A DNA stretch of 64,000 nucleotides from Reichenbachiella agarivorans. GTDB taxonomy: Bacteria; Bacteroidota; Bacteroidia; Cytophagales; Cyclobacteriaceae. Below are positions 1-64,000 of this stretch, one piece after another. Where the stretch lies: contig NZ_CP106679.1 in assembly GCF_025502585.1 (NCBI RefSeq), forward strand, positions 477,001-541,000. The letters are read 5' to 3'. How positions within the stretch are numbered: position 1 is the first letter of the stretch; each line of letters opens with the position of its first letter. The notes beneath the pieces are model-generated. The model had not been told where the DNA came from and searched no databases. It saw only the letters and a list, made by a program, of their open reading frames with translations. Made by a program: the position numbers and the translations under genes.

Positions 1-986
1 TGGCTAGATTCAAAAAAGGTATGATTCCACAACCAGGTGGAGACAAGATCGGAAGACGTAGATTGGATACGCACTTTACAGGATTCCAAAAACTCGGCGC
101 TGAATTTAACTACGACAAGAAAACAGGCTACTACAACATTGATGCCTCTCATCTGACAGGTACATACATGCTACTGGACGAGGCATCTGTAACTGGTACT
201 GCCAACATCGTCATGGCAGCAGTATTGGCCAAAGGAAAAACCACGATATACAACGCTGCCTGTGAGCCTTACCTACAACAGTTGTGTAGCATGCTCAATC
301 GCATGGGAGCCAAGATCACTGGCATAGGTTCTAATCTCCTCTACATAGACGGTGTAGAATCCCTACATGGCACAGAGCACACTATGCTACCCGATATGAT
401 TGAGATTGGTAGCTTCATTGGTATGGCAGCTATGACACAGTCAGAGATCACGATTAAAAATGCTGGAATTCCGCATTTGGGTATCATCCCTGCAATTTTC
501 CAACGATTGGGCATCCAGATGGAATTGAAAGGAGATGACATTTTCATCCCTGCTCAAGATCACTACGAAATAGAAACATTCATTGATGGCTCGATCATGA
601 CGATTGCGGATGCGATCTGGCCAGGGTTTACCCCTGACTTGCTGAGCATCGCACTGGTAGTAGCGACACAGGCCAAAGGCACCGTTCTCATCCATCAAAA
701 AATGTTTGAGAGTAGATTGTTCTTTGTGGACAAACTCATCGAAATGGGTGCTCAAGTAATCCTATGTGATCCACACAGAGCTACAGTCATAGGTTTGGAC
801 AAGAAATTACCTCTGAGAGGGATCACAATGACTTCACCTGATATCAGAGCAGGTGTATCGTTGTTGATAGCTGCTATGTCCGCTGAGGGTGAGAGCATCA
901 TCCACAACGTAGAGCAGATAGACAGAGGCTACCAGAACATCGATGGTCGTCTCAATGCCATAGGAGCCAAAATCGAACGTATCTAA
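1..986 (+). CDS. murA: UDP-N-acetylglucosamine 1-carboxyvinyltransferase MurA (5' truncated)
   Basis: This is the C-terminal three quarters of MurA, the cytosolic enzyme that moves enolpyruvate from PEP to UDP-GlcNAc in the first committed step of peptidoglycan synthesis. The reading frame is open from base 3, so the gene starts outside the window; about 327 of the usual 420-440 residues are present. The active-site loop reads PQPGGDKIGRRRLDTHF, where the family normally has PGGC.IG.RP.DLH, so the catalytic/fosfomycin-binding Cys (Cys115 in E. coli numbering) is Asp (codon 42-44). Later family blocks such as LPDMIEIGSFIGMAA and IRAGVSLLIAAM are intact. The Asp form is known in fosfomycin-insensitive MurA proteins, for example in Mycobacterium. 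The identity is firm; the resistance is inferred. Confidence 0.95.
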   Translation, partial: ARFKKGMIPQPGGDKIGRRRLDTHFTGFQKLGAEFNYDKKTGYYNIDASHLTGTYMLLDEASVTGTANIVMAAVLAKGKTTIYNAACEPYLQQLCSMLNRMGAKITGIGSNLLYIDGVESLHGTEHTMLPDMIEIGSFIGMAAMTQSEITIKNAGIPHLGIIPAIFQRLGIQMELKGDDIFIPAQDHYEIETFIDGSIMTIADAIWPGFTPDLLSIALVVATQAKGTVLIHQKMFESRLFFVDKLIEMGAQVILCDPHRATVIGLDKKLPLRGITMTSPDIRAGVSLLIAAMSAEGESIIHNVEQIDRGYQNIDGRLNAIGAKIERI

Positions 987-996
987 GAACAACACG

Positions 997-1908
997 ATGA
1001 GAAAGTGCCTGTTCATTCTCTCGCTTGTATTACTGACCAACTGGGCCAATGCTCAATCGAGCTATCAGGCACTGCAGTTGGTCGGTATGTCACAGCTCCA
1101 ACACAGTGACAGTGCCCCTTTCGATCTGAGTGGAATTGTACGTGTTGGGGATCATACCTATGTGGTCGCTGACAAAGAGTGGAATACTTTCTTGTACGAA
1201 ATCAGCATGGACAGTGCGACCTTCGGATTCAAAGCTATCCAGCCCCTAGTGATTGAAGACAAGCCTGACATAGAAGCCATTGCTTATTGTCAAGGAAATT
1301 TTTATCTCGCCAATGAGCGAAACGGTGGATTGTATCGGTTCAACATCCGTGACAAGGTATCATCTGTGGCTCCAGAGCCTTTGGTATGTGAACAAATACC
1401 GGTTGATTTCTATGCTGTAGGTTTAAAACCAGACACTTGGGGCAATGCTGGTTGGGAAGGACTAGCGATCGATTGTGAACATCAAATCCTCTACCTGATA
1501 AAAGAAAGACAACCACGATTCATTACTACCGTGGATATGAATACTTGGCATATCCTAGATCAATTCACAATACCAGAGACCGAGAGCAATGACTTTGCAG
1601 ATGCAAAATTCAACAACGGTTATTTATACTTAATTGAGCGCAATGGCAATTATATTACCAAAGTAGATCCCAGAACAAAAACGGTGGTGGACAAACGACA
1701 CTACCGACATGTAGCAAGTCACCCCGATGGAAAGCTCTTTGGCCCAGAGAAATTTGGCATGGCGGAGGCACTCCTGATGTTGGAAGACGAAATCTGGATC
1801 GGATTGGACAACAATGGTCACGAGGTGACAGAGCACGCAAAAAAAGTCTACGGTCTGTCTGGCAATAAACCAGTCATCATCCGGTTTGAACGTCCCATAG
1901 GATTTTAA
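997..1908 (+). CDS. Secreted phytase-like / SdiA-regulated beta-propeller protein
   Basis: A 303-residue protein with a clear signal peptide (MRKCLFILSLVLLTNWANAQ), so exported; there is no lipobox Cys. The mature part has the look of the 'esterase-like activity of phytase' (PF13449) or SdiA-regulated propeller group: DLSGIVRVGDHTYVVAD near the N-terminus, NAGWEGLAID in the middle, and GMAEALLMLEDEIWIGLDNNG near the end. Such proteins fold as propellers and some bind calcium; the substrate of this one is unknown. It starts 10 bases after murA and may be co-transcribed with it, although no functional link to cell-wall synthesis is evident. The fold group is fairly sure and the activity is not. 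Confidence 0.7.
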   Translation: MRKCLFILSLVLLTNWANAQSSYQALQLVGMSQLQHSDSAPFDLSGIVRVGDHTYVVADKEWNTFLYEISMDSATFGFKAIQPLVIEDKPDIEAIAYCQGNFYLANERNGGLYRFNIRDKVSSVAPEPLVCEQIPVDFYAVGLKPDTWGNAGWEGLAIDCEHQILYLIKERQPRFITTVDMNTWHILDQFTIPETESNDFADAKFNNGYLYLIERNGNYITKVDPRTKTVVDKRHYRHVASHPDGKLFGPEKFGMAEALLMLEDEIWIGLDNNGHEVTEHAKKVYGLSGNKPVIIRFERPIGF

Positions 1909-2021
1909 CCCAGATAATCTGAGACCTAATTATTACCTCGTAACCTACTGGAGTGTGTCATCTGACCAAATCATATAGAACCGAAATTTAATGTGACTCT
2001 TTTAATCCCTAGCTTTGCCAG

Positions 2022-3173
2022 ATGAATACTCGGCAAGACTTTTTGGAGCAGGTAGAAAGCTCATTGATCAACCATACTTTCGTAAAGCTCACACTCAGCA
2101 AGGCTCCTCATAAGTCCGAAAATCTCCAAAACCTGTTTATCAGACCTGTTTTGATCAAGGAAGAAACCCTGTATTCCTTTGTTTATCGCTACCTGACCAA
2201 AGACGAAACCAAGAATTATGATCTAAAATCTGCGCTAACAGAAATATCTGAATTACTGGAAAATTATTTCAAAAATGCCACGCTGTGTACACAGCATCAA
2301 GATTATCAATTGCTGACCAGCAAAAAAGGGAAAGTGACGATTCAGAAAAGTGCTGCCAAAAGAACCATCGAACCCCTCACTCATGACAAAGCCAAAAAGA
2401 AAAGAGCTGGAACAGATGCGGATTATCTCAGACTTTTGGGAGTTACTGATGACCAAGGCACTGTCATCCCCAAAATGGCAGACAAATTTCGGCAGATTAA
2501 CAAATTCTTAGAGATCATCGAAGGATTGATCAACTCCTCCTCACTGCCCAAAACTCCCAAAATTGTAGACATGGGTTCTGGTAAGGGGTACTTGACTTTC
2601 GCACTCTATGACTACATGAAGACCAAAGGATATGATGTCGAGATCACTGGTATCGAATTAAGACAGGACTTGGTGGACTTCTGTAACGGTGCAGCCAATC
2701 AACTTGGATTCAACAAGCTGAGTTTTGTAAAGCAACCCATACAGGACTATAAAAATGAGGATATAGACATTCTCATCGCCTTGCATGCCTGTGATACTGC
2801 TACAGACGATGCCCTATCCAAAGGTATAGCTGCCCAAGCCAGCCTTATCGTTACTGCTCCTTGCTGCCACAAACAAGTCCGTCAACAACTCAAAGGTAAA
2901 ACCATTACCAACCCCATACTGAAATATGGCATCTTCAAAGAACGTCAGTATGAAATGGTCACTGATACCATCCGCGCCTTGATTTTAGAGCGAGAAGGGT
3001 ACGAATCCAAAATATTCGAATTCGTATCCAACGAGCATACACGAAAAAACGTGATGCTCGTAGGTGTAAATCACCGTGATAAAAAAAATCATGCATCCGC
3101 CACTCAAAAGATTGAAGATATCAAAAAGGAATTTGGGATCGACTACCAGCAACTGGAGAAACTATTAACCTGA
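2022..3173 (+). CDS. Class I SAM-dependent methyltransferase (Methyltransf_32-like)
   Basis: A 383-residue soluble protein. Residues about 180-290 form a Rossmann methyltransferase core: IVDMGSGKGYLTFALYDY is motif I for S-adenosylmethionine binding, ITGIELRQDLVDFCN is the acidic strand-2 motif, and IDILIALHACDTATDD is motif IV. The downstream TAPCCHKQVRQQL segment is typical of the Methyltransf_32 (PF13679) group related to eukaryotic METTL25/RRNAD-type proteins. The N-terminal 130 residues are Lys-rich (AKKKRAGT at about residue 125), which would suit nucleic-acid binding, so an RNA substrate is possible but unproven. The last codons and the stop lie inside the left terminal repeat of a MITE-like element that starts at 3166. 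Confidence 0.8.
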   Translation: MNTRQDFLEQVESSLINHTFVKLTLSKAPHKSENLQNLFIRPVLIKEETLYSFVYRYLTKDETKNYDLKSALTEISELLENYFKNATLCTQHQDYQLLTSKKGKVTIQKSAAKRTIEPLTHDKAKKKRAGTDADYLRLLGVTDDQGTVIPKMADKFRQINKFLEIIEGLINSSSLPKTPKIVDMGSGKGYLTFALYDYMKTKGYDVEITGIELRQDLVDFCNGAANQLGFNKLSFVKQPIQDYKNEDIDILIALHACDTATDDALSKGIAAQASLIVTAPCCHKQVRQQLKGKTITNPILKYGIFKERQYEMVTDTIRALILEREGYESKIFEFVSNEHTRKNVMLVGVNHRDKKNHASATQKIEDIKKEFGIDYQQLEKLLT

Positions 3174-3248
3174 ATTCGATTCTTAAAGAAAGTGCAGAAA
3201 AACCCTTCAAAAAAACTCGAAGGGATATTCAAAATCGAACGCAGGTTA
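3166..3248. repeat. MITE-like element, copy 1 (16-bp terminal inverted repeats)
   Basis: An 83-bp element bounded by TAACCTGAATTCGATT (3166-3181) and AATCGAACGCAGGTTA (3233-3248), which are inverted repeats matching at 14 of 16 positions. It fills the gap between two convergent genes exactly: the left repeat supplies the last codons and stop of the methyltransferase, and the DinB stop codon begins one base after the right repeat. The same left repeat, base for base, occurs at 19827 in a longer copy. No transposase is encoded, so if mobile it would depend on an enzyme encoded elsewhere. Confidence 0.7.
3203..3224 (-). terminator. Intrinsic terminator of the DinB gene
   Basis: Stem CCCTTC (3203-3208) pairs with GAAGGG (3219-3224) around a 10-base loop. 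Read on the minus strand, the hairpin is followed by five T residues (bases 3202-3198), as expected for a terminator of the leftward DinB gene. It lies inside the MITE-like element, which may therefore have donated it. Confidence 0.55.
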
Positions 3249-3821
3249 CTAGCTGACTAGTACTGATTCTTGACCTAATTCTTTGAGTACATTTTTGGCC
3301 TGAATGATGTGACGCTGATTGTGTCCGATCAGAAACTGAAGTGCATCTCCTAGCCGAAAAGTAATAATTGCCCCCAAAGCAGAGGGTATTTTGATCTTTT
3401 GCAGATCCAATCGCTGACACATATCCAGATATTTTAATAGCTCCTGTTGATCTTCCAAAAACTTGGAAATTGTATCCTTATGCACCGTGACATCTGGGTC
3501 AAATTTTCTCATGGTTTTCATCGGGGAAGGAATGCTACCGTCAGCTCTTGGTTTTATTTTGTTGATGAACAACTTTCCTAGATAAGTAGAGTCGCAAGCC
3601 ATGTTTTGACTAGGTGTAGCTATTCTCAACTTCTTATCAAACTGCATCAAATAATGCGCATCAGCAATATTAAGATGCTCTATGCACTCCAAGATACTCC
3701 AGCGTTTGGCATCAGCTTTCATCGTCAATATTTCTTCATCCAGTTTAGCCAAGGCTTTGACTTCTTCGATTATTACCAATGTATCTTGTTTAAGAGATTC
3801 TATTAATTGGGCTCGGTTCAT
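3249..3821 (-). CDS. DinB family protein
   Basis: A 190-residue protein with the DinB_2 four-helix-bundle pattern: WSILECIEHLNIADAHY at about residues 41-57 contains the first conserved metal-ligand type His, and GHNQRHIIQAKNVL near the C-terminus contains the last HxxxH-like motif. These proteins usually bind a divalent metal; related members include thiol-dependent transferases (bacillithiol S-transferase type) and uncharacterised stress proteins. There is no signal peptide, so it should be cytosolic. The gene stands alone behind a perfect TTGAT-N4-ATCAA palindrome and a Bacteroidota-type -7 element, suggesting control by the neighbouring Crp/Fnr regulator. The substrate is unknown. Confidence 0.8.
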   Translation of the reverse strand: MNRAQLIESLKQDTLVIIEEVKALAKLDEEILTMKADAKRWSILECIEHLNIADAHYLMQFDKKLRIATPSQNMACDSTYLGKLFINKIKPRADGSIPSPMKTMRKFDPDVTVHKDTISKFLEDQQELLKYLDMCQRLDLQKIKIPSALGAIITFRLGDALQFLIGHNQRHIIQAKNVLKELGQESVLVS

Positions 3822-3844
3822 TTTGCTTATTTTTAAACTTTTGT

Positions 3845-3852
3845 CAAAACTA
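3845..3852 (-). promoter_or_regulatory. Candidate -7 promoter element of the DinB gene
   Basis: On the minus strand the bases read TAGTTTTG, a full match to the Bacteroidota sigma-A -7 consensus TAnnTTTG, 24 bases before the DinB start codon. No good -33 TTTG lies at the usual distance, which fits a promoter that depends on an activator. Confidence 0.45.
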
Positions 3853-3874
3853 AATTGTCCATTTTACAATCATC

Positions 3875-3888
3875 TTGATCTATATCAA
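3875..3888. promoter_or_regulatory. Perfect FNR/CRP-type operator (TTGAT-N4-ATCAA)
   Basis: The sequence TTGATCTATATCAA matches the FNR-type consensus TTGATnnnnATCAA exactly, and the symmetry extends to 20 bases (3872-3891). It lies between the stop of the Crp/Fnr-family gene and the start of the DinB gene. Its centre is about 33 bases upstream of the TAGTTTTG element, close to -41 from the expected start point, the class II activator position. The stem is not followed by a T-run on either strand, so it does not look like a terminator. Confidence 0.6.
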
Positions 3889-3920
3889 GATCGTCCCAAT
3901 CGACAGAATATCCCTCTCTT

Positions 3921-4508
3921 CTAATCAGTCTTGGTCATCGAACTCTTTCTCATCCGGCTAAATGTCTCTGGTGCCATGCCTAGATATGAGGCAAGATGCT
4001 TTTGTGGTACGAGTTGAAATATGTGCGGACTGTCTCTCATCAATCTCTCAAATCGCTCCTCAGCAGAAAAATCCCTAATTTCTACTTGTCTGCGTCCCAT
4101 ACCGATGAGGATTTTGGCGTTGAATAATCGACCCCAGCGCTCGACGGATTTGTAAGCGTCGTACATAGCCATGAGGTCTACATAACTGATTCTCAAGCCC
4201 ACCACATCAGACAATGCCTCGATGTTCCAGTCTGCTACTTTTTGATCCAAAAAAGAATCATAAGCGCCAGAATAATCCCCGTCATAGGTAAACCCTATGT
4301 TGGATTCATGTCCATCTTTTCTGAAGAAAGCCCTCAACACACCACTATGAATGAAGTAGAAATATTTCTCTATTTTCCCTTCGGCAATCATATATTCTCC
4401 TTTTTTTAAGGAAAAAGGAGTCCATCGAACCGAAAAATCCTCCCATTCATCCTCGGACAAGGGGGAAAGGCGAAAAATTTGTTGCTTCAGATGTTCTATT
4501 TCGGTCAT
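3921..4508 (-). CDS. Crp/Fnr family transcriptional regulator
   Basis: A 195-residue regulator with an N-terminal cyclic-nucleotide-binding-like beta-roll (about residues 20-120; FSLKKGEYMIAEGKIEKYFYFIHSG) and a C-terminal winged helix-turn-helix (VPQKHLASYLGMAPETFSRMRK). It has no Cys cluster for an iron-sulfur centre and lacks the full cAMP-pocket signature, so its ligand is unknown; many Bacteroidota proteins of this type resemble Crp without binding cAMP. The ATG at 4508 is preferred because the longer frame to 4538 would need a TTG codon. A perfect palindrome AGATAAATATTATCT lies at 4538-4552, just upstream, and may serve autoregulation. The perfect FNR-type box downstream suggests that it controls the DinB gene. 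Confidence 0.85.
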   Translation of the reverse strand: MTEIEHLKQQIFRLSPLSEDEWEDFSVRWTPFSLKKGEYMIAEGKIEKYFYFIHSGVLRAFFRKDGHESNIGFTYDGDYSGAYDSFLDQKVADWNIEALSDVVGLRISYVDLMAMYDAYKSVERWGRLFNAKILIGMGRRQVEIRDFSAEERFERLMRDSPHIFQLVPQKHLASYLGMAPETFSRMRKSSMTKTD

Positions 4509-4537
4509 AATCAAACCTGTTTTTTGATCGTAGTACA

Positions 4538-4552
4538 AGATAAATATTATCT
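4538..4552. promoter_or_regulatory. Palindrome upstream of the Crp/Fnr gene
   Basis: AGATAAATATTATCT is a perfect 6-3-6 palindrome 30 bases upstream of the preferred start of the Crp/Fnr-family gene. Its position would suit an autoregulatory site, but it is AT-rich and does not match the TTGAT box downstream of that gene. Confidence 0.3.
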
Positions 4553-4680
4553 ATCCCTTCGCTATGCGTTCTGTTTTAATAGATTTGTTGTTTAGCAAAA
4601 TATTAAACAACAATTATATGGATTACATGAGGTCAGTACTAGTTATCTCATGTTTTCACCATTAGACTCTAATAATCCCT

Positions 4681-6357
4681 ATGCAAGAACTAAATGATAT
4701 ACTCAACCTAATCGATAGTTACCTAGGTAGTTCCTTCTGGTTTCCCTATGTTTTGATTGGGACTGGTTTATTTTTCACCATCTATCTGAAGTTTCCGCAG
4801 ATACGCTACTTCGGGTTTGCACTACGAGTCGTCAAGGGGAAATTTGACAAAAGTGATGACGAGGGTGACACCTCTCACTTTCAGGCACTAGCCACGGCAC
4901 TATCAGGCACTGTGGGTACTGGTAATATTGCTGGGGTAGCCCTTGCCATTCATATTGGTGGGCCGGCAGCACTTTTTTGGATGCTTGTCACTGCTGCAGT
5001 CGGTATGTGTACCAAATTTGTAGAGGTCACACTCTCTCACAAATACCGTGAAAAAACCTCGGACGGCACCATGGCAGGTGGTCCCATGTATTTTATGAAG
5101 AACAAAATGAATATGAAATGGCTGGCAGCAGCTTTTGCTGTAGCGACCGTTTTATCTTCTTTCGGTACAGGTAGTCTACCTCAAATCAACAGTATCTCCA
5201 ACACTCTCAATGCAACATTTGGTATCAACCACATGCTCACAGGAGCAGTATTGGCAGTTTTACTTGGGTTTGTCATCATAGGGGGCATTCATCGGATCGC
5301 TAAGGTGACCGAGAAATTGGTTCCATCTATGGCGCTCATCTACTTTGTAGGGGCTTTTGCTGTCATCTTGTACAATTATGATCAAATCATCCCTTCGTTC
5401 ATATCGATCTTTGCTGATCTCTTCACCGGATCCTCAGCTACTGGTGGATTCCTGGGTGCTTCTATTGCATTTGCCTTTAATAAGGGGGTAGGAAGAGGTC
5501 TATTCTCCAACGAGGCAGGACAAGGTAGTGCACCTATCGCGCATGCCTCAGCCAAGGGGCACGAGCCCATATCAGAAGGCATGGTAGCCATTTTGGAACC
5601 CTTCATAGACACCATTGTGATTTGTACGATTACAGGACTTGTGCTACTTTCTTCAGGAGTATGGAGCGAAAAGCATGTCAATGATTTTCAAATGTCTGAT
5701 TTGACCATCCTAGAACAATTAGATATTTCCGATCAAACAGAAGAAGGGAAGAAGGTTCTATATGACTACATAGCAGGTACAGGCACTTTACCTCTGTACA
5801 ATGGTGGACTCATCGCCGACGATGGTAAACTGATCAGTTCGGCTACTTTCGTCCATGCGAGATCCTTGGCAGAAGAAGTCAAAGTGACCAAAAATGGCAA
5901 GTTGTTTTCGGGTGAAACCCAAATTGTAGATGGCAGACCTGTAGACCCAGAAATTGGATTTACTGGCAAATCTTTGGTGCACAGTGCCCCTCTGACTGCT
6001 TTGGCTTTTGGTAGAGGGTTCTTTGGCGAAGGGGGTACTTACATCGTATCCATTGGCATTTTGCTATTCGCATTTAGTACGGCTATTTCCTGGTCCTATT
6101 ATGGAGACAGAGCGATGACTTTTTTATTCGGCAATGGATCTGTGATTTATTTTAGGATAGTGTATGTAATAGGCTTCTTTGTCGCATCATTTACCGATAC
6201 CACTATCATTTGGTCACTAGCAGGCATCGCCATAGCGGTAATGACTTTGCCCAACCTTTTTGGTCTTCTCTACCTGAGAAAAGACATGAAACAAACCTTG
6301 GATGATTTCTGGATTGGATTCAAAAATGAATACCCAGACGAAAAAACACCTGAATAG
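4681..6357 (+). CDS. Alanine/glycine:cation symporter (AGCS family)
   Basis: A 558-residue inner-membrane protein that takes up alanine, glycine or a related amino acid with sodium. Family signatures include [29 protein letters not shown] near residues 72-100, the [13 protein letters not shown] segment, and [26 protein letters not shown] near residues 265-290. About ten to eleven hydrophobic segments can be counted. An insertion of roughly 100 hydrophilic residues (about 335-435) separates the last membrane helices; longer Bacteroidota members share this arrangement, and its role is unknown. The gene is monocistronic and ends at a strong shared terminator. Which amino acid is carried cannot be told from the sequence. 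Confidence 0.9.
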
Positions 6358-6415
6358 AGGATTAGCTGACTAATAACCGATGATCTGAATTTTAATACTC
6401 GGATATCGACCTATA

Positions 6416-6460
6416 AAAATCCCGAGGTGCGATCAACCCATGATTGCGCCTCGGGATTTT
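6416..6460. terminator. Bidirectional intrinsic terminator
   Basis: A long hairpin between convergent genes: AAAATCCCGAGG (from 6416) pairs with CCTCGGGATTTT (to 6460), with further pairing of GTGCGATCA and TGATTGCGC inside. A/T tracts on both sides let it serve the symporter gene rightward and the GH2 gene leftward. Confidence 0.85.
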
Positions 6461-6478
6461 AAGTCCCAACAATTAATG

Positions 6479-8278
6479 CTATTTGCTGAGGTAGTAATCT
6501 CTCAACACATAAAATGCCTTTTTCTTTTCTCCTGTATTGCTGATCAATCCTTTTCTGTTCCAGAAGTTTTGATAGATAGGATGTGGTCTTCTTGGGGATT
6601 TGAAGTCGGCTAAAATCCAAGGTGTCATCCCTCTTAACCCGTCAATCTGTTCGAGCATTTTGAGTTGATTCACGTATAAATCCTCTTGGTACTCTTCCGA
6701 CCAGCGGACGCGCTCTTCACTGTGATAGCCTGGCTGTGCTCCCGCACCAAACTCAGAGATAAATACGGGTTTGTCTTGTTCAAATTTGAATTGAATATCC
6801 GATAGTTTGTCCAAAGCATGGCTAGTGTACCAACCTGCATATTCGTTGAAACTGATCAGATCAATCTTGTCGGCGAGGGGATCGTGACAACTCATCACCC
6901 CATCTTTGGTTTCTAATTCTAGAGCGGCAGCCACCAATCTTGTATTGTCCAATCCTCTCACGTGATCCACCAAACCTCCCATGAACTTGAAACGAGGCTC
7001 ATTGACTGGTGTCTCGTTGCCTACCGACCAAACCATCACTGCAGCACGGTTCTTATCTCTATGGATCAAATCTGACAACTGTTGTTTGGCGTTTGCAAAG
7101 GTCTCCACATTCTCCCAAGAGATCGTCCAATACACAGGCACCTCTGCCCAAACCATCAGCCCCATTTGCTCTGCCATTCTCACCATTTTTTCGTTGTGCG
7201 GATAGTGCGCCAATCGCACAAAATTGCAGCCCAACTCCTTGGCCCACTGCAGCATCATGCGGATGTCTCCTTCTGACCTCAGTCTACCAGCCAACAAAGG
7301 ATTTTCATCATGGATGGAGATTCCTTTGAGGAAAATAGATTTGCCATTGAGGAGAATATCCTTTCCTGCCGTTTGGATGGTTCTAAATCCAATCTGATCT
7401 TTCACCTGATCATTGCCATAGGAAATCACCACTTCGTACTGCTTTGGGCTCTCTGGACTCCAATACTTAATTTTCTTGCTCGCGAATTTATACTCTCCTT
7501 TTCCATCTCCGTCAAGTTTGATCAACTGACTCAGTTTCAATTCTGGAATCGACACCTTCACAGATTGACCTGCACTTATTCCACTTACTTGTACATCACC
7601 AAGGATTTCCGTGTTGTTTTGTGGATTGAGTCCCATCGTATAATCTTCCACATGTTCCTTGGGCAAAACAAGAAGCAATACATCTCTAGTGATCCCCCCA
7701 TAGTTCCACCAATCGGTATTGACAGTAGGTACTTCGTCTTGCTTGCGGGTATTGTCGACCTTCAACACTACAAAATTCTTCCCAGCTTTTAACTGATCTG
7801 TCACATCGTATTCAAAAGGAGTAAAACCTCCTTTGTGCTGTCCTAGCTTCTTGCCATTGAGGTAGACATCTGCCACATAATTGACCGCACCAAAATAGAG
7901 TTTGTAGGCTCTTTCCTCCTTGGGAGCCAAACTAAACTCTCTGAAGTACCACACACTGCCTTCATAGAAATTGAGCTCCTCAACCTGTGAATTCCAATCT
8001 CCTGGCACATCCATGGTAGGTGCGTGCTCAAAATCATACTCGATCAATTCATTGGGATGGTTCTGCTGTCGGTTGTCATAGTAGCCTCCCTTGCCAGATT
8101 CGCTCTTGTCAAAAGCCTGCCGGCGGTAGTTGTAAAAGCCATTTTCATAGGGATCAATGAGGTAGTTCCATTGGCCATTGAGGCTAATATTTTCTCTTGA
8201 AAATGGGTTTTGAGTGGTAGCAAACAGCTCTCCTGCTGCTATCGCAAATACAGCGATTAGTAGTAATTTAACTTTCAT
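6479..8278 (-). CDS. Exported glycoside hydrolase family 2 (beta-glucuronidase-like)
   Basis: A 599-residue enzyme with a signal peptide (MKVKLLLIAVFAIAAGELFA), so periplasmic or secreted. It shows the GH2 order: sugar-binding jelly roll (about 25-215; ISLNGQWNYLIDP, GSVWYFREF, VADVYLNGKKLGQHKGGFTPF), immunoglobulin-like domain (about 215-315) and TIM barrel. WSVGNET carries the acid/base Glu (about residue 422) and FISEFGAG the nucleophile (about residue 509). The closest look is beta-glucuronidase/beta-galactosidase, and the true substrate is open. The ATG at 8278 is chosen because the longer frame would start at GTG and add seven residues before the signal peptide. It is divergent from the propeller chemoreceptor gene, suggesting a shared carbohydrate theme. 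Confidence 0.88.
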   Translation of the reverse strand: MKVKLLLIAVFAIAAGELFATTQNPFSRENISLNGQWNYLIDPYENGFYNYRRQAFDKSESGKGGYYDNRQQNHPNELIEYDFEHAPTMDVPGDWNSQVEELNFYEGSVWYFREFSLAPKEERAYKLYFGAVNYVADVYLNGKKLGQHKGGFTPFEYDVTDQLKAGKNFVVLKVDNTRKQDEVPTVNTDWWNYGGITRDVLLLVLPKEHVEDYTMGLNPQNNTEILGDVQVSGISAGQSVKVSIPELKLSQLIKLDGDGKGEYKFASKKIKYWSPESPKQYEVVISYGNDQVKDQIGFRTIQTAGKDILLNGKSIFLKGISIHDENPLLAGRLRSEGDIRMMLQWAKELGCNFVRLAHYPHNEKMVRMAEQMGLMVWAEVPVYWTISWENVETFANAKQQLSDLIHRDKNRAAVMVWSVGNETPVNEPRFKFMGGLVDHVRGLDNTRLVAAALELETKDGVMSCHDPLADKIDLISFNEYAGWYTSHALDKLSDIQFKFEQDKPVFISEFGAGAQPGYHSEERVRWSEEYQEDLYVNQLKMLEQIDGLRGMTPWILADFKSPRRPHPIYQNFWNRKGLISNTGEKKKAFYVLRDYYLSK

Positions 8279-8570
8279 AGTCTTTAGTAATCTTAGCACT
8301 CAAATATACACGTAGCAGCTGGCAATGAAAACCTAAGCAAGCATTATGTGAAGGATAGCTTGAGAATGCTCCGAACCAAGTTCATCCAGGTACTACGCTT
8401 TAAAAATCAGCATACCCAATCATATAGTGTTTCCGAACACACTGTATTTATTACCCGTTTATGACCAATTACCTGTATATAAACACATGGAAAAAAATGT
8501 GAAATAACAGCAAATGGCATTTCAATAAGGAAACCTGTTTATCTTTAAAAGGATTCCCATTACTTTAGCC

Positions 8571-11500
8571 ATGATGCAAGCAATTCGAGAAAAGAACAAA
8601 AAGCACCACCTGTCCCTATTTATACTTCTTATTTTTTTACTACTTCCCAATATTGGGAGTACACAGTCCTCTGCGATCCGGTTTCGGAAAGTCAGTCTCT
8701 CCGAGGGACTGTCATTCAACACAGTCAACTCGATCACGCAGGATCTATTGGGATTCCTGTGGGTGGGTACCGAAGACGGTCTCAATCTGTATGATGGCAC
8801 GAAATTCACAGTTTATAAAAATGACCCTGAAGACTCTCTTTCCATCCCAAGCAATGCGATCAATGAAGTCTATGTAGATGGGCAAAACAGGGTCTGGATC
8901 GCCACCAACAATGGTCTGTGTCTATACGACCGAAACCTCAACAAATTTAGGTCAATAGCCTCCACCTTGGGCATGACCATTACTGGCATCACAATGCTAG
9001 ACCAAAACACACTTTGGCTGGCAGGGAGTCAATCCAAGGGTAAGGATATTTACTCTCTGGATATTACTTCCAAGGAAATCATTCCTATCAACTATGCTCA
9101 AATTCAATCGAAGGGATCATGGAAAATCAGTGCTGGAATCCAGCAATCCATGTGGGTCACAACCCTACAAGACGGGCTATACAAAGTGACTCCAGAAACC
9201 AACGACATTTTGGGAGGACTGGCAGGTAAAACTGTAAGGTCATTCATCGAAGAACCAAACGGCAATGTGTGGGCGGGGACTCAAGGACATGGCTTGTTTT
9301 ATCTAAACAACCAACTGGAAATCATTCGTAGCTATAACGTAAACAATGGTACACTGGAAAGCAACAATATTTGGTCACTGACCCAAGATGATGAGGGCAA
9401 TTTATGGATAGGCACCGATGGCAAAGGTCTCTACCTGTTGGATCAAAATGGTGAACTCAAAAACTACCAAAAAGATGCTGCTATCAAAGGCTCTCTGAGT
9501 TCAAACGTAATCAGAGCGATGTACAAAGACCAAAAAGGGGATTTGTGGCTGGGAACTTATTTAGGTGGACTCAACTACCACAGCAAGAAAAACAACCTCT
9601 TTGAGCATTTCAAAAACAATTCTTGTGATCCAACTAGTCTATCAAATGACATAGTGCTTTCGTTCGAAGAAAACAAAGAAGGAAACATCTGGGTGGGTAC
9701 TGATGGTGGAGGGCTGAATTTGTACAAAAATAGTCTATTCGAGCATTTCAGCCAAAGCAAAGACGGACTGGCCGGTTCTGTGATTTTGGATTTGTTTGAG
9801 GACCATGATGACGAGCTATGGATAGGCACCTACGCTGGTGGAATCAGCCGATACGTCAACGGCAAATTCCAAACCTATAATGAGTCTAATTCTGAACTGA
9901 GCAACAACTCGGTCTGGGCGATAGGAGAAGATCCTGCTGGTAGAATCTGGCTTGGCACCAACGGAGCAGGTATCTCAGTCTATGACAAAGCTACAGGCAA
10001 TTTCAGTACATACACCCATGATGACAATGATCCCAATAGCCTCTCCAACAACACCATCAGATCAATATTTTCGGATCACAACCACCAACTCTGGATAGGC
10101 ACGTATGGCGGTATCAATCTTTACCAACCAGAAAAGGACAATTTCAAACACTATCCTTATGAAACCCAAGAAGGAGATACGGGCATCAATTTGATTATTT
10201 CTATCACTGAAGACAAAAAAGGAAATCTATGGATGGGAACCTATGGTGGAGGATTGTTGAAGCTGGATCCAGTAGCGGGAACATTCGAGAATTTCACACA
10301 GGCAGATGGTGTACAAAGTGGAATTATCTTTGGCGTAGTAGTCGATGATGGAGGAATGATTTGGCTCAGCTCTAGCAATGGCTTGATGAAATTCGATCCT
10401 GAAAGCAAAAAGGTTGTGGTCTATGGTGAAAGCGATGGATTACAAGGCAACACCTTCAGCATCGGTTCTTACTTCAAAGATTCCAAAGGTAGGGTTTATG
10501 TAGGTGGAAACAATGGTTTCAACTCCTTCGATCCCAATCACATCAACGTCAGTGATTTCAAACCCAAAGTTTTCATCACCAATCTTCTCATCTATAATAA
10601 AATAGTAAATCCTGGCGACAAGGACTCTCCTCTTACCCAACAAATGAGTGTCACAGATCATCTAACCCTTGACTCCAAACAATCTGTTTTTGGTTTTGAA
10701 TTCGCCGCACTCAACTTTACGAATGCAAGTAAGAATCAATATGCCTATTGGATGGAGGGATTTGAAGAGGAGTGGAATGAAATAGGTAACAGAAACTTTG
10801 TCACCTACACCAATCTTGATCCAGGAAAATACACTTTTCATGTCAAAGCTACCAACACCGATGGTGTCTGGAGTGACGAAGCTACGGTTCTACAACTGAC
10901 CATTCTACCTCCATGGTGGGCAACCTGGTGGTTCAGGTTATTGAGCGCAATCATCGTCATCAGTATCAGCTACTACATCTACCGTAGTAAAAAGATACAA
11001 AGACAAGAGACGATGCAACTGTTGGAGCAAAAAGTAAACGAAGCAGTCGCAGCAGTCAAATCACAAAATGACGAATTGGTCAATCAAAAAGGCAATCTTC
11101 AAGCAGCCATCGAAGATACCAATTTTGTAATCACAGAAGCAGTCGAATCAGGCAACTTCAGTGCAAGAATCAACACTGAGCTCAAATCAGGAGAATGGAA
11201 AGCGCTCGGAGAATCCATCAACCAATTGTTTGAATCCGTGCTCACACCATTCAATGCCATCAATGAAGTCATCAACAAAGCTTCTCAGAGTGATCTGACA
11301 GGCAGGTATACTGGAGTGGCTCACGGGGACATTCTGTACCTGACCAGCAACCTGAATACCGCCATGGAGAACCTGTCTACCCTACTTTCGGAGATCAGTA
11401 ACAAAGTAACTGTCATCGGCATGGCATCTCAAGAAATGCTCCTGACCACAGAAGAAATGGATGCCAGCACTACCGAAATCTCCACCGCTATTGCACAGAT

Positions 11501-12308
11501 GAGTCAAGGAGCCAACTCCCAACTAAACAGTGTGGATCAATCCACCCAACTGATGGAAGGCATACTCAGCTCATCCAACGAAATGGGAGATCAGGCACAG
11601 TCCATCAAAAACACCGCTCAATCTGGGGCAGAAAAGAGCCAAGAAGGTATGCAGCTGATCGGAAAACTCGATCAAAACATGAAGGATATATTGCGGTTTT
11701 CGGATCAAAGCAATTTATCTATTAGCACCTTGACCCAAAGATCCAAGGAAATCACCAGCGTGATCCGTATCATCAAAGAAATTGCAGCACAAACCAATCT
11801 GCTAGCACTCAATGCAGCCATCGAAGCAGCACAGGCAGGAGACTCAGGGCGTGGCTTTGCGGTCGTAGCAGAAGAGATCCGAAAACTCGCAGAGGACTCC
11901 AGAAAGTCAGTCACTGAAATAGAAATGCTGATCTCTGGCGTGCAGACAGACACCCAGTCAACAGCCAAATTAATCTCTGAGATGGGTACTTTTGTTCGTG
12001 CTGGAGAGGAAGCTTCTCAGCGTACATTGACGACTTTCAAAGAGATAGCCAAATACTACATACAGACCTTGGGTAAATCCGAAATGATTGTTCATGCTAC
12101 TGAAAAACAAACCAGCGATGTAGAAAATGTCGTCAATATCTTGCGTGGATTGGTGGTAATCGCCGAACAGACTGCTGCTGGGACTGATGAAGTTGCCAGC
12201 TCTGCTACTGAGCTATCCTCTGGTATGACCAACTACATCAATCAAAGCAAACAAGTGCTCCAAATCGTCAACCAGCTCCAACAAAAAATGGAAGAGTTTA
12301 AATTGTAA
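8571..12308 (+). CDS. Hybrid receptor: Reg_prop beta-propellers + Y_Y_Y + chemoreceptor (MCP) signalling domain
   Basis: A 1245-residue membrane receptor. After a signal peptide, residues about 35-680 hold 14 Reg_prop-type motifs (FLWVGTEDGLNLYDG, LWIGTDGKGLYLL, IWLGTNGAGISVYD and others), enough for two seven-bladed propellers. A Y_Y_Y domain follows (about 695-775), then one membrane helix (about 782-805), a coiled coil, HAMP-like helical segments (about 860-940) and a methyl-accepting signalling domain (about 945-1240). The hairpin tip near residue 1077 reads EIAAQTNLLALNAAIEAA, followed by GRGFAVVAEEIRKLA, so the CheA/CheW contact region is intact. In Bacteroidota this sensor normally feeds a histidine kinase or DNA-binding domain controlling glycan use; here the output is a chemotaxis array. 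No CheA, CheW or C-terminal tether is in the window. Ligand unknown. Confidence 0.9.
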   Translation: MMQAIREKNKKHHLSLFILLIFLLLPNIGSTQSSAIRFRKVSLSEGLSFNTVNSITQDLLGFLWVGTEDGLNLYDGTKFTVYKNDPEDSLSIPSNAINEVYVDGQNRVWIATNNGLCLYDRNLNKFRSIASTLGMTITGITMLDQNTLWLAGSQSKGKDIYSLDITSKEIIPINYAQIQSKGSWKISAGIQQSMWVTTLQDGLYKVTPETNDILGGLAGKTVRSFIEEPNGNVWAGTQGHGLFYLNNQLEIIRSYNVNNGTLESNNIWSLTQDDEGNLWIGTDGKGLYLLDQNGELKNYQKDAAIKGSLSSNVIRAMYKDQKGDLWLGTYLGGLNYHSKKNNLFEHFKNNSCDPTSLSNDIVLSFEENKEGNIWVGTDGGGLNLYKNSLFEHFSQSKDGLAGSVILDLFEDHDDELWIGTYAGGISRYVNGKFQTYNESNSELSNNSVWAIGEDPAGRIWLGTNGAGISVYDKATGNFSTYTHDDNDPNSLSNNTIRSIFSDHNHQLWIGTYGGINLYQPEKDNFKHYPYETQEGDTGINLIISITEDKKGNLWMGTYGGGLLKLDPVAGTFENFTQADGVQSGIIFGVVVDDGGMIWLSSSNGLMKFDPESKKVVVYGESDGLQGNTFSIGSYFKDSKGRVYVGGNNGFNSFDPNHINVSDFKPKVFITNLLIYNKIVNPGDKDSPLTQQMSVTDHLTLDSKQSVFGFEFAALNFTNASKNQYAYWMEGFEEEWNEIGNRNFVTYTNLDPGKYTFHVKATNTDGVWSDEATVLQLTILPPWWATWWFRLLSAIIVISISYYIYRSKKIQRQETMQLLEQKVNEAVAAVKSQNDELVNQKGNLQAAIEDTNFVITEAVESGNFSARINTELKSGEWKALGESINQLFESVLTPFNAINEVINKASQSDLTGRYTGVAHGDILYLTSNLNTAMENLSTLLSEISNKVTVIGMASQEMLLTTEEMDASTTEISTAIAQMSQGANSQLNSVDQSTQLMEGILSSSNEMGDQAQSIKNTAQSGAEKSQEGMQLIGKLDQNMKDILRFSDQSNLSISTLTQRSKEITSVIRIIKEIAAQTNLLALNAAIEAAQAGDSGRGFAVVAEEIRKLAEDSRKSVTEIEMLISGVQTDTQSTAKLISEMGTFVRAGEEASQRTLTTFKEIAKYYIQTLGKSEMIVHATEKQTSDVENVVNILRGLVVIAEQTAAGTDEVASSATELSSGMTNYINQSKQVLQIVNQLQQKMEEFKL

Positions 12309-12441
12309 TCGAAAGATCACAGATATGGCTCAAGATGGATAAACAAATGACACATCCAAAGGGAGTCCGTTGAGTGAGGAGACAAAAGCTAATTGAGTCC
12401 GGTCGTTACGCGTGAGGCTGAATAACCATCTTATAAAAACA

Positions 12442-12471
12442 GCAAGGTCAAAGTATATACCTTGACCTTGC
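12442..12471. terminator. Hairpin terminator between convergent genes
   Basis: GCAAGGTCAA (12442-12451) pairs perfectly with TTGACCTTGC (12462-12471) around a 10-base loop, between the stop of the propeller receptor and the stop of the T9SS LRR protein. On the minus strand an A-then-T-rich stretch follows; a classical U-run is weak, so efficiency is uncertain. Confidence 0.6.
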
Positions 12472-12498
12472 CGTGCTCGCCAAATGAGGGTAGATGTA

Positions 12499-15114
12499 TT
12501 ATCTCTTTATAAATTTTTCAATCAAATGACCTTCTGACCTGACAAAATAAACCCCTGGCGCAAGACTGCTTACATCCAATACATTGTTGCCCACATTTCC
12601 CTGCTGGATGGTTATAGTATGTCCTGAGAGATTGACAATACGAATACTGGCAGAGCTGATCAACTCGATGTTCAATTGGTCTGAAGTAGGGTTCGGATAC
12701 AATATCAATGATGATTGCTCATCGTCAATACCCAACACCTCATCCGAACAACCATCAGGGGCGATCCATGCTCCGATTGCAGTATAGGTACAAGATGCAT
12801 CATCCGAAAAACTCACTTCCAAATCCACACTATTCCCATCAGCGGTCCCATTGAGGGACACTGTCTGCGGGCTACTAGAAACCGTGAAATTGATGCCATT
12901 CACCACCAATGTACCAGTCGTCGGTGCATCTGTGTAGTTCACTGTTAGATTAATACTATAGCGGTTGTTGACCGCACTGCATGACAAAATATCACCAACG
13001 GTCACGTTGCTGATACAGTCACTTGGAGTCACATTGCAATTCTCACTAAAACTTGCTCCTGCATCGATGGTTGTCCAATTGGCAGTACTGTAGGCTTCAT
13101 CATCGACCTGAATACACTCCAAATCTGCATTGTTGTTGGCAGAAAATAGCTCCATGTTCTCATTGTTGCCATTTTTTACATTCAACCGAGTCAAAGCATT
13201 GTCGTGGCAGAACAAATTGGTCAAAGCAATATTGTGACTTAAATCCAAAGCCGTGAGCTGATTTTGAATAACTGACAATACGATCAGATCGGTATTGGCA
13301 CTCAAGTCCAAAGAGGTCAGTTGATTGTTGGAACACCACAAACTGGTCAGTGCTGTGTTGGCACTGATATCGAGGCTGGTCAGAGAATTGCCTGTGCAAT
13401 CCAGTTCAGTCAGAGAAGTGAAAGCCTCAATGCCAGTCAGGTTGCTAATGCTGTTTTCAGCTACGTCTATCAGACCTGCAAATGCTGCCGCCTCAGTACA
13501 TTGAATATGACTATCACCGTTGGTATTAATCGCAGCGGTAGCAACCAAGGCAGATTTGAAATTAACATCTGGAATATCGACCGTACAAAGGAATGCTTCG
13601 CAATCCGTACTGTAGGTAGACCAGGAAGGCTTATTGGGCCAATTGGCAGTACTGTATGTCTCATCATCGACCTGAATACAAGTCAACTCGGAGTTGGTCA
13701 GTGCATCAAATACCGTGAAATTGGTATTGTTACCATTTTGTACATTCAAGACTTCTATCTCATTGCCACCACACTGGAGCTGTGTCAACTGTCCATTGGC
13801 ACTGACGTCTAGATCGGTCAAACCATTGTCATGGCATTGCAAGATTTGAAGACTGGTATTGGTACTCAAACCCAGCGACTCAATTTGATTGTTGTAGCAC
13901 CGCAGGTCAGTAATAGCCGTATTGGCACTCACATCCAAACTTGATAAAGCATTGCTATGGCATATCAGAATTTCCAAGCCCGTGTTTTGGCTGAGGTTGA
14001 GTGTTTGTATTTGATTGTTGTTGCAATACAATCTTTCCAATGCTGTATTGTTGCCAAGAGTCAGACTTGTCATAGAATTATTGTTGCATGAGAGTCTTGT
14101 CAGGGAAGTGTTGGCACTGACATCCAGTGAACCTATCGTGTTGCTATAGCAGGCGAGCTCTGTGAGAGAAGTAAAAGCTTCAATCCCTGTCAAGGAGGTA
14201 ATACTGCTTGATGAGCAATCGATGGTGCCATTAAATGCCGCCGCTTCACTGCATTGGATTTCGCTGTCTCCGTTGGTATTGATGGCGGCATTTCCTAGCA
14301 GATAGGATTTAAAATTGGTATCTGGAATATAAACATTGCACGGCGGAGCAGTATTGTACAAAGCTGTCACCTGTGCCTGATTGAGTGCCACGTTGTAATA
14401 TTGGACATCATCTATGCCTCCTGTGAACTTGTAGTTCACATTGGTATAGGGAGCGATTTCAAAAGGCGCAGAGGTGTTGACAATACGGTGGCTTTGGTAG
14501 GTCTGCTGACTGGTGAAGTAGGGATAATTGAGCTGCGGCTGGCTATCGAGATTACCATCTACATAGATTTGAAAACTATAGCCTGCATTGCCAGGCGTTT
14601 GGTAGGAATAGGCCACCAATACAATATGATGCCACTGCCCATCATCTACCCTGTAATTGCCAATGTTAGAGAAGTTTTGAAAGATTGGTGCAGTACCAGG
14701 AGTCCCCGTATTGGTAAAAGTATAATTCACTTCCATTTTAGCGAAGAACTCCAGCTTGCCACTTCTCAATGTAAGCATGTACCCCAAGTCTTGATAATTG
14801 TTGCTACGGTTGGCAATCAACATCTTGCCATTGATCAGATTGTCTGTGGTCTTGACATAAAAACTGACCGAGATACTTTGACCATCTACTGCAGGAATGG
14901 TCAATTTGTCATTATTGATCTGCAAGGCACTGTTGGCATTCCCTGCCCTGTCGGCAATCAGGGTGCGAGTATTGCTCACAGGAGAAAAAGATACACCCGA
15001 TCCTGTATTGTCCGCAAGCGAACCACCCGTAAACAAAAATTGACGTACAGGTGTTTGTGTCCAACCAAGGGTCACACACCATACACCTAGTAGAGTTAAG
15101 TATATATATTTCAT
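12499..15114 (-). CDS. T9SS-secreted surface protein with LamG domain and leucine-rich repeats
   Basis: An 871-residue secreted protein. The ATG at 15114 opens a good signal peptide (MKYIYLTLLGVWCVTLGWTQ); the longer frame adds 24 residues before it. Residues about 30-250 form a LamG/concanavalin-like domain (VDGQSISVSFYVKTTD, DDGQWHHIVLVAYSY, FTGGIDDVQYYNVALNQ). Two copies of an IPD.NFK..L domain start at about 257 and 508, each followed by LRRs of the LTSLDVSANTALT type. A C-terminal T9SS sorting domain (about 800-871; LILYPNPTSDQLNIEL, SLAPGVYFVRSEG) directs export by type IX secretion and probably anchoring. Adhesion to glycans or other cells is a reasonable guess only. Confidence 0.85.
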   Translation of the reverse strand: MKYIYLTLLGVWCVTLGWTQTPVRQFLFTGGSLADNTGSGVSFSPVSNTRTLIADRAGNANSALQINNDKLTIPAVDGQSISVSFYVKTTDNLINGKMLIANRSNNYQDLGYMLTLRSGKLEFFAKMEVNYTFTNTGTPGTAPIFQNFSNIGNYRVDDGQWHHIVLVAYSYQTPGNAGYSFQIYVDGNLDSQPQLNYPYFTSQQTYQSHRIVNTSAPFEIAPYTNVNYKFTGGIDDVQYYNVALNQAQVTALYNTAPPCNVYIPDTNFKSYLLGNAAINTNGDSEIQCSEAAAFNGTIDCSSSSITSLTGIEAFTSLTELACYSNTIGSLDVSANTSLTRLSCNNNSMTSLTLGNNTALERLYCNNNQIQTLNLSQNTGLEILICHSNALSSLDVSANTAITDLRCYNNQIESLGLSTNTSLQILQCHDNGLTDLDVSANGQLTQLQCGGNEIEVLNVQNGNNTNFTVFDALTNSELTCIQVDDETYSTANWPNKPSWSTYSTDCEAFLCTVDIPDVNFKSALVATAAINTNGDSHIQCTEAAAFAGLIDVAENSISNLTGIEAFTSLTELDCTGNSLTSLDISANTALTSLWCSNNQLTSLDLSANTDLIVLSVIQNQLTALDLSHNIALTNLFCHDNALTRLNVKNGNNENMELFSANNNADLECIQVDDEAYSTANWTTIDAGASFSENCNVTPSDCISNVTVGDILSCSAVNNRYSINLTVNYTDAPTTGTLVVNGINFTVSSSPQTVSLNGTADGNSVDLEVSFSDDASCTYTAIGAWIAPDGCSDEVLGIDDEQSSLILYPNPTSDQLNIELISSASIRIVNLSGHTITIQQGNVGNNVLDVSSLAPGVYFVRSEGHLIEKFIKR

Positions 15115-15228
15115 TGCTTCAAGTTTTAAATTCTTTGCTGAGTTGATTGGCCAACCCACAACTGTTGGTATTAAGAAATTGGGCAACTGCCTATGACAGT
15201 CGCCCGATAATTGTTGTGAATTACCCTT

Positions 15229-16809
15229 TTAATTGTTTTGGAAATTGGGGTCAGCTGCGGTACGCACCGGAAAAGCATACGTCGAGAGCGTAGCTGCTCC
15301 CACGTATGAAAGACATTGTTGGGTCGCATCAAAGGAGAACATATTATAATTGCTACCAGTTGCGACCGTAGAAGTCCAGAAGTACCCTCCAATAGGATAT
15401 GCCTCAGTATCTTGGTCATCCTCAAACGCTTCACACATGGTATTGCGATCTGTCAAGCTTGGCATACGCCAATCGTTGTAGCCTTGGTGATAATTTATAG
15501 CCAGATTTCTAATCGCAGCATCTGCATTGGCCCAGGTGTAAGTACCTGATAATGTAGCTCCTCTTACTATGATGTTGCCACTATTGATATCAACAGCTGC
15601 AATAGCTCCACCTCCCCAAGAAAGTCCGTACAGGTCAGTCACAGCAACACCATCATAATAAAGTTGAAGAGGTGTTTCGCCATCATTGAGTCGATCCTGT
15701 GCTGTTTCGTTGGTGTCATCCGTCAGGGTAATGGTAATCGTACCACTAGCAGAGGCATAGCCTCCCATTTCTCCAGGCACATCTACAATGACAGTAGCCG
15801 TGATGGTAGGATAAAGTTCGTAGTTGAAATACTGTTCATCAGCGACTAATACTTCGCCATTGCCGTTGACGTCAATAGAGCCAACTGGATTTGATGTTTC
15901 TAGTGTAAAATTAGCTCTTGCGTCAGGTGCAGCAGCACCAGATATCACACTCCAAGAGATGTATCCGAGTGTCTCTCCATTGGAGTATAGATTTTCCTGC
16001 ATAGTGAGGGTAAAATCCTGTACCGAGATGGAGAAATTCTCTCCTCCCAATTCTACAACGTCAGTTACCACAATGGTCACGTTGATGGCGACTGATGTTG
16101 TGCCATTAGATACTGTCACTGTAGCTTTGGCTGCCTTTCCGAGGTTTTCATAAGTCGGCAAGGTTTCGTAATTAAACAGGCTCTCGTCTGCCACCGTCAC
16201 CTCACCACTACCACCATTGATATCCAAGGCTCCTACTGGTGTCTCGCTGCTGATGGTGAATGTCACAGCCGCGCCATCGCTGCTAGAGGCAGACAGCGTA
16301 CCCAATAATGCGCCTTGCGTCGGGTTCTCAGCAATAGTCACAGAAAAATCTTGAGTGGTGATTCGTACGATACCCTCCTCATCTATATCTGTGAGGATAA
16401 TCATGATGGATCCTGTCTCAGCGACATCCCCATTAGAAACAGTGACCGTACCTGTGATGGTAGGGTTGGTTTCGTAATCAAAAGCGCTGGGCTTGGCGAC
16501 AGTCAATTGTCCAGTAGTGGCATTGATGGCCATGGCACCCTCAATGGATTGTGTGGTCAAAGCAAAACTCACTTCCCCCTCACTCGTCGATGCTTCAACA
16601 GTGCCTAAAATCTGTCCAGCACTTGGTTCTTCATTGATTCTGACCGAAAAATCCTCCACGGTCACAGTAATTGAATCTGACAATGACTCATCTTCTTTGC
16701 AAGAAGTCACAGATGCGAAAATGAGTACAGCATAAAACAAGCACATTCCTGCTCTAAAAATGATGCTTGACATAAATACCCGAAAGGTTTTGGTTTCTAA
16801 ATGATTCAT
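15229..16809 (-). CDS. Lipoprotein with cadherin-like repeats and DUF1566 (Lcl-type) domain
   Basis: A 526-residue lipoprotein; the lipobox FASVTSC places the lipidated Cys at residue 37. Three repeats of about 110 residues follow, each with the cadherin-like pattern VxDFSVxIxENP...GxLxGTxxAS, ATTGQLTVAxxxxFDYET and IxITLTD (about 42-140, 147-250 and 258-370). The C-terminal part (about 380-520) resembles the DUF1566/Lcl C-terminal domain: WANADAAIRNLA, YNDWRMPSLTDRNTMCEAF and YFWTSTVA, a fold related to C-type lectins. The start at 16809 is a good ATG, but one at 16773 (MSSIIFRAG) gives a more usual lipoprotein signal length. It lies just downstream of the LytR-type regulator. Function unknown; surface binding is plausible. 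Confidence 0.75.
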   Translation of the reverse strand: MNHLETKTFRVFMSSIIFRAGMCLFYAVLIFASVTSCKEDESLSDSITVTVEDFSVRINEEPSAGQILGTVEASTSEGEVSFALTTQSIEGAMAINATTGQLTVAKPSAFDYETNPTITGTVTVSNGDVAETGSIMIILTDIDEEGIVRITTQDFSVTIAENPTQGALLGTLSASSSDGAAVTFTISSETPVGALDINGGSGEVTVADESLFNYETLPTYENLGKAAKATVTVSNGTTSVAINVTIVVTDVVELGGENFSISVQDFTLTMQENLYSNGETLGYISWSVISGAAAPDARANFTLETSNPVGSIDVNGNGEVLVADEQYFNYELYPTITATVIVDVPGEMGGYASASGTITITLTDDTNETAQDRLNDGETPLQLYYDGVAVTDLYGLSWGGGAIAAVDINSGNIIVRGATLSGTYTWANADAAIRNLAINYHQGYNDWRMPSLTDRNTMCEAFEDDQDTEAYPIGGYFWTSTVATGSNYNMFSFDATQQCLSYVGAATLSTYAFPVRTAADPNFQNN

Positions 16810-16968
16810 CTTATTTTCTATTTTATTTATTCACAACTTTCAAAAATTGATTGTTCATGAATAATAAAATAGAGAGATGAGCGAGCAACATCACTACATG
16901 GTAAATGGTAGCATATATTGAGGGAAGCTAGAGGCACTCTGTTGCGCTTTAGCACTCCCAGCTCGATA

Positions 16969-17718
16969 CTAGAACTGCTGCAACACCTCCAAGAATGTTT
17001 CCTTTTTGGCTCTTGCCAAAGGGATATGACTACCATCAGACATTTCAATAGAACCACCTTCTCGTTTGTCAAATTTGCGAAGCTGATTCATATTGATCAA
17101 ATAAGAGCGGTGAACCCTGAAAAAACCTCTTTCCCTCAGCAGCAATTCATATTCCTTGAGTGTTTGTGAAATAACCAACACTTGACCGTCCTTCAAATGA
17201 AACTCAGTATAGTTATTGTCAGACATGCAATAAACAATATCGTTTACCTCTACAATCTGAATCGTATTTTGATCCTTGAGTACAATCTTTTTAAACAAAT
17301 GATCATTGTCTTGGACACTTTGGGTCAACTGACGAATCTGTTGGACATCTGGAAGCTGAATCAAGTCCCTAGTCACCTTTTCAATGGCTATTTTAAATTC
17401 AAACGGATTGATGGGTTTGAGAATGTAATCCAATGCGTTGTACTTAAAGGCCTTAACCGCATATTCATCATGACCAGATATAAAAATAATTTTGAAAGAC
17501 AAACGATCCTCATCCAACATACCGAGTAAGTCAAAACTGGTACCCGACCCTAGATTAATATCTAAAAGTGCCAAGTCAGGACGATATTCGTCCAATACAT
17601 CCAAGGCCCCTTGGATAGAATTTGCCTCTCTTATTTCTGCCAATGGAATGGCTCGCAGCAGGAAACTTCGTAAGGTAGCAAGTGCAGCTGGCTCATCGTC
17701 GAGCAAAAATACTTTCAT
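16969..17718 (-). CDS. LytTR-family response regulator
   Basis: A 249-residue response regulator. The receiver (1-120) has the acidic pair DDE at 7-9, phospho-acceptor Asp53 in LALLDINLGSG, the Ser/Thr of IIFISGHDEYA and Lys in YILKPINPFEF. Residues about 145-245 are a LytTR DNA-binding domain (IVYCMSDNNYTEFHLKDGQ, FFRVHRSYLINMNQLRKF, IPLARAKKETF). It starts 4 bases after the TPR histidine kinase gene and so forms a two-component system with it. The adjacent cadherin-like lipoprotein gene on the same strand is a possible target. Confidence 0.92.
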   Translation of the reverse strand: MKVFLLDDEPAALATLRSFLLRAIPLAEIREANSIQGALDVLDEYRPDLALLDINLGSGTSFDLLGMLDEDRLSFKIIFISGHDEYAVKAFKYNALDYILKPINPFEFKIAIEKVTRDLIQLPDVQQIRQLTQSVQDNDHLFKKIVLKDQNTIQIVEVNDIVYCMSDNNYTEFHLKDGQVLVISQTLKEYELLLRERGFFRVHRSYLINMNQLRKFDKREGGSIEMSDGSHIPLARAKKETFLEVLQQF

Positions 17719-17722
17719 CCAA

Positions 17723-19642
17723 TTAGGTTGTAATTAGTTTCGTTGGCAAGGTCAAACTTATCCTAAAGCCTCCTATGTCACCCGATGCATTGATAATGTT
17801 TTGTGATTTCAATCCGATTTCATCTTTCATGGCTACTTGCATCACTGCCAATCGTTCGCGGGTGATTTGAGTCGCCAATGAGTTGTGACTTTCTTTATTT
17901 TGAACATCGCTGATCCCAATTCCCGTATCACTGATCTCCAAGCCTACCAATTGCTTTGAAATATAACCAAAACGTACTGTGACTTCATTGATCTCCTCAC
18001 CTTTGCGAAATAGACCATGTTCCAAGGAGTTTTCGATAAATGGCTGTGCAAACATGGGAGGTACACCTACATAGTCCTCATCAAGTCTCTCATCAATTTC
18101 GATGTGGTAATTGAATTTGTCCTGAAAACGCATTTTCTGCAGCTCCATATAATTGGTCAGCATATCTACCTCTTCGGTCAAGGTGATAAATTCCCTTCGG
18201 CTGTTTTCCAAAATCTGACGCATCAGCGTACTAAAAGTACCCATAAAATACCCCGCTTGTTCCGCATCATTTTCAAGCAGGTATTGCTGAATAGCTGTCA
18301 TAGAATTGAAGATAAAATGAGGGTTGAGCTGTGACCGAAGAAAACGCTGCTCAACTGCACCTGCCTCCTGCCTTAGTTTAAAACTCCTGCGCTGAGTCAA
18401 CGTCACACCTACCGCTATCAACAACAAGAGTCCAATCACCACCGCACCAAACTGTGTGTTGCGCTGGCTGATAGTCAGTGATTGTAATTCTGCCTGTTGG
18501 TTGAGGTTGAGTATTTCCTGATCCTTTTTTTCTGTTTCATATTGAATCTGCATGTCGGCAATTTGCTTGTCATTCTTGGCGTTTCGAACCGAATCAGTAA
18601 AGTTCATTAGCTTTTTTAAATTCATAGCCATGCTTTTGTAATCACCACGTACACTATCCATTTTGTACTTCTCTCTATAGCAAAGTTCCAAGCTACTTTC
18701 AGCCAAAAACCTTTTTGCCCAATATTCTGCAGAATCCAAATAGACTGTTGCCAGATCGTAGCGCCCCATACGACTATAGTTGATCCCGACATTGCTGTAG
18801 CAGGACACAAACTCTGACTTATCCAAGCCTTCCTGATTTACATAGTCCAGTGCCGCTTTGTTAAGTGCAACTGCCTCGGCATAGTCACCCTTGGCGTAGT
18901 AAATAGATGCTAAATTGGTACTCATCAGTAATTTCTTCCCCATCTGATTCCTTTCATCATGGTACTGCATCAATTTTCGAAATATAGCCGCTGCAGAATC
19001 CAGGTTATGGGCGTAGTAGTAAAACCCTGCCAGATTATTCAAATGATTGACTTGGGCCTGTGAAGTAATAGAGTCTTCATAGGTATCCACCAACTCTTGC
19101 TGAAGTTTAATCGCCTTTTCTAAATTGCCTGTCCTCATATAGGCGAGTGCCAGAGTGCGCAAATTGAGTCGGAGGAGTCCTTCTTCGGGCTTTAGTTTTT
19201 GGGCTTTAAGGCAATAGAAAATAGCACTATCATACTGACCCATTAAGTGTACTGTACCTAACTGAGAATAAATCCAGCCTAATTCTACAGTGTCTTTATC
19301 TTGTACCGCTATATTTCGGGCTTTATAAAGCATAAATCTAGATTCCTCCATCTTTCCTACTTTTGATTGGGCGTAGGCCAATTTGCGGTAAGCAAATGCT
19401 TGTTTTTGGCCAATGCGCTCCGAGAGTACTACAGCCTTGTGGGCATAGTACTCAGCACTATCACTCCGTATCAACTCGACATAGAGATCTGAAATATCTA
19501 TGAACTGAGTTAAACATGAATCTTCTGGCAGGTTCTTTACTATTACAAGGAGACTATCTAATTTGAGGCGGTCCTCACTAGCCTGTATGCCACTAAAAAT
19601 AGTCATGACCACAATCAAAATGGCAGGGATTTTATACTTCAT
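17723..19642 (-). CDS. TPR-containing sensor histidine kinase (LytS/His_kinase type)
   Basis: A 639-residue sensor kinase. A signal peptide (MKYKIPAILIVVMTIFSGIQA) leads to a periplasmic array of TPR repeats (about 40-360; for example YYAKGDYAEAVALNKAALDYV), one membrane helix (about 398-416; FGAVVIGLLLLIAVGVTL) and a His_kinase (PF06580) domain with LNPHFIFNSMTAIQQYL, in which His442 is the expected phosphorylation site. An HATPase-like region follows (MFAQPFIENSLEHG; ISDTGIGISD). It pairs with the LytTR regulator encoded 4 bases downstream. Such TPR-LytS pairs are common in Bacteroidota; the signal sensed is unknown. Confidence 0.92.
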   Translation of the reverse strand: MKYKIPAILIVVMTIFSGIQASEDRLKLDSLLVIVKNLPEDSCLTQFIDISDLYVELIRSDSAEYYAHKAVVLSERIGQKQAFAYRKLAYAQSKVGKMEESRFMLYKARNIAVQDKDTVELGWIYSQLGTVHLMGQYDSAIFYCLKAQKLKPEEGLLRLNLRTLALAYMRTGNLEKAIKLQQELVDTYEDSITSQAQVNHLNNLAGFYYYAHNLDSAAAIFRKLMQYHDERNQMGKKLLMSTNLASIYYAKGDYAEAVALNKAALDYVNQEGLDKSEFVSCYSNVGINYSRMGRYDLATVYLDSAEYWAKRFLAESSLELCYREKYKMDSVRGDYKSMAMNLKKLMNFTDSVRNAKNDKQIADMQIQYETEKKDQEILNLNQQAELQSLTISQRNTQFGAVVIGLLLLIAVGVTLTQRRSFKLRQEAGAVEQRFLRSQLNPHFIFNSMTAIQQYLLENDAEQAGYFMGTFSTLMRQILENSRREFITLTEEVDMLTNYMELQKMRFQDKFNYHIEIDERLDEDYVGVPPMFAQPFIENSLEHGLFRKGEEINEVTVRFGYISKQLVGLEISDTGIGISDVQNKESHNSLATQITRERLAVMQVAMKDEIGLKSQNIINASGDIGGFRISLTLPTKLITT

Positions 19643-19826
19643 TAGGCTCTAAAGCTGGTTTATCACAAGTTTCTTTCAGAAAATATGACTTGAAGATAAA
19701 CAGATTCGCATGTATTTTGCATCTGTTCAAGATGGAAATTGCGAATACTTTCTTAGAGTTATAAATTCAAACCATTGATAAAATTTAAGCCTGATAAGAT
19801 TATATTTTTATAATACTGATAACTGT

Positions 19827-20019
19827 TAACCTGAATTCGATTTCTAAAAGTGCTTTCTACGTCTTTGAGCTTAGTTGTAAGGAGATATTAATACACAAAG
19901 CTGTCATTTCGACCTAGGAGAAATATAAACGACTATAACTTAGATCTCTCCTACGTCGAAATAACAAAAACCCACCTTTATTGAACCTATTCTATAGTTT
20001 TATAATCGAACTGAGGTTA
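19827..20019. repeat. MITE-like element, copy 2 (193 bp)
   Basis: Bounded by TAACCTGAATTCGATT (19827-19842) and AATCGAACTGAGGTTA (20004-20019), inverted at 14 of 16 positions. The left end is identical to that of copy 1 at 3166. The interior differs from copy 1 and holds a separate palindrome (19903-19964). It sits in a gene-free 491-base stretch between the histidine kinase and the end of the glucan operon. The rest of that stretch shows only an 8-bp-stem hairpin at 20093-20128 (AATGCTAT/ATAGCATT), a weak candidate terminator for the operon. Confidence 0.7.
19903..19964. repeat. Nested palindromic repeat (REP-like)
   Basis: GTCATTTCGACCTAGGAGA (from 19903) is mirrored by TCTCCTACGTCGAAATAAC (to 19964) around a loop of about 20 bases. 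The GTCATTTCGAC...GTCGAAATGAC pattern resembles a palindrome I recall as frequent between genes of marine Bacteroidota; that resemblance was not checked. It lies inside the MITE-like copy 2. Confidence 0.6.
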
Positions 20020-20133
20020 ATACTCTATTTTTTATCCAAAAAATGCTGTCCAAATATCATCTGCCGCTCGCAAATGATAAATTAGTTTTCCCAATGCTAT
20101 TGCAGTGCACAACGCTTTTCATAGCATTCCAAA

Positions 20134-21816
20134 TCAGTGCACCGCCACCTTCCTCGTGACTACCGAGCTACCATCTGCTACACGTATGAGGTAAATCCCC
20201 GCTTTGGACAGTTGGATGTTGATCTGACTATCTGCCACATGTGCCTGTTGCACAGTCTGCCCGTTGAGGTTGTAGACTTGATAACTATAGGATCCCGATT
20301 GAGGCATTTGTGCAATGACCTGTTGATTGCCTAGTGTATGGATTGACATTTGATCCAGTTCAGCAAAAGCGGAATGGGCTTGAAGTACCGCACCTGCATA
20401 AATTTCTCTGGAGGTTGATAATACCGCTTCGTCTGCTTGATTGAGCAATTCTAGTTTCGCCATATAATAACCTGCTGAGATGTCCTCCGACAGGACATAA
20501 TTAGCAGCTTGTCCCAAAGCCTCGAAAGCAATTTCTTTCTCCACCTTGAATCCCAAAGGATCGTCAAGAGACAAAACTAAAGTATATGCCGCATCGGATT
20601 GAAAGGTGTTCAACTCATAACCTAGGCTTTGCGTCTCTTCATCCCACAGCATATGAATCGCTGCCTGATTGTCCATCGCGTCTATCCCCGTCATACCGAC
20701 TGTCGCACAATAGCTTTCCTTCCAGCTTTTCTCTTTATTGGCAGTCAGAGTAGCATCCGTAAAAAAGGATTCAGAAGCCCCCGCCCAAATCTCTATGTAG
20801 TTGTCTGCTCCGCCGTTGCTGAAATCAAACATATCGTTACCTACATTGCTTCGTCCCCAAGTCCACAGTTTCACACCAGGTGTCTCTTGGTTGTCAGAGA
20901 TGCGCATGATTCCCTCCTCATTTTCATGATTGATGACGCCCCAATAGTTGGTCTTGAAATCTGCCGCATAGGCAATCCCCATGTCCACCCAATCATCGAG
21001 GTAAGCAATATCACTCATGGCATAGTAACTGTTATAGTTGCCGATCCATGCACCAGGGCTCCATGCTGCAAAATACTCTTCAGATGGAATGATCATTTCG
21101 GAATTGAGTGGGGAGGCTGTCTTGCCCACCTCAGAACCTGGCGTGAGTGTTGTACAAGTCCAATACTCGTAGTTCACGCTTTTTGCTTCGTTATTGATGA
21201 GTTTGACATCAAAGTCCCACACCGCACTATGGTTGTAGACGCTCACTTCTACGATACAGGTGATGTGGGTCGTACCGTTGTTGAATCCACCCGGGGCTCC
21301 TGAGTAACTCGATTCATCTGTATATTGCATCTGGATGGTGACAGTATCAGCGGTATTTTTCAATACCTCATAGTCCCAAGCCACTAGCCAAGTCTTGCCA
21401 TGCTCGGGCTCAGGAAAGGTCGGGAAAATCCCTCCCCAAACCATCAACCAATCATAGTAGAAATTACCCGCATTCATTCCATAGGGAGAGCCACACTCGC
21501 TCTGATAGAGATATTCGTGCTGCGTGGGTTTATAATAGTGAGACAGGATTCTAGCACCATACTCTGGCACGATGACCAATCTAATGAGGTCATTTTCTAT
21601 GACTTTAGCTCCTGCGAACGAGACCTGATCTATGTCAGTATCCCCAGTACTCCAAGAGTCCATGCTGTAGTCCGGATTCAACCCATAGCGATGATGCTGC
21701 CACGTCACTGTTGTGTCACGTAAAATCACTTGCCCCTGTGATGAAGTGTAGCTAACCACAAGAATCAAGTATGAAAATAGAAATTGAAATGATTGTATTT
21801 TATTTAAATAGTTCAT
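20134..21816 (-). CDS. T9SS-secreted DUF5107-type protein, last gene of the glucan operon
   Basis: A 560-residue secreted protein; ATG 21816 gives the signal peptide MNYLNKIQSFQFLFSYLILV..., and the longer frame adds 21 residues upstream. Residues about 30-380 have the galactose-mutarotase-like look of DUF5107: NDLIRLVIVPEYGARILSHY, then NYWGVINHENEEGIMRISDN and GVKLWTWGRSN. The last 75 residues are a T9SS sorting domain (SYSYQVYNLNGQTVQQ, AGIYLIRVADGSS), so it should reach the cell surface. It follows susD by 63 bases on the same strand. DUF5107 has no activity known to me; the fold and location suggest binding or modifying a glucan, possibly as an unclassified hydrolase, lyase or epimerase. 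Confidence 0.75.
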   Translation of the reverse strand: MNYLNKIQSFQFLFSYLILVVSYTSSQGQVILRDTTVTWQHHRYGLNPDYSMDSWSTGDTDIDQVSFAGAKVIENDLIRLVIVPEYGARILSHYYKPTQHEYLYQSECGSPYGMNAGNFYYDWLMVWGGIFPTFPEPEHGKTWLVAWDYEVLKNTADTVTIQMQYTDESSYSGAPGGFNNGTTHITCIVEVSVYNHSAVWDFDVKLINNEAKSVNYEYWTCTTLTPGSEVGKTASPLNSEMIIPSEEYFAAWSPGAWIGNYNSYYAMSDIAYLDDWVDMGIAYAADFKTNYWGVINHENEEGIMRISDNQETPGVKLWTWGRSNVGNDMFDFSNGGADNYIEIWAGASESFFTDATLTANKEKSWKESYCATVGMTGIDAMDNQAAIHMLWDEETQSLGYELNTFQSDAAYTLVLSLDDPLGFKVEKEIAFEALGQAANYVLSEDISAGYYMAKLELLNQADEAVLSTSREIYAGAVLQAHSAFAELDQMSIHTLGNQQVIAQMPQSGSYSYQVYNLNGQTVQQAHVADSQINIQLSKAGIYLIRVADGSSVVTRKVAVH

Positions 21817-21879
21817 AATAAGATGGGATAAAAAAAGGAGGCAGTGCCTCCTTCTAAGTATGAATAAAACGAATTGCAA

Positions 21880-23430
21880 TCAATACCCGTCATTTTGTGT
21901 AAAATTGCCATTAGACAAATCAAGTGCCTCTTGTGGAATAGGCAAGAAGCCTCTGGTCGCAGGATTAAATGTTACATCAAAGTTGACCTGTTCTCCTTCG
22001 TACAGTGGTCCACGTTCTCCTACTTGAGTCAATTCGGATTCTGCGTATGCCAAACCTTTTCGGAGTAGATCGAAATATCTCAACCCTTCTAAAGCCAACT
22101 CCAATGAACGCTCATTGTAGATATTTTCGGCAGTCGCAGGAATCGATGAAACACCCGCTCTTGTTCTCACTCTATCCAAATAAGTCTGTGCATTGGGACT
22201 CCCCAACTCAGCAGCCATCAACAGCACATCTGCAAAACGAATCACTCTAAAGTTCGCCTTACGGTTTAGCTCCAAAGAACCGTCCGTTCCCCAGTGTTCC
22301 TTGTCTGATGAGTACTTCTGAGAGAAATAGGTCGTGTGCTGAAATCCGTGATCAACTGTCGTATTGATTTCTGATTCGTGCAGAATCGTGGCTTCCAAGC
22401 GGACGTCTGCTGGATCAAAAGCCTCGACAACCTTATAAGAAACAGGTGCATAAGACCAGCCCCTGTTCCAGTCTCCACTACCTCCAGCTCTAGGTCCCTG
22501 TAGCTGAGCTGCAAGGTTGCCTTCTCCTCCTGGGATGTATCCCCAGTCTCCCCATCCTGGTGAGTCTCCATACCCTATCTCGAATACAGACTCTATGCTA
22601 TACTCAGACTCTAGCCTAAACAACATGGCATAATCATCTAGCAAGTCATGCCCACTGTTGGCGATGACGTCTTCGAGCTCTGCCAAGACTGTGACCTTGT
22701 CCAAGGTCACATCACCTGCAACCAAGTCTTTGCCATAGACTCCATTGTAAAACAAGAATACTCTTGCCAACAAAGATTTAGCAGCCCATTTGCTCAACCG
22801 TCCCGTTTCGTCAGCAGCAATTACCTCTGGCAAATCCTGACTAGCCTCGTACAAATCAAGAGCGACCTGATTGTACACCACCTCTGGATCGGCTTGGGGC
22901 ATATTGTAGTCGATACCTTTGACCGTTTCGGTCATAAATGGAATGTTCTCAAAAAACCTCAATAATTCGAAGTAAGAATAGGCACGACAAAACTTGGCCT
23001 CTGCTGAGGTTCTTGCTTTGAATTCGTCACTGGCATCTACCCCATCAATATTCTCCAAAAAGAGATTGGCTCTGAACACTGCTACATAATTCTTTTTCCA
23101 CAAAGTCGCCGTCTGGGGATTTTCTGCAGGTGTATTAAAAGTATTGAGCTGCTGATAGTTGAATCCATCATTGGCATCACTCCCTCCGGCGAAAGCATGA
23201 TCTGACAAGACGTCCGATACAGTAAGTACAGGTGCCCATGTCGTCTCGTAAGCCTGTGCCTGTATGCCATCATAACAAGCCATCAGTGCTTGCATGGCAT
23301 CTGTCTCGGTTTGATAAAAATTCTTTGAATCTGGATTGACTAAATCTGGTCTATCCAAAAACTCATCGGAACAGCTCAATAGCATGAATGAAGCCAACAG
23401 CGATAAAATATATTTATGATATGTTTTCAT
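21880..23430 (-). CDS. susD: SusD/RagB-type glycan-binding lipoprotein
   Basis: A 516-residue outer-membrane lipoprotein (MKTYHKYILSLLASFMLLSC, lipidated Cys20). It has the SusD layout: an N-terminal segment starting SDEFLDRPDLVNPDSKNFYQTETDAMQALMACYDGIQ, TPR-like helices with AKFCRAYSYFELLRFF, and the C-terminal NERSLELALEGLRYFDLLRKG and FNPATRGFLPIPQEALDLS. It acts as the surface lid of the SusC channel and binds oligosaccharide. It starts 19 bases after the SusC gene, as usual for these pairs. A beta-1,3-glucan ligand is inferred from the GH16/GH3 neighbours. Confidence 0.95.
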   Translation of the reverse strand: MKTYHKYILSLLASFMLLSCSDEFLDRPDLVNPDSKNFYQTETDAMQALMACYDGIQAQAYETTWAPVLTVSDVLSDHAFAGGSDANDGFNYQQLNTFNTPAENPQTATLWKKNYVAVFRANLFLENIDGVDASDEFKARTSAEAKFCRAYSYFELLRFFENIPFMTETVKGIDYNMPQADPEVVYNQVALDLYEASQDLPEVIAADETGRLSKWAAKSLLARVFLFYNGVYGKDLVAGDVTLDKVTVLAELEDVIANSGHDLLDDYAMLFRLESEYSIESVFEIGYGDSPGWGDWGYIPGGEGNLAAQLQGPRAGGSGDWNRGWSYAPVSYKVVEAFDPADVRLEATILHESEINTTVDHGFQHTTYFSQKYSSDKEHWGTDGSLELNRKANFRVIRFADVLLMAAELGSPNAQTYLDRVRTRAGVSSIPATAENIYNERSLELALEGLRYFDLLRKGLAYAESELTQVGERGPLYEGEQVNFDVTFNPATRGFLPIPQEALDLSNGNFTQNDGY

Positions 23431-23449
23431 AATTCAAATTCTTTTAGCC

Positions 23450-26400
23450 TTAAAATGTAATGGATGTACCCACTCGGAAGGTTCTTGCCTGCGGATAAAT
23501 ACCTCTATCAATCGCAATGTCAAATGGACTAATTGCACCGATTTCAGGATCTGCGCCACTGTAATTAGTAAAAGTGAGCACGTTCTCTGCTGAGACATAA
23601 AATCTCCACGTGTTAGCACCAATTCTGTCCAAAATACTGCTTGGTAAAGTGTACCCTACTTGAACATTCTTTAATCTCAAATAAGAGCCATCCTCGATGT
23701 ACAAATCAGAAACTCTACTATTGTTGTTGGTATCCGTCCAAGTGAATCGTGGCGTGCTAGTGCTTGGGTTCTCAGGGGTCCATCTATCCAACATAGCTGT
23801 AGGCATGTTGGTGTAGCGCAAATCACGTCGTTGCTGGCCAGCAAAAATATCATTACCCAATGTTCCCGTGAACAAGAACGAAAAATCAACTCCTTTGTAA
23901 TCCAAAGATCCATTGAATCCAAAGGTCCAGTCTGGAGTCGGGTTGCCAATGTTGGTTCTGTCTTGGTCATCGATGACACCATCACTGTTCAAATCCACAA
24001 ATCGAACATCACCCGGAACAGCTTTTGGCTGCAAAGGCTTTCCCTCTGGCCCGATGTGCTGAAATACCTCAGTATTACTCTGGAAGATACCATCTGTCTT
24101 GTAACCATAGAAGTATGAAATAGGCTCACCTTCAGTAGTTCTAGTCACTGGTCCCGCTACTGCCCAAGGAGCTCCAGGGATGCTAGCATTGCCTGTATTG
24201 TCTATCTTGAGCATCTTATTTTTATTGTAGGTAGCATTGGCACCGATAGAGTAGTTCAACTCACCTGCTGCATTTCTAAAATTCAAGGACATCTCTATCC
24301 CTTTGTTCTCTACTGAGCCTACGTTTTGAGTGGGGGGAGCAATGCCCGCATGCGGCTGAATAGGAGGGTCAAAAAGCAGCATAGTGGTTGTCTTATTATA
24401 AACATCTGCCGTACCTGTTAGACGATTTTCGAAGAGTCCAAAATCAACTGCCAAATCCAACTGTTTAGATTCTTCCCACTGAATATCCTCATTAGCAGCA
24501 TAAGCTGGAGACGCACCTACGGCATAACCACTGGCCAACGTATATCCTCGGTTATAACTTATTGGAGAAGCGTAACGGAATCTACCTATAGCCTCATTGC
24601 CATTGACACCCAAAGAGGCACGGAATTTCAATAAATTAATTGGCCGTATGCCCTCCATAAATGCCTCATCACTCAACACCCAAGCCACACCCACAGAGGG
24701 GAAAAAACCATATTTTTTATTGTCACCAAATTTGCTCGACCCATCTCTTCTCACAATCAAAGTAAACGAATACTTGTCTTTGAAATCATAGGTAATTCTA
24801 CCAAAATAAGAAGATATAGCATCTTCGGTAGCGCCCCCCCAAGCGTTGGCCACTGTGTCCTGTGCTTGATCGATGTACACATGATCATAGTCTAGTAATG
24901 GAGCTTTGTCTTTAGATCCCCCTACATTTTCCCAGTTTTTCTCTTGCGCCGAAGTACCTAAAAGAACAGAAAAATTGTGACCACCGAATTTCTTGGAATA
25001 AGTAATGGTGTTGTCAAATTGCCAAGTAAACCACCTCTGCGCTTCCTTGGTTACACTAGTCCTTAACAAGTTACCTTGTGACCCATTGAGATAAAAAAGT
25101 GGTGTAAAGTTACTATTGATACCATAGGCCAAATCAATAGAATAGGCCGTTCTGATCTTCAATCCCTTGATCGGTTGAAACTCTGCAAAGACTCCACCTA
25201 CGAGTTTATCCTCGTTCCACTCACCATGCTGATTGTCTATCAGTGCTAGCGGATTTACTATTTCTGACCCTACGTTGGTAGATATTCCATACGGAAAACC
25301 ATTGTCAGCGTAGAGTACAGGTTCGCTAGAATATGGACTCTGAGACAAAATATCTGCATCTTGCTCTGTGACAGGTGTCAATGGATCAATGTTCAAAGCA
25401 GAGCTATATGCACCTCCAAACGATGTGTTACTAGAAATGCCTCTTGTTATTTTATGGGTATAAGCCACATTGTTTCCAAAATCCAACCATGACGTCACAT
25501 GCTGACGAGAATTGAATCTGGCTGTATATCTGTCAAATTGAGACTTCTCTCCTCCAATGATTCCTTGCTGAGAAAATGCTGAAATCGAAGTAGTAAAGGA
25601 AGATTTTTCTGACCCTCCCGATATTTGTATTTCATGATTACTTATTGGGGCATTTTTGGTAAACATTTCATCTTGCCAATCAGTATCATGGGCTGGGATT
25701 TGAGCCAAGTCAAAAGGCTCATCCAATCCCCCATTTCTAGCACCTTCGTTTTGCATCATTCGGTATTGCTCCGCATTGAGCATGTCGATTTTCTTTGCAG
25801 CATTTTGGATACCGTAGTAGCCAGAGTAAGTGACATTGATTCGTCCTTGTACCCCTGATTTGGTGGTAATCAATACCACACCATTGGCTGCTCGTGCGCC
25901 ATAGATCGCTGCGGACGCGGCATCTTTCAAGACATCGATGCTCTCGATATCTCCTGGGTTGAGGTAGTCAATCCCACCTACGACCATTCCATCTACGACA
26001 TAAATCGGGTTGGCATCACCTGTGGTACCTGCCCCTCTGATCCTCACAGTAGGTGCTTCTCCTGGCTGACCAGAGAGATTGGTTACCTGTACCCCTGCGG
26101 TTCTACCTTGTAGCGCTTGCTCGACACGTAGAATTGGCGTAGAGGTTATCTGTTTGGCAGACACACTGGCTATCGCACCTGTCACTACTTTTTTACTTTG
26201 CGTACCATAGCCAATCACTACCACCTCTGTGAGCTCTGTCATAGATATTTTGAGGTCTGCATTGATAACAGATCGACCACCAATTGGGATCTCCATCGGC
26301 TCATATCCTACGAAGGAAATGACAATTGTCTCTGCTGCGTCTGAAACGCTCAACGTATAGTTCCCGTCCAAATCCGTAACAGTACCATTAGTTGAACCCT

Positions 26401-26545
26401 TGACAATGACCGTAGCGCCAGGAATGGTCTCACCATTGGATTCATCTTTCACCACACCAGTGATAGTCGAGCTCTGTCCGAAAACCTGAGATGCCATCAA
26501 AGTCATCAGCATCACTGGTAAATATTTTAGTATTAGTCTTTTCAT
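23450..26545 (-). CDS. susC: SusC/RagA-type TonB-linked outer membrane transporter
   Basis: A 1031-residue TonB-dependent receptor for oligosaccharide import. It shows a signal peptide, a CarboxypepD_reg-like domain (about 25-110; ITGVVKDESNGETIPGATVIVKG), a plug (about 115-235; VVVIGYGTQSKKVVTGAIASV and IDVLKDAASAAIYGARAANGVVLITTKSG) and a long beta-barrel ending in the aromatic YPQARTFRVGTSITF. The length and signatures are typical of SusC. It is encoded in the middle of the operon, after the PKD lipoprotein and both GH16 genes, rather than first as in many utilisation loci. Confidence 0.96.
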   Translation of the reverse strand: MKRLILKYLPVMLMTLMASQVFGQSSTITGVVKDESNGETIPGATVIVKGSTNGTVTDLDGNYTLSVSDAAETIVISFVGYEPMEIPIGGRSVINADLKISMTELTEVVVIGYGTQSKKVVTGAIASVSAKQITSTPILRVEQALQGRTAGVQVTNLSGQPGEAPTVRIRGAGTTGDANPIYVVDGMVVGGIDYLNPGDIESIDVLKDAASAAIYGARAANGVVLITTKSGVQGRINVTYSGYYGIQNAAKKIDMLNAEQYRMMQNEGARNGGLDEPFDLAQIPAHDTDWQDEMFTKNAPISNHEIQISGGSEKSSFTTSISAFSQQGIIGGEKSQFDRYTARFNSRQHVTSWLDFGNNVAYTHKITRGISSNTSFGGAYSSALNIDPLTPVTEQDADILSQSPYSSEPVLYADNGFPYGISTNVGSEIVNPLALIDNQHGEWNEDKLVGGVFAEFQPIKGLKIRTAYSIDLAYGINSNFTPLFYLNGSQGNLLRTSVTKEAQRWFTWQFDNTITYSKKFGGHNFSVLLGTSAQEKNWENVGGSKDKAPLLDYDHVYIDQAQDTVANAWGGATEDAISSYFGRITYDFKDKYSFTLIVRRDGSSKFGDNKKYGFFPSVGVAWVLSDEAFMEGIRPINLLKFRASLGVNGNEAIGRFRYASPISYNRGYTLASGYAVGASPAYAANEDIQWEESKQLDLAVDFGLFENRLTGTADVYNKTTTMLLFDPPIQPHAGIAPPTQNVGSVENKGIEMSLNFRNAAGELNYSIGANATYNKNKMLKIDNTGNASIPGAPWAVAGPVTRTTEGEPISYFYGYKTDGIFQSNTEVFQHIGPEGKPLQPKAVPGDVRFVDLNSDGVIDDQDRTNIGNPTPDWTFGFNGSLDYKGVDFSFLFTGTLGNDIFAGQQRRDLRYTNMPTAMLDRWTPENPSTSTPRFTWTDTNNNSRVSDLYIEDGSYLRLKNVQVGYTLPSSILDRIGANTWRFYVSAENVLTFTNYSGADPEIGAISPFDIAIDRGIYPQARTFRVGTSITF

Positions 26546-26577
26546 AATTTGATTTTATAATTGTTAGCAATCAATTA

Positions 26578-27390
26578 TCATTGATATACCCGTACATAAT
26601 CCACTTCCATTTTGACTGGCAGGGCTGACGGATCTATCCCTTTCAAACCACCCCAGTTGCCCCCAAAGGCTATGTTCATGATCAAGCGAAAATTTTGGTC
26701 ATACGGCCATTGTGCCGATGACTTCTTTTCGTTTTGATAAACAAAAAATAGCTCCTCATCTACATAAACTCTGTATTCGTCTTCGTCCCATTCCAAGATG
26801 TAATTATGAAAAGCTGTATCACAATCTGGAACTGCAATTGCGGTGTGCTTTTGCGTACCTTGAGCCCCATTGTACATACCGGTATGCGTGGCTGACACCA
26901 CACTATCTGGATCGTAACCTACGTTTTCCATGATGTCAATCTCTCCACTGTGTGGCCATCCTCCGTACTTCCATTCGGTCGGAAGCATCCACAATGCTGA
27001 CCAAGTCCCCAACGCAGAAGGTAGTTTGGCACGAAACTCAAAGCGACCATATTTCCAGCCCATGTTGCCTGTAGATAACAGTCTCGCTGAAGTGAAGAGG
27101 CTATCAATAGTTTCATCTTGTAGCAGCACAATGGTCAGCTTTCCATCTTGTACATAGGAATTTTTCAAATCACTGGTATAATGCTGCAATTCATTGTTGC
27201 CCCACCCACAGGAATTGGGGCATCCGTTTCCTAAATCATAGGTCCATTTGGTAGTGTCGGGAGCTCCCGTATAGTCAAACTCATCTGACCATACCAGAGA
27301 GTTATACTTTTTCTCCTTGCCATCTGTAGCTGACATACAAGACCCTAATAGCCCCAAGCCCAGCATCCAATAACTTGCTAATCTTCTCAT
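26578..27390 (-). CDS. GH16 endo-beta-glucanase (laminarinase-like), lipoprotein
   Basis: A 270-residue GH16 enzyme with a lipobox (GLGLLGSC), so probably membrane anchored. The fold is complete, from YNSLVWSDEFDYTGAPDTTKW to VKMEVDYVRVYQ. The catalytic motif GEIDIMENVG gives nucleophile Glu150, Asp152 and acid/base Glu155. WGNNELQHYT and FGGNWGG are typical of bacterial laminarinases (GH16_3-like), which cut beta-1,3 or mixed-linkage glucan. Its ATG overlaps the stop of the upstream GH16 gene (ATGA), suggesting translational coupling. The exact linkage specificity needs assay. Confidence 0.93.
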   Translation of the reverse strand: MRRLASYWMLGLGLLGSCMSATDGKEKKYNSLVWSDEFDYTGAPDTTKWTYDLGNGCPNSCGWGNNELQHYTSDLKNSYVQDGKLTIVLLQDETIDSLFTSARLLSTGNMGWKYGRFEFRAKLPSALGTWSALWMLPTEWKYGGWPHSGEIDIMENVGYDPDSVVSATHTGMYNGAQGTQKHTAIAVPDCDTAFHNYILEWDEDEYRVYVDEELFFVYQNEKKSSAQWPYDQNFRLIMNIAFGGNWGGLKGIDPSALPVKMEVDYVRVYQ

Positions 27391-28496
27391 ATGTTATCTT
27401 GAAAAATTCTGATATAATCCACTTTCATTGTTTGTGGAAACACGGTAGAACTATTGGGACTCCCTGGCCAATTGCCTCCTACAGCTATGTTCATGATGAA
27501 GAAATAATCGTTGTGAAACTCGCTGAGATTCGCGGGTGTAATGTCAATCACGTTGAACTGCTTGTCATCCACATACCAAACAATCTTGCTTTCATCCCAT
27601 ATTATAGAAAATACGTGGTACTCATCTGCGAAATCCCCAGATGACAGCTTGGTTCCTTTGCCATAACTGGCATAAGACCCGTTGTTGTCCCAATGTACAG
27701 TTCCGTGGACTTCATTGTCACGACTGGTTCCTCCGACCAACTCCATGATATCAATCTCTCCACAAGCTGGCCATGTCACCGTCTGATAATTGGCACCAAG
27801 CATCCAGAGTGCAGGCCACAACCCTTGCCCTTTGGGTAATAATGCTCTGATATCTACTCTACCATAAGTAAACTCCTGTTTTTTGTATGTTACCAATCTC
27901 GATGAGGTGTATTCTCGCCCTTGGAAAGATTCCTTTTTGGCGGTGATAGTTAAGACTCCATCACCCACGGTCGTGTTTTCTTGACGGTAGTACTGCAGTT
28001 CATTATTGCCCCAACCTCCACTACCTGTACCTATTTCATAGCTCCAATCGGCAGTATTTAATTTTGTACCGTTAAATTCATCATTCCATACCAAAGTCAT
28101 ACCCTCATAACTCGTGGGCGTAGAATAACCATCCTCCAAATCAATTGATCCACCCTCATCACCGATTATAATATTGACTTCTTCACTTTTGCTAATGTAG
28201 CGTCCTGCCTCACCATAGGCTCTGACCTCTATCTCATAGATGCCAAAGGTCGAATAGGTATAGGACAACTTGCCATCCAAACTAAACTCGTACGAGTCTG
28301 GGTCTTCACCCATGTAGTATTGGTACTGGGTCACATGGTCTCCTGTAGCGACTATATCCACTCGCCCAGAACCGTCTTCGGAGACGGTGATCTCAACAAC
28401 TAGATTGGAAGGATCGGTAGTGTCCGTTCCATCCCCTTCTTCCTCGCAGGAGATTAAAAATAGGAATGCAAATAGTATGGGTATGTAGAATTTCAT
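27387..28496 (-). CDS. GH16 endo-beta-glucanase with N-terminal PKD-like domain, lipoprotein
   Basis: A 369-residue lipoprotein (MKFYIPILFAFLFLISC). Residues about 30-115 form an immunoglobulin/PKD-like domain (YTYSTFGIYEIEVRAYGEAG); about 135-367 form a GH16 catalytic domain with WNDEFNG, WGNNELQYYRQ and GEIDIMELVG, giving Glu247, Asp249 and Glu252. The C-terminus TMKVDYIRIFQDNI is typical. The start at 28496 is preferred over 28499 and over the longer frame, which adds a non-signal-like leader. Together with the next GH16 it forms a tandem pair with overlapping stop and start codons; the PKD-like module may extend the enzyme from the cell surface. Confidence 0.92.
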   Translation of the reverse strand: MKFYIPILFAFLFLISCEEEGDGTDTTDPSNLVVEITVSEDGSGRVDIVATGDHVTQYQYYMGEDPDSYEFSLDGKLSYTYSTFGIYEIEVRAYGEAGRYISKSEEVNIIIGDEGGSIDLEDGYSTPTSYEGMTLVWNDEFNGTKLNTADWSYEIGTGSGGWGNNELQYYRQENTTVGDGVLTITAKKESFQGREYTSSRLVTYKKQEFTYGRVDIRALLPKGQGLWPALWMLGANYQTVTWPACGEIDIMELVGGTSRDNEVHGTVHWDNNGSYASYGKGTKLSSGDFADEYHVFSIIWDESKIVWYVDDKQFNVIDITPANLSEFHNDYFFIMNIAVGGNWPGSPNSSTVFPQTMKVDYIRIFQDNI

Positions 28497-28564
28497 CATC
28501 GGATTGAAATAAGAAATGAAGCAGAGTACACGGTCGTGCACTCTGCTGTATTATGATAATGTCC

Positions 28565-30076
28565 TTATTCGAACTTCAGGTTTCTGATATAAAATGTACC
28601 AGCCACAGTATGTCCTGCCCCACCAATGTTGATGTAAAACATGTCCAAATCTGTACGGTCTTTTGGTGAAGTCCCTTCTGCGGGTGTAGTACTCGGCGTA
28701 TCAATCTGATACGTCAAAGTAACCCAAGTGTCAAGTGCCAGCTCATCGGAGGTGTATTTATAAATCGAATTCCACCATTCTTTGGTAGCACTTTGATCAG
28801 CGAGTCCCAGTTCTACTACTTTCGTCAGAGTTGTTGCATAGTTATTTGAACTCGGTAGATAAACATCCAATGAAATAGTTGTCAGGTTGTCAAACTGTAT
28901 ATCCTTGGCATCAGGACTCACTGTAATCTGAGCCTCTTGATAGTCAGTGGCTACTCTATCAAATTGACCAACCTTAGTTGCACCTGCATCAGTAGGATCA
29001 TCAACACCCACTGTAATGATAGATCCACCTGCCAGCGTTCCTAATTCTACAAAATCATTTGCTGATGCGAAAGAATGTGACATGGTAGCTGGAGTAATAT
29101 CTGCCAAATCTTCTCCAAACACAGGTGCTTCGGTTAACATTTCTGGTTCATCAGTTGGATTGGCGTAACTGACGTAAATTGCTCTCCAATATTCAGCTTC
29201 ATATTGAAAGCCTATCGTCAAGGTATCCACCCCTGAGTCGCCTCCATCAGCCAAAACAGCCGAAAATGAAGTACTAGCTGGTGGTGTAGTTCCTTTGGGA
29301 TTGTAAGTAGCAGAACCCAATTTGTACAAGCCCATCCAAGCACCTGCCCCTGTAAGTGTAATCGTGCCAGCCGAAGAGCTATACTCATAACTATGGGTAT
29401 CAGAAGATAGCCATGCACTGTAGTCCACACCATCCACAGTCAGATTAGCTACTGACTCTTCGATACAGTTTTCATTCAAGTCTGCCTTGTCTGACTCTGC
29501 ATAATAATCAGCTTCACCCCAAAAAGTACCATTGGCTTGGAATTCGAAAGTACCATCTCTATGATAAATAAACTCATCATCAAACAAACAGCTTCTTGAT
29601 CCATCGTTGCTCAGCGTCCACCATGAGTACCAAGTCGCCTCATCAGGACCTATTCCAAGGGCTGCTCCTCCTTCTCGCAACAATTTCCAAGTCTTAGAAG
29701 ATGTGCCAGACAACAGCGTCAACTGTGCATCAGGATCTGTCACGGTCACATCAGCAGAAAACTCAGCCGTAGTACCAGCTTCGTTAGCTGCCGTCAATTT
29801 GACAGAATATTTGCCTCCTGCAGTATAAGTGTATACTGGGTCTTTGTCGGTAGAAGTGCCTACTCCATCACCGAAATCCCAAGTGAAAACAGTAGCATTT
29901 TGAGAGAAATTCGTAAAAGTGACTTGAAAGAAGTCGGTCTCATCAACAGCTGCCTGAAAGCTAGCTATTGGATCTCCTACTTGAGGGTCTCCCCCTTCGT
30001 CATCCTTGCATCCGGTCGTAATAATGCCCATAATCAACACCGAGCACAGCGCGTAAATTAGTCTTGTTTTTTTCAT
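28565..30076 (-). CDS. PKD-domain surface glycan-binding lipoprotein (first gene of the operon)
   Basis: A 503-residue lipoprotein (lipobox MGIITTGC). A PKD domain occupies about residues 40-115 (FTNFSQNATVFTWDFGDGVGTSTDKDPVYTYTAGGKYSVKL). The rest has a WKLLREGGAALGIGP block with an aromatic-rich stretch, and a beta-sandwich-like C-terminal part (about 330-503) ending AGHTVAGTFYIRNLKFE that resembles a carbohydrate-binding module. There are no catalytic motifs. Comparable PKD lipoproteins accompany GH16 and SusCD in laminarin loci of marine Bacteroidota, where they act as surface glycan-binding proteins. The ligand is inferred. Confidence 0.8.
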   Translation of the reverse strand: MKKTRLIYALCSVLIMGIITTGCKDDEGGDPQVGDPIASFQAAVDETDFFQVTFTNFSQNATVFTWDFGDGVGTSTDKDPVYTYTAGGKYSVKLTAANEAGTTAEFSADVTVTDPDAQLTLLSGTSSKTWKLLREGGAALGIGPDEATWYSWWTLSNDGSRSCLFDDEFIYHRDGTFEFQANGTFWGEADYYAESDKADLNENCIEESVANLTVDGVDYSAWLSSDTHSYEYSSSAGTITLTGAGAWMGLYKLGSATYNPKGTTPPASTSFSAVLADGGDSGVDTLTIGFQYEAEYWRAIYVSYANPTDEPEMLTEAPVFGEDLADITPATMSHSFASANDFVELGTLAGGSIITVGVDDPTDAGATKVGQFDRVATDYQEAQITVSPDAKDIQFDNLTTISLDVYLPSSNNYATTLTKVVELGLADQSATKEWWNSIYKYTSDELALDTWVTLTYQIDTPSTTPAEGTSPKDRTDLDMFYINIGGAGHTVAGTFYIRNLKFE

Positions 30077-30119
30077 GCTTAGAAAATTTAGTTTTAGTAA
30101 TTCATCTTGAATAAGAAGT

Positions 30120-30133
30120 CCGAAGTCTTTCGG
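30120..30133. promoter_or_regulatory. Palindrome in the glucan-operon leader
   Basis: CCGAAGTCTTTCGG has 5-base arms (CCGAA/TTCGG) and a 4-base loop, 44 bases upstream of the first operon ATG. It could be an operator half for the divergent LuxR-type regulator or a leader RNA hairpin. Nothing further supports either. Confidence 0.3.
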
Positions 30134-30189
30134 TTTTCGGCTTCATACATGGTTACAATTATGAGAAACTAAATCACAGCACTTAAAAA

Positions 30190-30220
30190 TTGAGCCTGCA
30201 CAATATTACATCAGGCTCAA
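30190..30220 (-). promoter_or_regulatory. Terminator-like hairpin in the divergent region of the glucan locus
   Basis: TTGAGCCTG (30190-30198) pairs perfectly with CAGGCTCAA (30212-30220) around a 13-base loop. Read on the minus strand the stem is followed by T-rich sequence (AATTTTTAAG), the form of an intrinsic terminator, about 110 bases before the first operon gene. It could be a leader attenuator, a stop for a short antisense transcript, or an operator. Confidence 0.5.
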
Positions 30221-30322
30221 AAATAGAATACATCAAAAACTCATCAATGACAGCCAATAATAGCATTTGTAGCAAATTATCCACATATTTATCATGAAAG
30301 ATTAATTTACATTTTCCCGACA

Positions 30323-33250
30323 ATGAACAAAGCGACTACATCACTGCTATGCGCCATCCTGTTATTCATATCCATACTTACCCCTTCGGCAATTGCCGAT
30401 GACTACAAGGGCATTCCGTTCATTACCACTTACCTGCCCAAAGAATACAACGCAGGTATGCAAAACAATGACCTACTCCAAGACCAAAGAGGAGTGATCT
30501 ATATCGCCAACAATTACGGTCTACTTGAATACGATGGCAGCAGATGGCGTGTGTACTCCGTCAGCAATGGTACCAAAGTACGATCTGTGTCATTACATGC
30601 CAATGGGCGCATTTATGTAGGGGCTCAAAATCAGTTTGGTTATTTCTTTCCCAGCCCTACTGGACTGATGACCTATCACTCCCTTTCTGATCTGCTCCCA
30701 GACAATAAGCAGCAAATAGGAGAAGTATGGAAATGTTATGTGATCGAGAAAAACATTTATTTCTGTACGGATACCCACATCTACAAATACGATGGTCAGT
30801 CCGTCACCATCGTGGCACATGACATAGAAATTGGTTCTTCTTTTGTGATCGGCAACCAACTCTACATCTATCAAGAACACAAAGGACTCAGTCTCATCGA
30901 AAAAGATCACCAAATCATGGTATATGGTAGCGAAGCATTCGCCAACAAGCGAATTGCTGGCCTACTTCCTCTGGCCAACGAAAGGTTGCTTGTCTGTACG
31001 GAAGAAGATGGCTTGTACTTCTACAATGGTAGCAAATTTGAAAAATGGAAAGTGAGCGCCAACCAAACACTGAGTTCGGTTTTCATCCAAACAGTCCTAC
31101 CCTTGTCTACCCACGTAATTGCAATCGGTACGCGCAACAATGGTCTTTTTCTGATCAGCAATGAAGGTCAGATACTCTCCAAACTTGATAAAGAAAGAGG
31201 CTTCAACAACAAAGCCATCTTTGGACTGATGGAGGACGAGTTTGGCAACCTATGGGTAGGGCAAAACAATGGGCTCGCTAGAATCGAGATCTCGTCTCCA
31301 TTCACCTATATCACTGACCAATTTGACCTAGAAGGTGCTGGCTATTGCAGCTATTCCAACAAAGACGGGCTATATCTCGGTACCAACAATGGGCTATATC
31401 TGATTAAAAACAACAAAGAAACCCATGACGACCTCAATGACTACAGTACAAGCAAGCCTATCAATGGACAGATCTATTCGATCCGAGAGTTTGAAAACAA
31501 AATTCTACTCGGACATGAAGATGGTGCTACCTTTTTGGATCGAGGCACAGTCAATAGATTTTCGAATACAGAGGGGGCATGGAAATTCATTGTGCCGCAG
31601 AATAACAGCTCTCTGCTACTCGAAGGCAACTACCTAGGCATGAAACTCTATAGAAAGGAAAACAAACAATGGATCAGTTCAGGCCTACTTGACGGATTGA
31701 GGGAATCTTCGAGGGTATTCTTAGAAAATGTAGACGGCACTATCTGGATGACTCATGGCTACAAAGGTGTGTTCAAAATCTACCCAGCCCAAGACTATAG
31801 TAAAATAGACTCGGTAAGATTCTATGATGAAAAAGACGGATTTGCCACCAACCGACTGATCAATGTCTTTAATATCAACAACGAAAACGTATTCTGCTCA
31901 GGCGCAGGTATCTATCGCTATGACAAGGAGAGTGACAGATTTGTGCTCCACGAAAAATTCACAGAAATATTTGGTTCTGCGATTCACATCCGAGAAATGC
32001 AGGAAGATGGCAATGGCAACATTTACTTCATGGCATCTGACTATTCTGGAGTACTGATCAAAGACAAATTCAACAACTACAGCATTGACACCAAAATCTT
32101 CAACAAAATCCACAGCAAACTCAATGACGATTTGGAAGATATATCAGTATTGGATTTTGGCAATGTACTATTTGGCGCACACGAGGGTTTCATTCATTAT
32201 GATCCTCAAAAACAATCCGTCTTGCTAAACCCAATCAAAGTATTGATCCGACGCATGATTTCCACCAACAATGATCAAATCATTTTCGAGGGTAGTTTCC
32301 AAAAAAATGGTGAAGTAGTAGCCAATCAACCTGACAACTCCACACCTGAGTTCAGCTATGGATCCAACTCCATACTTTTCCAATTCAGCTCCACCTTTGT
32401 AGATGAGGATTTAAAAACAGAATACAGCTACTACCTCAAAGGCTATGAAAGCGACTGGTCTATTTGGACGACCAACACCGAAAAGGAATACACCAACCTG
32501 CGAGAGGGAAATTACGAGTTCATCGTCAAAGCCAAAAACATCTATGACATAGAAAGCGAAGTGACCAGCTACCAGTTCAGCATCAATCCTCCTTGGTACC
32601 GCACCAAACTCGCCTATTTCTTGTACTTCGTACTATTCGCAGGTACAATCAGCACTATCGTGATCTCACAAAATGTGGTACACAAAAAGGAAAAGAAAGT
32701 AATGAAACTCACCCAAAAGCGTGAATTGATTCGAAAAGACAACGAAATCGTAGAACTCTCCGAAAAATCGAAAGCAGAAATCATGAAGCTTCAAAATGAA
32801 AATTTGGAATTGGAAATCAACACCAAAAACAAGGAGCTGGCCAGCTCTACCATGAACCTCATTGATAAAAATCAATTATTGACTGGACTCAAAAACGACA
32901 TCAAACATATCCTGGATCAAGACAAGAAGAACAGCAATACTCGTGCACTCAAAGAAATGATAAAAAAAATAGATCGAAGCATCACGCATGACGATGAATG
33001 GGAACATTTTCAACAGTACTTTGATCAGGTACATGGAGACTTCACTACACGGCTAAGGCAACAGTTCTCCAACCTATCTCCTCAAGAGGTCAAACTATCC
33101 AATTACCTACGAATGAGTCTGTCCACCAAAGAAATCGCACAACTGATGAACATCACCACAAGGGGTGTCGAAATAGCTCGCTACAGGCTCAGGAAAAAAC
33201 TGAACCTAGACAGAGAGGTAAATCTGTCAGAATTCATAGGTAGATTCTAG
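30323..33250 (+). CDS. Membrane-bound propeller/Y_Y_Y sensor with LuxR-type HTH (probable glucan-locus regulator)
   Basis: A 975-residue one-component regulator. A signal peptide leads to a periplasmic sensor of propeller repeats (about 35-640; GVIYIANNYGLLEYDGSRW, GRIYVGAQNQFGYF, NLWVGQNNGLARIE), then a Y_Y_Y domain (about 690-755; YYLKGYESDWSIW, YTNLREGNYEFIVKAKN), one membrane helix (about 763-785) and a coiled coil. The cytosolic C-terminus has a LuxR/GerE-type helix-turn-helix (LSPQEVKLSNYLRMSLSTKEIAQLMNI). No kinase or receiver is present, so the sensor must act on DNA from the membrane. It is divergent from the SusCD/GH16 operon and likely activates it upon oligosaccharide binding. Confidence 0.88.
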   Translation: MNKATTSLLCAILLFISILTPSAIADDYKGIPFITTYLPKEYNAGMQNNDLLQDQRGVIYIANNYGLLEYDGSRWRVYSVSNGTKVRSVSLHANGRIYVGAQNQFGYFFPSPTGLMTYHSLSDLLPDNKQQIGEVWKCYVIEKNIYFCTDTHIYKYDGQSVTIVAHDIEIGSSFVIGNQLYIYQEHKGLSLIEKDHQIMVYGSEAFANKRIAGLLPLANERLLVCTEEDGLYFYNGSKFEKWKVSANQTLSSVFIQTVLPLSTHVIAIGTRNNGLFLISNEGQILSKLDKERGFNNKAIFGLMEDEFGNLWVGQNNGLARIEISSPFTYITDQFDLEGAGYCSYSNKDGLYLGTNNGLYLIKNNKETHDDLNDYSTSKPINGQIYSIREFENKILLGHEDGATFLDRGTVNRFSNTEGAWKFIVPQNNSSLLLEGNYLGMKLYRKENKQWISSGLLDGLRESSRVFLENVDGTIWMTHGYKGVFKIYPAQDYSKIDSVRFYDEKDGFATNRLINVFNINNENVFCSGAGIYRYDKESDRFVLHEKFTEIFGSAIHIREMQEDGNGNIYFMASDYSGVLIKDKFNNYSIDTKIFNKIHSKLNDDLEDISVLDFGNVLFGAHEGFIHYDPQKQSVLLNPIKVLIRRMISTNNDQIIFEGSFQKNGEVVANQPDNSTPEFSYGSNSILFQFSSTFVDEDLKTEYSYYLKGYESDWSIWTTNTEKEYTNLREGNYEFIVKAKNIYDIESEVTSYQFSINPPWYRTKLAYFLYFVLFAGTISTIVISQNVVHKKEKKVMKLTQKRELIRKDNEIVELSEKSKAEIMKLQNENLELEINTKNKELASSTMNLIDKNQLLTGLKNDIKHILDQDKKNSNTRALKEMIKKIDRSITHDDEWEHFQQYFDQVHGDFTTRLRQQFSNLSPQEVKLSNYLRMSLSTKEIAQLMNITTRGVEIARYRLRKKLNLDREVNLSEFIGRF

Positions 33251-33537
33251 TATATGAATACGGATCGGTTGAAATCATAGAACAAGATGTATTCTCCTTC
33301 TCCATATGATGTAATCACATTTTCATCTACAGATCACAAAAAAAAGACTCATACAGCTCAAAAACAATGCTCTTACACGAATTGTAGTGTTTTTGAAGTA
33401 GCACATAGAGGTACCATGATGTATTATTGTAGAGTAGGAATATTTCAACTTTAGGTACCAGCAGCTGATCATTGTATCAAGGCCCTAATACGTCCCATGA
33501 ATTGGATGTATTAGCCATCATTACGAAAGACTTGATT

Positions 33538-35892
33538 ATGAACAATAGCAAACAGACCAATCAGCATTTGGAACTAAAAGAAGCTCCATCAACAAAAAAT
33601 CTTCACCTATTAGATGTCAATTTACTGCTCAAAGCAATTTTCAGCCTGGCCCTAAGCATCTTCCTTTTCTCCTGTGGATCTAAACAGGTAGAAACCAATG
33701 AAGAGCAGGCTTTCATCGCTGAGCTACTAGGCAAAATGACCCTAGAAGAAAAAATCGGTCAACTGCACCAAATCACCAGCCAATGGAACATGACAGGGCC
33801 TGCTCCAGAATATGCCCAAGGTCATGAAGAAAAACTCAAATCAGGACTCGTAGGCTCCATGCTCAATGTCATCGGTGCAGAAGCTACCCTCAATGCGCAA
33901 AAACTGGTCGTAGAAAACAGCCGTTTGGGCATCCCTTTGATCTTCGGCTATGATGTCATCCATGGCTACCGCACCATGTTCCCCGTCCCACTGGGCGAAG
34001 CTTCCTCTTGGGATCCCGAAACTGTCAAACTATCTGCCTCGATCGCTGCCTTAGAGTCGGCAGCAGCAGGACTACACTGGACTTTTGCACCGATGATGGA
34101 TGTCGGCAGAGATGCCCGATGGGGTCGTGTGATGGAAGGGGCTGGTGAAGATCCCTACCTAGCCAGCCTACTATCTGCCGCCAGAGTCCGAGGATTTCAA
34201 GGGGAGAGTCTAGCAGATGAAAAAACGATTGCTGCCTGTGCCAAGCACTTTGCGGGCTATGCTTTCGCCGAGTCAGGCAAAGACTACAACAACGTAGACA
34301 TCAGCAACGCTACCCTACACAATGTCATTTTACCTCCCTTCAAAGCAAGTACGGAAGCAGGTGCAGCTACCTACATGAATTCATTCAACACCATCCAAGG
34401 GCTACCAGCATCCGCCAACGAGTACATCCAGAGACAATTACTCAAAGGAGATTGGGGCTTTGACGGGTTCGTAGTTTCCGATTGGAACAGTATAGGTGAA
34501 ATGGTGGCCCACGGTGCAGCAGCTGACCTCAAAGAAGCCGCCAAACTAGCGATCCAAGCAGGCTCTGACATGGACATGGAAGGCAATGCCTACACCAACT
34601 TCCTTGCTGAACTAGTGGAAGAAGGTACCGTGGACATCAAAATCATCGATGATGCCGTCAGACGTGTCTTGACCATCAAATACCGTTTGGGACTCTTCGA
34701 AGACCCATACAAGTACTCCAACAAAGAATGGGAGAAAAACACGCTCTACAGCCTTGGCAACAAATCTGCCGCACGCAAAGTAGCCAGAGAATCCATCGTT
34801 CTGTTAAAAAATGAGGGAAAGAAACTACCGATCAATGAATCAATCAAATCGATTGCCGTCATCGGACCCTTGGCGGATGACAAAGATGCTCCACTGGGCA
34901 ACTGGAGAGCTGATGCTGTTGCCAATTCTGCCGTATCCGTCTTGGAAGGCGTCAAGGCCAGAGCAGGAAACAATGTTACGATCAACTATGCCAAAGGCTG
35001 TGACTTGGTCACCAGCGAAAGAAGTTTTGCAGGAGAAGTCCAATTCAACACCACAGACAGATCAGGATTCGCTGCGGCAGTAGCTGCTGCCAAAAAATCT
35101 GAAATCGTATTGTTGGCTATCGGAGAAGACTGCTACCAATCAGGTGAAGGCAGAAGCCAAGCAGACATCGGACTCAAAGGATTACAAATGGAATTGTTTG
35201 ACGCAATCTATGCCGTGAACCCTAACATTGTGATTGTCCTGATGAACGGACGACCCCTAGCCATCCCTGAGCTAGATGCCAAAGCTCCCGCCATTCTGGA
35301 AACATGGTTCTTGGGTAGCGAAGCTGGAAATGCCATAGCAGATGTATTATTTGGAGATCACAATCCATCTGGCAAGCTACCGATGACTTTCCCTCGGAGC
35401 AATGGTCAAATCCCAATCTATTACAATCACATGAATACGGGAAGACCTGGGCCGAAAAATGAAGTATTTTGGTCGCATTACACAGACCAAACCAATGCTC
35501 CCCTTTATCCATTTGGATTTGGACTGAGCTACACAGACTTTGAATACACTAACTTGACAGTGGATAGCTCCAACCCAGCGTCTATTCAGGTCTCAGTATC
35601 CCTCAAAAACACGGGATCTGTTACAGGGACGGAGGTAGTACAGCTTTATATCCGAGACAAAATCGCCAGTCTGGTGAGACCCGTCAAAGAACTAAAAGGC
35701 TTCCAAAAAGTGACCTTAAAATCCGGAGAATCCAAAGACTTGACTTTCGTCCTAACGGAAAAAGAATTGGGATTCTATGACAATGATGGCAAATACAAAG
35801 TAGAAGACGGAGAGTTTGAAGTAATGGTAGGTACCAATTCTGCAGACTTGCTCAACGCTACTTTCCTACTGAACACCGCTACAGTTCAATAA
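33538..35892 (+). CDS. Glycoside hydrolase family 3 (beta-glucosidase), lipoprotein
   Basis: A 784-residue exo-acting enzyme. GH3 N-terminal barrel motifs are clear: GKMTLEEKIGQL, WTFAPMMDVGRDARWGRVMEGAGEDPYL, KHFAGYA and GFDGFVVSDWNSIGE, the last carrying nucleophile Asp315. The GH3 C-terminal domain (AVIGPLADDKDAPLGNW, EDCYQSGEGRSQADIGL) and a fibronectin III-like domain (VSVSLKNTGSVTGTEVVQLY) follow. The lipobox LFSCGS predicts a lipoprotein, but about 45 residues precede the Cys from this ATG, which is long; the frame further upstream begins with TTG. It should release glucose from GH16 products and completes the laminarin-type pathway. Confidence 0.94.
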   Translation: MNNSKQTNQHLELKEAPSTKNLHLLDVNLLLKAIFSLALSIFLFSCGSKQVETNEEQAFIAELLGKMTLEEKIGQLHQITSQWNMTGPAPEYAQGHEEKLKSGLVGSMLNVIGAEATLNAQKLVVENSRLGIPLIFGYDVIHGYRTMFPVPLGEASSWDPETVKLSASIAALESAAAGLHWTFAPMMDVGRDARWGRVMEGAGEDPYLASLLSAARVRGFQGESLADEKTIAACAKHFAGYAFAESGKDYNNVDISNATLHNVILPPFKASTEAGAATYMNSFNTIQGLPASANEYIQRQLLKGDWGFDGFVVSDWNSIGEMVAHGAAADLKEAAKLAIQAGSDMDMEGNAYTNFLAELVEEGTVDIKIIDDAVRRVLTIKYRLGLFEDPYKYSNKEWEKNTLYSLGNKSAARKVARESIVLLKNEGKKLPINESIKSIAVIGPLADDKDAPLGNWRADAVANSAVSVLEGVKARAGNNVTINYAKGCDLVTSERSFAGEVQFNTTDRSGFAAAVAAAKKSEIVLLAIGEDCYQSGEGRSQADIGLKGLQMELFDAIYAVNPNIVIVLMNGRPLAIPELDAKAPAILETWFLGSEAGNAIADVLFGDHNPSGKLPMTFPRSNGQIPIYYNHMNTGRPGPKNEVFWSHYTDQTNAPLYPFGFGLSYTDFEYTNLTVDSSNPASIQVSVSLKNTGSVTGTEVVQLYIRDKIASLVRPVKELKGFQKVTLKSGESKDLTFVLTEKELGFYDNDGKYKVEDGEFEVMVGTNSADLLNATFLLNTATVQ

Positions 35893-35900
35893 AATTCAGA

Positions 35901-36027
35901 GAGGATGTATTGAAAATTATTTTACCAGTACTTGTCACATTGAGGGATTCGAAATGTATGTCTGCGATTAGCAGCAAGGCTTCGAGAACCTCAGCCTGAC
36001 AGTTCTAACAACTTTTAATACATCCTC
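35901..36027. repeat. Inverted-repeat element with internal REP-like palindrome
   Basis: GAGGATGTATT (35901-35911) and AATACATCCTC (36017-36027) are perfect 11-bp inverted repeats enclosing about 105 bases. Inside, GTCACATTGAGGGATTCGAA (from 35934) faces AGGCTTCGAGAACCTCAGCC (from 35977) as an imperfect palindrome, 15 of 24 positions, with TGAGG and TCGAA cores. It resembles palindromes I recall as common in Bacteroidota. It lies between the GH3 stop and the hydrolase gene and could also end GH3 transcription. Confidence 0.6.
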
Positions 36028-36050
36028 ATTACTACTCCAAACCCACAAGC

Positions 36051-37442
36051 ATGAAAAGCACGATACAAATTCTTCCCTTCTTCCTCCTTCTCACTTTGCT
36101 ATTCCCTCAATGCCAAGAAGAAAGTGGCTCCCAACTAAGCGGTCAAGTCATAGATGCTTATACCAGTACTCCTTTGATGGATGTTCAAATTATCCTTCTG
36201 GAAAACAATGCCATTACTACGACAAATGAAAAAGGCAACTTTGGGTTCTCAGAAATGGATTTGGCAGCTCTGCCCAATAAAGTAGTAGGATTACAACTAA
36301 GTATGGAAGGCTATCGCCCACTCGAAATCAACGCTACCATAGACGAAAACAATGCCATCAAACTGTCCCCAGCAGACATCCCAGTGTATTACTATCATCA
36401 ACCTGTCCAATTGAGTGATGGCATCCCTACAGGTACGATTCAGGACATCAACATGGATCAGCAACTCATTCAAAACATGATGGATAACCTGGTCAGAGAC
36501 AAGTACAAGGAAATCCATAGTCTATTGGTTTACAAAGACGACATGCTAGTCCTTGAGGAGTATTACTATGGCAACAACGACACCATCGATTTCGAACATG
36601 GCGTGGTAGTGGATCGCCAGCCTGCTCCCATCCAATGGTCTCGCGAGGACAAGCACTATGTCGCCTCAGCCAACAAAGCACTGACAGGCACCATCGCAGG
36701 AATGGTTTTGGCACAGGAAGGAATCAGTTCGGATGAAGCCATTTCGCAATACTTGCCAGATTACGCATCCTATTTTACCGACCCCAACAAAGCCCAAGTG
36801 ACTCTGCATCACTGCCTCAACATGACGGCTGGTTTCCAATGGGACGAATGGTCAGGCAATGACCTCAAAGACCTCTGGAAATCACAAGATTTTGCTGGCT
36901 TTGTGTTATCAAGGAACAATATGTCTCCCGACTCAGAGTGGCGCTACAACAGTGCCTTGCCCAACCTCACACTCAGAGCATTGAGCAACATACTGGATCA
37001 AGACATCAGAGACTGGGCGGATGAGAACTTCTACCAAGCACTGGGCATCACGGATTACAAATGGCAGTCGCAACCAGACGGGATTCCCGAAGGATCAGCC
37101 CGCATGTACCTCAGACCCCGTGACATGCTCAAAATCGGTATCACCCTCCTCAACGATGGTCAATGGAGCGGCCAACAAATCATCCCTCAAGCGTGGGTCG
37201 CCAAATGTATGGAAGTACAAGAAAACACAGATTCTGGTGACTACAGTCATGGGTTTTGGTTACGAGAACTCGATGGTATCAAGTACCTATCAGCAGAAGG
37301 AGATGGTGGCAATTTCATCAATGTATTCCCCGAGCAAAACATGGTGATCGTGATGACTCAAGGCAACTACCTCAAGTGGCCGATCTACGTAGATCAGATG
37401 GACGACATGATGAAAAATTACATTTTCCCTGCGGTGTTTTGA
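36051..37442 (+). CDS. Serine hydrolase, class C beta-lactamase fold, with CarboxypepD_reg domain
   Basis: A 463-residue lipoprotein (lipobox LLFPQC, Cys21). Residues about 28-112 are a CarboxypepD_reg-like beta-sandwich (GQVIDAYTSTPLMDVQIILLENNAITTTNEKG). Residues about 145-460 have the class C beta-lactamase/NylB-like fold: the SxxK motif is SANK (Ser206, Lys209), the Tyr motif is RYNSAL (Tyr299), and EGDGGNFINVFPEQNMVIVMT stands where the KTG-like strand is expected. The Tyr motif is YNS rather than YxN, as in some esterase/amidase members. The likely role is an esterase or amidase at the cell envelope; antibiotic hydrolysis is not implied. It may belong to the glucan locus by position only. 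Confidence 0.85.
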   Translation: MKSTIQILPFFLLLTLLFPQCQEESGSQLSGQVIDAYTSTPLMDVQIILLENNAITTTNEKGNFGFSEMDLAALPNKVVGLQLSMEGYRPLEINATIDENNAIKLSPADIPVYYYHQPVQLSDGIPTGTIQDINMDQQLIQNMMDNLVRDKYKEIHSLLVYKDDMLVLEEYYYGNNDTIDFEHGVVVDRQPAPIQWSREDKHYVASANKALTGTIAGMVLAQEGISSDEAISQYLPDYASYFTDPNKAQVTLHHCLNMTAGFQWDEWSGNDLKDLWKSQDFAGFVLSRNNMSPDSEWRYNSALPNLTLRALSNILDQDIRDWADENFYQALGITDYKWQSQPDGIPEGSARMYLRPRDMLKIGITLLNDGQWSGQQIIPQAWVAKCMEVQENTDSGDYSHGFWLRELDGIKYLSAEGDGGNFINVFPEQNMVIVMTQGNYLKWPIYVDQMDDMMKNYIFPAVF

Positions 37443-37666
37443 AGCACTGGTATGCCATCCCACACTCATATTCATCCTAGTGTTGGGTTTGATATCTATG
37501 TCTGCGCCTCCCAGATTATGAAATTATTGAAACTGAGACGGGTAGTCAGCAGGCTGTCAAATTTATCGATATAGATTTCATTTCCAGTATCTTCGAAAGT
37601 CCCCTGTGCCCGTATATGTGACGCCAGCATCACAAAAAGAATAACAAGAAACAATTTTTGAATCAT
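37443..37666 (-). pseudogene. Decayed 5' fragment of a DUF4421-like secreted protein
   Basis: An ATG at 37666 opens a signal peptide (MIQKLFLVILFVMLASHIRAQ) followed by GNEIYIDKFDSLLTTRLSFNNF and a stop at 37496. One frame over, the sequence continues as IDIKPNTRMNMSVGWHTS, which is what DUF4421 outer-membrane proteins are expected to show at that point (a 'KPNT...NLGVG'-like strand). The frame then runs into the end of the convergent hydrolase gene. This looks like the start of a lost gene broken by a one-base frameshift and a 3' deletion. The family match is from memory; a genuine 56-residue peptide cannot be excluded. Confidence 0.45.
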
Positions 37667-37820
37667 AAATCTAGATAGCAACCAACTGATCAACCAGTTG
37701 CCTTCAAAAATAGACCTTTTAAGCCTGTCTTGATCTTGTGTGAAATAAACTTATCTCTTATGCTCAAAAATTTGCGTAGCTATATAACTACATTTATACT
37801 TGTAGTCAAATAACTACACA

Positions 37821-38144
37821 ATGAATCTAAGACGAGACGTATTTCAAGCCATTGCTGATCCCACACGCCGAGCCATCTTGCTGCTGGTAGCTACCCATTC
37901 TATGACGGCTGGTGCCATTGCTGCCAACTTTGATACTGCCAGACCGACCGTGTCCAAGCACCTACAAATACTCACCGAGTGTCAGCTTCTCCAAGCTGAA
38001 CAAAATGGCAGGGAAATCCACTACCACTTGAATCCTCAGAAGGTCAAAGAAATTGCAGACTTCATTGATCCTTTCCGCAAATTGTGGGATGACAGATTCA
38101 ACAAACTAGAAGCCATCATGAAAAATTACTCCTCAGAACAATAG
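37821..38144 (+). CDS. ArsR-family transcriptional regulator
   Basis: A 107-residue winged-helix protein. The [42 protein letters not shown] segment is the typical ArsR helix-turn-helix core. It has no metal-binding CxC near helix 3, and fits the subgroup found beside AHSA1/SRPBCC genes rather than the arsenic-sensing subgroup. It is first in a tight five-gene operon (gaps of 6, 6 and 9 bases, then an 8-base overlap) and probably represses it. Confidence 0.92.
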
Positions 38145-38150
38145 AAATAA

Positions 38151-38615
38151 ATGGAATCAAAAACGACAATACATGCCGAAGACGGCAAACAAGAATTGGT
38201 GATTACCAGGGTATTTGACCTGCCCTTGAACTTGCTTTTCAAAGCCTACGTAGAGCCTGAGATTGTGGAGCAGTGGATGGGAACAAAAGTCCTAAAATTG
38301 GAAAACAAAAAACATGGCAGTTGGCAATTTGAAACTACCGACCCTATGGGCAACAAACATGGTTTCAATGGAGTCATTCATGAGTTTAGTCCCAACCAGA
38401 AGATCACCCGCACTTTTGAAATGGAAAACACGACATTTCCAGTGCAGTTGGAGTTCCTTCAATTTGATTCTCTCACCGACCACAGCAGCCAACTCACCAT
38501 GCACATCGTCTACAAATCCGTGACAGATAGAGACCGTATGCTCCAGTTACCCTTTGCGCAAGGCATCAACATGGCACATAACAGACTACAACAAATCGCA
38601 AACAAACTAAAATAA
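38151..38615 (+). CDS. SRPBCC/AHSA1-family protein
   Basis: A 154-residue START-like protein of the AHSA1 (activator of Hsp90 ATPase homologue 1-like) group: ITRVFDLPLNLLFKAYVEPEIVEQWMGTK is the characteristic N-terminal block, and GSWQFETTDPMGNKHGFNGVIHEFSPNQKI follows. These small cytosolic proteins have a hydrophobic cavity and commonly sit next to an ArsR regulator, as here. Ligand and role are unknown. Confidence 0.88.
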   Translation: MESKTTIHAEDGKQELVITRVFDLPLNLLFKAYVEPEIVEQWMGTKVLKLENKKHGSWQFETTDPMGNKHGFNGVIHEFSPNQKITRTFEMENTTFPVQLEFLQFDSLTDHSSQLTMHIVYKSVTDRDRMLQLPFAQGINMAHNRLQQIANKLK

Positions 38616-38621
38616 CATCTC

Positions 38622-38999
38622 ATGAAAAGAAACAAAATCATTTATTGGATCGCTACCCTATGGCTGGCATTGGGCATGACATCTACAGGCATCGTTCAAT
38701 TGATTCACATGGACGCAGAGGTTGATAAAATGGCCCAACTAGGATATCCTACCTACTTTCTCACCATCATTGGGGTATGGAAACTCTTGGGTGTGGTCGC
38801 AATACTGATTCCCAAATTTCCTTTGCTCAAAGAATGGGCTTATGCAGGATTCTTCTTCACCATGTCTGGTGCGGTCTTTACTCATCTTGCTGTGGGAGAT
38901 CCTGCTATCGAATTTTTCGGCCCTGCTTTACTTATCATCCTGACTATTGTATCTTGGTATTTTAGATCTGAAAACAGAAAGACCCATTCTGCCAAATAA
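38622..38999 (+). CDS. DoxX-like family membrane protein
   Basis: A 125-residue inner-membrane protein with four hydrophobic helices (IIYWIATLWLALGMTSTGIVQL, YFLTIIGVWKLLGVVAILI, WAYAGFFFTMSGAVFTHLAVG, FFGPALLIILTIVSWYF). The pattern GYPTYFLTIIGVWKLLG.VAIL is typical of the DoxX_2 group. It is co-transcribed with ArsR, AHSA1 and YdeI-like genes, a combination often seen in soil and marine Bacteroidota. No catalytic role can be assigned. Confidence 0.85.
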   Translation: MKRNKIIYWIATLWLALGMTSTGIVQLIHMDAEVDKMAQLGYPTYFLTIIGVWKLLGVVAILIPKFPLLKEWAYAGFFFTMSGAVFTHLAVGDPAIEFFGPALLIILTIVSWYFRSENRKTHSAK

Positions 39000-39008
39000 T
39001 AAGCAACT

Positions 39009-39608
39009 ATGAACCCTAAAGTTGATTTCTTCTTTGACAAAGACAGCCAGTGGCAAAAAGAATATCAGAAACTGCGAACCATTGTACTCGACAGTCCAGC
39101 GATCCAGCAGGTCGGACAACTGACAGAAGAACTGAAATGGGGAGTCCCGTGCTATTGCTACAATGAAGCCAATGTCGTATTGATCCATGGATTCAAAGAC
39201 TATTGTGCACTGCTGTTTCACAAAGGTGCCCTGCTCAATGACCCCCATGACATGCTCATCCAGCAAACGAAAAATGTACAAGCTGCCCGACAGATTCGTT
39301 TCACCAGTCTGGATGAAATCATAGAGATGGAGCCTCGATTGGCTACTTACATAACTGATGCGATTGAGGTAGAAAAATCGGGACTGAAAGTAGAATTGAA
39401 AAAGACTGCCGAATTCAACATGCCAGAGGAGTTTCAAAAAGTGTTGGATGAAAATCCGGATGTGAATGTCGCCTTTGAAAATCTCACGCCAGGGAGACAA
39501 AGAGGCTATCTCCTGCATTTTTCTCAACCCAAACAAGCCAAAACAAGAGAAGCAAGGATAGAAAAAGCCATCCCTCATATTCTAAACGGAAAAGGTATCA
39601 ATGACTAG
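39009..39608 (+). CDS. YdeI/OmdA-DUF1801 family protein (paralogue 1)
   Basis: A 199-residue cytosolic protein. Residues about 15-115 form a DUF1801 domain (LTEELKWGVPCYCYNEANVVLIHGFKDYCALLFHKGALL), and the C-terminal 60 residues match the YdeI/OmpD-associated signature FENLTPGRQRGYLLHFSQPKQAKTREARIEKAI. YdeI-like proteins are linked to resistance to cationic peptides, and DUF1801 relatives to a frataxin-like fold in B. subtilis; neither role is shown here. The next gene overlaps it by 8 bases and is its paralogue. Confidence 0.85.
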   Translation: MNPKVDFFFDKDSQWQKEYQKLRTIVLDSPAIQQVGQLTEELKWGVPCYCYNEANVVLIHGFKDYCALLFHKGALLNDPHDMLIQQTKNVQAARQIRFTSLDEIIEMEPRLATYITDAIEVEKSGLKVELKKTAEFNMPEEFQKVLDENPDVNVAFENLTPGRQRGYLLHFSQPKQAKTREARIEKAIPHILNGKGIND

Positions 39609-40242
39609 CATGAATTCTAAGATCGACAACTATCTAGTCGAAGGCTGTGGACGCTGTCCCCTCGGCGGTACTCCTCAGTGCAAAGTCCACAACTGGACAG
39701 ATGAACTCGTACAATTGCGAAGGATCATTCTCGACTGTGGACTGAATGAAGAACTAAAGTGGGGTGTACCATGCTACACATGGAAGGGAAAAAACATCGC
39801 AGTGGTAGCTGCATTCAAAGAGTATGCTTCCCTTAGTTTTTTCAAAGGAGCTTTGCTCCATGACGAATACAAGCTATTGGACAAACCTGGAGAAAACACA
39901 CAGGCTGCACGCTTGATCAAATTCACACAGGCTCCCGAAATCATCAAGATGGAAACCAAATTGAAAGCCTATATTTTTGAAGCCATCGAAATAGAGAAGG
40001 CAGGTTTGAAAGTGGATTTCAAAGAAAAATCAGCACTTATTTATCCCGCAGAACTGCAACAAGCCATGGATAATAATCCCACCTTACAAACTGCCTTTGA
40101 AGCACTGACACCAGGTAGACAGCGAGGCTACATCCTACATTTCACTCAACCCAAACAAGCCCAAACTCGAACATCACGAATTGAGAAATGTATCCCAAAA
40201 ATTCTCGAAGGGAAAGGTGTGAATGAATATTTCACCTCCTGA
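39601..40242 (+). CDS. YdeI/OmdA-DUF1801 family protein (paralogue 2, with N-terminal Cys cluster)
   Basis: A 213-residue paralogue of the preceding protein, with the same LNEELKWGVPCYTW, SFFKGALL and LTPGRQRGYILHFTQPKQA blocks. It differs by an N-terminal CGRCPLGGTPQCKVH segment: Cys16, Cys19, Cys27 and His30 form a possible zinc or other metal site absent from paralogue 1. The start at 39601 overlaps the previous stop; an ATG at 39610 is an equally good start. It is the last gene of the ArsR operon and is followed by a terminator. Confidence 0.85.
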   Translation: MTSMNSKIDNYLVEGCGRCPLGGTPQCKVHNWTDELVQLRRIILDCGLNEELKWGVPCYTWKGKNIAVVAAFKEYASLSFFKGALLHDEYKLLDKPGENTQAARLIKFTQAPEIIKMETKLKAYIFEAIEIEKAGLKVDFKEKSALIYPAELQQAMDNNPTLQTAFEALTPGRQRGYILHFTQPKQAQTRTSRIEKCIPKILEGKGVNEYFTS

Positions 40243-40256
40243 CATTTCAGCATATA

Positions 40257-40284
40257 AAAGGGCCACCCTTGCGAGCAGCCCTTT
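40257..40284 (+). terminator. Intrinsic terminator of the ArsR-YdeI operon
   Basis: AAAGGGC (40257-40263) pairs with GCCCTTT (40278-40284) around a 14-base loop, 15 bases after the last stop codon of the operon. The T tract is short, so strength is moderate. Confidence 0.6.
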
Positions 40285-40379
40285 ACTAACTAACCAATAA
40301 CCGATACAGTTTCGGCTCACTCCAACTCTATCAGAGTGATTATTTTTTGACTAAAATCTATGGTCTATTGACCTATCTT

Positions 40380-43300
40380 TCAACTCCCAGACTCAATCGC
40401 TGCATCATTTTGCAGCTTCTCTAATCCTTTTTTGCCGTAGGCTATTTTGGTAATCACCACATACAATACCGGTACAATAAAGATCGCCAAGAATGTAGCG
40501 GCCAACATACCACCTATTACTGTCCAACCTATCGTCTGACGTGCCACTGCACCTGCTCCTGATGCCATCGCCAATGGTGCCACACCTAAGATGAATGCCA
40601 GAGAGGTCATCACGATCGGTCTCAATCTCAGCTTGACAGCCTCTATCGTTGCAGCGATGATTTCCATGCCTCTGTCCACACGCTCTTTGGCAAATTCCAC
40701 AATCAAGATGGCATTCTTAGCAGCCAAACCAATCAGTGTAATCAAACCGATCTGCGCATAGACGTTGTTGCTCAAATGTGGCAGACAAATCAAGGCAACA
40801 ATCGCCCCAAATGCTCCTAACGGCACAGACAGCAAGATCGAGAAGGGTACAGACCAGCTTTCGTAGAGTGCTGCCAATAGCAGCAATACAATCAAGATGG
40901 ACAAGCCGAAGATGATCACAGTACTGTTACCCGCTGAGAGTTCCTCACGGCTCAAGCCTGAGAAGTCATATCCATAGCCCGCAGGCAATACTTGTGCTGC
41001 GACTTCTTTCATGGCATCCATCGCCTGACCACTACTGTATCCTGGTGCTGCAGCTCCGTTGATTTCCGCAGACCTAAACAAATTATAATGAGAGATCACA
41101 GGTGCACTTTCTTTCACATAGTAGGTAACCAAAGCACTCAATGGAATGGACTCACCCTGACGGTTTTGCACGTAGTATTTCTCCAAGTTTTTGATGTCCA
41201 TACGGTAACTCGTGTCGGCCTGTGCCACCACACGGAAGTTACGACCGTAGCGCGTGAAGTCATTGATATACTGACTACCCATGAATGACGACATGGTCGC
41301 AAACACATCCGAGATAGACACGCCTAGTTTCTTCGCTTTCTCCCTGTCTACATCTACCTGATAACCTGGTGCTTTGGCAGTAAAGAAGCTATAGGCCATC
41401 GCGATCTCAGGACGCTGATTGGCAGCCATTAGGAACTGTCCCAACACGCCTTCCATTTCTTTGACATCTCCTCCAGCACGTTGCTCCAGCATGAAACTGA
41501 ACCCTCCCGTATTACCCAAACCTGGGATTGCAGGTGGCGACACAACACGAATCGTTGCTTCATGAATACCTACAAACGCACCATTCAACTGTGCCATCAC
41601 GCTCTGCAATTGCAGAGACGGATCCTTCCTCTCATCCCATGGGTGCATCTGGATGAAATAGGTCGCCGAGTTAGATTTGAACGAAAAGTTAATCGCATTC
41701 AAGCCAGCAATACCTGTATAATTCTTGATCGCTGGTTGCTCTGCCAACGTAGCTCCTACCTTGTCCATCACCTCTAGGGTACGGGCAGTAGAAGATCCCT
41801 CTGGCAATTCCATTGCAATGAAAATACGACCTTCGTCCTCCGTAGGAATAAAACCCGTTGGCTTCATATTGAACATCCCAATCGTACCGACATAGATACA
41901 AACCAAAGCAATGAGTACCATCGGAGTGGCTTTGATGGCTCTTTTCACGCCATTGCCATAATGCTCTGTCGTGCGCTCAAACCAACTGTTGAACTTGAAG
42001 AACAAGCCATTGATCCCTGTTGACTTTTTAGACAAATTCATCGGTCTCAACATGAGAGAACACAAAGCTGGTGTCAAAGTCAACGCTACAAATGCCGAGA
42101 TCAATACAGAGATCGCAATCGTGATTGCAAATTGCTGATACAATCTACCTACGATACCAGGGATAAATCCTACTGGAATAAATACAGCTGCCAAAATCAA
42201 GGCAATCGCAATCACTGGTGCAGTGATGTCTTTCATCGCCCGACGAGTCGCCTCTTTGGGCGAAAGCTTGTAATGATCAATATAATGCTGCACGGCTTCC
42301 ACCACCACAATCGCATCATCCACCACGATACCAATCGCCAACACGAACCCAAACAAGGTCAAAGTATTGATGGTAAAACCGAGTGGAATAAAGAAGATAA
42401 ATGTACCTATGATCGAAACTGGGATCGCCAAAATAGGCACCAAGGTCGCTCTCCAGCTTTGCAAGAACAAGAACACGACGATCGTCACCAAAATCAAAGC
42501 TTCAAACAGCGTATGTAATACCTCTTCGATAGAGGTCTCTACCACAGATACAGACTCGAATGAAACCACATAATCCACGTCATTTGGAAATGCCTTTTTC
42601 AATTCGTCCAAAGCGTCATATACACCTTCGGCAGTACTGAGGGCATTGCTACCTGGTGCTTGATAGATCAAAAGCAAGGCTGAGGGATTGCCATTGATAA
42701 TAGAACTACGTCCGTAATCAAATCGCCCAAACTCTATGCGCGCTATATCCTTGAGGTAGACCATAGATCCATCTTCTGGGTTGGTTCGCACAACGATATT
42801 CTCAAACTCCTCTCTAGTCGATAGACGACCATTGACCGTGATCGGATACTCAAAAGCCTGGGTATCGTACTGTGGCATAGCTCCTACTTTACCTCCTGCG
42901 ACTTGGAGGTTTTGCTCTTGGATCGCAGCACTTACTTCTTGAGTTTTGATTCCATACTGAGACATCTTATCTGGCTTGAGCCACAGTCTCATCGAGAAAT
43001 CCTGACCTAGGGAATTGATATCTCCCACACCTGGCACACGCAGCAGTGCATCACGTACGAAGATGTTGGTATAGTTATCCAAATAAGCCACATCATGCGT
43101 CCCTTTGGGAGAGAAAATTCCCACTACCATCATGATGCTAGGGTTTCTCTTGCGCACCACGAGACCTAAACGTTTCACCGCTTCGGGCAAACTTGGTTCG
43201 GCGATACTTACCCTGTTTTGTACATCCAGTGTGGCAATATCCACATCGGTACCCACTTCGTAGGTTACGTTCATTTGTAGCTGTCCAGTACTCGTACTGT

Positions 43301-43544
43301 TGGACGAGAGATAGGCCATCCCCGGAGAACCGTTGATCTGGGTCTCGATGGGTGTAGCTACGGTCTGCTCTACTGTCAAGGCATCAGCTCCCGTATAATT
43401 ACCAGATACTGAAACCACAGGCGGAGTGATCTCCGGATACTGGGTCACAGGCAGGTTGATGATCGCGATAGTTCCCGTCAATAGCAACAACAACGAGATG
43501 ACTATGGACGTGACCGGACGATTTATAAATACATCAGATATCAT
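40380..43544 (-). CDS. RND multidrug efflux transporter, HAE1/AcrB family
   Basis: A 1054-residue inner-membrane pump of the AcrB type that expels drugs or other hydrophobic compounds using the proton gradient. It begins MISDVFINRPVTSIVISLLLLL, and has the TM4 proton-relay GIVVDDAIVVVEAV with the paired Asp, YSSGQAMDAM and SWSVPFSILLSVPLGAFGA in the second half, and GLAAKNAILIVEFAKE. Two repeats of six membrane helices and two large periplasmic loops are present. It is third of the pump genes, after TolC and the adaptor, under an upstream TetR regulator. Confidence 0.95.
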   Translation of the reverse strand: MISDVFINRPVTSIVISLLLLLTGTIAIINLPVTQYPEITPPVVSVSGNYTGADALTVEQTVATPIETQINGSPGMAYLSSNSTSTGQLQMNVTYEVGTDVDIATLDVQNRVSIAEPSLPEAVKRLGLVVRKRNPSIMMVVGIFSPKGTHDVAYLDNYTNIFVRDALLRVPGVGDINSLGQDFSMRLWLKPDKMSQYGIKTQEVSAAIQEQNLQVAGGKVGAMPQYDTQAFEYPITVNGRLSTREEFENIVVRTNPEDGSMVYLKDIARIEFGRFDYGRSSIINGNPSALLLIYQAPGSNALSTAEGVYDALDELKKAFPNDVDYVVSFESVSVVETSIEEVLHTLFEALILVTIVVFLFLQSWRATLVPILAIPVSIIGTFIFFIPLGFTINTLTLFGFVLAIGIVVDDAIVVVEAVQHYIDHYKLSPKEATRRAMKDITAPVIAIALILAAVFIPVGFIPGIVGRLYQQFAITIAISVLISAFVALTLTPALCSLMLRPMNLSKKSTGINGLFFKFNSWFERTTEHYGNGVKRAIKATPMVLIALVCIYVGTIGMFNMKPTGFIPTEDEGRIFIAMELPEGSSTARTLEVMDKVGATLAEQPAIKNYTGIAGLNAINFSFKSNSATYFIQMHPWDERKDPSLQLQSVMAQLNGAFVGIHEATIRVVSPPAIPGLGNTGGFSFMLEQRAGGDVKEMEGVLGQFLMAANQRPEIAMAYSFFTAKAPGYQVDVDREKAKKLGVSISDVFATMSSFMGSQYINDFTRYGRNFRVVAQADTSYRMDIKNLEKYYVQNRQGESIPLSALVTYYVKESAPVISHYNLFRSAEINGAAAPGYSSGQAMDAMKEVAAQVLPAGYGYDFSGLSREELSAGNSTVIIFGLSILIVLLLLAALYESWSVPFSILLSVPLGAFGAIVALICLPHLSNNVYAQIGLITLIGLAAKNAILIVEFAKERVDRGMEIIAATIEAVKLRLRPIVMTSLAFILGVAPLAMASGAGAVARQTIGWTVIGGMLAATFLAIFIVPVLYVVITKIAYGKKGLEKLQNDAAIESGS

Positions 43545-43573
43545 TTGAATATTTTAAGTATTGACTGATTTGA

Positions 43574-44692
43574 TTATTTGCTCGTGGCTGCCGTCTGTAC
43601 AGGCACCCCTTCGCGTAATTTTTGCAAGCCATCTACGACCAGTGTTTCTCCTCCTTTGAGTCCTGAACGAACGACGATACCTTCTCCTACAATCGTCCCC
43701 AATTGGATACGAACCTGATGAGCAGTACCATCTTGCACGGTATAGACGAAATATTCCCCCATCTGCTCGACAACAGCCTTGTACGGAATCGTGATCTGCT
43801 TGCCATGATCTTGGTTCAAAACCTCCAAGTTCATCGTCATACCTGGGATCAAATCTCTCTCAGGATTAGGGAAACTCAATCGGATCGTCAGTGTTCCTGT
43901 CTGTACCCCCACCGCTCTATCGATGGCAATGACCTTTCCTGAATAAGGATATTTGGTTCCATCGCTAAACAACAGGCTAAACAACGAATCAGGTTGTTCT
44001 TCTTTTTTCAAGCGATTGAATCTTGGTATTTCCTTTTCGTTGATCACAAAATCTACCGCTACTGGATCATCTGATGACAAAGTATTGAGCAAAGGCTGAC
44101 CGGGTGACACTTGTGTCCCAATCCTCACATTGTGAATCCCAATCGTCCCTGAAAAGGGCGCTTTGATGATGGAATATTGCAAATCATTGGAGGTAGAAGA
44201 CAACTGCGCCTTGGCAGCAGCTACTTGTGCTTTGGCTGTTTCGTAATCTGCCTTGGCATAATCGACCTTTTGACCTGCAATCGCATCTTTGGCTTGCAGA
44301 GCTTCATAGCGTTTCAGATCCTGCTCTACCCTAGCCAAATTAGCCTCGGCAGTAGAGACATTGGCTTTGGCTTGCTGAAAGGACGCCACATACTTGGTTC
44401 TATCTATTTCATACAAGTTTTGACCTTTCTTTACCTCAGCCCCATCCTTGACAAAAATCTTGGTGATGTATCCTGACAATTGCGGACGTAACTCCACTTG
44501 ATTGACAGGCACCACACGGGCGGGATAGGTATCTACACCCTCTACTTCTTTTAGCGCCACACCTATGGTCGTGACTGTGGCAGGTGCACCTGCCTGACGA
44601 GGACTGCTATTTCCTCCTGTGCATGCTGCAGCAACTACCGCGACGAAAGCAATCAGGATGGTGTTAGGATATAAAATTTTACGTATGTTCAT
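43574..44692 (-). CDS. RND efflux periplasmic adaptor (MFP/AcrA family), lipoprotein
   Basis: A 372-residue adaptor with lipobox VVAAAC (about Cys24). Order: membrane-proximal strand (IGVALKEVEGVDTYPARVV), lipoyl half-motif (RPQLSGYITKIFVKDGAEVKKGQNLYEID), alpha-helical hairpin (about 95-170), second lipoyl half (IKAPFSGTIGIHNVRIGTQVSPGQPLLNTL) and a beta-barrel. It links the AcrB-like pump to the TolC-like channel encoded on either side. The gap to the pump gene is 29 bases and to the TolC gene 26 bases. Confidence 0.94.
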   Translation of the reverse strand: MNIRKILYPNTILIAFVAVVAAACTGGNSSPRQAGAPATVTTIGVALKEVEGVDTYPARVVPVNQVELRPQLSGYITKIFVKDGAEVKKGQNLYEIDRTKYVASFQQAKANVSTAEANLARVEQDLKRYEALQAKDAIAGQKVDYAKADYETAKAQVAAAKAQLSSTSNDLQYSIIKAPFSGTIGIHNVRIGTQVSPGQPLLNTLSSDDPVAVDFVINEKEIPRFNRLKKEEQPDSLFSLLFSDGTKYPYSGKVIAIDRAVGVQTGTLTIRLSFPNPERDLIPGMTMNLEVLNQDHGKQITIPYKAVVEQMGEYFVYTVQDGTAHQVRIQLGTIVGEGIVVRSGLKGGETLVVDGLQKLREGVPVQTAATSK

Positions 44693-44718
44693 GATTTTTT
44701 GATAGAATGCTTTGTTGT

Positions 44719-46023
44719 TTAATTGATTTCGATGGTTCCGATGGCTTTTTGAAAGTCCAGCTTACTAGAGAGCAATTGGAACACAGCGTTGAGATAGTTG
44801 AGTTGCGCTGTTTGCAATTCGTTTTCCGCAACGATCACTTCCAGATACGTTTTGATTCCCTCGTCGTATTGCAACTTGATCGTACTATATACATCATCCG
44901 CCAAGTCTGCATTGCTCTTCAGAGTGGTCATGTCCATGTAGTCACTTTTGTAACTCGCTAGTGCCGCTACATACTCTGTATTCATGGCACGCTTGGTATC
45001 TTCCAAAGTCACATCCAAACGCTCCTCTTGTAGCTTGGCTATCTTGATCTGCTGGTTTCGTTTGTTTCCAGTAAAGATTGGAATGCTAGCTGTCAGACCA
45101 ATGCTCGATGTAGAGTAGTTCGTGTTGTACAAATCCGCAAAGTTATTATTGAAATACTGTGGACTATAGTTGGCATACGCCGAAATCTTCGGAATCAACC
45201 CCATCTGATAATAGGATGTATTCAGTCGGAGTAGTTCCTTGTCTGTCTGCAACTGGCGGTATTCTATTCGATTTTCGATCGCCAAATTTTGGGTCGTATC
45301 CAATAAAATTTCGGTTTGCAATATATCCTTTGTGTCATAGTCCAGATTCAAATCCTGCTCTACAGGGAATCCCATCAATTGCTTGAGGTAGGCAAACTTA
45401 GTCGTCAAGGACTCCTCTGTCCGCTTCTTTGCACTCTTGGTATTGGCCAGGGTAATGCTCGCACGCTGGTAATCTGTCTTGTCCACGATTCCATTGTCAT
45501 ACTGTGCGCGAGAATCGTTGTATTGCTTCTGCTGACGGATAATATTTCCATTCAGAATATTCAATTGCTCTCGTGTCAACAAGATGTCGTAAAACGCCTT
45601 GCTGATCTGCACCACAGTATTGATTTTGGTTTCCGTTACATTTTGTTGCAATTGGGTCTTGCTATACTTAGCAGCCTTGCTTGCCAAAAACACTTCGTTG
45701 CTGTAGAGGGTCTGGTCCGCTCTCAAGGCAATACTGGAGGTGTAATTTTGACCAATCTGGACTACCTGATCACCAAAGGCAGTACTCGCCAATTTGAGGT
45801 TGTCGGTCAAGGCATAGTTGGCAGATATCTGTGGCAACCAGGCCGACAAGCTTGCATTGATCTCATGGTGACCGATTCGCTCGTCGATCAATGTTCGCTC
45901 CATGTCTGGTTTGTTTTCCAGTGCAAAATCGATACACTGCTCCAACGAATACGTATTCTGTGCTGATACATCGATCACCGCCATGACCACCAGTATCCAT
46001 ACCGCACTCAGTTTGTACTTCAT
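44719..46023 (-). CDS. TolC-family outer membrane efflux protein
   Basis: A 434-residue outer-membrane channel protein. ATG 46023 gives the signal peptide MKYKLSAVWILVVMAVIDVSAQ; the longer frame starts with GTG five codons upstream. It has the two OEP repeats, from YSLEQCIDFALENKPDMERTLID to YDEGIKTYLEVIVAENELQTAQLNYLNAVFQLLSSKLDFQKAIG. The long helical pairs form the periplasmic tunnel that docks with the adaptor. It follows the TetR gene in the same direction. Confidence 0.93.
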   Translation of the reverse strand: MKYKLSAVWILVVMAVIDVSAQNTYSLEQCIDFALENKPDMERTLIDERIGHHEINASLSAWLPQISANYALTDNLKLASTAFGDQVVQIGQNYTSSIALRADQTLYSNEVFLASKAAKYSKTQLQQNVTETKINTVVQISKAFYDILLTREQLNILNGNIIRQQKQYNDSRAQYDNGIVDKTDYQRASITLANTKSAKKRTEESLTTKFAYLKQLMGFPVEQDLNLDYDTKDILQTEILLDTTQNLAIENRIEYRQLQTDKELLRLNTSYYQMGLIPKISAYANYSPQYFNNNFADLYNTNYSTSSIGLTASIPIFTGNKRNQQIKIAKLQEERLDVTLEDTKRAMNTEYVAALASYKSDYMDMTTLKSNADLADDVYSTIKLQYDEGIKTYLEVIVAENELQTAQLNYLNAVFQLLSSKLDFQKAIGTIEIN

Positions 46024-46129
46024 CTTTTTTCTACTCACTTTCTTCGTTAATAATGTTTTGATATTAGTTCTCCCTTAACCGAGTTTTTAGGCTCAGACAT
46101 GTTCTTTAATAGTAAAATAGTTTAGTCAA

Positions 46130-46684
46130 CTAGAGAGTCATGCCTTTCCACTGCATGCCAATGATGTCATTCAAATCTTCTTCTGTCAATTCGACCTTTC
46201 TGTACAGCCTCATCTTCAGTGCCGAAATCACACTTCCAAAAAACAACCCTGAAATCATTTCTGGGTTTTTATTGATGATGATGCCCTCATCGATACCTTC
46301 TTGAAAAAATGTCGAAAAGTACAATTGAATTTCTTTTCTTTTGGGATAGTTGAAATAGAAAGGCGAATTGACGAATTGCTCATAAAAACGCAAAGTTTGA
46401 GGACGGTCGATATGGAAATGAAAGATACATTTCCACCTTTTCTCAAAACGCAGCCTAAAAGAGAGGTTTTTGTCGTCTGTAGACGTCAGCGTCTCCAGCA
46501 GCTGATCCACGATGTTCGTATGCAAAGCACAGATCATTGCTTCCTTGCTCTCAAAGTAGTGATAAATCGTACCTGCCGCGACGTTGGCGTGCTTGGCCAA
46601 CTGACTCATCGAGGTACCATGAAATCCGCACTCATTGATCAACTCCAGTGCACTATCGAATATCGCTTGCTTCTTTTCTACCAT
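46130..46684 (-). CDS. TetR-family regulator of the RND efflux operon
   Basis: A 184-residue TetR/AcrR protein with the usual N-terminal helix-turn-helix (MVEKKQAIFDSALELINECGFHGTSMSQLAKHANVAAGTIYHYFESKEAM) and a divergent ligand domain. ATG 46684 fits the family start; the frame to 46729 adds 15 residues and overlaps a likely operator (46701-46712). As first gene before tolC-mfp-rnd on the same strand, it most likely represses the pump and itself and responds to a pump substrate. Confidence 0.9.
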   Translation of the reverse strand: MVEKKQAIFDSALELINECGFHGTSMSQLAKHANVAAGTIYHYFESKEAMICALHTNIVDQLLETLTSTDDKNLSFRLRFEKRWKCIFHFHIDRPQTLRFYEQFVNSPFYFNYPKRKEIQLYFSTFFQEGIDEGIIINKNPEMISGLFFGSVISALKMRLYRKVELTEEDLNDIIGMQWKGMTL

Positions 46685-46700
46685 TCCGCAATTGTAGATT

Positions 46701-46712
46701 GAATGTTCATTC
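46701..46712. promoter_or_regulatory. Candidate TetR operator
   Basis: GAATGTTCATTC has inverted GAATG/CATTC arms around TT, 17 bases upstream of the TetR start codon. The arms resemble the GAATG..CATTC sites used by several TetR-family repressors. It would permit autorepression of the whole efflux operon. Confidence 0.5.
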
Positions 46713-46831
46713 GGTATTACTCTGTTCACAAAAAAATGTTACAGAATGTTAAAAATTTTCCTCTCAACAACTAATATTTAAGAGGTTTTCCTAGAGATAT
46801 AATAGACGGGATGAAATGGGGGTATATCAAA

Positions 46832-47740
46832 CTAACTCTCCAACTCTACCTCACGAAGCTCGACCTTCTCAGCACCCCTCGATGGGAGAATTCGATAGCC
46901 CAGATAATTCAAAATCGCACGGGTCAATTCTGCCCCAAACAGCAACACTACTGTGGAATAAAATACCCAAACGAGTAAAACCACCACAGAACCAGCCGCA
47001 GCATAAGTTTGGGAAAAATTGCTCTGACTCATATACAATCCGATCAAGTATTTACCCAATATCAATAGACTTGAAGTAATCAATGCACCCATGGTTACAT
47101 TCTTCCACTTGAGTTCTACATCTGGTAAAAACTTGAATAAAATCATCACAATAAACACCACACTCAGCAATGAAAACAAACCATTGGCGAGCTCCAAAGC
47201 GACCGTATCAACTCCCTCCAAATAGTGATGGATTGGTTGCAAAAACACGGTCAACAATGTATCCATCAACAACGAAAAAATAAGCACCAAACCCAAAGCC
47301 ACGATCATCCCAAATGAGAGGGCACGGTTCAGTGCAAACTCTCTCAAAACCTTGTTTCCCGCACTTCTGACGCCCCAAATGGTGTTCAAAGCAGCTTGCA
47401 GAGACATAAATATAGTAGTAGCTGAAAACAACAACACACCTATACCAACCGCTGATTGCAGTCCCTTGCCTTGGTTTAGTTCGATGTTTTTGAGGATATC
47501 TTCGATGGTCTGGGCGGTACTATCCCCTACGAATCTTGCGATCTGCCCAGACAGCTCGCCACGTACAGCATCATCCCCATAGAAAACCCCTGCAGTCAAT
47601 ACCACCGCGATCAATAACCCTGGCAATGAAAAGATTGCATAGAAAGCAATCGCCGCAGCTGAATTCATAAGATTGTGTTCTCCACTGGATTGGATGGTAT
47701 CCAACAATACGGATTTGAGGGCCGAAAATATTTTTTTCAT
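46832..47740 (-). CDS. YihY/BrkB family inner membrane protein
   Basis: A 302-residue protein with about six membrane helices. NSAAAIAFYAIFSLPGLLIAVVL, GVLLFSATTIFMSLQAALNTIWG and LLVWVFYSTVVLLFGAELTRAIL are the standard YihY (formerly 'ribonuclease BN') blocks. The family is no longer thought to be a nuclease; a transport or envelope role is suspected but unproven. It is monocistronic and divergent from the DUF748 gene. Confidence 0.9.
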   Translation of the reverse strand: MKKIFSALKSVLLDTIQSSGEHNLMNSAAAIAFYAIFSLPGLLIAVVLTAGVFYGDDAVRGELSGQIARFVGDSTAQTIEDILKNIELNQGKGLQSAVGIGVLLFSATTIFMSLQAALNTIWGVRSAGNKVLREFALNRALSFGMIVALGLVLIFSLLMDTLLTVFLQPIHHYLEGVDTVALELANGLFSLLSVVFIVMILFKFLPDVELKWKNVTMGALITSSLLILGKYLIGLYMSQSNFSQTYAAAGSVVVLLVWVFYSTVVLLFGAELTRAILNYLGYRILPSRGAEKVELREVELES

Positions 47741-47800
47741 AAGTATGGAATGCTTTTTGGCAAATGTGTTTCATAAATCAGTCCACCCAAAACTATTGTC

Positions 47801-48856
47801 ATGCTAAAACATAAGAAAACCATACTCGTCAGCTTTGCCATACTCGTACTGGGACTCAGACTTTGGCTACCCTATTTCATCAAAAATCAATTTGAAAATG
47901 GGATCAATCAACTACCCAACTATCGGTGCACCATCGATGACATAGATTTGGTCATTTACCGTGGGTCGCTCATGATTGACAGCTTGGATGTGTTCATCAC
48001 CACCAACGAAGTGGAAGAACCCTTTGTCAATCTGCCATTCACGGATATCTCGATAGAATGGAGAGCGATACTAGATGGCGCCATCGTAGGCGAAATATTT
48101 TTGGACCATCCCATGTTGAATTTCAACGATGGGGAAGAAAAAAGCGAACAACAAGCTGGAGATGCAGACTGGACTCAGCCCATACTAGACATGATTCCCG
48201 TAAGGATCAACCGCTTTGAAATCAAAGATGGCGAGCTAAATTTTGAAAACAAGAGCAGCCAACCTCCAGTAAACCTATCCATCACCAATTGGCATCTGAT
48301 CGCTACCAACCTCACCAATGCCAAAGACCACACACAAGACCTCCCCTCAACTATCTCTACTACCGCCACCCTATTCGAGACAGGGCATGCCGATATCTCA
48401 GGTGATCTCAATATCTTAAAACCCTTGCCAGACATGGATTTGAGTTACAAACTCGAATCCATCAACCTTACCGAAATCAACGACTTCACCAATGCCTATG
48501 CCTCCTTTGATTTCGAAAAAGGCTTCTTTGCCATCGTGGGAGAATATGCTATGCGAGATGGGTTGATCAAAGGCTACATAAAACCGGTACTAGAAGAAGT
48601 GCAAATTGTGGACCTCAAGGAAGACAAAGGTACGCTCAACACCCTATGGCAATCATTTGTAGGTGTAGTCACCGAGCTCACTGAAAACCAAAAGAAGGAT
48701 CAAACTGCCACGATAGTCAACCTATCGGGTGATCTCAACGACGTGCAAACCAATGTCTTGGAAATTGTCTTCAACATCTTCAAAAATGCCTTTGTCGAGG
48801 CATTTGACAAGGAAATCGAAAACTCTGTAGAATTCAAAGATCTCGCCAATCGCTAA
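47801..48856 (+). CDS. DUF748 / AsmA-like envelope protein
   Basis: A 351-residue protein with one N-terminal membrane helix (ILVSFAILVLGLRLWLPYFI) and a periplasmic part rich in beta-strands. CTIDDIDLVIYRGSLMIDSLDVF and PFVNLPFTDISIEWRAILDGAIVGEIFLDHPMLNF are characteristic of DUF748, a group related to AsmA/TamB-type bridge proteins for lipid transport. It is shorter than AsmA and lacks a second domain. The role is inferred from the fold only. Confidence 0.78.
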   Translation: MLKHKKTILVSFAILVLGLRLWLPYFIKNQFENGINQLPNYRCTIDDIDLVIYRGSLMIDSLDVFITTNEVEEPFVNLPFTDISIEWRAILDGAIVGEIFLDHPMLNFNDGEEKSEQQAGDADWTQPILDMIPVRINRFEIKDGELNFENKSSQPPVNLSITNWHLIATNLTNAKDHTQDLPSTISTTATLFETGHADISGDLNILKPLPDMDLSYKLESINLTEINDFTNAYASFDFEKGFFAIVGEYAMRDGLIKGYIKPVLEEVQIVDLKEDKGTLNTLWQSFVGVVTELTENQKKDQTATIVNLSGDLNDVQTNVLEIVFNIFKNAFVEAFDKEIENSVEFKDLANR

Positions 48857-48969
48857 TCTACAGATCACGAAAGGAAAACATTGTACTCCTGACCAGATTT
48901 ACTCTTAAATCAGAAGCCAATTTCCAACTGTGAACAGGTTGCTGAGATCGAGACAATTACAGATTGTGA

Positions 48970-49018
48970 GTAATAATATTTATAATAATAGTCTTACTAT
49001 CATTTATAATTATTTTAC
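48970..49018. promoter_or_regulatory. AT-rich imperfect palindrome upstream of the export-operon TetR gene
   Basis: Bases 48970-48992 and 48996-49018 are inverted copies matching at 16 of 23 positions, with a perfect ATAGTcttACTAT core at 48988-49000. The site ends 9 bases before the TetR start codon and may be its own operator. Low sequence complexity makes chance symmetry possible. Confidence 0.4.
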
Positions 49019-49027
49019 TTTTACAAC

Positions 49028-49711
49028 ATGTCTACAATCACTCTCCAGATAGGCCAAGAATTCTATTGCAAGGACCCTCAGAGCACAGAATTAGGGAAGA
49101 AAATTGTATCCGAAGGCATACAACTCTTGGATCAGTTAGGTTTTGAAGAGTTTACTTTCAAAAAGCTAGCTGCAAAAATCGCTACCTCCGAAGCTTCTAT
49201 TTATAGGTATTTTGACAACAAATTGAAGTTCTTGGTCTACTTGACGTCTTGGTATTGGGCATGGATGGAATACATGATCGATCACAAAACTCACCATATC
49301 AATGATAGCAAAAACAAACTCCAAGAAATTCTAAAGATTCTTTGTCATGTAGACCAAGGCCATCTCAACATGGATTTGTCTGGCATCAACACAACCTCGC
49401 TCAAGCGTGTGGTAATGATCGAGTCGGACAAAATCTATTTGACCAAAAAAGTAGATGAAATCAATAATGAAGGATTATTCAAAGGATTCAAAGGGCTATG
49501 TCACAAAATCTCATTGGTAATCATTGAAATCAACCCTGAATATATCTATCCTCATGCGTTGGTAAGCATGGTACTGGAAACGGCACATCAGCAGGTGTTT
49601 TTTGCAAAACACCTGCCTTCACTGACCGAAATATCCAAAACCAAAACGGTGAGTATTGAACTACAAGTTTATGAATTCATCAACCATTTTACCTTCAAAC
49701 AACTTCACTAA
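49028..49711 (+). CDS. TetR-family regulator of the ABC export operon
   Basis: A 227-residue TetR-like protein. GKKIVSEGIQLLDQLGFEEFTFKKLAAKIATSEASIYRYFDNKLKFLVYLTSWYWAW is the helix-turn-helix region at about residues 23-80, with the ligand domain behind it. The Trp-rich YWAWMEYMIDH segment and SEASIYRYF recur in Bacteroidota TetR proteins placed before ABC/HlyD/TolC genes. It is first in a four-gene unit (14-base gap to the ABC gene) and probably regulates it. Confidence 0.87.
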   Translation: MSTITLQIGQEFYCKDPQSTELGKKIVSEGIQLLDQLGFEEFTFKKLAAKIATSEASIYRYFDNKLKFLVYLTSWYWAWMEYMIDHKTHHINDSKNKLQEILKILCHVDQGHLNMDLSGINTTSLKRVVMIESDKIYLTKKVDEINNEGLFKGFKGLCHKISLVIIEINPEYIYPHALVSMVLETAHQQVFFAKHLPSLTEISKTKTVSIELQVYEFINHFTFKQLH

Positions 49712-49725
49712 AAAAATAATCCAAG

Positions 49726-51471
49726 ATGAGTAGTCACTCTGTCAATCCTAAAAGTACTGATTCGTCGGCGAGTATAACTCCCCTCAAAAGGCTGTTTAGT
49801 ATGCTGTCACTAGACAAAAGGGAAATTTTTATTATTTACGCTTATGCGATATTCAATGGCCTGCTCAATTTATCACTACCACTGGGTGTACAAGCTATCA
49901 TAGGTTTCGTGATCAGTGCCGAGTTTTCCTCTTCATGGGGTCTACTTATTTTCATTGTGGTGATTGGTGTAGCTACATCAGGGGTCATCCAGATTTTGCA
50001 ACTGTCTCTCACAGAGCTCCTCCAGCGTAGAATATTTACCCGCGCTTCATTCGAGTTTGCTTATCGCATTCCAAGGTTCAAAATGGAATCCATCTTGGGT
50101 TTTTATCCACCTGAGTTGATGAATAGATTCTTTGACACCCTGAATATTCAAAAAGGTTTGTCAAAAATTTTGATAGATGCATCGACATCCATACTCCAAA
50201 TATTGTTTGGATTGATCTTGCTTTCATTTTATCATTCATTCTTCGTTTTTTTTGGAATGATTCTCATAGGGTTAATTTCATTGATATTCATCATCACTGG
50301 ACCCAAAGGACTGAAAACCAGTATCATGGAATCAAAATACAAATACCAAGTTGCACACTGGCTAGAAGAAATTGCCAGAGTCATGGCGACATTCAAATTG
50401 GCCGGAGAGACTACCCAGCACATAGATAAAATGAATACCTACGTATCCAATTATCTCAAATACCGAAAGCAACATTTTAATATTCTGATTCTTCAATTTT
50501 CGAATATAGTAGCATTCAAAACCATGGTCACTGGTGGATTATTGATACTGGGAAGCATACTGGTCATCAATCAAGAAATCAACTTGGGTCAATTTGTGGC
50601 ATCTGAAATCATCATTCTGCTTGTCCTCAACTCTTCCGAAAAACTAATCCTCAGCATGGAGACCGTTTATGACGTATTGACTGGATTAGAAAAACTAGGT
50701 CAAGTAACTGATATCGAAACAGAAAGCGAAGAAGGTATTGATCTCCAAGAAATCACCAAAGGAAAAGGAGTATCTCTAGAGTTGACTGGATTGACATACA
50801 AATATCCAGGCAATCACAAGCCAACTATTGATGGCGTCAATCTCAAAGTAGATGTGGGTGAAAAAATATGCATCACTGGGATAAATGAATCCGGGAAATC
50901 CACTTTACTCTCGCTCATAGCTGGATTGTACAATGATTATGATGGCTCCATCCACTACAATGGCATCCCCTTGAGAGATATCAATATTATGAGTTTCAGA
51001 TCTGTGATTGGGGACAATTTGGGTCTTCAAGATTTGTTTTTTGGTACCCTAGAAGAAAACATCACAGTTGGCAAAAAAGATATACAGATGGAAGACATCC
51101 TTTGGGCAATCGAGCAAGTAGGTCTTGGGGATTTCTTTAAGCAACTTCCCAAGGGTCTGAATACGATGATTCAGCCAGAAGGACAAGGCCTATCTACCAG
51201 CATCAAACAAAAAATAATCTTGGTTCGTACCCTATCTGAAAAACCCAAACTGATCGTCATGGATCACACCTTGCAGAGTTTAGATTATGAAGATCGCAAT
51301 AGAATCAGTCAAATTTTGACGAATCCCGATGCTAACTGGACGCTCCTTGCTGTGAGCAATGATCCACTCATGCTCACTCGCTGCGACAAAATCGTCACGA
51401 TGGAATATGGCAAAATAGTCGATATCACCAGCCAGAATTCTAACAACACAAATCAAGACTCCAATGCTTAA
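49726..51471 (+). CDS. ABC transporter, fused permease/ATPase with degenerate nucleotide-binding motifs
   Basis: A 581-residue half-transporter: membrane domain (about 30-310, six helices) and nucleotide-binding domain (about 340-565), without a peptidase domain. Walker A is good (GINESGKS, 385-392; Lys391). Other motifs depart from the family: the LSGGQ signature is LSTSI (489-493), the glutamate after Walker B is His514 (LIVMDHT), and the H-loop His is Asn545 (AVSNDP). The Q-loop is also changed. Binding without normal hydrolysis is therefore possible. Similar degenerate forms seem recurrent in Bacteroidota (recalled, not checked). It should sit with the HlyD and TolC proteins encoded next, in a type I-like exporter. 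Cargo unknown. Confidence 0.85.
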   Translation: MSSHSVNPKSTDSSASITPLKRLFSMLSLDKREIFIIYAYAIFNGLLNLSLPLGVQAIIGFVISAEFSSSWGLLIFIVVIGVATSGVIQILQLSLTELLQRRIFTRASFEFAYRIPRFKMESILGFYPPELMNRFFDTLNIQKGLSKILIDASTSILQILFGLILLSFYHSFFVFFGMILIGLISLIFIITGPKGLKTSIMESKYKYQVAHWLEEIARVMATFKLAGETTQHIDKMNTYVSNYLKYRKQHFNILILQFSNIVAFKTMVTGGLLILGSILVINQEINLGQFVASEIIILLVLNSSEKLILSMETVYDVLTGLEKLGQVTDIETESEEGIDLQEITKGKGVSLELTGLTYKYPGNHKPTIDGVNLKVDVGEKICITGINESGKSTLLSLIAGLYNDYDGSIHYNGIPLRDINIMSFRSVIGDNLGLQDLFFGTLEENITVGKKDIQMEDILWAIEQVGLGDFFKQLPKGLNTMIQPEGQGLSTSIKQKIILVRTLSEKPKLIVMDHTLQSLDYEDRNRISQILTNPDANWTLLAVSNDPLMLTRCDKIVTMEYGKIVDITSQNSNNTNQDSNA

Positions 51472-52819
51472 CATATCCAACAATCCAATAGATCGGGATG
51501 AAATTCTCAAGGATCAATCTGCATATCAAGATGTCATGGAAAAATCTGCCTCACGCAGATTGGTCTATTTGCTTTTAGGATTACTGATTCTAAGTATCGT
51601 CATTCTCTTTTTGCCTTGGACGCAAAACATAAGAGCAAGAGGAAAACTAACCACACTCCGCCCAGAAAACAGAGAGCAAAACATTCACTCTATGATATCT
51701 GGTAGAGTAGAAAAGTGGTATGTCAGTGAAGGGCAATTGGTCAATCGAGGAGACACCATTGTTTTCATCTCAGAGATGAAATCAGAGTACCTAGATCCGC
51801 AGCTGATCGAGAGATCCGCCAATCAGACAGATGCCAAAAAGGCATCCATATCTACCTATACCGAAAAAGCAGCCGCGCTTTTGGATCAAATTAATGCCTT
51901 GCACCGCAACCAAAAATTAAAACTGGAGCAAGCTGAAAACTACTATTACCAATCGCGATTAAAAGTTGAGTCCGACAGCATAGACTATCAGACGGCGGTG
52001 ATTAACTATGATATCGCTCTCAAGCAATTTGATCGGCAACAAAAACTCTATGACCAAGGGTTAAAATCGCTGACCGAACTAGAAAAACGCAAGCAAACAC
52101 TGCAAGAGACTCTTTACAAAAAAACATCTATTGAAAACAAATGGTTGTCTAGTAAAAATGAGTACATCAATGCGAAATTGAACCTCAACATAGTCAGAAA
52201 TGAATTCGGCGAAAAGATCGCCAAAGCCAAATCGGATAGATTGTCTGCGCTCTCTAGTGCACTAGAGGCAGAAAGTGACTACAACAAACTATCCATCCAG
52301 CAGTCCAACTATTCCAAACGATCTGGATTTTATTATATCACGGCACCACAAGATGGCTATGTCACCAAGGCCATTATAACAGGTATCGGAGAGACTGTCA
52401 AAGAAGGAGAATCTATATTTAGTTTCATCCCGACCAACTTTGACTTGGCGGTCGAGATGTACGTGCGACCTATTGATTTGCCTCTGATACAAGAAGGTAG
52501 AAAAGTCCAACTGCAATTTGACGGATGGCCAGCCTTGGTCTTCAATGGGTGGCCTGGAATGTCCTTTGGTACCTACACAGGCCGCATATTTGCCTACGAC
52601 AAAGCCGCCAGCCCCAATGGGAAATTTAGAGTACTGGTCGCGCCAGACCCTGATACAGCCCCTTGGCCTAAGCTGCTGAGACTAGGGTCAGGAACCTATG
52701 GCATAGCCTTGCTCAAAAACGTACCCGTTTGGTACGAATTATGGAGAAATTTGAATGGTTTTCCTCCAGACTTTTATGTAGAAGAGGCCAATCCAACAAA
52801 AGACAAAAAAGGAAAATGA
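51464..52819 (+). CDS. HlyD-family periplasmic adaptor
   Basis: A 451-residue membrane-fusion protein with one N-terminal helix (LVYLLLGLLILSIVILFLPW), a lipoyl half-motif (NIHSMISGRVEKWYVSEGQLVNRGDTIVFISE), a long coiled-coil hairpin (about 125-275) and the second lipoyl half (YYITAPQDGYVTKAIITGIGETVKEGESIFSFIP). The gene overlaps the ABC gene by 8 bases and the next TolC gene by the ATGA tetranucleotide, so the three products are surely made together. It bridges the inner-membrane ABC protein and the outer-membrane channel. Confidence 0.92.
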   Translation: MLNISNNPIDRDEILKDQSAYQDVMEKSASRRLVYLLLGLLILSIVILFLPWTQNIRARGKLTTLRPENREQNIHSMISGRVEKWYVSEGQLVNRGDTIVFISEMKSEYLDPQLIERSANQTDAKKASISTYTEKAAALLDQINALHRNQKLKLEQAENYYYQSRLKVESDSIDYQTAVINYDIALKQFDRQQKLYDQGLKSLTELEKRKQTLQETLYKKTSIENKWLSSKNEYINAKLNLNIVRNEFGEKIAKAKSDRLSALSSALEAESDYNKLSIQQSNYSKRSGFYYITAPQDGYVTKAIITGIGETVKEGESIFSFIPTNFDLAVEMYVRPIDLPLIQEGRKVQLQFDGWPALVFNGWPGMSFGTYTGRIFAYDKAASPNGKFRVLVAPDPDTAPWPKLLRLGSGTYGIALLKNVPVWYELWRNLNGFPPDFYVEEANPTKDKKGK

Positions 52820-54216
52820 ACAACCTTAGGATATTCACATTTTTAGTCCTGTTGCTGCCTTGGGTTGCTAATGCTCAAATGGATTCTATCCATTATCTGA
52901 CATTGGATGAACTCTACCGACACGTACGACAAAATCACCCCATAGCTCAACAAGCGATTCTGATGAATCAACGTGGATCATTGACAGTCAGTCAAGCCAG
53001 AGGTGCTTTTGACCCCAAAATTGTTTCGGGGTTTGATCGAAAAACCTTTGACGGAACAAACTATTATGATCTATGGGATACCTATGTCAAGATCCCTACC
53101 TTGCTCAATATAGACCTGAAAGCTGGCTATGAGAGAAACCAAGGAACCTACCTCAATCCAGAGCACAAGGTGCCCGCCGATGGTCTATACTATGCAGGGA
53201 TATCAGTACCTCTTGGTCAGGGCTTGATTCATAATGAGCGAAATATCAATCTCCAAAAAAGTAAATTCACACAAAAAGCATTTGAAAATGACGCTAACAA
53301 TGTCCTCAACAATCTTTTCTTGGATGTCAACTATGCCTATTGGTATTGGTTCGAAAGTCACCAAAAGAGAGAAGCAGTTCGCAGCAACTTGAGCCTAATC
53401 CAAGAAAGGTTCGAAGGAATAAAACAAGGAACAATCAATGGCGAAAATGCTCCTATCGACAGTGTGGAAATGCTCATTCAGGTACAGCAATGGATCAACA
53501 ACCTGCGACAAGCAGAACTTGACCTCCAAAATAGCAGACTACTTCTCAATAATTTTATCTGGTCAGATAGCATGGATCTCAGTAGTTTTTCTCCATTAAT
53601 CGAAGATGAGACACAAAATCTAGCATTGGACAGCTATCTCGATTGGGCAATAATAAACCACCCTGACCTCAAGCAATTATCTATTGAAAGCAACATCCTG
53701 GATTTGGATAGAAAATTGAGTTCGGAACAACTCAAGCCAATCATTGATGTCAACTACAACCTCCTATTGACTGATCAAAGTGAATTAGAGTCATCATTCT
53801 ATGCCAACAATTACAAATTCGGTGTACAGTTTGCCTTTCCACTATTGATAAGAAAAGAGAGATCCAAATTGAAAATCATTAAAATCAAGCAACAGGAGTA
53901 TGATCTCAAAATCAACCAAAAAACCAGAGAAGTAATCAACAAAATTCAGCAGGGTTACAACAAGGTATATACGCTAGAGGAAATGATCGAACAGCAAAAA
54001 GACATTCAAGTCAACTACGAAAAGATGTTGCAAGCCGAACAAGTCATGTTCGAAAATGGAGAGAGTTCAGTATTCTTACTCAATAGCAGAGAAAACAAAA
54101 AGCTATTGGGACAGATAAAACTGATAGAGCTACAGTCCAAATACCAACAATCCCTAGGCGAATTGAAATGGTCTACTGGCAAGTTGTATGACGAAATAAA
54201 TGCCCTAAATCCATAG
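52816..54216 (+). CDS. TolC-family outer membrane channel of the ABC exporter
   Basis: A 466-residue TolC-like protein. ATG 52816 overlaps the HlyD stop (ATGA) and gives a clean signal peptide (MNNLRIFTFLVLLLPWVANAQ); the frame open further upstream is only shared sequence with HlyD. SIHYLTLDELYRHVRQNHPIAQQAILMNQ, GISVPLGQGLIHNERNINLQ and a second-half helical repeat (FAFPLLIRKERSKLKIIKIKQQEYDLKI) follow. It provides the exit duct of the export system. Confidence 0.9.
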   Translation: MNNLRIFTFLVLLLPWVANAQMDSIHYLTLDELYRHVRQNHPIAQQAILMNQRGSLTVSQARGAFDPKIVSGFDRKTFDGTNYYDLWDTYVKIPTLLNIDLKAGYERNQGTYLNPEHKVPADGLYYAGISVPLGQGLIHNERNINLQKSKFTQKAFENDANNVLNNLFLDVNYAYWYWFESHQKREAVRSNLSLIQERFEGIKQGTINGENAPIDSVEMLIQVQQWINNLRQAELDLQNSRLLLNNFIWSDSMDLSSFSPLIEDETQNLALDSYLDWAIINHPDLKQLSIESNILDLDRKLSSEQLKPIIDVNYNLLLTDQSELESSFYANNYKFGVQFAFPLLIRKERSKLKIIKIKQQEYDLKINQKTREVINKIQQGYNKVYTLEEMIEQQKDIQVNYEKMLQAEQVMFENGESSVFLLNSRENKKLLGQIKLIELQSKYQQSLGELKWSTGKLYDEINALNP

Positions 54217-54237
54217 TCATATGCTGCCACTTTTTGA

Positions 54238-56502
54238 TTAGAATGGATACCCAATGGCAAAATTGAGGATGGATTTTTTGAGATTGAAATCCACACGATC
54301 TCCTGCTGGCAAAGTGGGGTTCTTGATCGGTGCTGCCCAATCCAGTCGGATGACAAAACCTTGAATATCTACTCTCACTCCCACACCAGTACCGATCGCC
54401 AGTTCACTCAAAAAATTGGGAGAAAATTGCGACCCTGGCAACTCGTCATCCTCTCTGACCAACCAGACATTGCCTGCGTCCATAAATACGGCTCCCTTCA
54501 AAAATGAGATGATAGGAAATCTATACTCCAGATTGGCCTCCAGTCGGATATCCCCTGACTGATCGAAATAGGTATCTTCACCCGTCAGACTCGGATCGTA
54601 GGTACCTGGCCCCAACGACCGAATCCGAAATGCCCGAACGCTGTAAGGTCCTCCTGAAAAAAATTGTTTGGAATAAGGCATCGTCGTAGAGTTGCCATAG
54701 GCATAACCCAGTCCACCGTACACTCTTGCCACCAAGACATCAGACTTACCTATTCTGAGATGATTTTGCAGGTCAATTTCCATCCGTGAATATTGCGCAT
54801 ACTCCAATCCCAAAAACTGAATAGGACCAGTATCCTCATTCACACTGCTCTCTATCAAATCAATGGTATTGCCTGCCAAATCCAGATTCACCTTGAGCAG
54901 GATGGCATTGAGTCTGGAATCTACAAGCTGATTGTAAGTAAACTGATACGTCAGGCCCGCGATAAACTGCTGCTCGAAACTGTTCTTCAAGAAAGAATTT
55001 TCATCCAAAATCTCCTCAAACTCAGCAGAGGTGTTGGCCAGGTTCACATAATTGATACTGATGGGATTAATGGTATGAGAAACCTGTCTGCTGGCTCGCC
55101 AAGAATAACCAAAGGTACTTGAGAAGGAATACAAATTGTAATAGCTGCTCCTGTCTAGGTATTCAAATCCCAAAGCAATTTTGGTTTTGGGTATCCCATA
55201 CTTGAATCGATCTACCAGATTGACTGGAAACACCAATCGTGGGATGATCAAATCAGTGTTGGCACTCAACTGTGTACTGGTCAATCCATCGTTGCTACCA
55301 TTGAGTACCTGTGCCTCGTACCCTACACTGCCAGATATGTCAAATTTTTCTCCTCCTTTGAAAATATTGCGATTGGTATAGGTCACGGTCAGTGCTGGCC
55401 CTGCAAAATTATTGGATTGCATGACAGCTTGGATTTCTGTCCGCAGGGATCGCTTACTCATCGGAGAGAGGTAGATATTGGTCTTGAGCTGACCCAAAGT
55501 ATCATCGATCGACAAGGGTAACTCCTCAAAATCTATATTGACATACTTGTAGGTACCGATAGACGAGAGCCTATTACTAGTGATCTTGGCATCACTAGGA
55601 CTGTATAGTTTGCCACGGTTCAACAACAGGTAGGAAGACAGATGTTTGGGTTTGAAAAACAGCTCATCCTGAACATAAAGCACACTGTCAAATCTGACTG
55701 AATCCTGCAAAACCACATCATCATCAATCGAATACTTCGGGTAGACATGGATATCGGTGATTTCGTAGGGAACTATGGAAGCTGCAGGTACATCCCTCTT
55801 CAGCCGCAAAAACAGGTTGAACTGCTTGTCCTCGACTTGGTTGGTGTCTGCCTCAAAAATCAAAAAGGCATCATTGAAATTGAAGTAACCTATGGATTTG
55901 AGCTCTGCGTCGATGCGCTCTCGCTCCGTTTTGAATTGAGACAAATCAAATCTGACACCTGGAGTGAGCTTTGTATCTTCTAGCAATCGGTTGATTTCCT
56001 GATAGATAGGTAGCGTATCATTATCCAATTGGTAGGAAGCCAAAGTATAGGGTTCGTTGGCTATTGCCTCATACCTCAAGCTCGCAGTCTTCTTCCCGGC
56101 CCGTATTGATGAAGAAATTTCACTCCTGAAAAAACCCCTATTTTCTAATCTATTGTCTATCAGATCCATTGTTTTGGATGGATCGACGTGTGACATATAC
56201 ACAGGCTCCTCTCCTAGTTTCTTATTCAGAAATCTGTAATAAAAACCTCCCTTTCCCTCTCTTGTTTTATAATGTGCATACAAGCCCAATCTCACTCCCA
56301 ATATTTTAGTGTTGGGTTCGGGTCGTAGCAGGGTTTGCAACTCCTGACGTACGCTTTTGACGTTCTTCACATCATTTGGAACTACCAACTTGACTTTGGC
56401 TCCAGTATAGAGTTGCTCGTCCTCTGGTACATAGCGCAGGGCATTACATCCGCCCAATAGGGTCACAAATGATAAACTCAATATGATGATGGGGAATTTC
56501 AA
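54238..56502 (-). CDS. tamL: TamL: lipoprotein TamA-like Omp85 protein
   Basis: A 754-residue outer-membrane protein. The lipobox VTLLGGC (Cys19) marks the lipidated TamA variant of Bacteroidota. Residues about 25-350 contain POTRA-like domains (KTREGKGGFYYRFLNKKLGEEPVYM, TMDLIDNRLENRGFF), and about 360-754 an Omp85 barrel with FSGGPYSVRAFRIRSLGPG, the conserved RxF/Y loop, and FNLKKSILNFAIGYPF at the C-terminus. It helps insert outer-membrane proteins together with TamB. The start appears to be TTG overlapping the tamB stop (TTGA); there is no in-frame ATG before the signal peptide, so translational coupling is likely. Confidence 0.92.
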   Translation of the reverse strand: MKFPIIILSLSFVTLLGGCNALRYVPEDEQLYTGAKVKLVVPNDVKNVKSVRQELQTLLRPEPNTKILGVRLGLYAHYKTREGKGGFYYRFLNKKLGEEPVYMSHVDPSKTMDLIDNRLENRGFFRSEISSSIRAGKKTASLRYEAIANEPYTLASYQLDNDTLPIYQEINRLLEDTKLTPGVRFDLSQFKTERERIDAELKSIGYFNFNDAFLIFEADTNQVEDKQFNLFLRLKRDVPAASIVPYEITDIHVYPKYSIDDDVVLQDSVRFDSVLYVQDELFFKPKHLSSYLLLNRGKLYSPSDAKITSNRLSSIGTYKYVNIDFEELPLSIDDTLGQLKTNIYLSPMSKRSLRTEIQAVMQSNNFAGPALTVTYTNRNIFKGGEKFDISGSVGYEAQVLNGSNDGLTSTQLSANTDLIIPRLVFPVNLVDRFKYGIPKTKIALGFEYLDRSSYYNLYSFSSTFGYSWRASRQVSHTINPISINYVNLANTSAEFEEILDENSFLKNSFEQQFIAGLTYQFTYNQLVDSRLNAILLKVNLDLAGNTIDLIESSVNEDTGPIQFLGLEYAQYSRMEIDLQNHLRIGKSDVLVARVYGGLGYAYGNSTTMPYSKQFFSGGPYSVRAFRIRSLGPGTYDPSLTGEDTYFDQSGDIRLEANLEYRFPIISFLKGAVFMDAGNVWLVREDDELPGSQFSPNFLSELAIGTGVGVRVDIQGFVIRLDWAAPIKNPTLPAGDRVDFNLKKSILNFAIGYPF

Positions 56503-59500
56503 TGCTTCTCTTTCTTTTTAGACTCTTTCTTACTTGTTTTTGTATCCTCGGATTCTTGATCGTCTTGTGCTTCCTTTTTCTTGGCCTCTTCCTCTTTCCT
56601 TTTTTCTTCCGCAGCACTTTTTTCCCAAAGCTCTCGAAATTTATTGAATTCTCGATTGAAGCTAAATGCCACCCCCGTCACCATATACTGTCCGTCTATC
56701 ACTGTATCAAACTCATCTTTGCTAAATCCCTTGACACGGTAGCGGCCATCTTCGGTCAAAAGATACTCCACACTGGCATTGCCTATCAGTGGTGCTCCTT
56801 GTTGGTTGGGGTCACTCCCTTGGATGTTGACATCACTGCCTACCTGTACTATCATGCGATCATCCAGTAGTTTTTTCTTGGCATTGATGTCGAGTTGGGT
56901 ACGACTTTGTGAGTCCCCTCCTTGGTAGTCCGTGTAGCTATCGACATTGAAATCCAATTCAAATCCAGAGTCTCCAACCACTTTGTCCGAAACACTATTG
57001 AGCTGACTGGACAAAACCTGTGAGACGTTTTCTCTCGCGATGGCAGCAGAACCACCACTGCTCCCATCACTCCCCGAGGCTGGAAAGAAACGATCCAACA
57101 CCAATAGAGAAAAGACCTGCTTGTTGAGTTCTTCTTCTTGTTCATTGAGCTGCTTGATTTGTCCATAGACCTCCCCGCCAAATGTACTTTGTTCATCCTT
57201 GGGCATGTCTAGCTCAAAAGAAATGGCCGGTTTCAACAATTCTTCTTTGACGTTGAGATACACCAAAAATGGCAACCGACGGTTGTACAAATTGGTCACC
57301 TCCGTGCCTTGCCCAGAGGTCTTGAGGGACATCAATGGAGCTGCGGAAGTCGTGATCTTGTATATGGCCCTTACATCCAGTTCGGCATCTAGGGGATCAC
57401 CCTTCCAAACGATACGACTGCCTGGAGCAATGTCAAATTCCTTGGTCACGAGATTGAACAAACTTGCCTTGTAGTGTCCTTTGCCTATTTCATACCTACC
57501 TGTAAATGTCGTACGACCATTCGGTGCTAAGCCCAAATTGAAATCGCCCTTACCCGCTATTTCCAGGTTGTCATTGGTGCGCTCATTGATGATGATTTTG
57601 AACGTTGACTTTTCGTTGATTGACAGGACAGTATTGATATCATAGCCTTTGAGTGTCTTGGCTGAGAGTTCTTCTTCGCCTCCTCTGGTTAGAATATCAT
57701 CGGGGTTCTCCTTGTTGACGAACAGCACAACTCCGTCTCGTTCTTTGATATCCAGTTCTGATTCCGGAACAATGATGGTAAAATTAGTCCCTTCATTGAT
57801 ATTGAGCTTGCCTCTGACCACTGGTACTGTGAGGTTTCCCTTGACGCTCAAATCCGCATCTAGGTTGACCTTGCCATAAAAAAGTTCATTGTCACCTTGT
57901 TTGGAATCCAAAGCATGAAAATTCTTGGCCGTCATCGTCAGATCAAACCCTGGATTGGTCATGTCCTTGGTCAACACACGTCCATCAATCTTGAAGGTAT
58001 TATTCTTTTCATCCTTGACCGTAAAATCATTCAAGCTGATTTGTTCTTGGTTAAACTTGATGGTTTCATTGGGCAATGTAAAGCGTGCATCAATCGCAGA
58101 GACTAAAAAAGCCACATCCTTGAACTGGAAACTCCCGTGGTATTTAGGCGCTGTAGTCGTCCCCCGAAACTTGGCTCTACCTGTCAGTGTCCCTGTGGCA
58201 TCCGTTAAATGACCCTTCGAAAATCGCTCCATCGTCTGTACTTCAAATTTTCGCAGTGCCAGATCCAAATTCATCTGCGGACCCGATTCCGCAGCAAAAT
58301 ACTCGCCTGCCAAATCCATCTCAAGATTTTCACCCTCAATAGACAAGTCAAAATCGTAGTTAGACTTGCCTTTGGCAGAGCCTTCCAGTTTCAATACCCC
58401 TAAAGGCACATTCATAGCTTTTAACTGATAGATTTGCAGGTCTGCCAGTAGTCCCCTCTGACCAAAGGGATTGACCAAAATCAGGTTTCCACCCATCCTC
58501 CCAGCTACCAATGTATCCCCTCCATCTAGGAAGCTAGTCAAAGTAGCCACATTGAAATTGTCCAAAACCAATCCAAGATGCTCTTGTTTTATTCGCGACA
58601 ACTTATTGGTGAGTTGCAAACTTTGTTGGTTTCTGGTCAATTTGAAATCCGTAAAATCTACATGATTTTTGGCCACACGCAGCTCATTGGTCTCTGGGAT
58701 TGTCCATGGTAGGCGATTGATCACCAGCCCTTTTGGATCCAAATGATAAATCAACGTATCATGCTCCATGCGGATCATCGTTTTGATATGCACGAGCAAT
58801 TCTTCTTGGTTGTAAGCATTGAAGTCCAGCACTAGCTGCTGGTCTTGGATCAATCCATCAATACTCGTACGCTCTATTAACAGCGGCTCCATCACCACTT
58901 CATCCCAAGCCAGTGAAAAGTTCATCTGCTCTCGGTCAGAATTGACCCGCAGCTCTACGTCATCGATGGTGATCCCCTGATATTGGGTAAAAGGCACATT
59001 GAGTTTCGCCTCCAATTTGTGCTGTGCCTCATCAAATACCACATGACCCATGATCGAATCCAATCGCTCCAAACCTTCCAACAGCACATCCTGCAACAGT
59101 GGGGTCTCTTCGATTCCCAAATCCAATCTCATCACAACGGGGCGATATCCAGCATCCATGGCTAGGCTATCTTGCATATAACTCTCAAAATGCCTCCCTA
59201 GAGCTGCTATCAGCTGCGTTGGATTGGTATTGGCCACCATCTTGGCTTGCAAAATTCTGCTATTGAGTTGGAGATTGGTGGTATCGTCACTCATGTCTCC
59301 ACTCATCTCAAAACTACCAAAAGAGTAGCTTTCGCCATCATAGATGGTGATTCCATCTCTAATCGATGCGGTCCATCGAACGGCGGTCGTATCCAGCATG
59401 ACCACATTGGCTCTGAATTGCATTTTGCTTCGAATCTCCTGATCAGTAAATCCTAACTCGTACAAATCAATCCCTTTGAGGTCTAGCATCATATCCAATT

Positions 59501-61577
59501 CTTTGCGATGGTCTTCGAGGAACAGGTCTGCATCTAGCGACATTTGGATGAACTTGTCATCGATTGACAGATCAAGGTGAGCTACGCGATTGATCACCTC
59601 TGCGCTGAGTGTCAAATTTGAATAATCTCTTTTGTTGAGCTGCAACGCAGTGAATTGAGTAGTCAATTGTCCCTCTAGTGTCTCAAAATCCTTTCCTTGT
59701 CCTTTGGCCTGTACACCAAAACTCATCAATCCCAATTTGTCGTTTTGCAAGATTTTTCCCAAATTCAAATCCTTGACATCCATAGTGGCATCTACGACCG
59801 TCTTATCCTTCTTGGAGAAATTACCTTCCAAAGCAATCTGTCCATCTGAGCTATGGATGAGGGTATTGAGTTGTACTTGATCCAATCCTCCGACAACTTT
59901 GCCTTTCATCTCGATCGTATCTGGGATATGAATTCCCCAATCTTGCTGTCCCAATATTGCCTCCACATCTTCTCGTCGAGTATGCACATCCATTTGATCC
60001 AGATCAAATCGCAGGCGCACACTGTTCAATGGATACGCCACCTTGCCATTCAACACTACACCCGTGGTCTCACCCCAGTCCACGCGTGACTCACTGATCA
60101 CTATCTGCTCCTGCGAAGCTCTGATATCCAACACGCCAGTCACATGGCGTTTCGCAATTGCGGGCACGGTACTATTGGCCGCCAAATCAGGCAAAAACAA
60201 ATAGACTTCTGACAATGCCAACTGCATCTGTGAAACACTCAAATGAGCATCCACCGAAAGTGGGGCATTGATCAACTGATCCAGAGATGGATATTGGAGA
60301 GAAACATCTGCTTGGAGCGTGTTGAGATCAGTGGCCAATTTAAACCCCTGCAAGTGTGCGCTTTGGTTGCTTACATTCAAGCCAAAAGCCAGCTGCTTGA
60401 GATTCAGTCCGCTTCCCTCTCTAAAAGCCAACTGTTGCAAATCCATCCGTGCTTGTCCTTCTTTGAGATTTATGTCTTGCACGTGAAACTGAAAATCTTT
60501 GAGCAAAATGGCATTGGAGTTGAAAACTCCCGCAGTGACTGGCTGGTCACCAGCTTGATAAAAAAGCTGATTGTCATCCATATCGATCTCTTTGACTACC
60601 ACTTGCCAAGTTGGCCATTGGAATGCAACGGCTGTTTCTCGCTCTGTGGAATCTTGCTGCACCACCGGTCGCGGTGTCCGAGTCTGATAGCTGATGTCAG
60701 AATGCTCCAATACCAAGCGCTCCAACCCAATCTGGCGATCTGATAGATTCACCACTGGGTCGGTCAACGACAAATGACCGACCGCTGCATGAGCCATCAT
60801 AGAGTCTATCGGTTGCACATAGGACAAATCGACTCGATCCAAGACCAATTCATGAACCGAAAAGAAGGGTAATTGGCTGGACTTCTCATTTTCCTCATCA
60901 GATAGGGAATCTGACTCAGTACTTTTGGTTTGTCTATAGAACAATCGGGTATCACGGATCGTCAATTCATCCAACTCAAAACGCATACTATCCAAATCGA
61001 GCACATCTACATCTAGGTAGAGCGACCCAAGTTGTAGCGCACTGATGATGCCCAAGACCTCATCGTTGTATTTCAGATCAAAATCATCGAAACGAATGGT
61101 ACCTATCTCAAACTTCATCGGCGTACTTTCTTCCTCCTCCACCACACTCGAATCTGCCTTGCTGGCAAAAGCCTGAATCAGAAAATCAAAATTGTATTGC
61201 TCCGTAGAATCCTCTTTGGATACAGTGGCTTTCAATCCTGACCATTCTACTTTATCCAGATTCAGGGTATGGTCAAAAATTAAGGGAAGAAAGGCGACAG
61301 AAACCTCCAAATCACGGGAATAAAGCAGGGTGTCACCCATCTGATCTTCTACATAGAGTTGCTCAAGGTAGGCATTGCCAGAGAAAGTAATGAACAAGCG
61401 ACCGATAGAGACTTTGGTCTGTGTCTTTTGGGCAACATAGTCCAATGCCTTGCCCACAATCAACTCTTGACCCCAAGGACTGCGCACCCATAGTACCACT
61501 CCCGTGAACAAAAGAAAAAAGCCAAGCATGACCCAAGCTATAACCCTCAAAACCTTGTAGTTCTTTTTCGCTGACAT
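56499..61577 (-). CDS. tamB: TamB-like translocation/assembly module protein (DUF490)
   Basis: A 1692-residue periplasm-spanning protein. The ATG at 61577 is used; the frame to 61586 starts at TTG. It has an N-terminal signal anchor (VIAWVMLGFFLLFTGVVLWV), then about 1500 residues of repeating beta-strands forming the hydrophobic groove, with AsmA-like segments. The TamB (DUF490) domain lies at about 1240-1640 (VRGKLNINEGTNFTIIVPESELDIK, GRYEIGKGHYKASLFNLVTKEF, PFLVYLNVKEELLKPAISFELDMP). A charged, Lys/Glu-rich tail ends the protein. It works with TamL in outer-membrane protein assembly and possibly phospholipid transport. The stop overlaps the tamL start by 4 bases. Confidence 0.93.
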   Translation of the reverse strand: MSAKKNYKVLRVIAWVMLGFFLLFTGVVLWVRSPWGQELIVGKALDYVAQKTQTKVSIGRLFITFSGNAYLEQLYVEDQMGDTLLYSRDLEVSVAFLPLIFDHTLNLDKVEWSGLKATVSKEDSTEQYNFDFLIQAFASKADSSVVEEEESTPMKFEIGTIRFDDFDLKYNDEVLGIISALQLGSLYLDVDVLDLDSMRFELDELTIRDTRLFYRQTKSTESDSLSDEENEKSSQLPFFSVHELVLDRVDLSYVQPIDSMMAHAAVGHLSLTDPVVNLSDRQIGLERLVLEHSDISYQTRTPRPVVQQDSTERETAVAFQWPTWQVVVKEIDMDDNQLFYQAGDQPVTAGVFNSNAILLKDFQFHVQDINLKEGQARMDLQQLAFREGSGLNLKQLAFGLNVSNQSAHLQGFKLATDLNTLQADVSLQYPSLDQLINAPLSVDAHLSVSQMQLALSEVYLFLPDLAANSTVPAIAKRHVTGVLDIRASQEQIVISESRVDWGETTGVVLNGKVAYPLNSVRLRFDLDQMDVHTRREDVEAILGQQDWGIHIPDTIEMKGKVVGGLDQVQLNTLIHSSDGQIALEGNFSKKDKTVVDATMDVKDLNLGKILQNDKLGLMSFGVQAKGQGKDFETLEGQLTTQFTALQLNKRDYSNLTLSAEVINRVAHLDLSIDDKFIQMSLDADLFLEDHRKELDMMLDLKGIDLYELGFTDQEIRSKMQFRANVVMLDTTAVRWTASIRDGITIYDGESYSFGSFEMSGDMSDDTTNLQLNSRILQAKMVANTNPTQLIAALGRHFESYMQDSLAMDAGYRPVVMRLDLGIEETPLLQDVLLEGLERLDSIMGHVVFDEAQHKLEAKLNVPFTQYQGITIDDVELRVNSDREQMNFSLAWDEVVMEPLLIERTSIDGLIQDQQLVLDFNAYNQEELLVHIKTMIRMEHDTLIYHLDPKGLVINRLPWTIPETNELRVAKNHVDFTDFKLTRNQQSLQLTNKLSRIKQEHLGLVLDNFNVATLTSFLDGGDTLVAGRMGGNLILVNPFGQRGLLADLQIYQLKAMNVPLGVLKLEGSAKGKSNYDFDLSIEGENLEMDLAGEYFAAESGPQMNLDLALRKFEVQTMERFSKGHLTDATGTLTGRAKFRGTTTAPKYHGSFQFKDVAFLVSAIDARFTLPNETIKFNQEQISLNDFTVKDEKNNTFKIDGRVLTKDMTNPGFDLTMTAKNFHALDSKQGDNELFYGKVNLDADLSVKGNLTVPVVRGKLNINEGTNFTIIVPESELDIKERDGVVLFVNKENPDDILTRGGEEELSAKTLKGYDINTVLSINEKSTFKIIINERTNDNLEIAGKGDFNLGLAPNGRTTFTGRYEIGKGHYKASLFNLVTKEFDIAPGSRIVWKGDPLDAELDVRAIYKITTSAAPLMSLKTSGQGTEVTNLYNRRLPFLVYLNVKEELLKPAISFELDMPKDEQSTFGGEVYGQIKQLNEQEEELNKQVFSLLVLDRFFPASGSDGSSGGSAAIARENVSQVLSSQLNSVSDKVVGDSGFELDFNVDSYTDYQGGDSQSRTQLDINAKKKLLDDRMIVQVGSDVNIQGSDPNQQGAPLIGNASVEYLLTEDGRYRVKGFSKDEFDTVIDGQYMVTGVAFSFNREFNKFRELWEKSAAEEKRKEEEAKKKEAQDDQESEDTKTSKKESKKKEKH

Positions 61578-61889
61578 AAAGTCCAAATCAAGCCAAACGC
61601 TTTCGGATCAGCAATGATAACTCAAGCTTGCTTGTAATAATTATTTTGTCTCCAAAATCGCTCAATAACTGCGCCAAGAAGGCTTTTATCCTTTCCAACT
61701 TGCCATTTGCCACATTCACGATCCGTCGCTGTGTAGTCCGCTCAACCGATTGGGTAAAAATCTCCACAAATAACTAAAAGCCTCTACAAAAATCACTGCT
61801 TCAATAGAGCCGTTTATTGATTCTCTTTTGCTGCTACAGCTTCCGTTGTTTAACTTCCACATCCAAATCACCACCCAAACAGAATCTAT
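61578..61889. other. Intergenic region, 312 bases, between divergent tamB and Omp85 genes
   Basis: This stretch must hold the promoters of tamB (leftward) and of the Omp85 barrel gene (rightward). I see no convincing full -33/-7 pair, no strong inverted repeat and no plausible small gene; open frames here have no signal peptide or family features. Confidence 0.6.
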
Positions 61890-62957
61890 ATGCACCGTCT
61901 CCCTCTCCTGGTATTGTTTGTCATCTTTTCTACAATGGTTGTTGCTCAATCGTCCCAAGGCGGACAGCATGAACCTGATAGCATCAAGAAAGTAGATTTT
62001 ACTGTGATGCCCTATTTGAGTTACAACAGAAACCTGAAACTCATGATAGGTGCCATCCCTATGTCTATGTACAAGCTCAACAAAGACGACATAGTTTCCC
62101 AAAAGTCACTGTCTGGAATTTCGGCCATCTACACCACCAACGGCTCCTATTTTGTGGCACTATTCAACAGGTTCTTTTTTGCGGAAGACAAATGGAGAGC
62201 TAAATTCTTTGCCTTTGGAGGTGATTACTACTCTCAGTTTTTCATGGATGATTTCGAGTTTCCAGGATTCTATGACTATGGCACCAAGGTATACATGGCG
62301 AGTGGAAGCATCCAGCGCCAGCTTTTCAATAAACTCTACGCAGGAGTCTCCTATACCTATGCTCACTACAACACCAACTATGAAGATGACGTATTGCCTG
62401 AATCCATCACGGAGACCAATGGACTAGAAATCAACGCCTTGCATGACAGCAGAAACGCATTCTACTATCCTTCCCATGGCAAAAAAATCAACCTCAGATG
62501 GATCAATTATGGCGAGTGGTTTGGCAATGATGTGACATCAAACAAAGTCGTAGCTGAATACAACCAGTACTTCTCAACCAGGCAGGACAAAGATGTATTT
62601 GCAGCGAGGTTTTCTGGTCAATTTGGAGTGGGAGACATTGCCTTTCAGCAGCAACAGACCCTCGGAGGCAAGGATATCCGGGGCTACTCGGAGGGCAAAT
62701 ACAGAGGTGACGGCATCATGGCCTTGCAGGGAGAGTACCGTTTCAATTTTAGAGAAAAAATGGGCGTAGTAGGTTTTGCTGGTTTGGCTACATTATACGG
62801 CTCAGACACCGATGACTTCAACTGGAAACTCTACCCAGGCTTGGGTGTAGGTTACCGCTACCGAGCTTTCAAAACAGTGAAATTCAACATCGGTCTAGAT
62901 GCTGCCGTAGGCAAAGACGACTGGAGTCTCAACTTCCGAATCGGAGAGTCATTTTGA
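61890..62957 (+). CDS. Omp85-type outer membrane barrel without POTRA domains
   Basis: A 355-residue outer-membrane protein with a signal peptide (MHRLPLLVLFVIFSTMVVAQ). Alternating strands cover most of its length, and LGGKDIRGYSEGKYRGDGIMALQGEYRF carries the RGY motif of the Bac_surface_Ag (PF01103) barrel lid loop. No POTRA domain precedes the barrel. It is divergent from tamB-tamL and could act with them or be a small surface-antigen-type channel; the final Phe fits barrel insertion. Confidence 0.85.
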   Translation: MHRLPLLVLFVIFSTMVVAQSSQGGQHEPDSIKKVDFTVMPYLSYNRNLKLMIGAIPMSMYKLNKDDIVSQKSLSGISAIYTTNGSYFVALFNRFFFAEDKWRAKFFAFGGDYYSQFFMDDFEFPGFYDYGTKVYMASGSIQRQLFNKLYAGVSYTYAHYNTNYEDDVLPESITETNGLEINALHDSRNAFYYPSHGKKINLRWINYGEWFGNDVTSNKVVAEYNQYFSTRQDKDVFAARFSGQFGVGDIAFQQQQTLGGKDIRGYSEGKYRGDGIMALQGEYRFNFREKMGVVGFAGLATLYGSDTDDFNWKLYPGLGVGYRYRAFKTVKFNIGLDAAVGKDDWSLNFRIGESF

Positions 62958-63312
62958 GAGAAAAAACTTGTCTGACATCTGTAATCCAATCTATCCAGCA
63001 AACACTCTAAGTCTTGTTGCAATCGAAACCTTGTACTATTTATATTCTGCATCAACGAGGAGAAAGACTTATTTCCCCCTTCATTTGAGACATCCACACG
63101 ATTAAAACCCATAAGGGGGTGTCATCTCAAAATCCAAGTAGTACCTTTGTAACTCTGTCAAGTACAAAATTGGCATGAGCTTGCATCTCCAACAATACAG
63201 GTTTTGGACTATGTAGGACAAATCTGGCTTCACTCCATGGATTGTCTATTGGTCCTACCAACCGTCGCAGAGGTGTTTATTCAAGAAAGGAAAGAATTAG
63301 AATTAATTAAAA
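62958..63312. other. Intergenic region, 355 bases, with a weak inverted repeat
   Basis: No convincing gene lies here; the minus-strand open frame at 62858-63112 starts inside the Omp85 gene and has no family features. ATTTGAGACATCC (about 63086) and GGGTGTCATCTCAAAAT (about 63117) are near-inverted copies next to a GGGGG run, reminiscent of an insertion-sequence end or a scar, but no transposase remains. An AT-rich GAATTAGAATTAATTAAAA stretch precedes the TPR gene. Confidence 0.4.
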
Positions 63313-63966
63313 ATGAGTAAAGAGGGAAAAGGGAACGTGGAAAGAACAAACATCAATGAGTCGCTAAAGGCTCTGTATTTTTCTGGCAAGGTGAAGCCAA
63401 CATTAAATAAAATCGTTGTTGAATTGAAAAGTGATCCTGACAACATTGAATTGGTACTTTTGGGATGCCAATGTCTGGCGAGATCCAAAGATTATGATCA
63501 ATTGGAGGCATTTGCTGATGAGTCTATCCGATTGGACAACAAGACTGCTGATGGCTACTACTACAAAGGTCTGGCATTGCACCACTCCAAAGGCAAGGAA
63601 CAAGAAGCTCTGATCAACTTTAACGAAGCATTGACTCTGGATCCAGAAAGCACAAGCTACCTCATCGCCAAGGCGAATACACACCTTTTGCTTTTCACAG
63701 ATTACCATTTGCCCATCAAGTTTGCTGAAAAGCACAGAGACAAAGGCGAAGCGTGTCTTACAAAGATCATCTCCCTCGTAGAAGAAAAAGAAAATCCTAG
63801 TTACAAAGACTTGTTGAATATGGGAGATGTGTACATGACGCTCAGTCGAAATCTAGACGCTAAGAAGTACTACATTCACGCCATGAATGCCTACGAAACT
63901 AGCGAAGAATCTAATAAAGACAAGAACATTTACAAAGACATCGTAAAAGGTTCTAACAAAGTTTAA
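63313..63966 (+). CDS. Tetratricopeptide-repeat protein
   Basis: A 217-residue cytosolic protein with about four TPR-like helical pairs. YYYKGLALHHSKGKEQEALINFNEALTLDPESTSYL (about 90-125) is the clearest TPR; the N- and C-terminal pairs (NIELVLLGCQCLARSKDYDQLEAFADESIRLD and YKDLLNMGDVYMTLSRNLDAKKYYIHAMNAYE) match the same pattern. No signal peptide or catalytic domain is seen. It is a likely protein-interaction scaffold of unknown partner. Confidence 0.8.
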   Translation: MSKEGKGNVERTNINESLKALYFSGKVKPTLNKIVVELKSDPDNIELVLLGCQCLARSKDYDQLEAFADESIRLDNKTADGYYYKGLALHHSKGKEQEALINFNEALTLDPESTSYLIAKANTHLLLFTDYHLPIKFAEKHRDKGEACLTKIISLVEEKENPSYKDLLNMGDVYMTLSRNLDAKKYYIHAMNAYETSEESNKDKNIYKDIVKGSNKV

Positions 63967-63981
63967 ACAAATTCATTAACG

Positions 63982-64000
63982 AGATTACTTGAAGTAATCT
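63982..64000 (+). terminator. Hairpin after the TPR gene, cut by the window end
   Basis: AGATTACTTGAAGTAATCT is a perfect 8-bp stem with a 3-base loop, 15 bases after the TPR stop codon. The following bases, where a T-run would be, lie outside the window. Confidence 0.5.

Follow-up and report, generated by a model that had tools for sequence, protein, structure and literature searches.

What is controlled by a sensor of the glycan-sensing type when it is joined to the signalling domain of a chemoreceptor? The question is raised by a gene of Reichenbachiella agarivorans that lies in a stretch of 64,000 nucleotides, called the window here (positions 477,001 to 541,000 of contig NZ_CP106679.1). 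Sensors made of Reg_prop propeller blades and a Y_Y_Y domain are a major class of glycan sensors in Bacteroidota, and they are known on kinases and on cyclic-di-GMP enzymes. To our knowledge, no propeller sensor of such size has been catalogued for chemoreceptors (MCPs), whose periplasmic domains are usually small, unlike the sensor of about 750 residues that is carried here. Literature joining Reg_prop and chemotaxis deals, in the available parts of the papers, with cyclic-di-GMP enzymes and hybrid kinases, for example the Xanthomonas oryzae proteins GdpX2 and GdpX3 and the Lysobacter proteins HtsH1-3 (PMC6637768, PMC8463545). The window receptor has the same class of sensor as these diguanylate cyclases and hybrid kinases, but its output is an MCP domain and not a GGDEF or kinase domain. 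No description of this architecture was found in the literature searched, subscription papers being mostly outside its scope, and to that extent the system may be called undescribed, as the original prediction had it.

A glycan-type sensor on a chemoreceptor output

The features of the locus are as follows.

8571..12308, + strand: Reg_prop/Y_Y_Y chemoreceptor gene, 1245 aa (open reading frame and Pfam)
8607..8663, + strand: hydrophobic N-terminal segment, residues 13-31, probable signal peptide (from a hydropathy peak)
8676..10550, + strand: two beta-propellers with 14 blade signatures, about residues 36-660 (Pfam, blade count, AlphaFold2 model of residues 28-800)
10713..10907, + strand: Y_Y_Y domain, residues 715-779 (Pfam)
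10923..10979, + strand: single transmembrane helix, residues 785-803 (hydropathy peak)
11073..11151, + strand: putative fusion joint in a coiled linker, about residues 835-860 (match ends of relatives)
11187..11372, + strand: HAMP_2 domain, residues 873-934 (Pfam)
11616..12131, + strand: MCP signalling domain (MCPsignal), residues 1016-1187 (Pfam)
11778..11831, + strand: hairpin tip EIAAQTNLLALNAAIEAA, residues 1070-1087, CheA/CheW contact region (sequence and alignment of relatives)
6479..8299, - strand: divergent GH2 enzyme, 606 aa, of beta-galacturonidase/beta-glucuronidase type, a possible, unproven partner (Pfam and homology)

Pfam finds Reg_prop (E 2.5e-50), Y_Y_Y (E 2.8e-21) and MCPsignal (E 1e-34; 120.3 bits against a curated cut-off of 34.6) in the receptor, all above cut-off, and 14 blade signatures can be counted from residue 63 to residue 646. 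Hydropathy has peaks at residue 13 in the N-terminus and at residue 785 past the sensor; a third, weaker peak (1.32 at residue 581) is within the propeller. Thus the composition read in the original prediction, that is, a sensor of 14 Reg_prop motifs with Y_Y_Y, one membrane crossing and a full MCP domain with an intact tip, is borne out. Between the membrane helix and the hairpin there is also a HAMP_2 domain (35.0 bits, cut-off 24.3), which that prediction had not mentioned. Of 16 full-length relatives, 13 exceed the threshold at the N-terminal peak and 15 at the peak past the sensor, and tip residues 1072-1086 are almost wholly invariant across 16 relatives. It is by this hairpin tip that MCPs contact CheA and CheW. 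The cytoplasmic part aligns with 2ch7, a TM1143-type structure, over equal lengths (residues 950-1235 to 15-300), so that the receptor resembles MCPs of this length type in its HAMP domain, full hairpin, canonical tip and aligned length.

How close is the sensor to those of the hybrid two-component (HTCS) regulators? When the ectodomain was compared with PDB sequences by phmmer, the best match, spanning residues 16-785 with an E-value of 2.9e-123, was to the periplasmic part of BT4663 (4a2l). Residues 28-800 were modelled with AlphaFold2 from 16 sequences (mean pLDDT 86.9, pTM 0.68), and Foldseek with this model placed ten chains of 4a2l/4a2m on top (TM 0.83-0.91), followed by 3v9f (BT3049). 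Two propellers, Y_Y_Y and a single membrane helix are thus predicted to be shared with BT4663, at 31% identity. According to PDB entries 4a2l/4a2m, BT4663 senses heparin/heparan sulphate. No HisKA, HATPase_c, receiver or AraC-type domain is among the Pfam matches of the window receptor, whose output, unlike that of BT4663, consists of HAMP_2 and MCP; five other Reg_prop proteins of the same genome each have a histidine kinase, a receiver and an AraC-type domain. The claim that an HTCS-type sensor is placed here on an MCP output therefore stands, and this wiring of a chemoreceptor to a glycan-type sensor of known kind is both genuine and recurrent.

Recurrence and origins of the fusion

Is the gene a single oddity, as the original prediction treated it? 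The window genome itself has another gene with this architecture (L023:6899-10660, 36-37% identical), whose hydropathy is below threshold at both the N-terminus and the post-sensor site. When the joint region (A2, residues 715-960 of the window receptor) was used as a query at a threshold of E <= 1e-60, 27 matches were obtained in 12 of 390 genomes and 6 of 84 genera of the family sample, at most six per genome, the weakest being 2.9e-95; two contigs of one genome (G585) carry the same stretch among these. By genus, four of eight genomes match in the window's genus and four of six in that of G161, and one genome has six matches. Recurrence in 12 of 390 family genomes means that the architecture is more than chance and excludes the reading as an oddity. 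All this sampling was within Bacteroidota. In the order sample (390 genomes) only the window genome matches, and in the phylum sample (395 genomes) kinase-type relatives reach at best 1.4e-46 among the matches listed. Of eight joint-spanning phylum matches examined among those listed, three have Reg_prop, Y_Y_Y and MCP, all in Rhodothermus-like genomes (G198, G203 and G346). A contig scan of the whole collection gave at least 80 listed loci, two of which span the whole joint, in Marinoscillum pacificum MRN461 and in a Cyclobacteriaceae MAG; an MCP-domain match within an open reading frame was not found in the remaining loci among the 80 listed. Marinoscillum belongs to Reichenbachiellaceae (NCBI taxonomy). 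The nearest homologue of the window receptor, G583c in L212, is 60.6% identical. A related gene (L068/L070) is split over two frames, and a relative in L212 has an interrupted 5' part.

How many times did such a fusion occur? Kinase-type matches mostly stop at or before residues 835-860, and MCP-only matches mostly start at about 833-836. In a tree of the MCP modules of 24 receptors, 21 are on one branch (100/100), and three from the same genus (G068b, G154b and G583a) are placed among other MCPs. A single clade for all 24 modules was rejected (p-AU 0.0043; 0.0041 in an earlier test of 16 rows), as was one clade including the Rhodothermus-like rows (p-AU 8e-5). The 24-receptor tree is without own_L025, own_L026, own_L032 and three Rhodothermus rows, which were present in the earlier tree, and all trees are without the split L068 gene, the G627 gene and the twin contig copy in G585. 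A single clade of the sensors is compatible with the data (p-AU 0.27, on a tree that retained 62 of 88 rows after 11 were dropped and others thinned beforehand), and separate origins of the family's sensors are thus unsupported. By these sequence trees, the MCP modules of the family receptors are of two separate lineages, and the Rhodothermus-like genomes have a third fusion. The Rhodothermus-like proteins have sensor, Y_Y_Y, membrane helix and MCP in the same order at 28-31% identity, but differ from the window receptor in having no HAMP_2 match, another linker and another MCP lineage.

The probable cue and CheA pathway

What might such a receptor sense? The original prediction took a carbohydrate cue from the GH2 gene, the sole glycan-degrading gene by the receptor. 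The GH2 enzyme is closest to AqGalA, a beta-galacturonidase, and then to beta-glucuronidases, and it retains GNE and SEFG, which we take to be its catalytic motifs. A paralogue (46% identity) adjoins a hybrid regulator at L202 of the same genome, and no GH2 was seen beside G583c. The Bacteroidetes promoter consensus matched twice in the window against 2.58 expected, and not at all in the gap between GH2 and receptor. When the neighbours of related receptors are considered, three relatives are situated in polysaccharide loci. In L062 the receptor is found with PL7, two PL6-type genes (Chondroitinas_B), a sugar-isomerase-like protein, KDPG aldolase, a weak cupin match and a classical HTCS; in L215, GH39, GH78, the receptor, GH88 and a 3-keto-disaccharide hydrolase are all on one strand; and in L211 a sulphatase is two genes 3' of the receptor, followed by a SusC-like frame recognized by eye only. 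GH20 genes adjoin the L023 and L064 copies, and a GH114 gene is two genes away from the L056 copy. Several other relatives sit among apparent housekeeping genes. Within two genes of the receptor, a carbohydrate gene occurs in at least 6 of the 14 sensor groups; for other MCPs of the window genome the figure is at least 2 of 7 (GH109-type in L031 and a SASA esterase in L028). Since neighbours were partly scanned in both sets, the count neither favours nor excludes enrichment. The counts over sensor groups and the control with other MCPs undo the GH2 gene as sufficient evidence for the cue: it is only divergent, and adjacency is not clearly above that of other MCPs. What points to a carbohydrate cue is the three polysaccharide loci, and an oligosaccharide-type cue seems fairly probable for the window receptor.

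To which pathway would the signal go? The genome, one contig of 4,474,154 bases, has 12 MCPsignal matches (one short) and six CheW matches, two of which are inside CheA proteins with Hpt, H-kinase_dim and HATPase_c. The doubt whether CheA and CheW exist in this genome is thereby removed, and CheB and CheR are encoded as well. One cluster (L024) has CheW, an MCP, a ParA-like ATPase, a second CheW protein, CheB, CheA, a CheX-like protein below cut-off, CheR and a receiver-only protein, which by its place and length would be CheY; another (L025) has its own CheA, CheB and CheR. In an alignment of fixed-length segments, the hairpin arms of 16 propeller receptors have 111/141 residues; for the Rhodothermus rows these lengths are less certain, being ungapped there and having 14-residue gaps in another alignment. 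The same 111/141 is found in the MCP of the L024 cluster and five more of nine other MCPs of the genome, with 111/136 in one more, and the L025-cluster MCP and L032 have 90/120, 21 residues shorter per arm. CheW was present in all 11 other carriers tested (a set without G583, G585 and G627). Four carriers (G059, G060, G088 and G180) have one CheA-sized CheW match each, which shares 54-62% identity with the CheA of L024 and 31-33% with that of L025. Since the arm lengths match and the sole CheA of these four carriers is L024-like, the propeller receptors are likely to signal through the L024-type CheA. That the window receptor has a CheA output at all is, in our estimation, highly probable.

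A proposed path from glycan fragments to behaviour

How can these parts work together? Oligosaccharides freed from a polysaccharide would bind the propellers of a periplasmic two-propeller Y_Y_Y sensor. For BT4663 a scissor-like mechanism, the closing of paired Y_Y_Y domains, is said to have been proposed by Lowe et al. in 2012; a similar closing might occur here, and the single membrane helix and the coiled linker would relay the movement to HAMP_2 and the MCP hairpin, so as to alter the activity of the L024-type CheA. CheB and CheR of the L024-type cluster would serve adaptation, and its CheY would act on what the cell does, most probably on which way or with what bias it glides by means of the T9SS. 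The ligand, the direction of signalling, the CheA partner and the gliding output are what we infer for the window receptor. GldJ in its short form, GldK, GldL and PorP/SprF exceed their cut-offs in the window genome (a first GldJ model gave sub-cut-off pieces alone), and FliG had no match there in a search that matched 4 of 14 control genomes. If movement is what the receptor controls, it should therefore be gliding. In a relative in Rhodothermales, Roseithermus, three of five MCP genes are up on xylan according to the available part of PMC7409140, a result without direct bearing on this receptor type, and the available part of PMC12239597 does not connect CheY with the T9SS motor. Steering of gliding by this receptor is plausible; that its output is movement of some kind, gliding included, is about as likely as not.

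It is to be noted that CheA systems with outputs other than motility are established. The receptor may then sense glycans as proposed, with its CheA pathway controlling biofilm, adhesion, secretion or gene expression in place of movement. Besides these precedents and the missing FliG match, such a reading can draw on the genes 5' of the L024 cluster, for a SiaC-family phosphoprotein, a DUF6272 protein, a histidine kinase and a response regulator. However, of four related clusters only one had a match to the SiaC gene, and none had matches to the genes for the DUF6272 protein, the kinase or the response regulator; together with the presence of gliding-type genes, this makes a non-movement output rather unlikely.

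The ligand may be doubted as well: like the propeller protein PorZ, the sensor might bind some other envelope ligand or a protein instead of oligosaccharides. The PorZ model NF052228 matches the receptor weakly (107.8 bits, below its cut-off of 260), the PorZ structure 5m11 is a distant fold match, and many relatives are outside carbohydrate loci. Yet the heparan-sulphate sensor BT4663 is by far the best match in both sequence and fold, and with three relatives within polysaccharide loci we consider a PorZ-like role improbable. Hardly any credence can be given to a functionless chance or decaying fusion: the gene in two frames and the interrupted 5' part of another would suit it, but the frame in the window is long and intact, joint and tip are conserved through the 27 matches, and the fusions have separate origins. 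Accordingly, a receptor for polysaccharide breakdown products that acts on behaviour through the L024-type CheA pathway is the reading we favour, and as a whole it appears somewhat likely.

What does this mean for the family? As a tentative idea, some polysaccharide loci might own a chemoreceptor, so that the same breakdown products are read twice, by a hybrid regulator that turns on digestion genes and by an MCP that, through one CheA pathway, steers the cell to the dissolving polymer; the output would have been swapped at least twice in the family and again in Rhodothermus-like bacteria. If true, the alginate locus L062, in which the MCP version and a hybrid regulator are side by side, is its clearest case, and T9SS gliding would have a defined chemical input. 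Alginate is then the candidate polymer named by that locus, which makes the idea directly testable. Repeated joining of this sensor to chemoreceptors would link polysaccharide digestion to behaviour and provide a testable input for how gliding Bacteroidota choose their direction: cells may be guided in their behaviour, and not in gene expression alone, by fragments of the polymers on which they feed.

Interrupted relatives of the receptor, and a Reg_prop/Y_Y_Y protein with no recognised output domain

The homologue nearest to the Reg_prop/Y_Y_Y chemoreceptor of the window, with 60.6% over 1048 aa, lies in a relative (L212, 5862-9701), and its 5′ part is interrupted. Another relative of the receptor (L068, 7412-11261, together with L070; MAG) is broken into two overlapping frames. 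The genome of R. agarivorans itself encodes, at about 1.078 Mb (L199, 2774-5716), a Reg_prop/Y_Y_Y protein of 981 aa, in which a domain scan recognised no output domain downstream of Y_Y_Y.

Surroundings of the chemosensory genes

At L024 (1207-5061), the CheA cluster regarded as the probable partner of the receptor, genes for DUF6272, SiaC-family, histidine kinase and response-regulator proteins stand ahead of the chemosensory genes, and they are mostly unconserved when compared with four relatives; within the cluster, a gene for a ParA-like ATPase sits between those for MCP and CheB. A further MCP gene of the same genome is found at L026 (641-5456), where nearby frames resemble, by eye, a DUF4340 protein and a GldG-type ABC component.

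Neighbouring enzyme and regulators

The GH2 enzyme encoded divergently beside the receptor has a paralogue (46%) elsewhere in the genome, two genes away from a hybrid two-component regulator (L202, 2053-10183). In the window, a TPR-linked His_kinase protein adjoins a LytTR response regulator (16969-19642).
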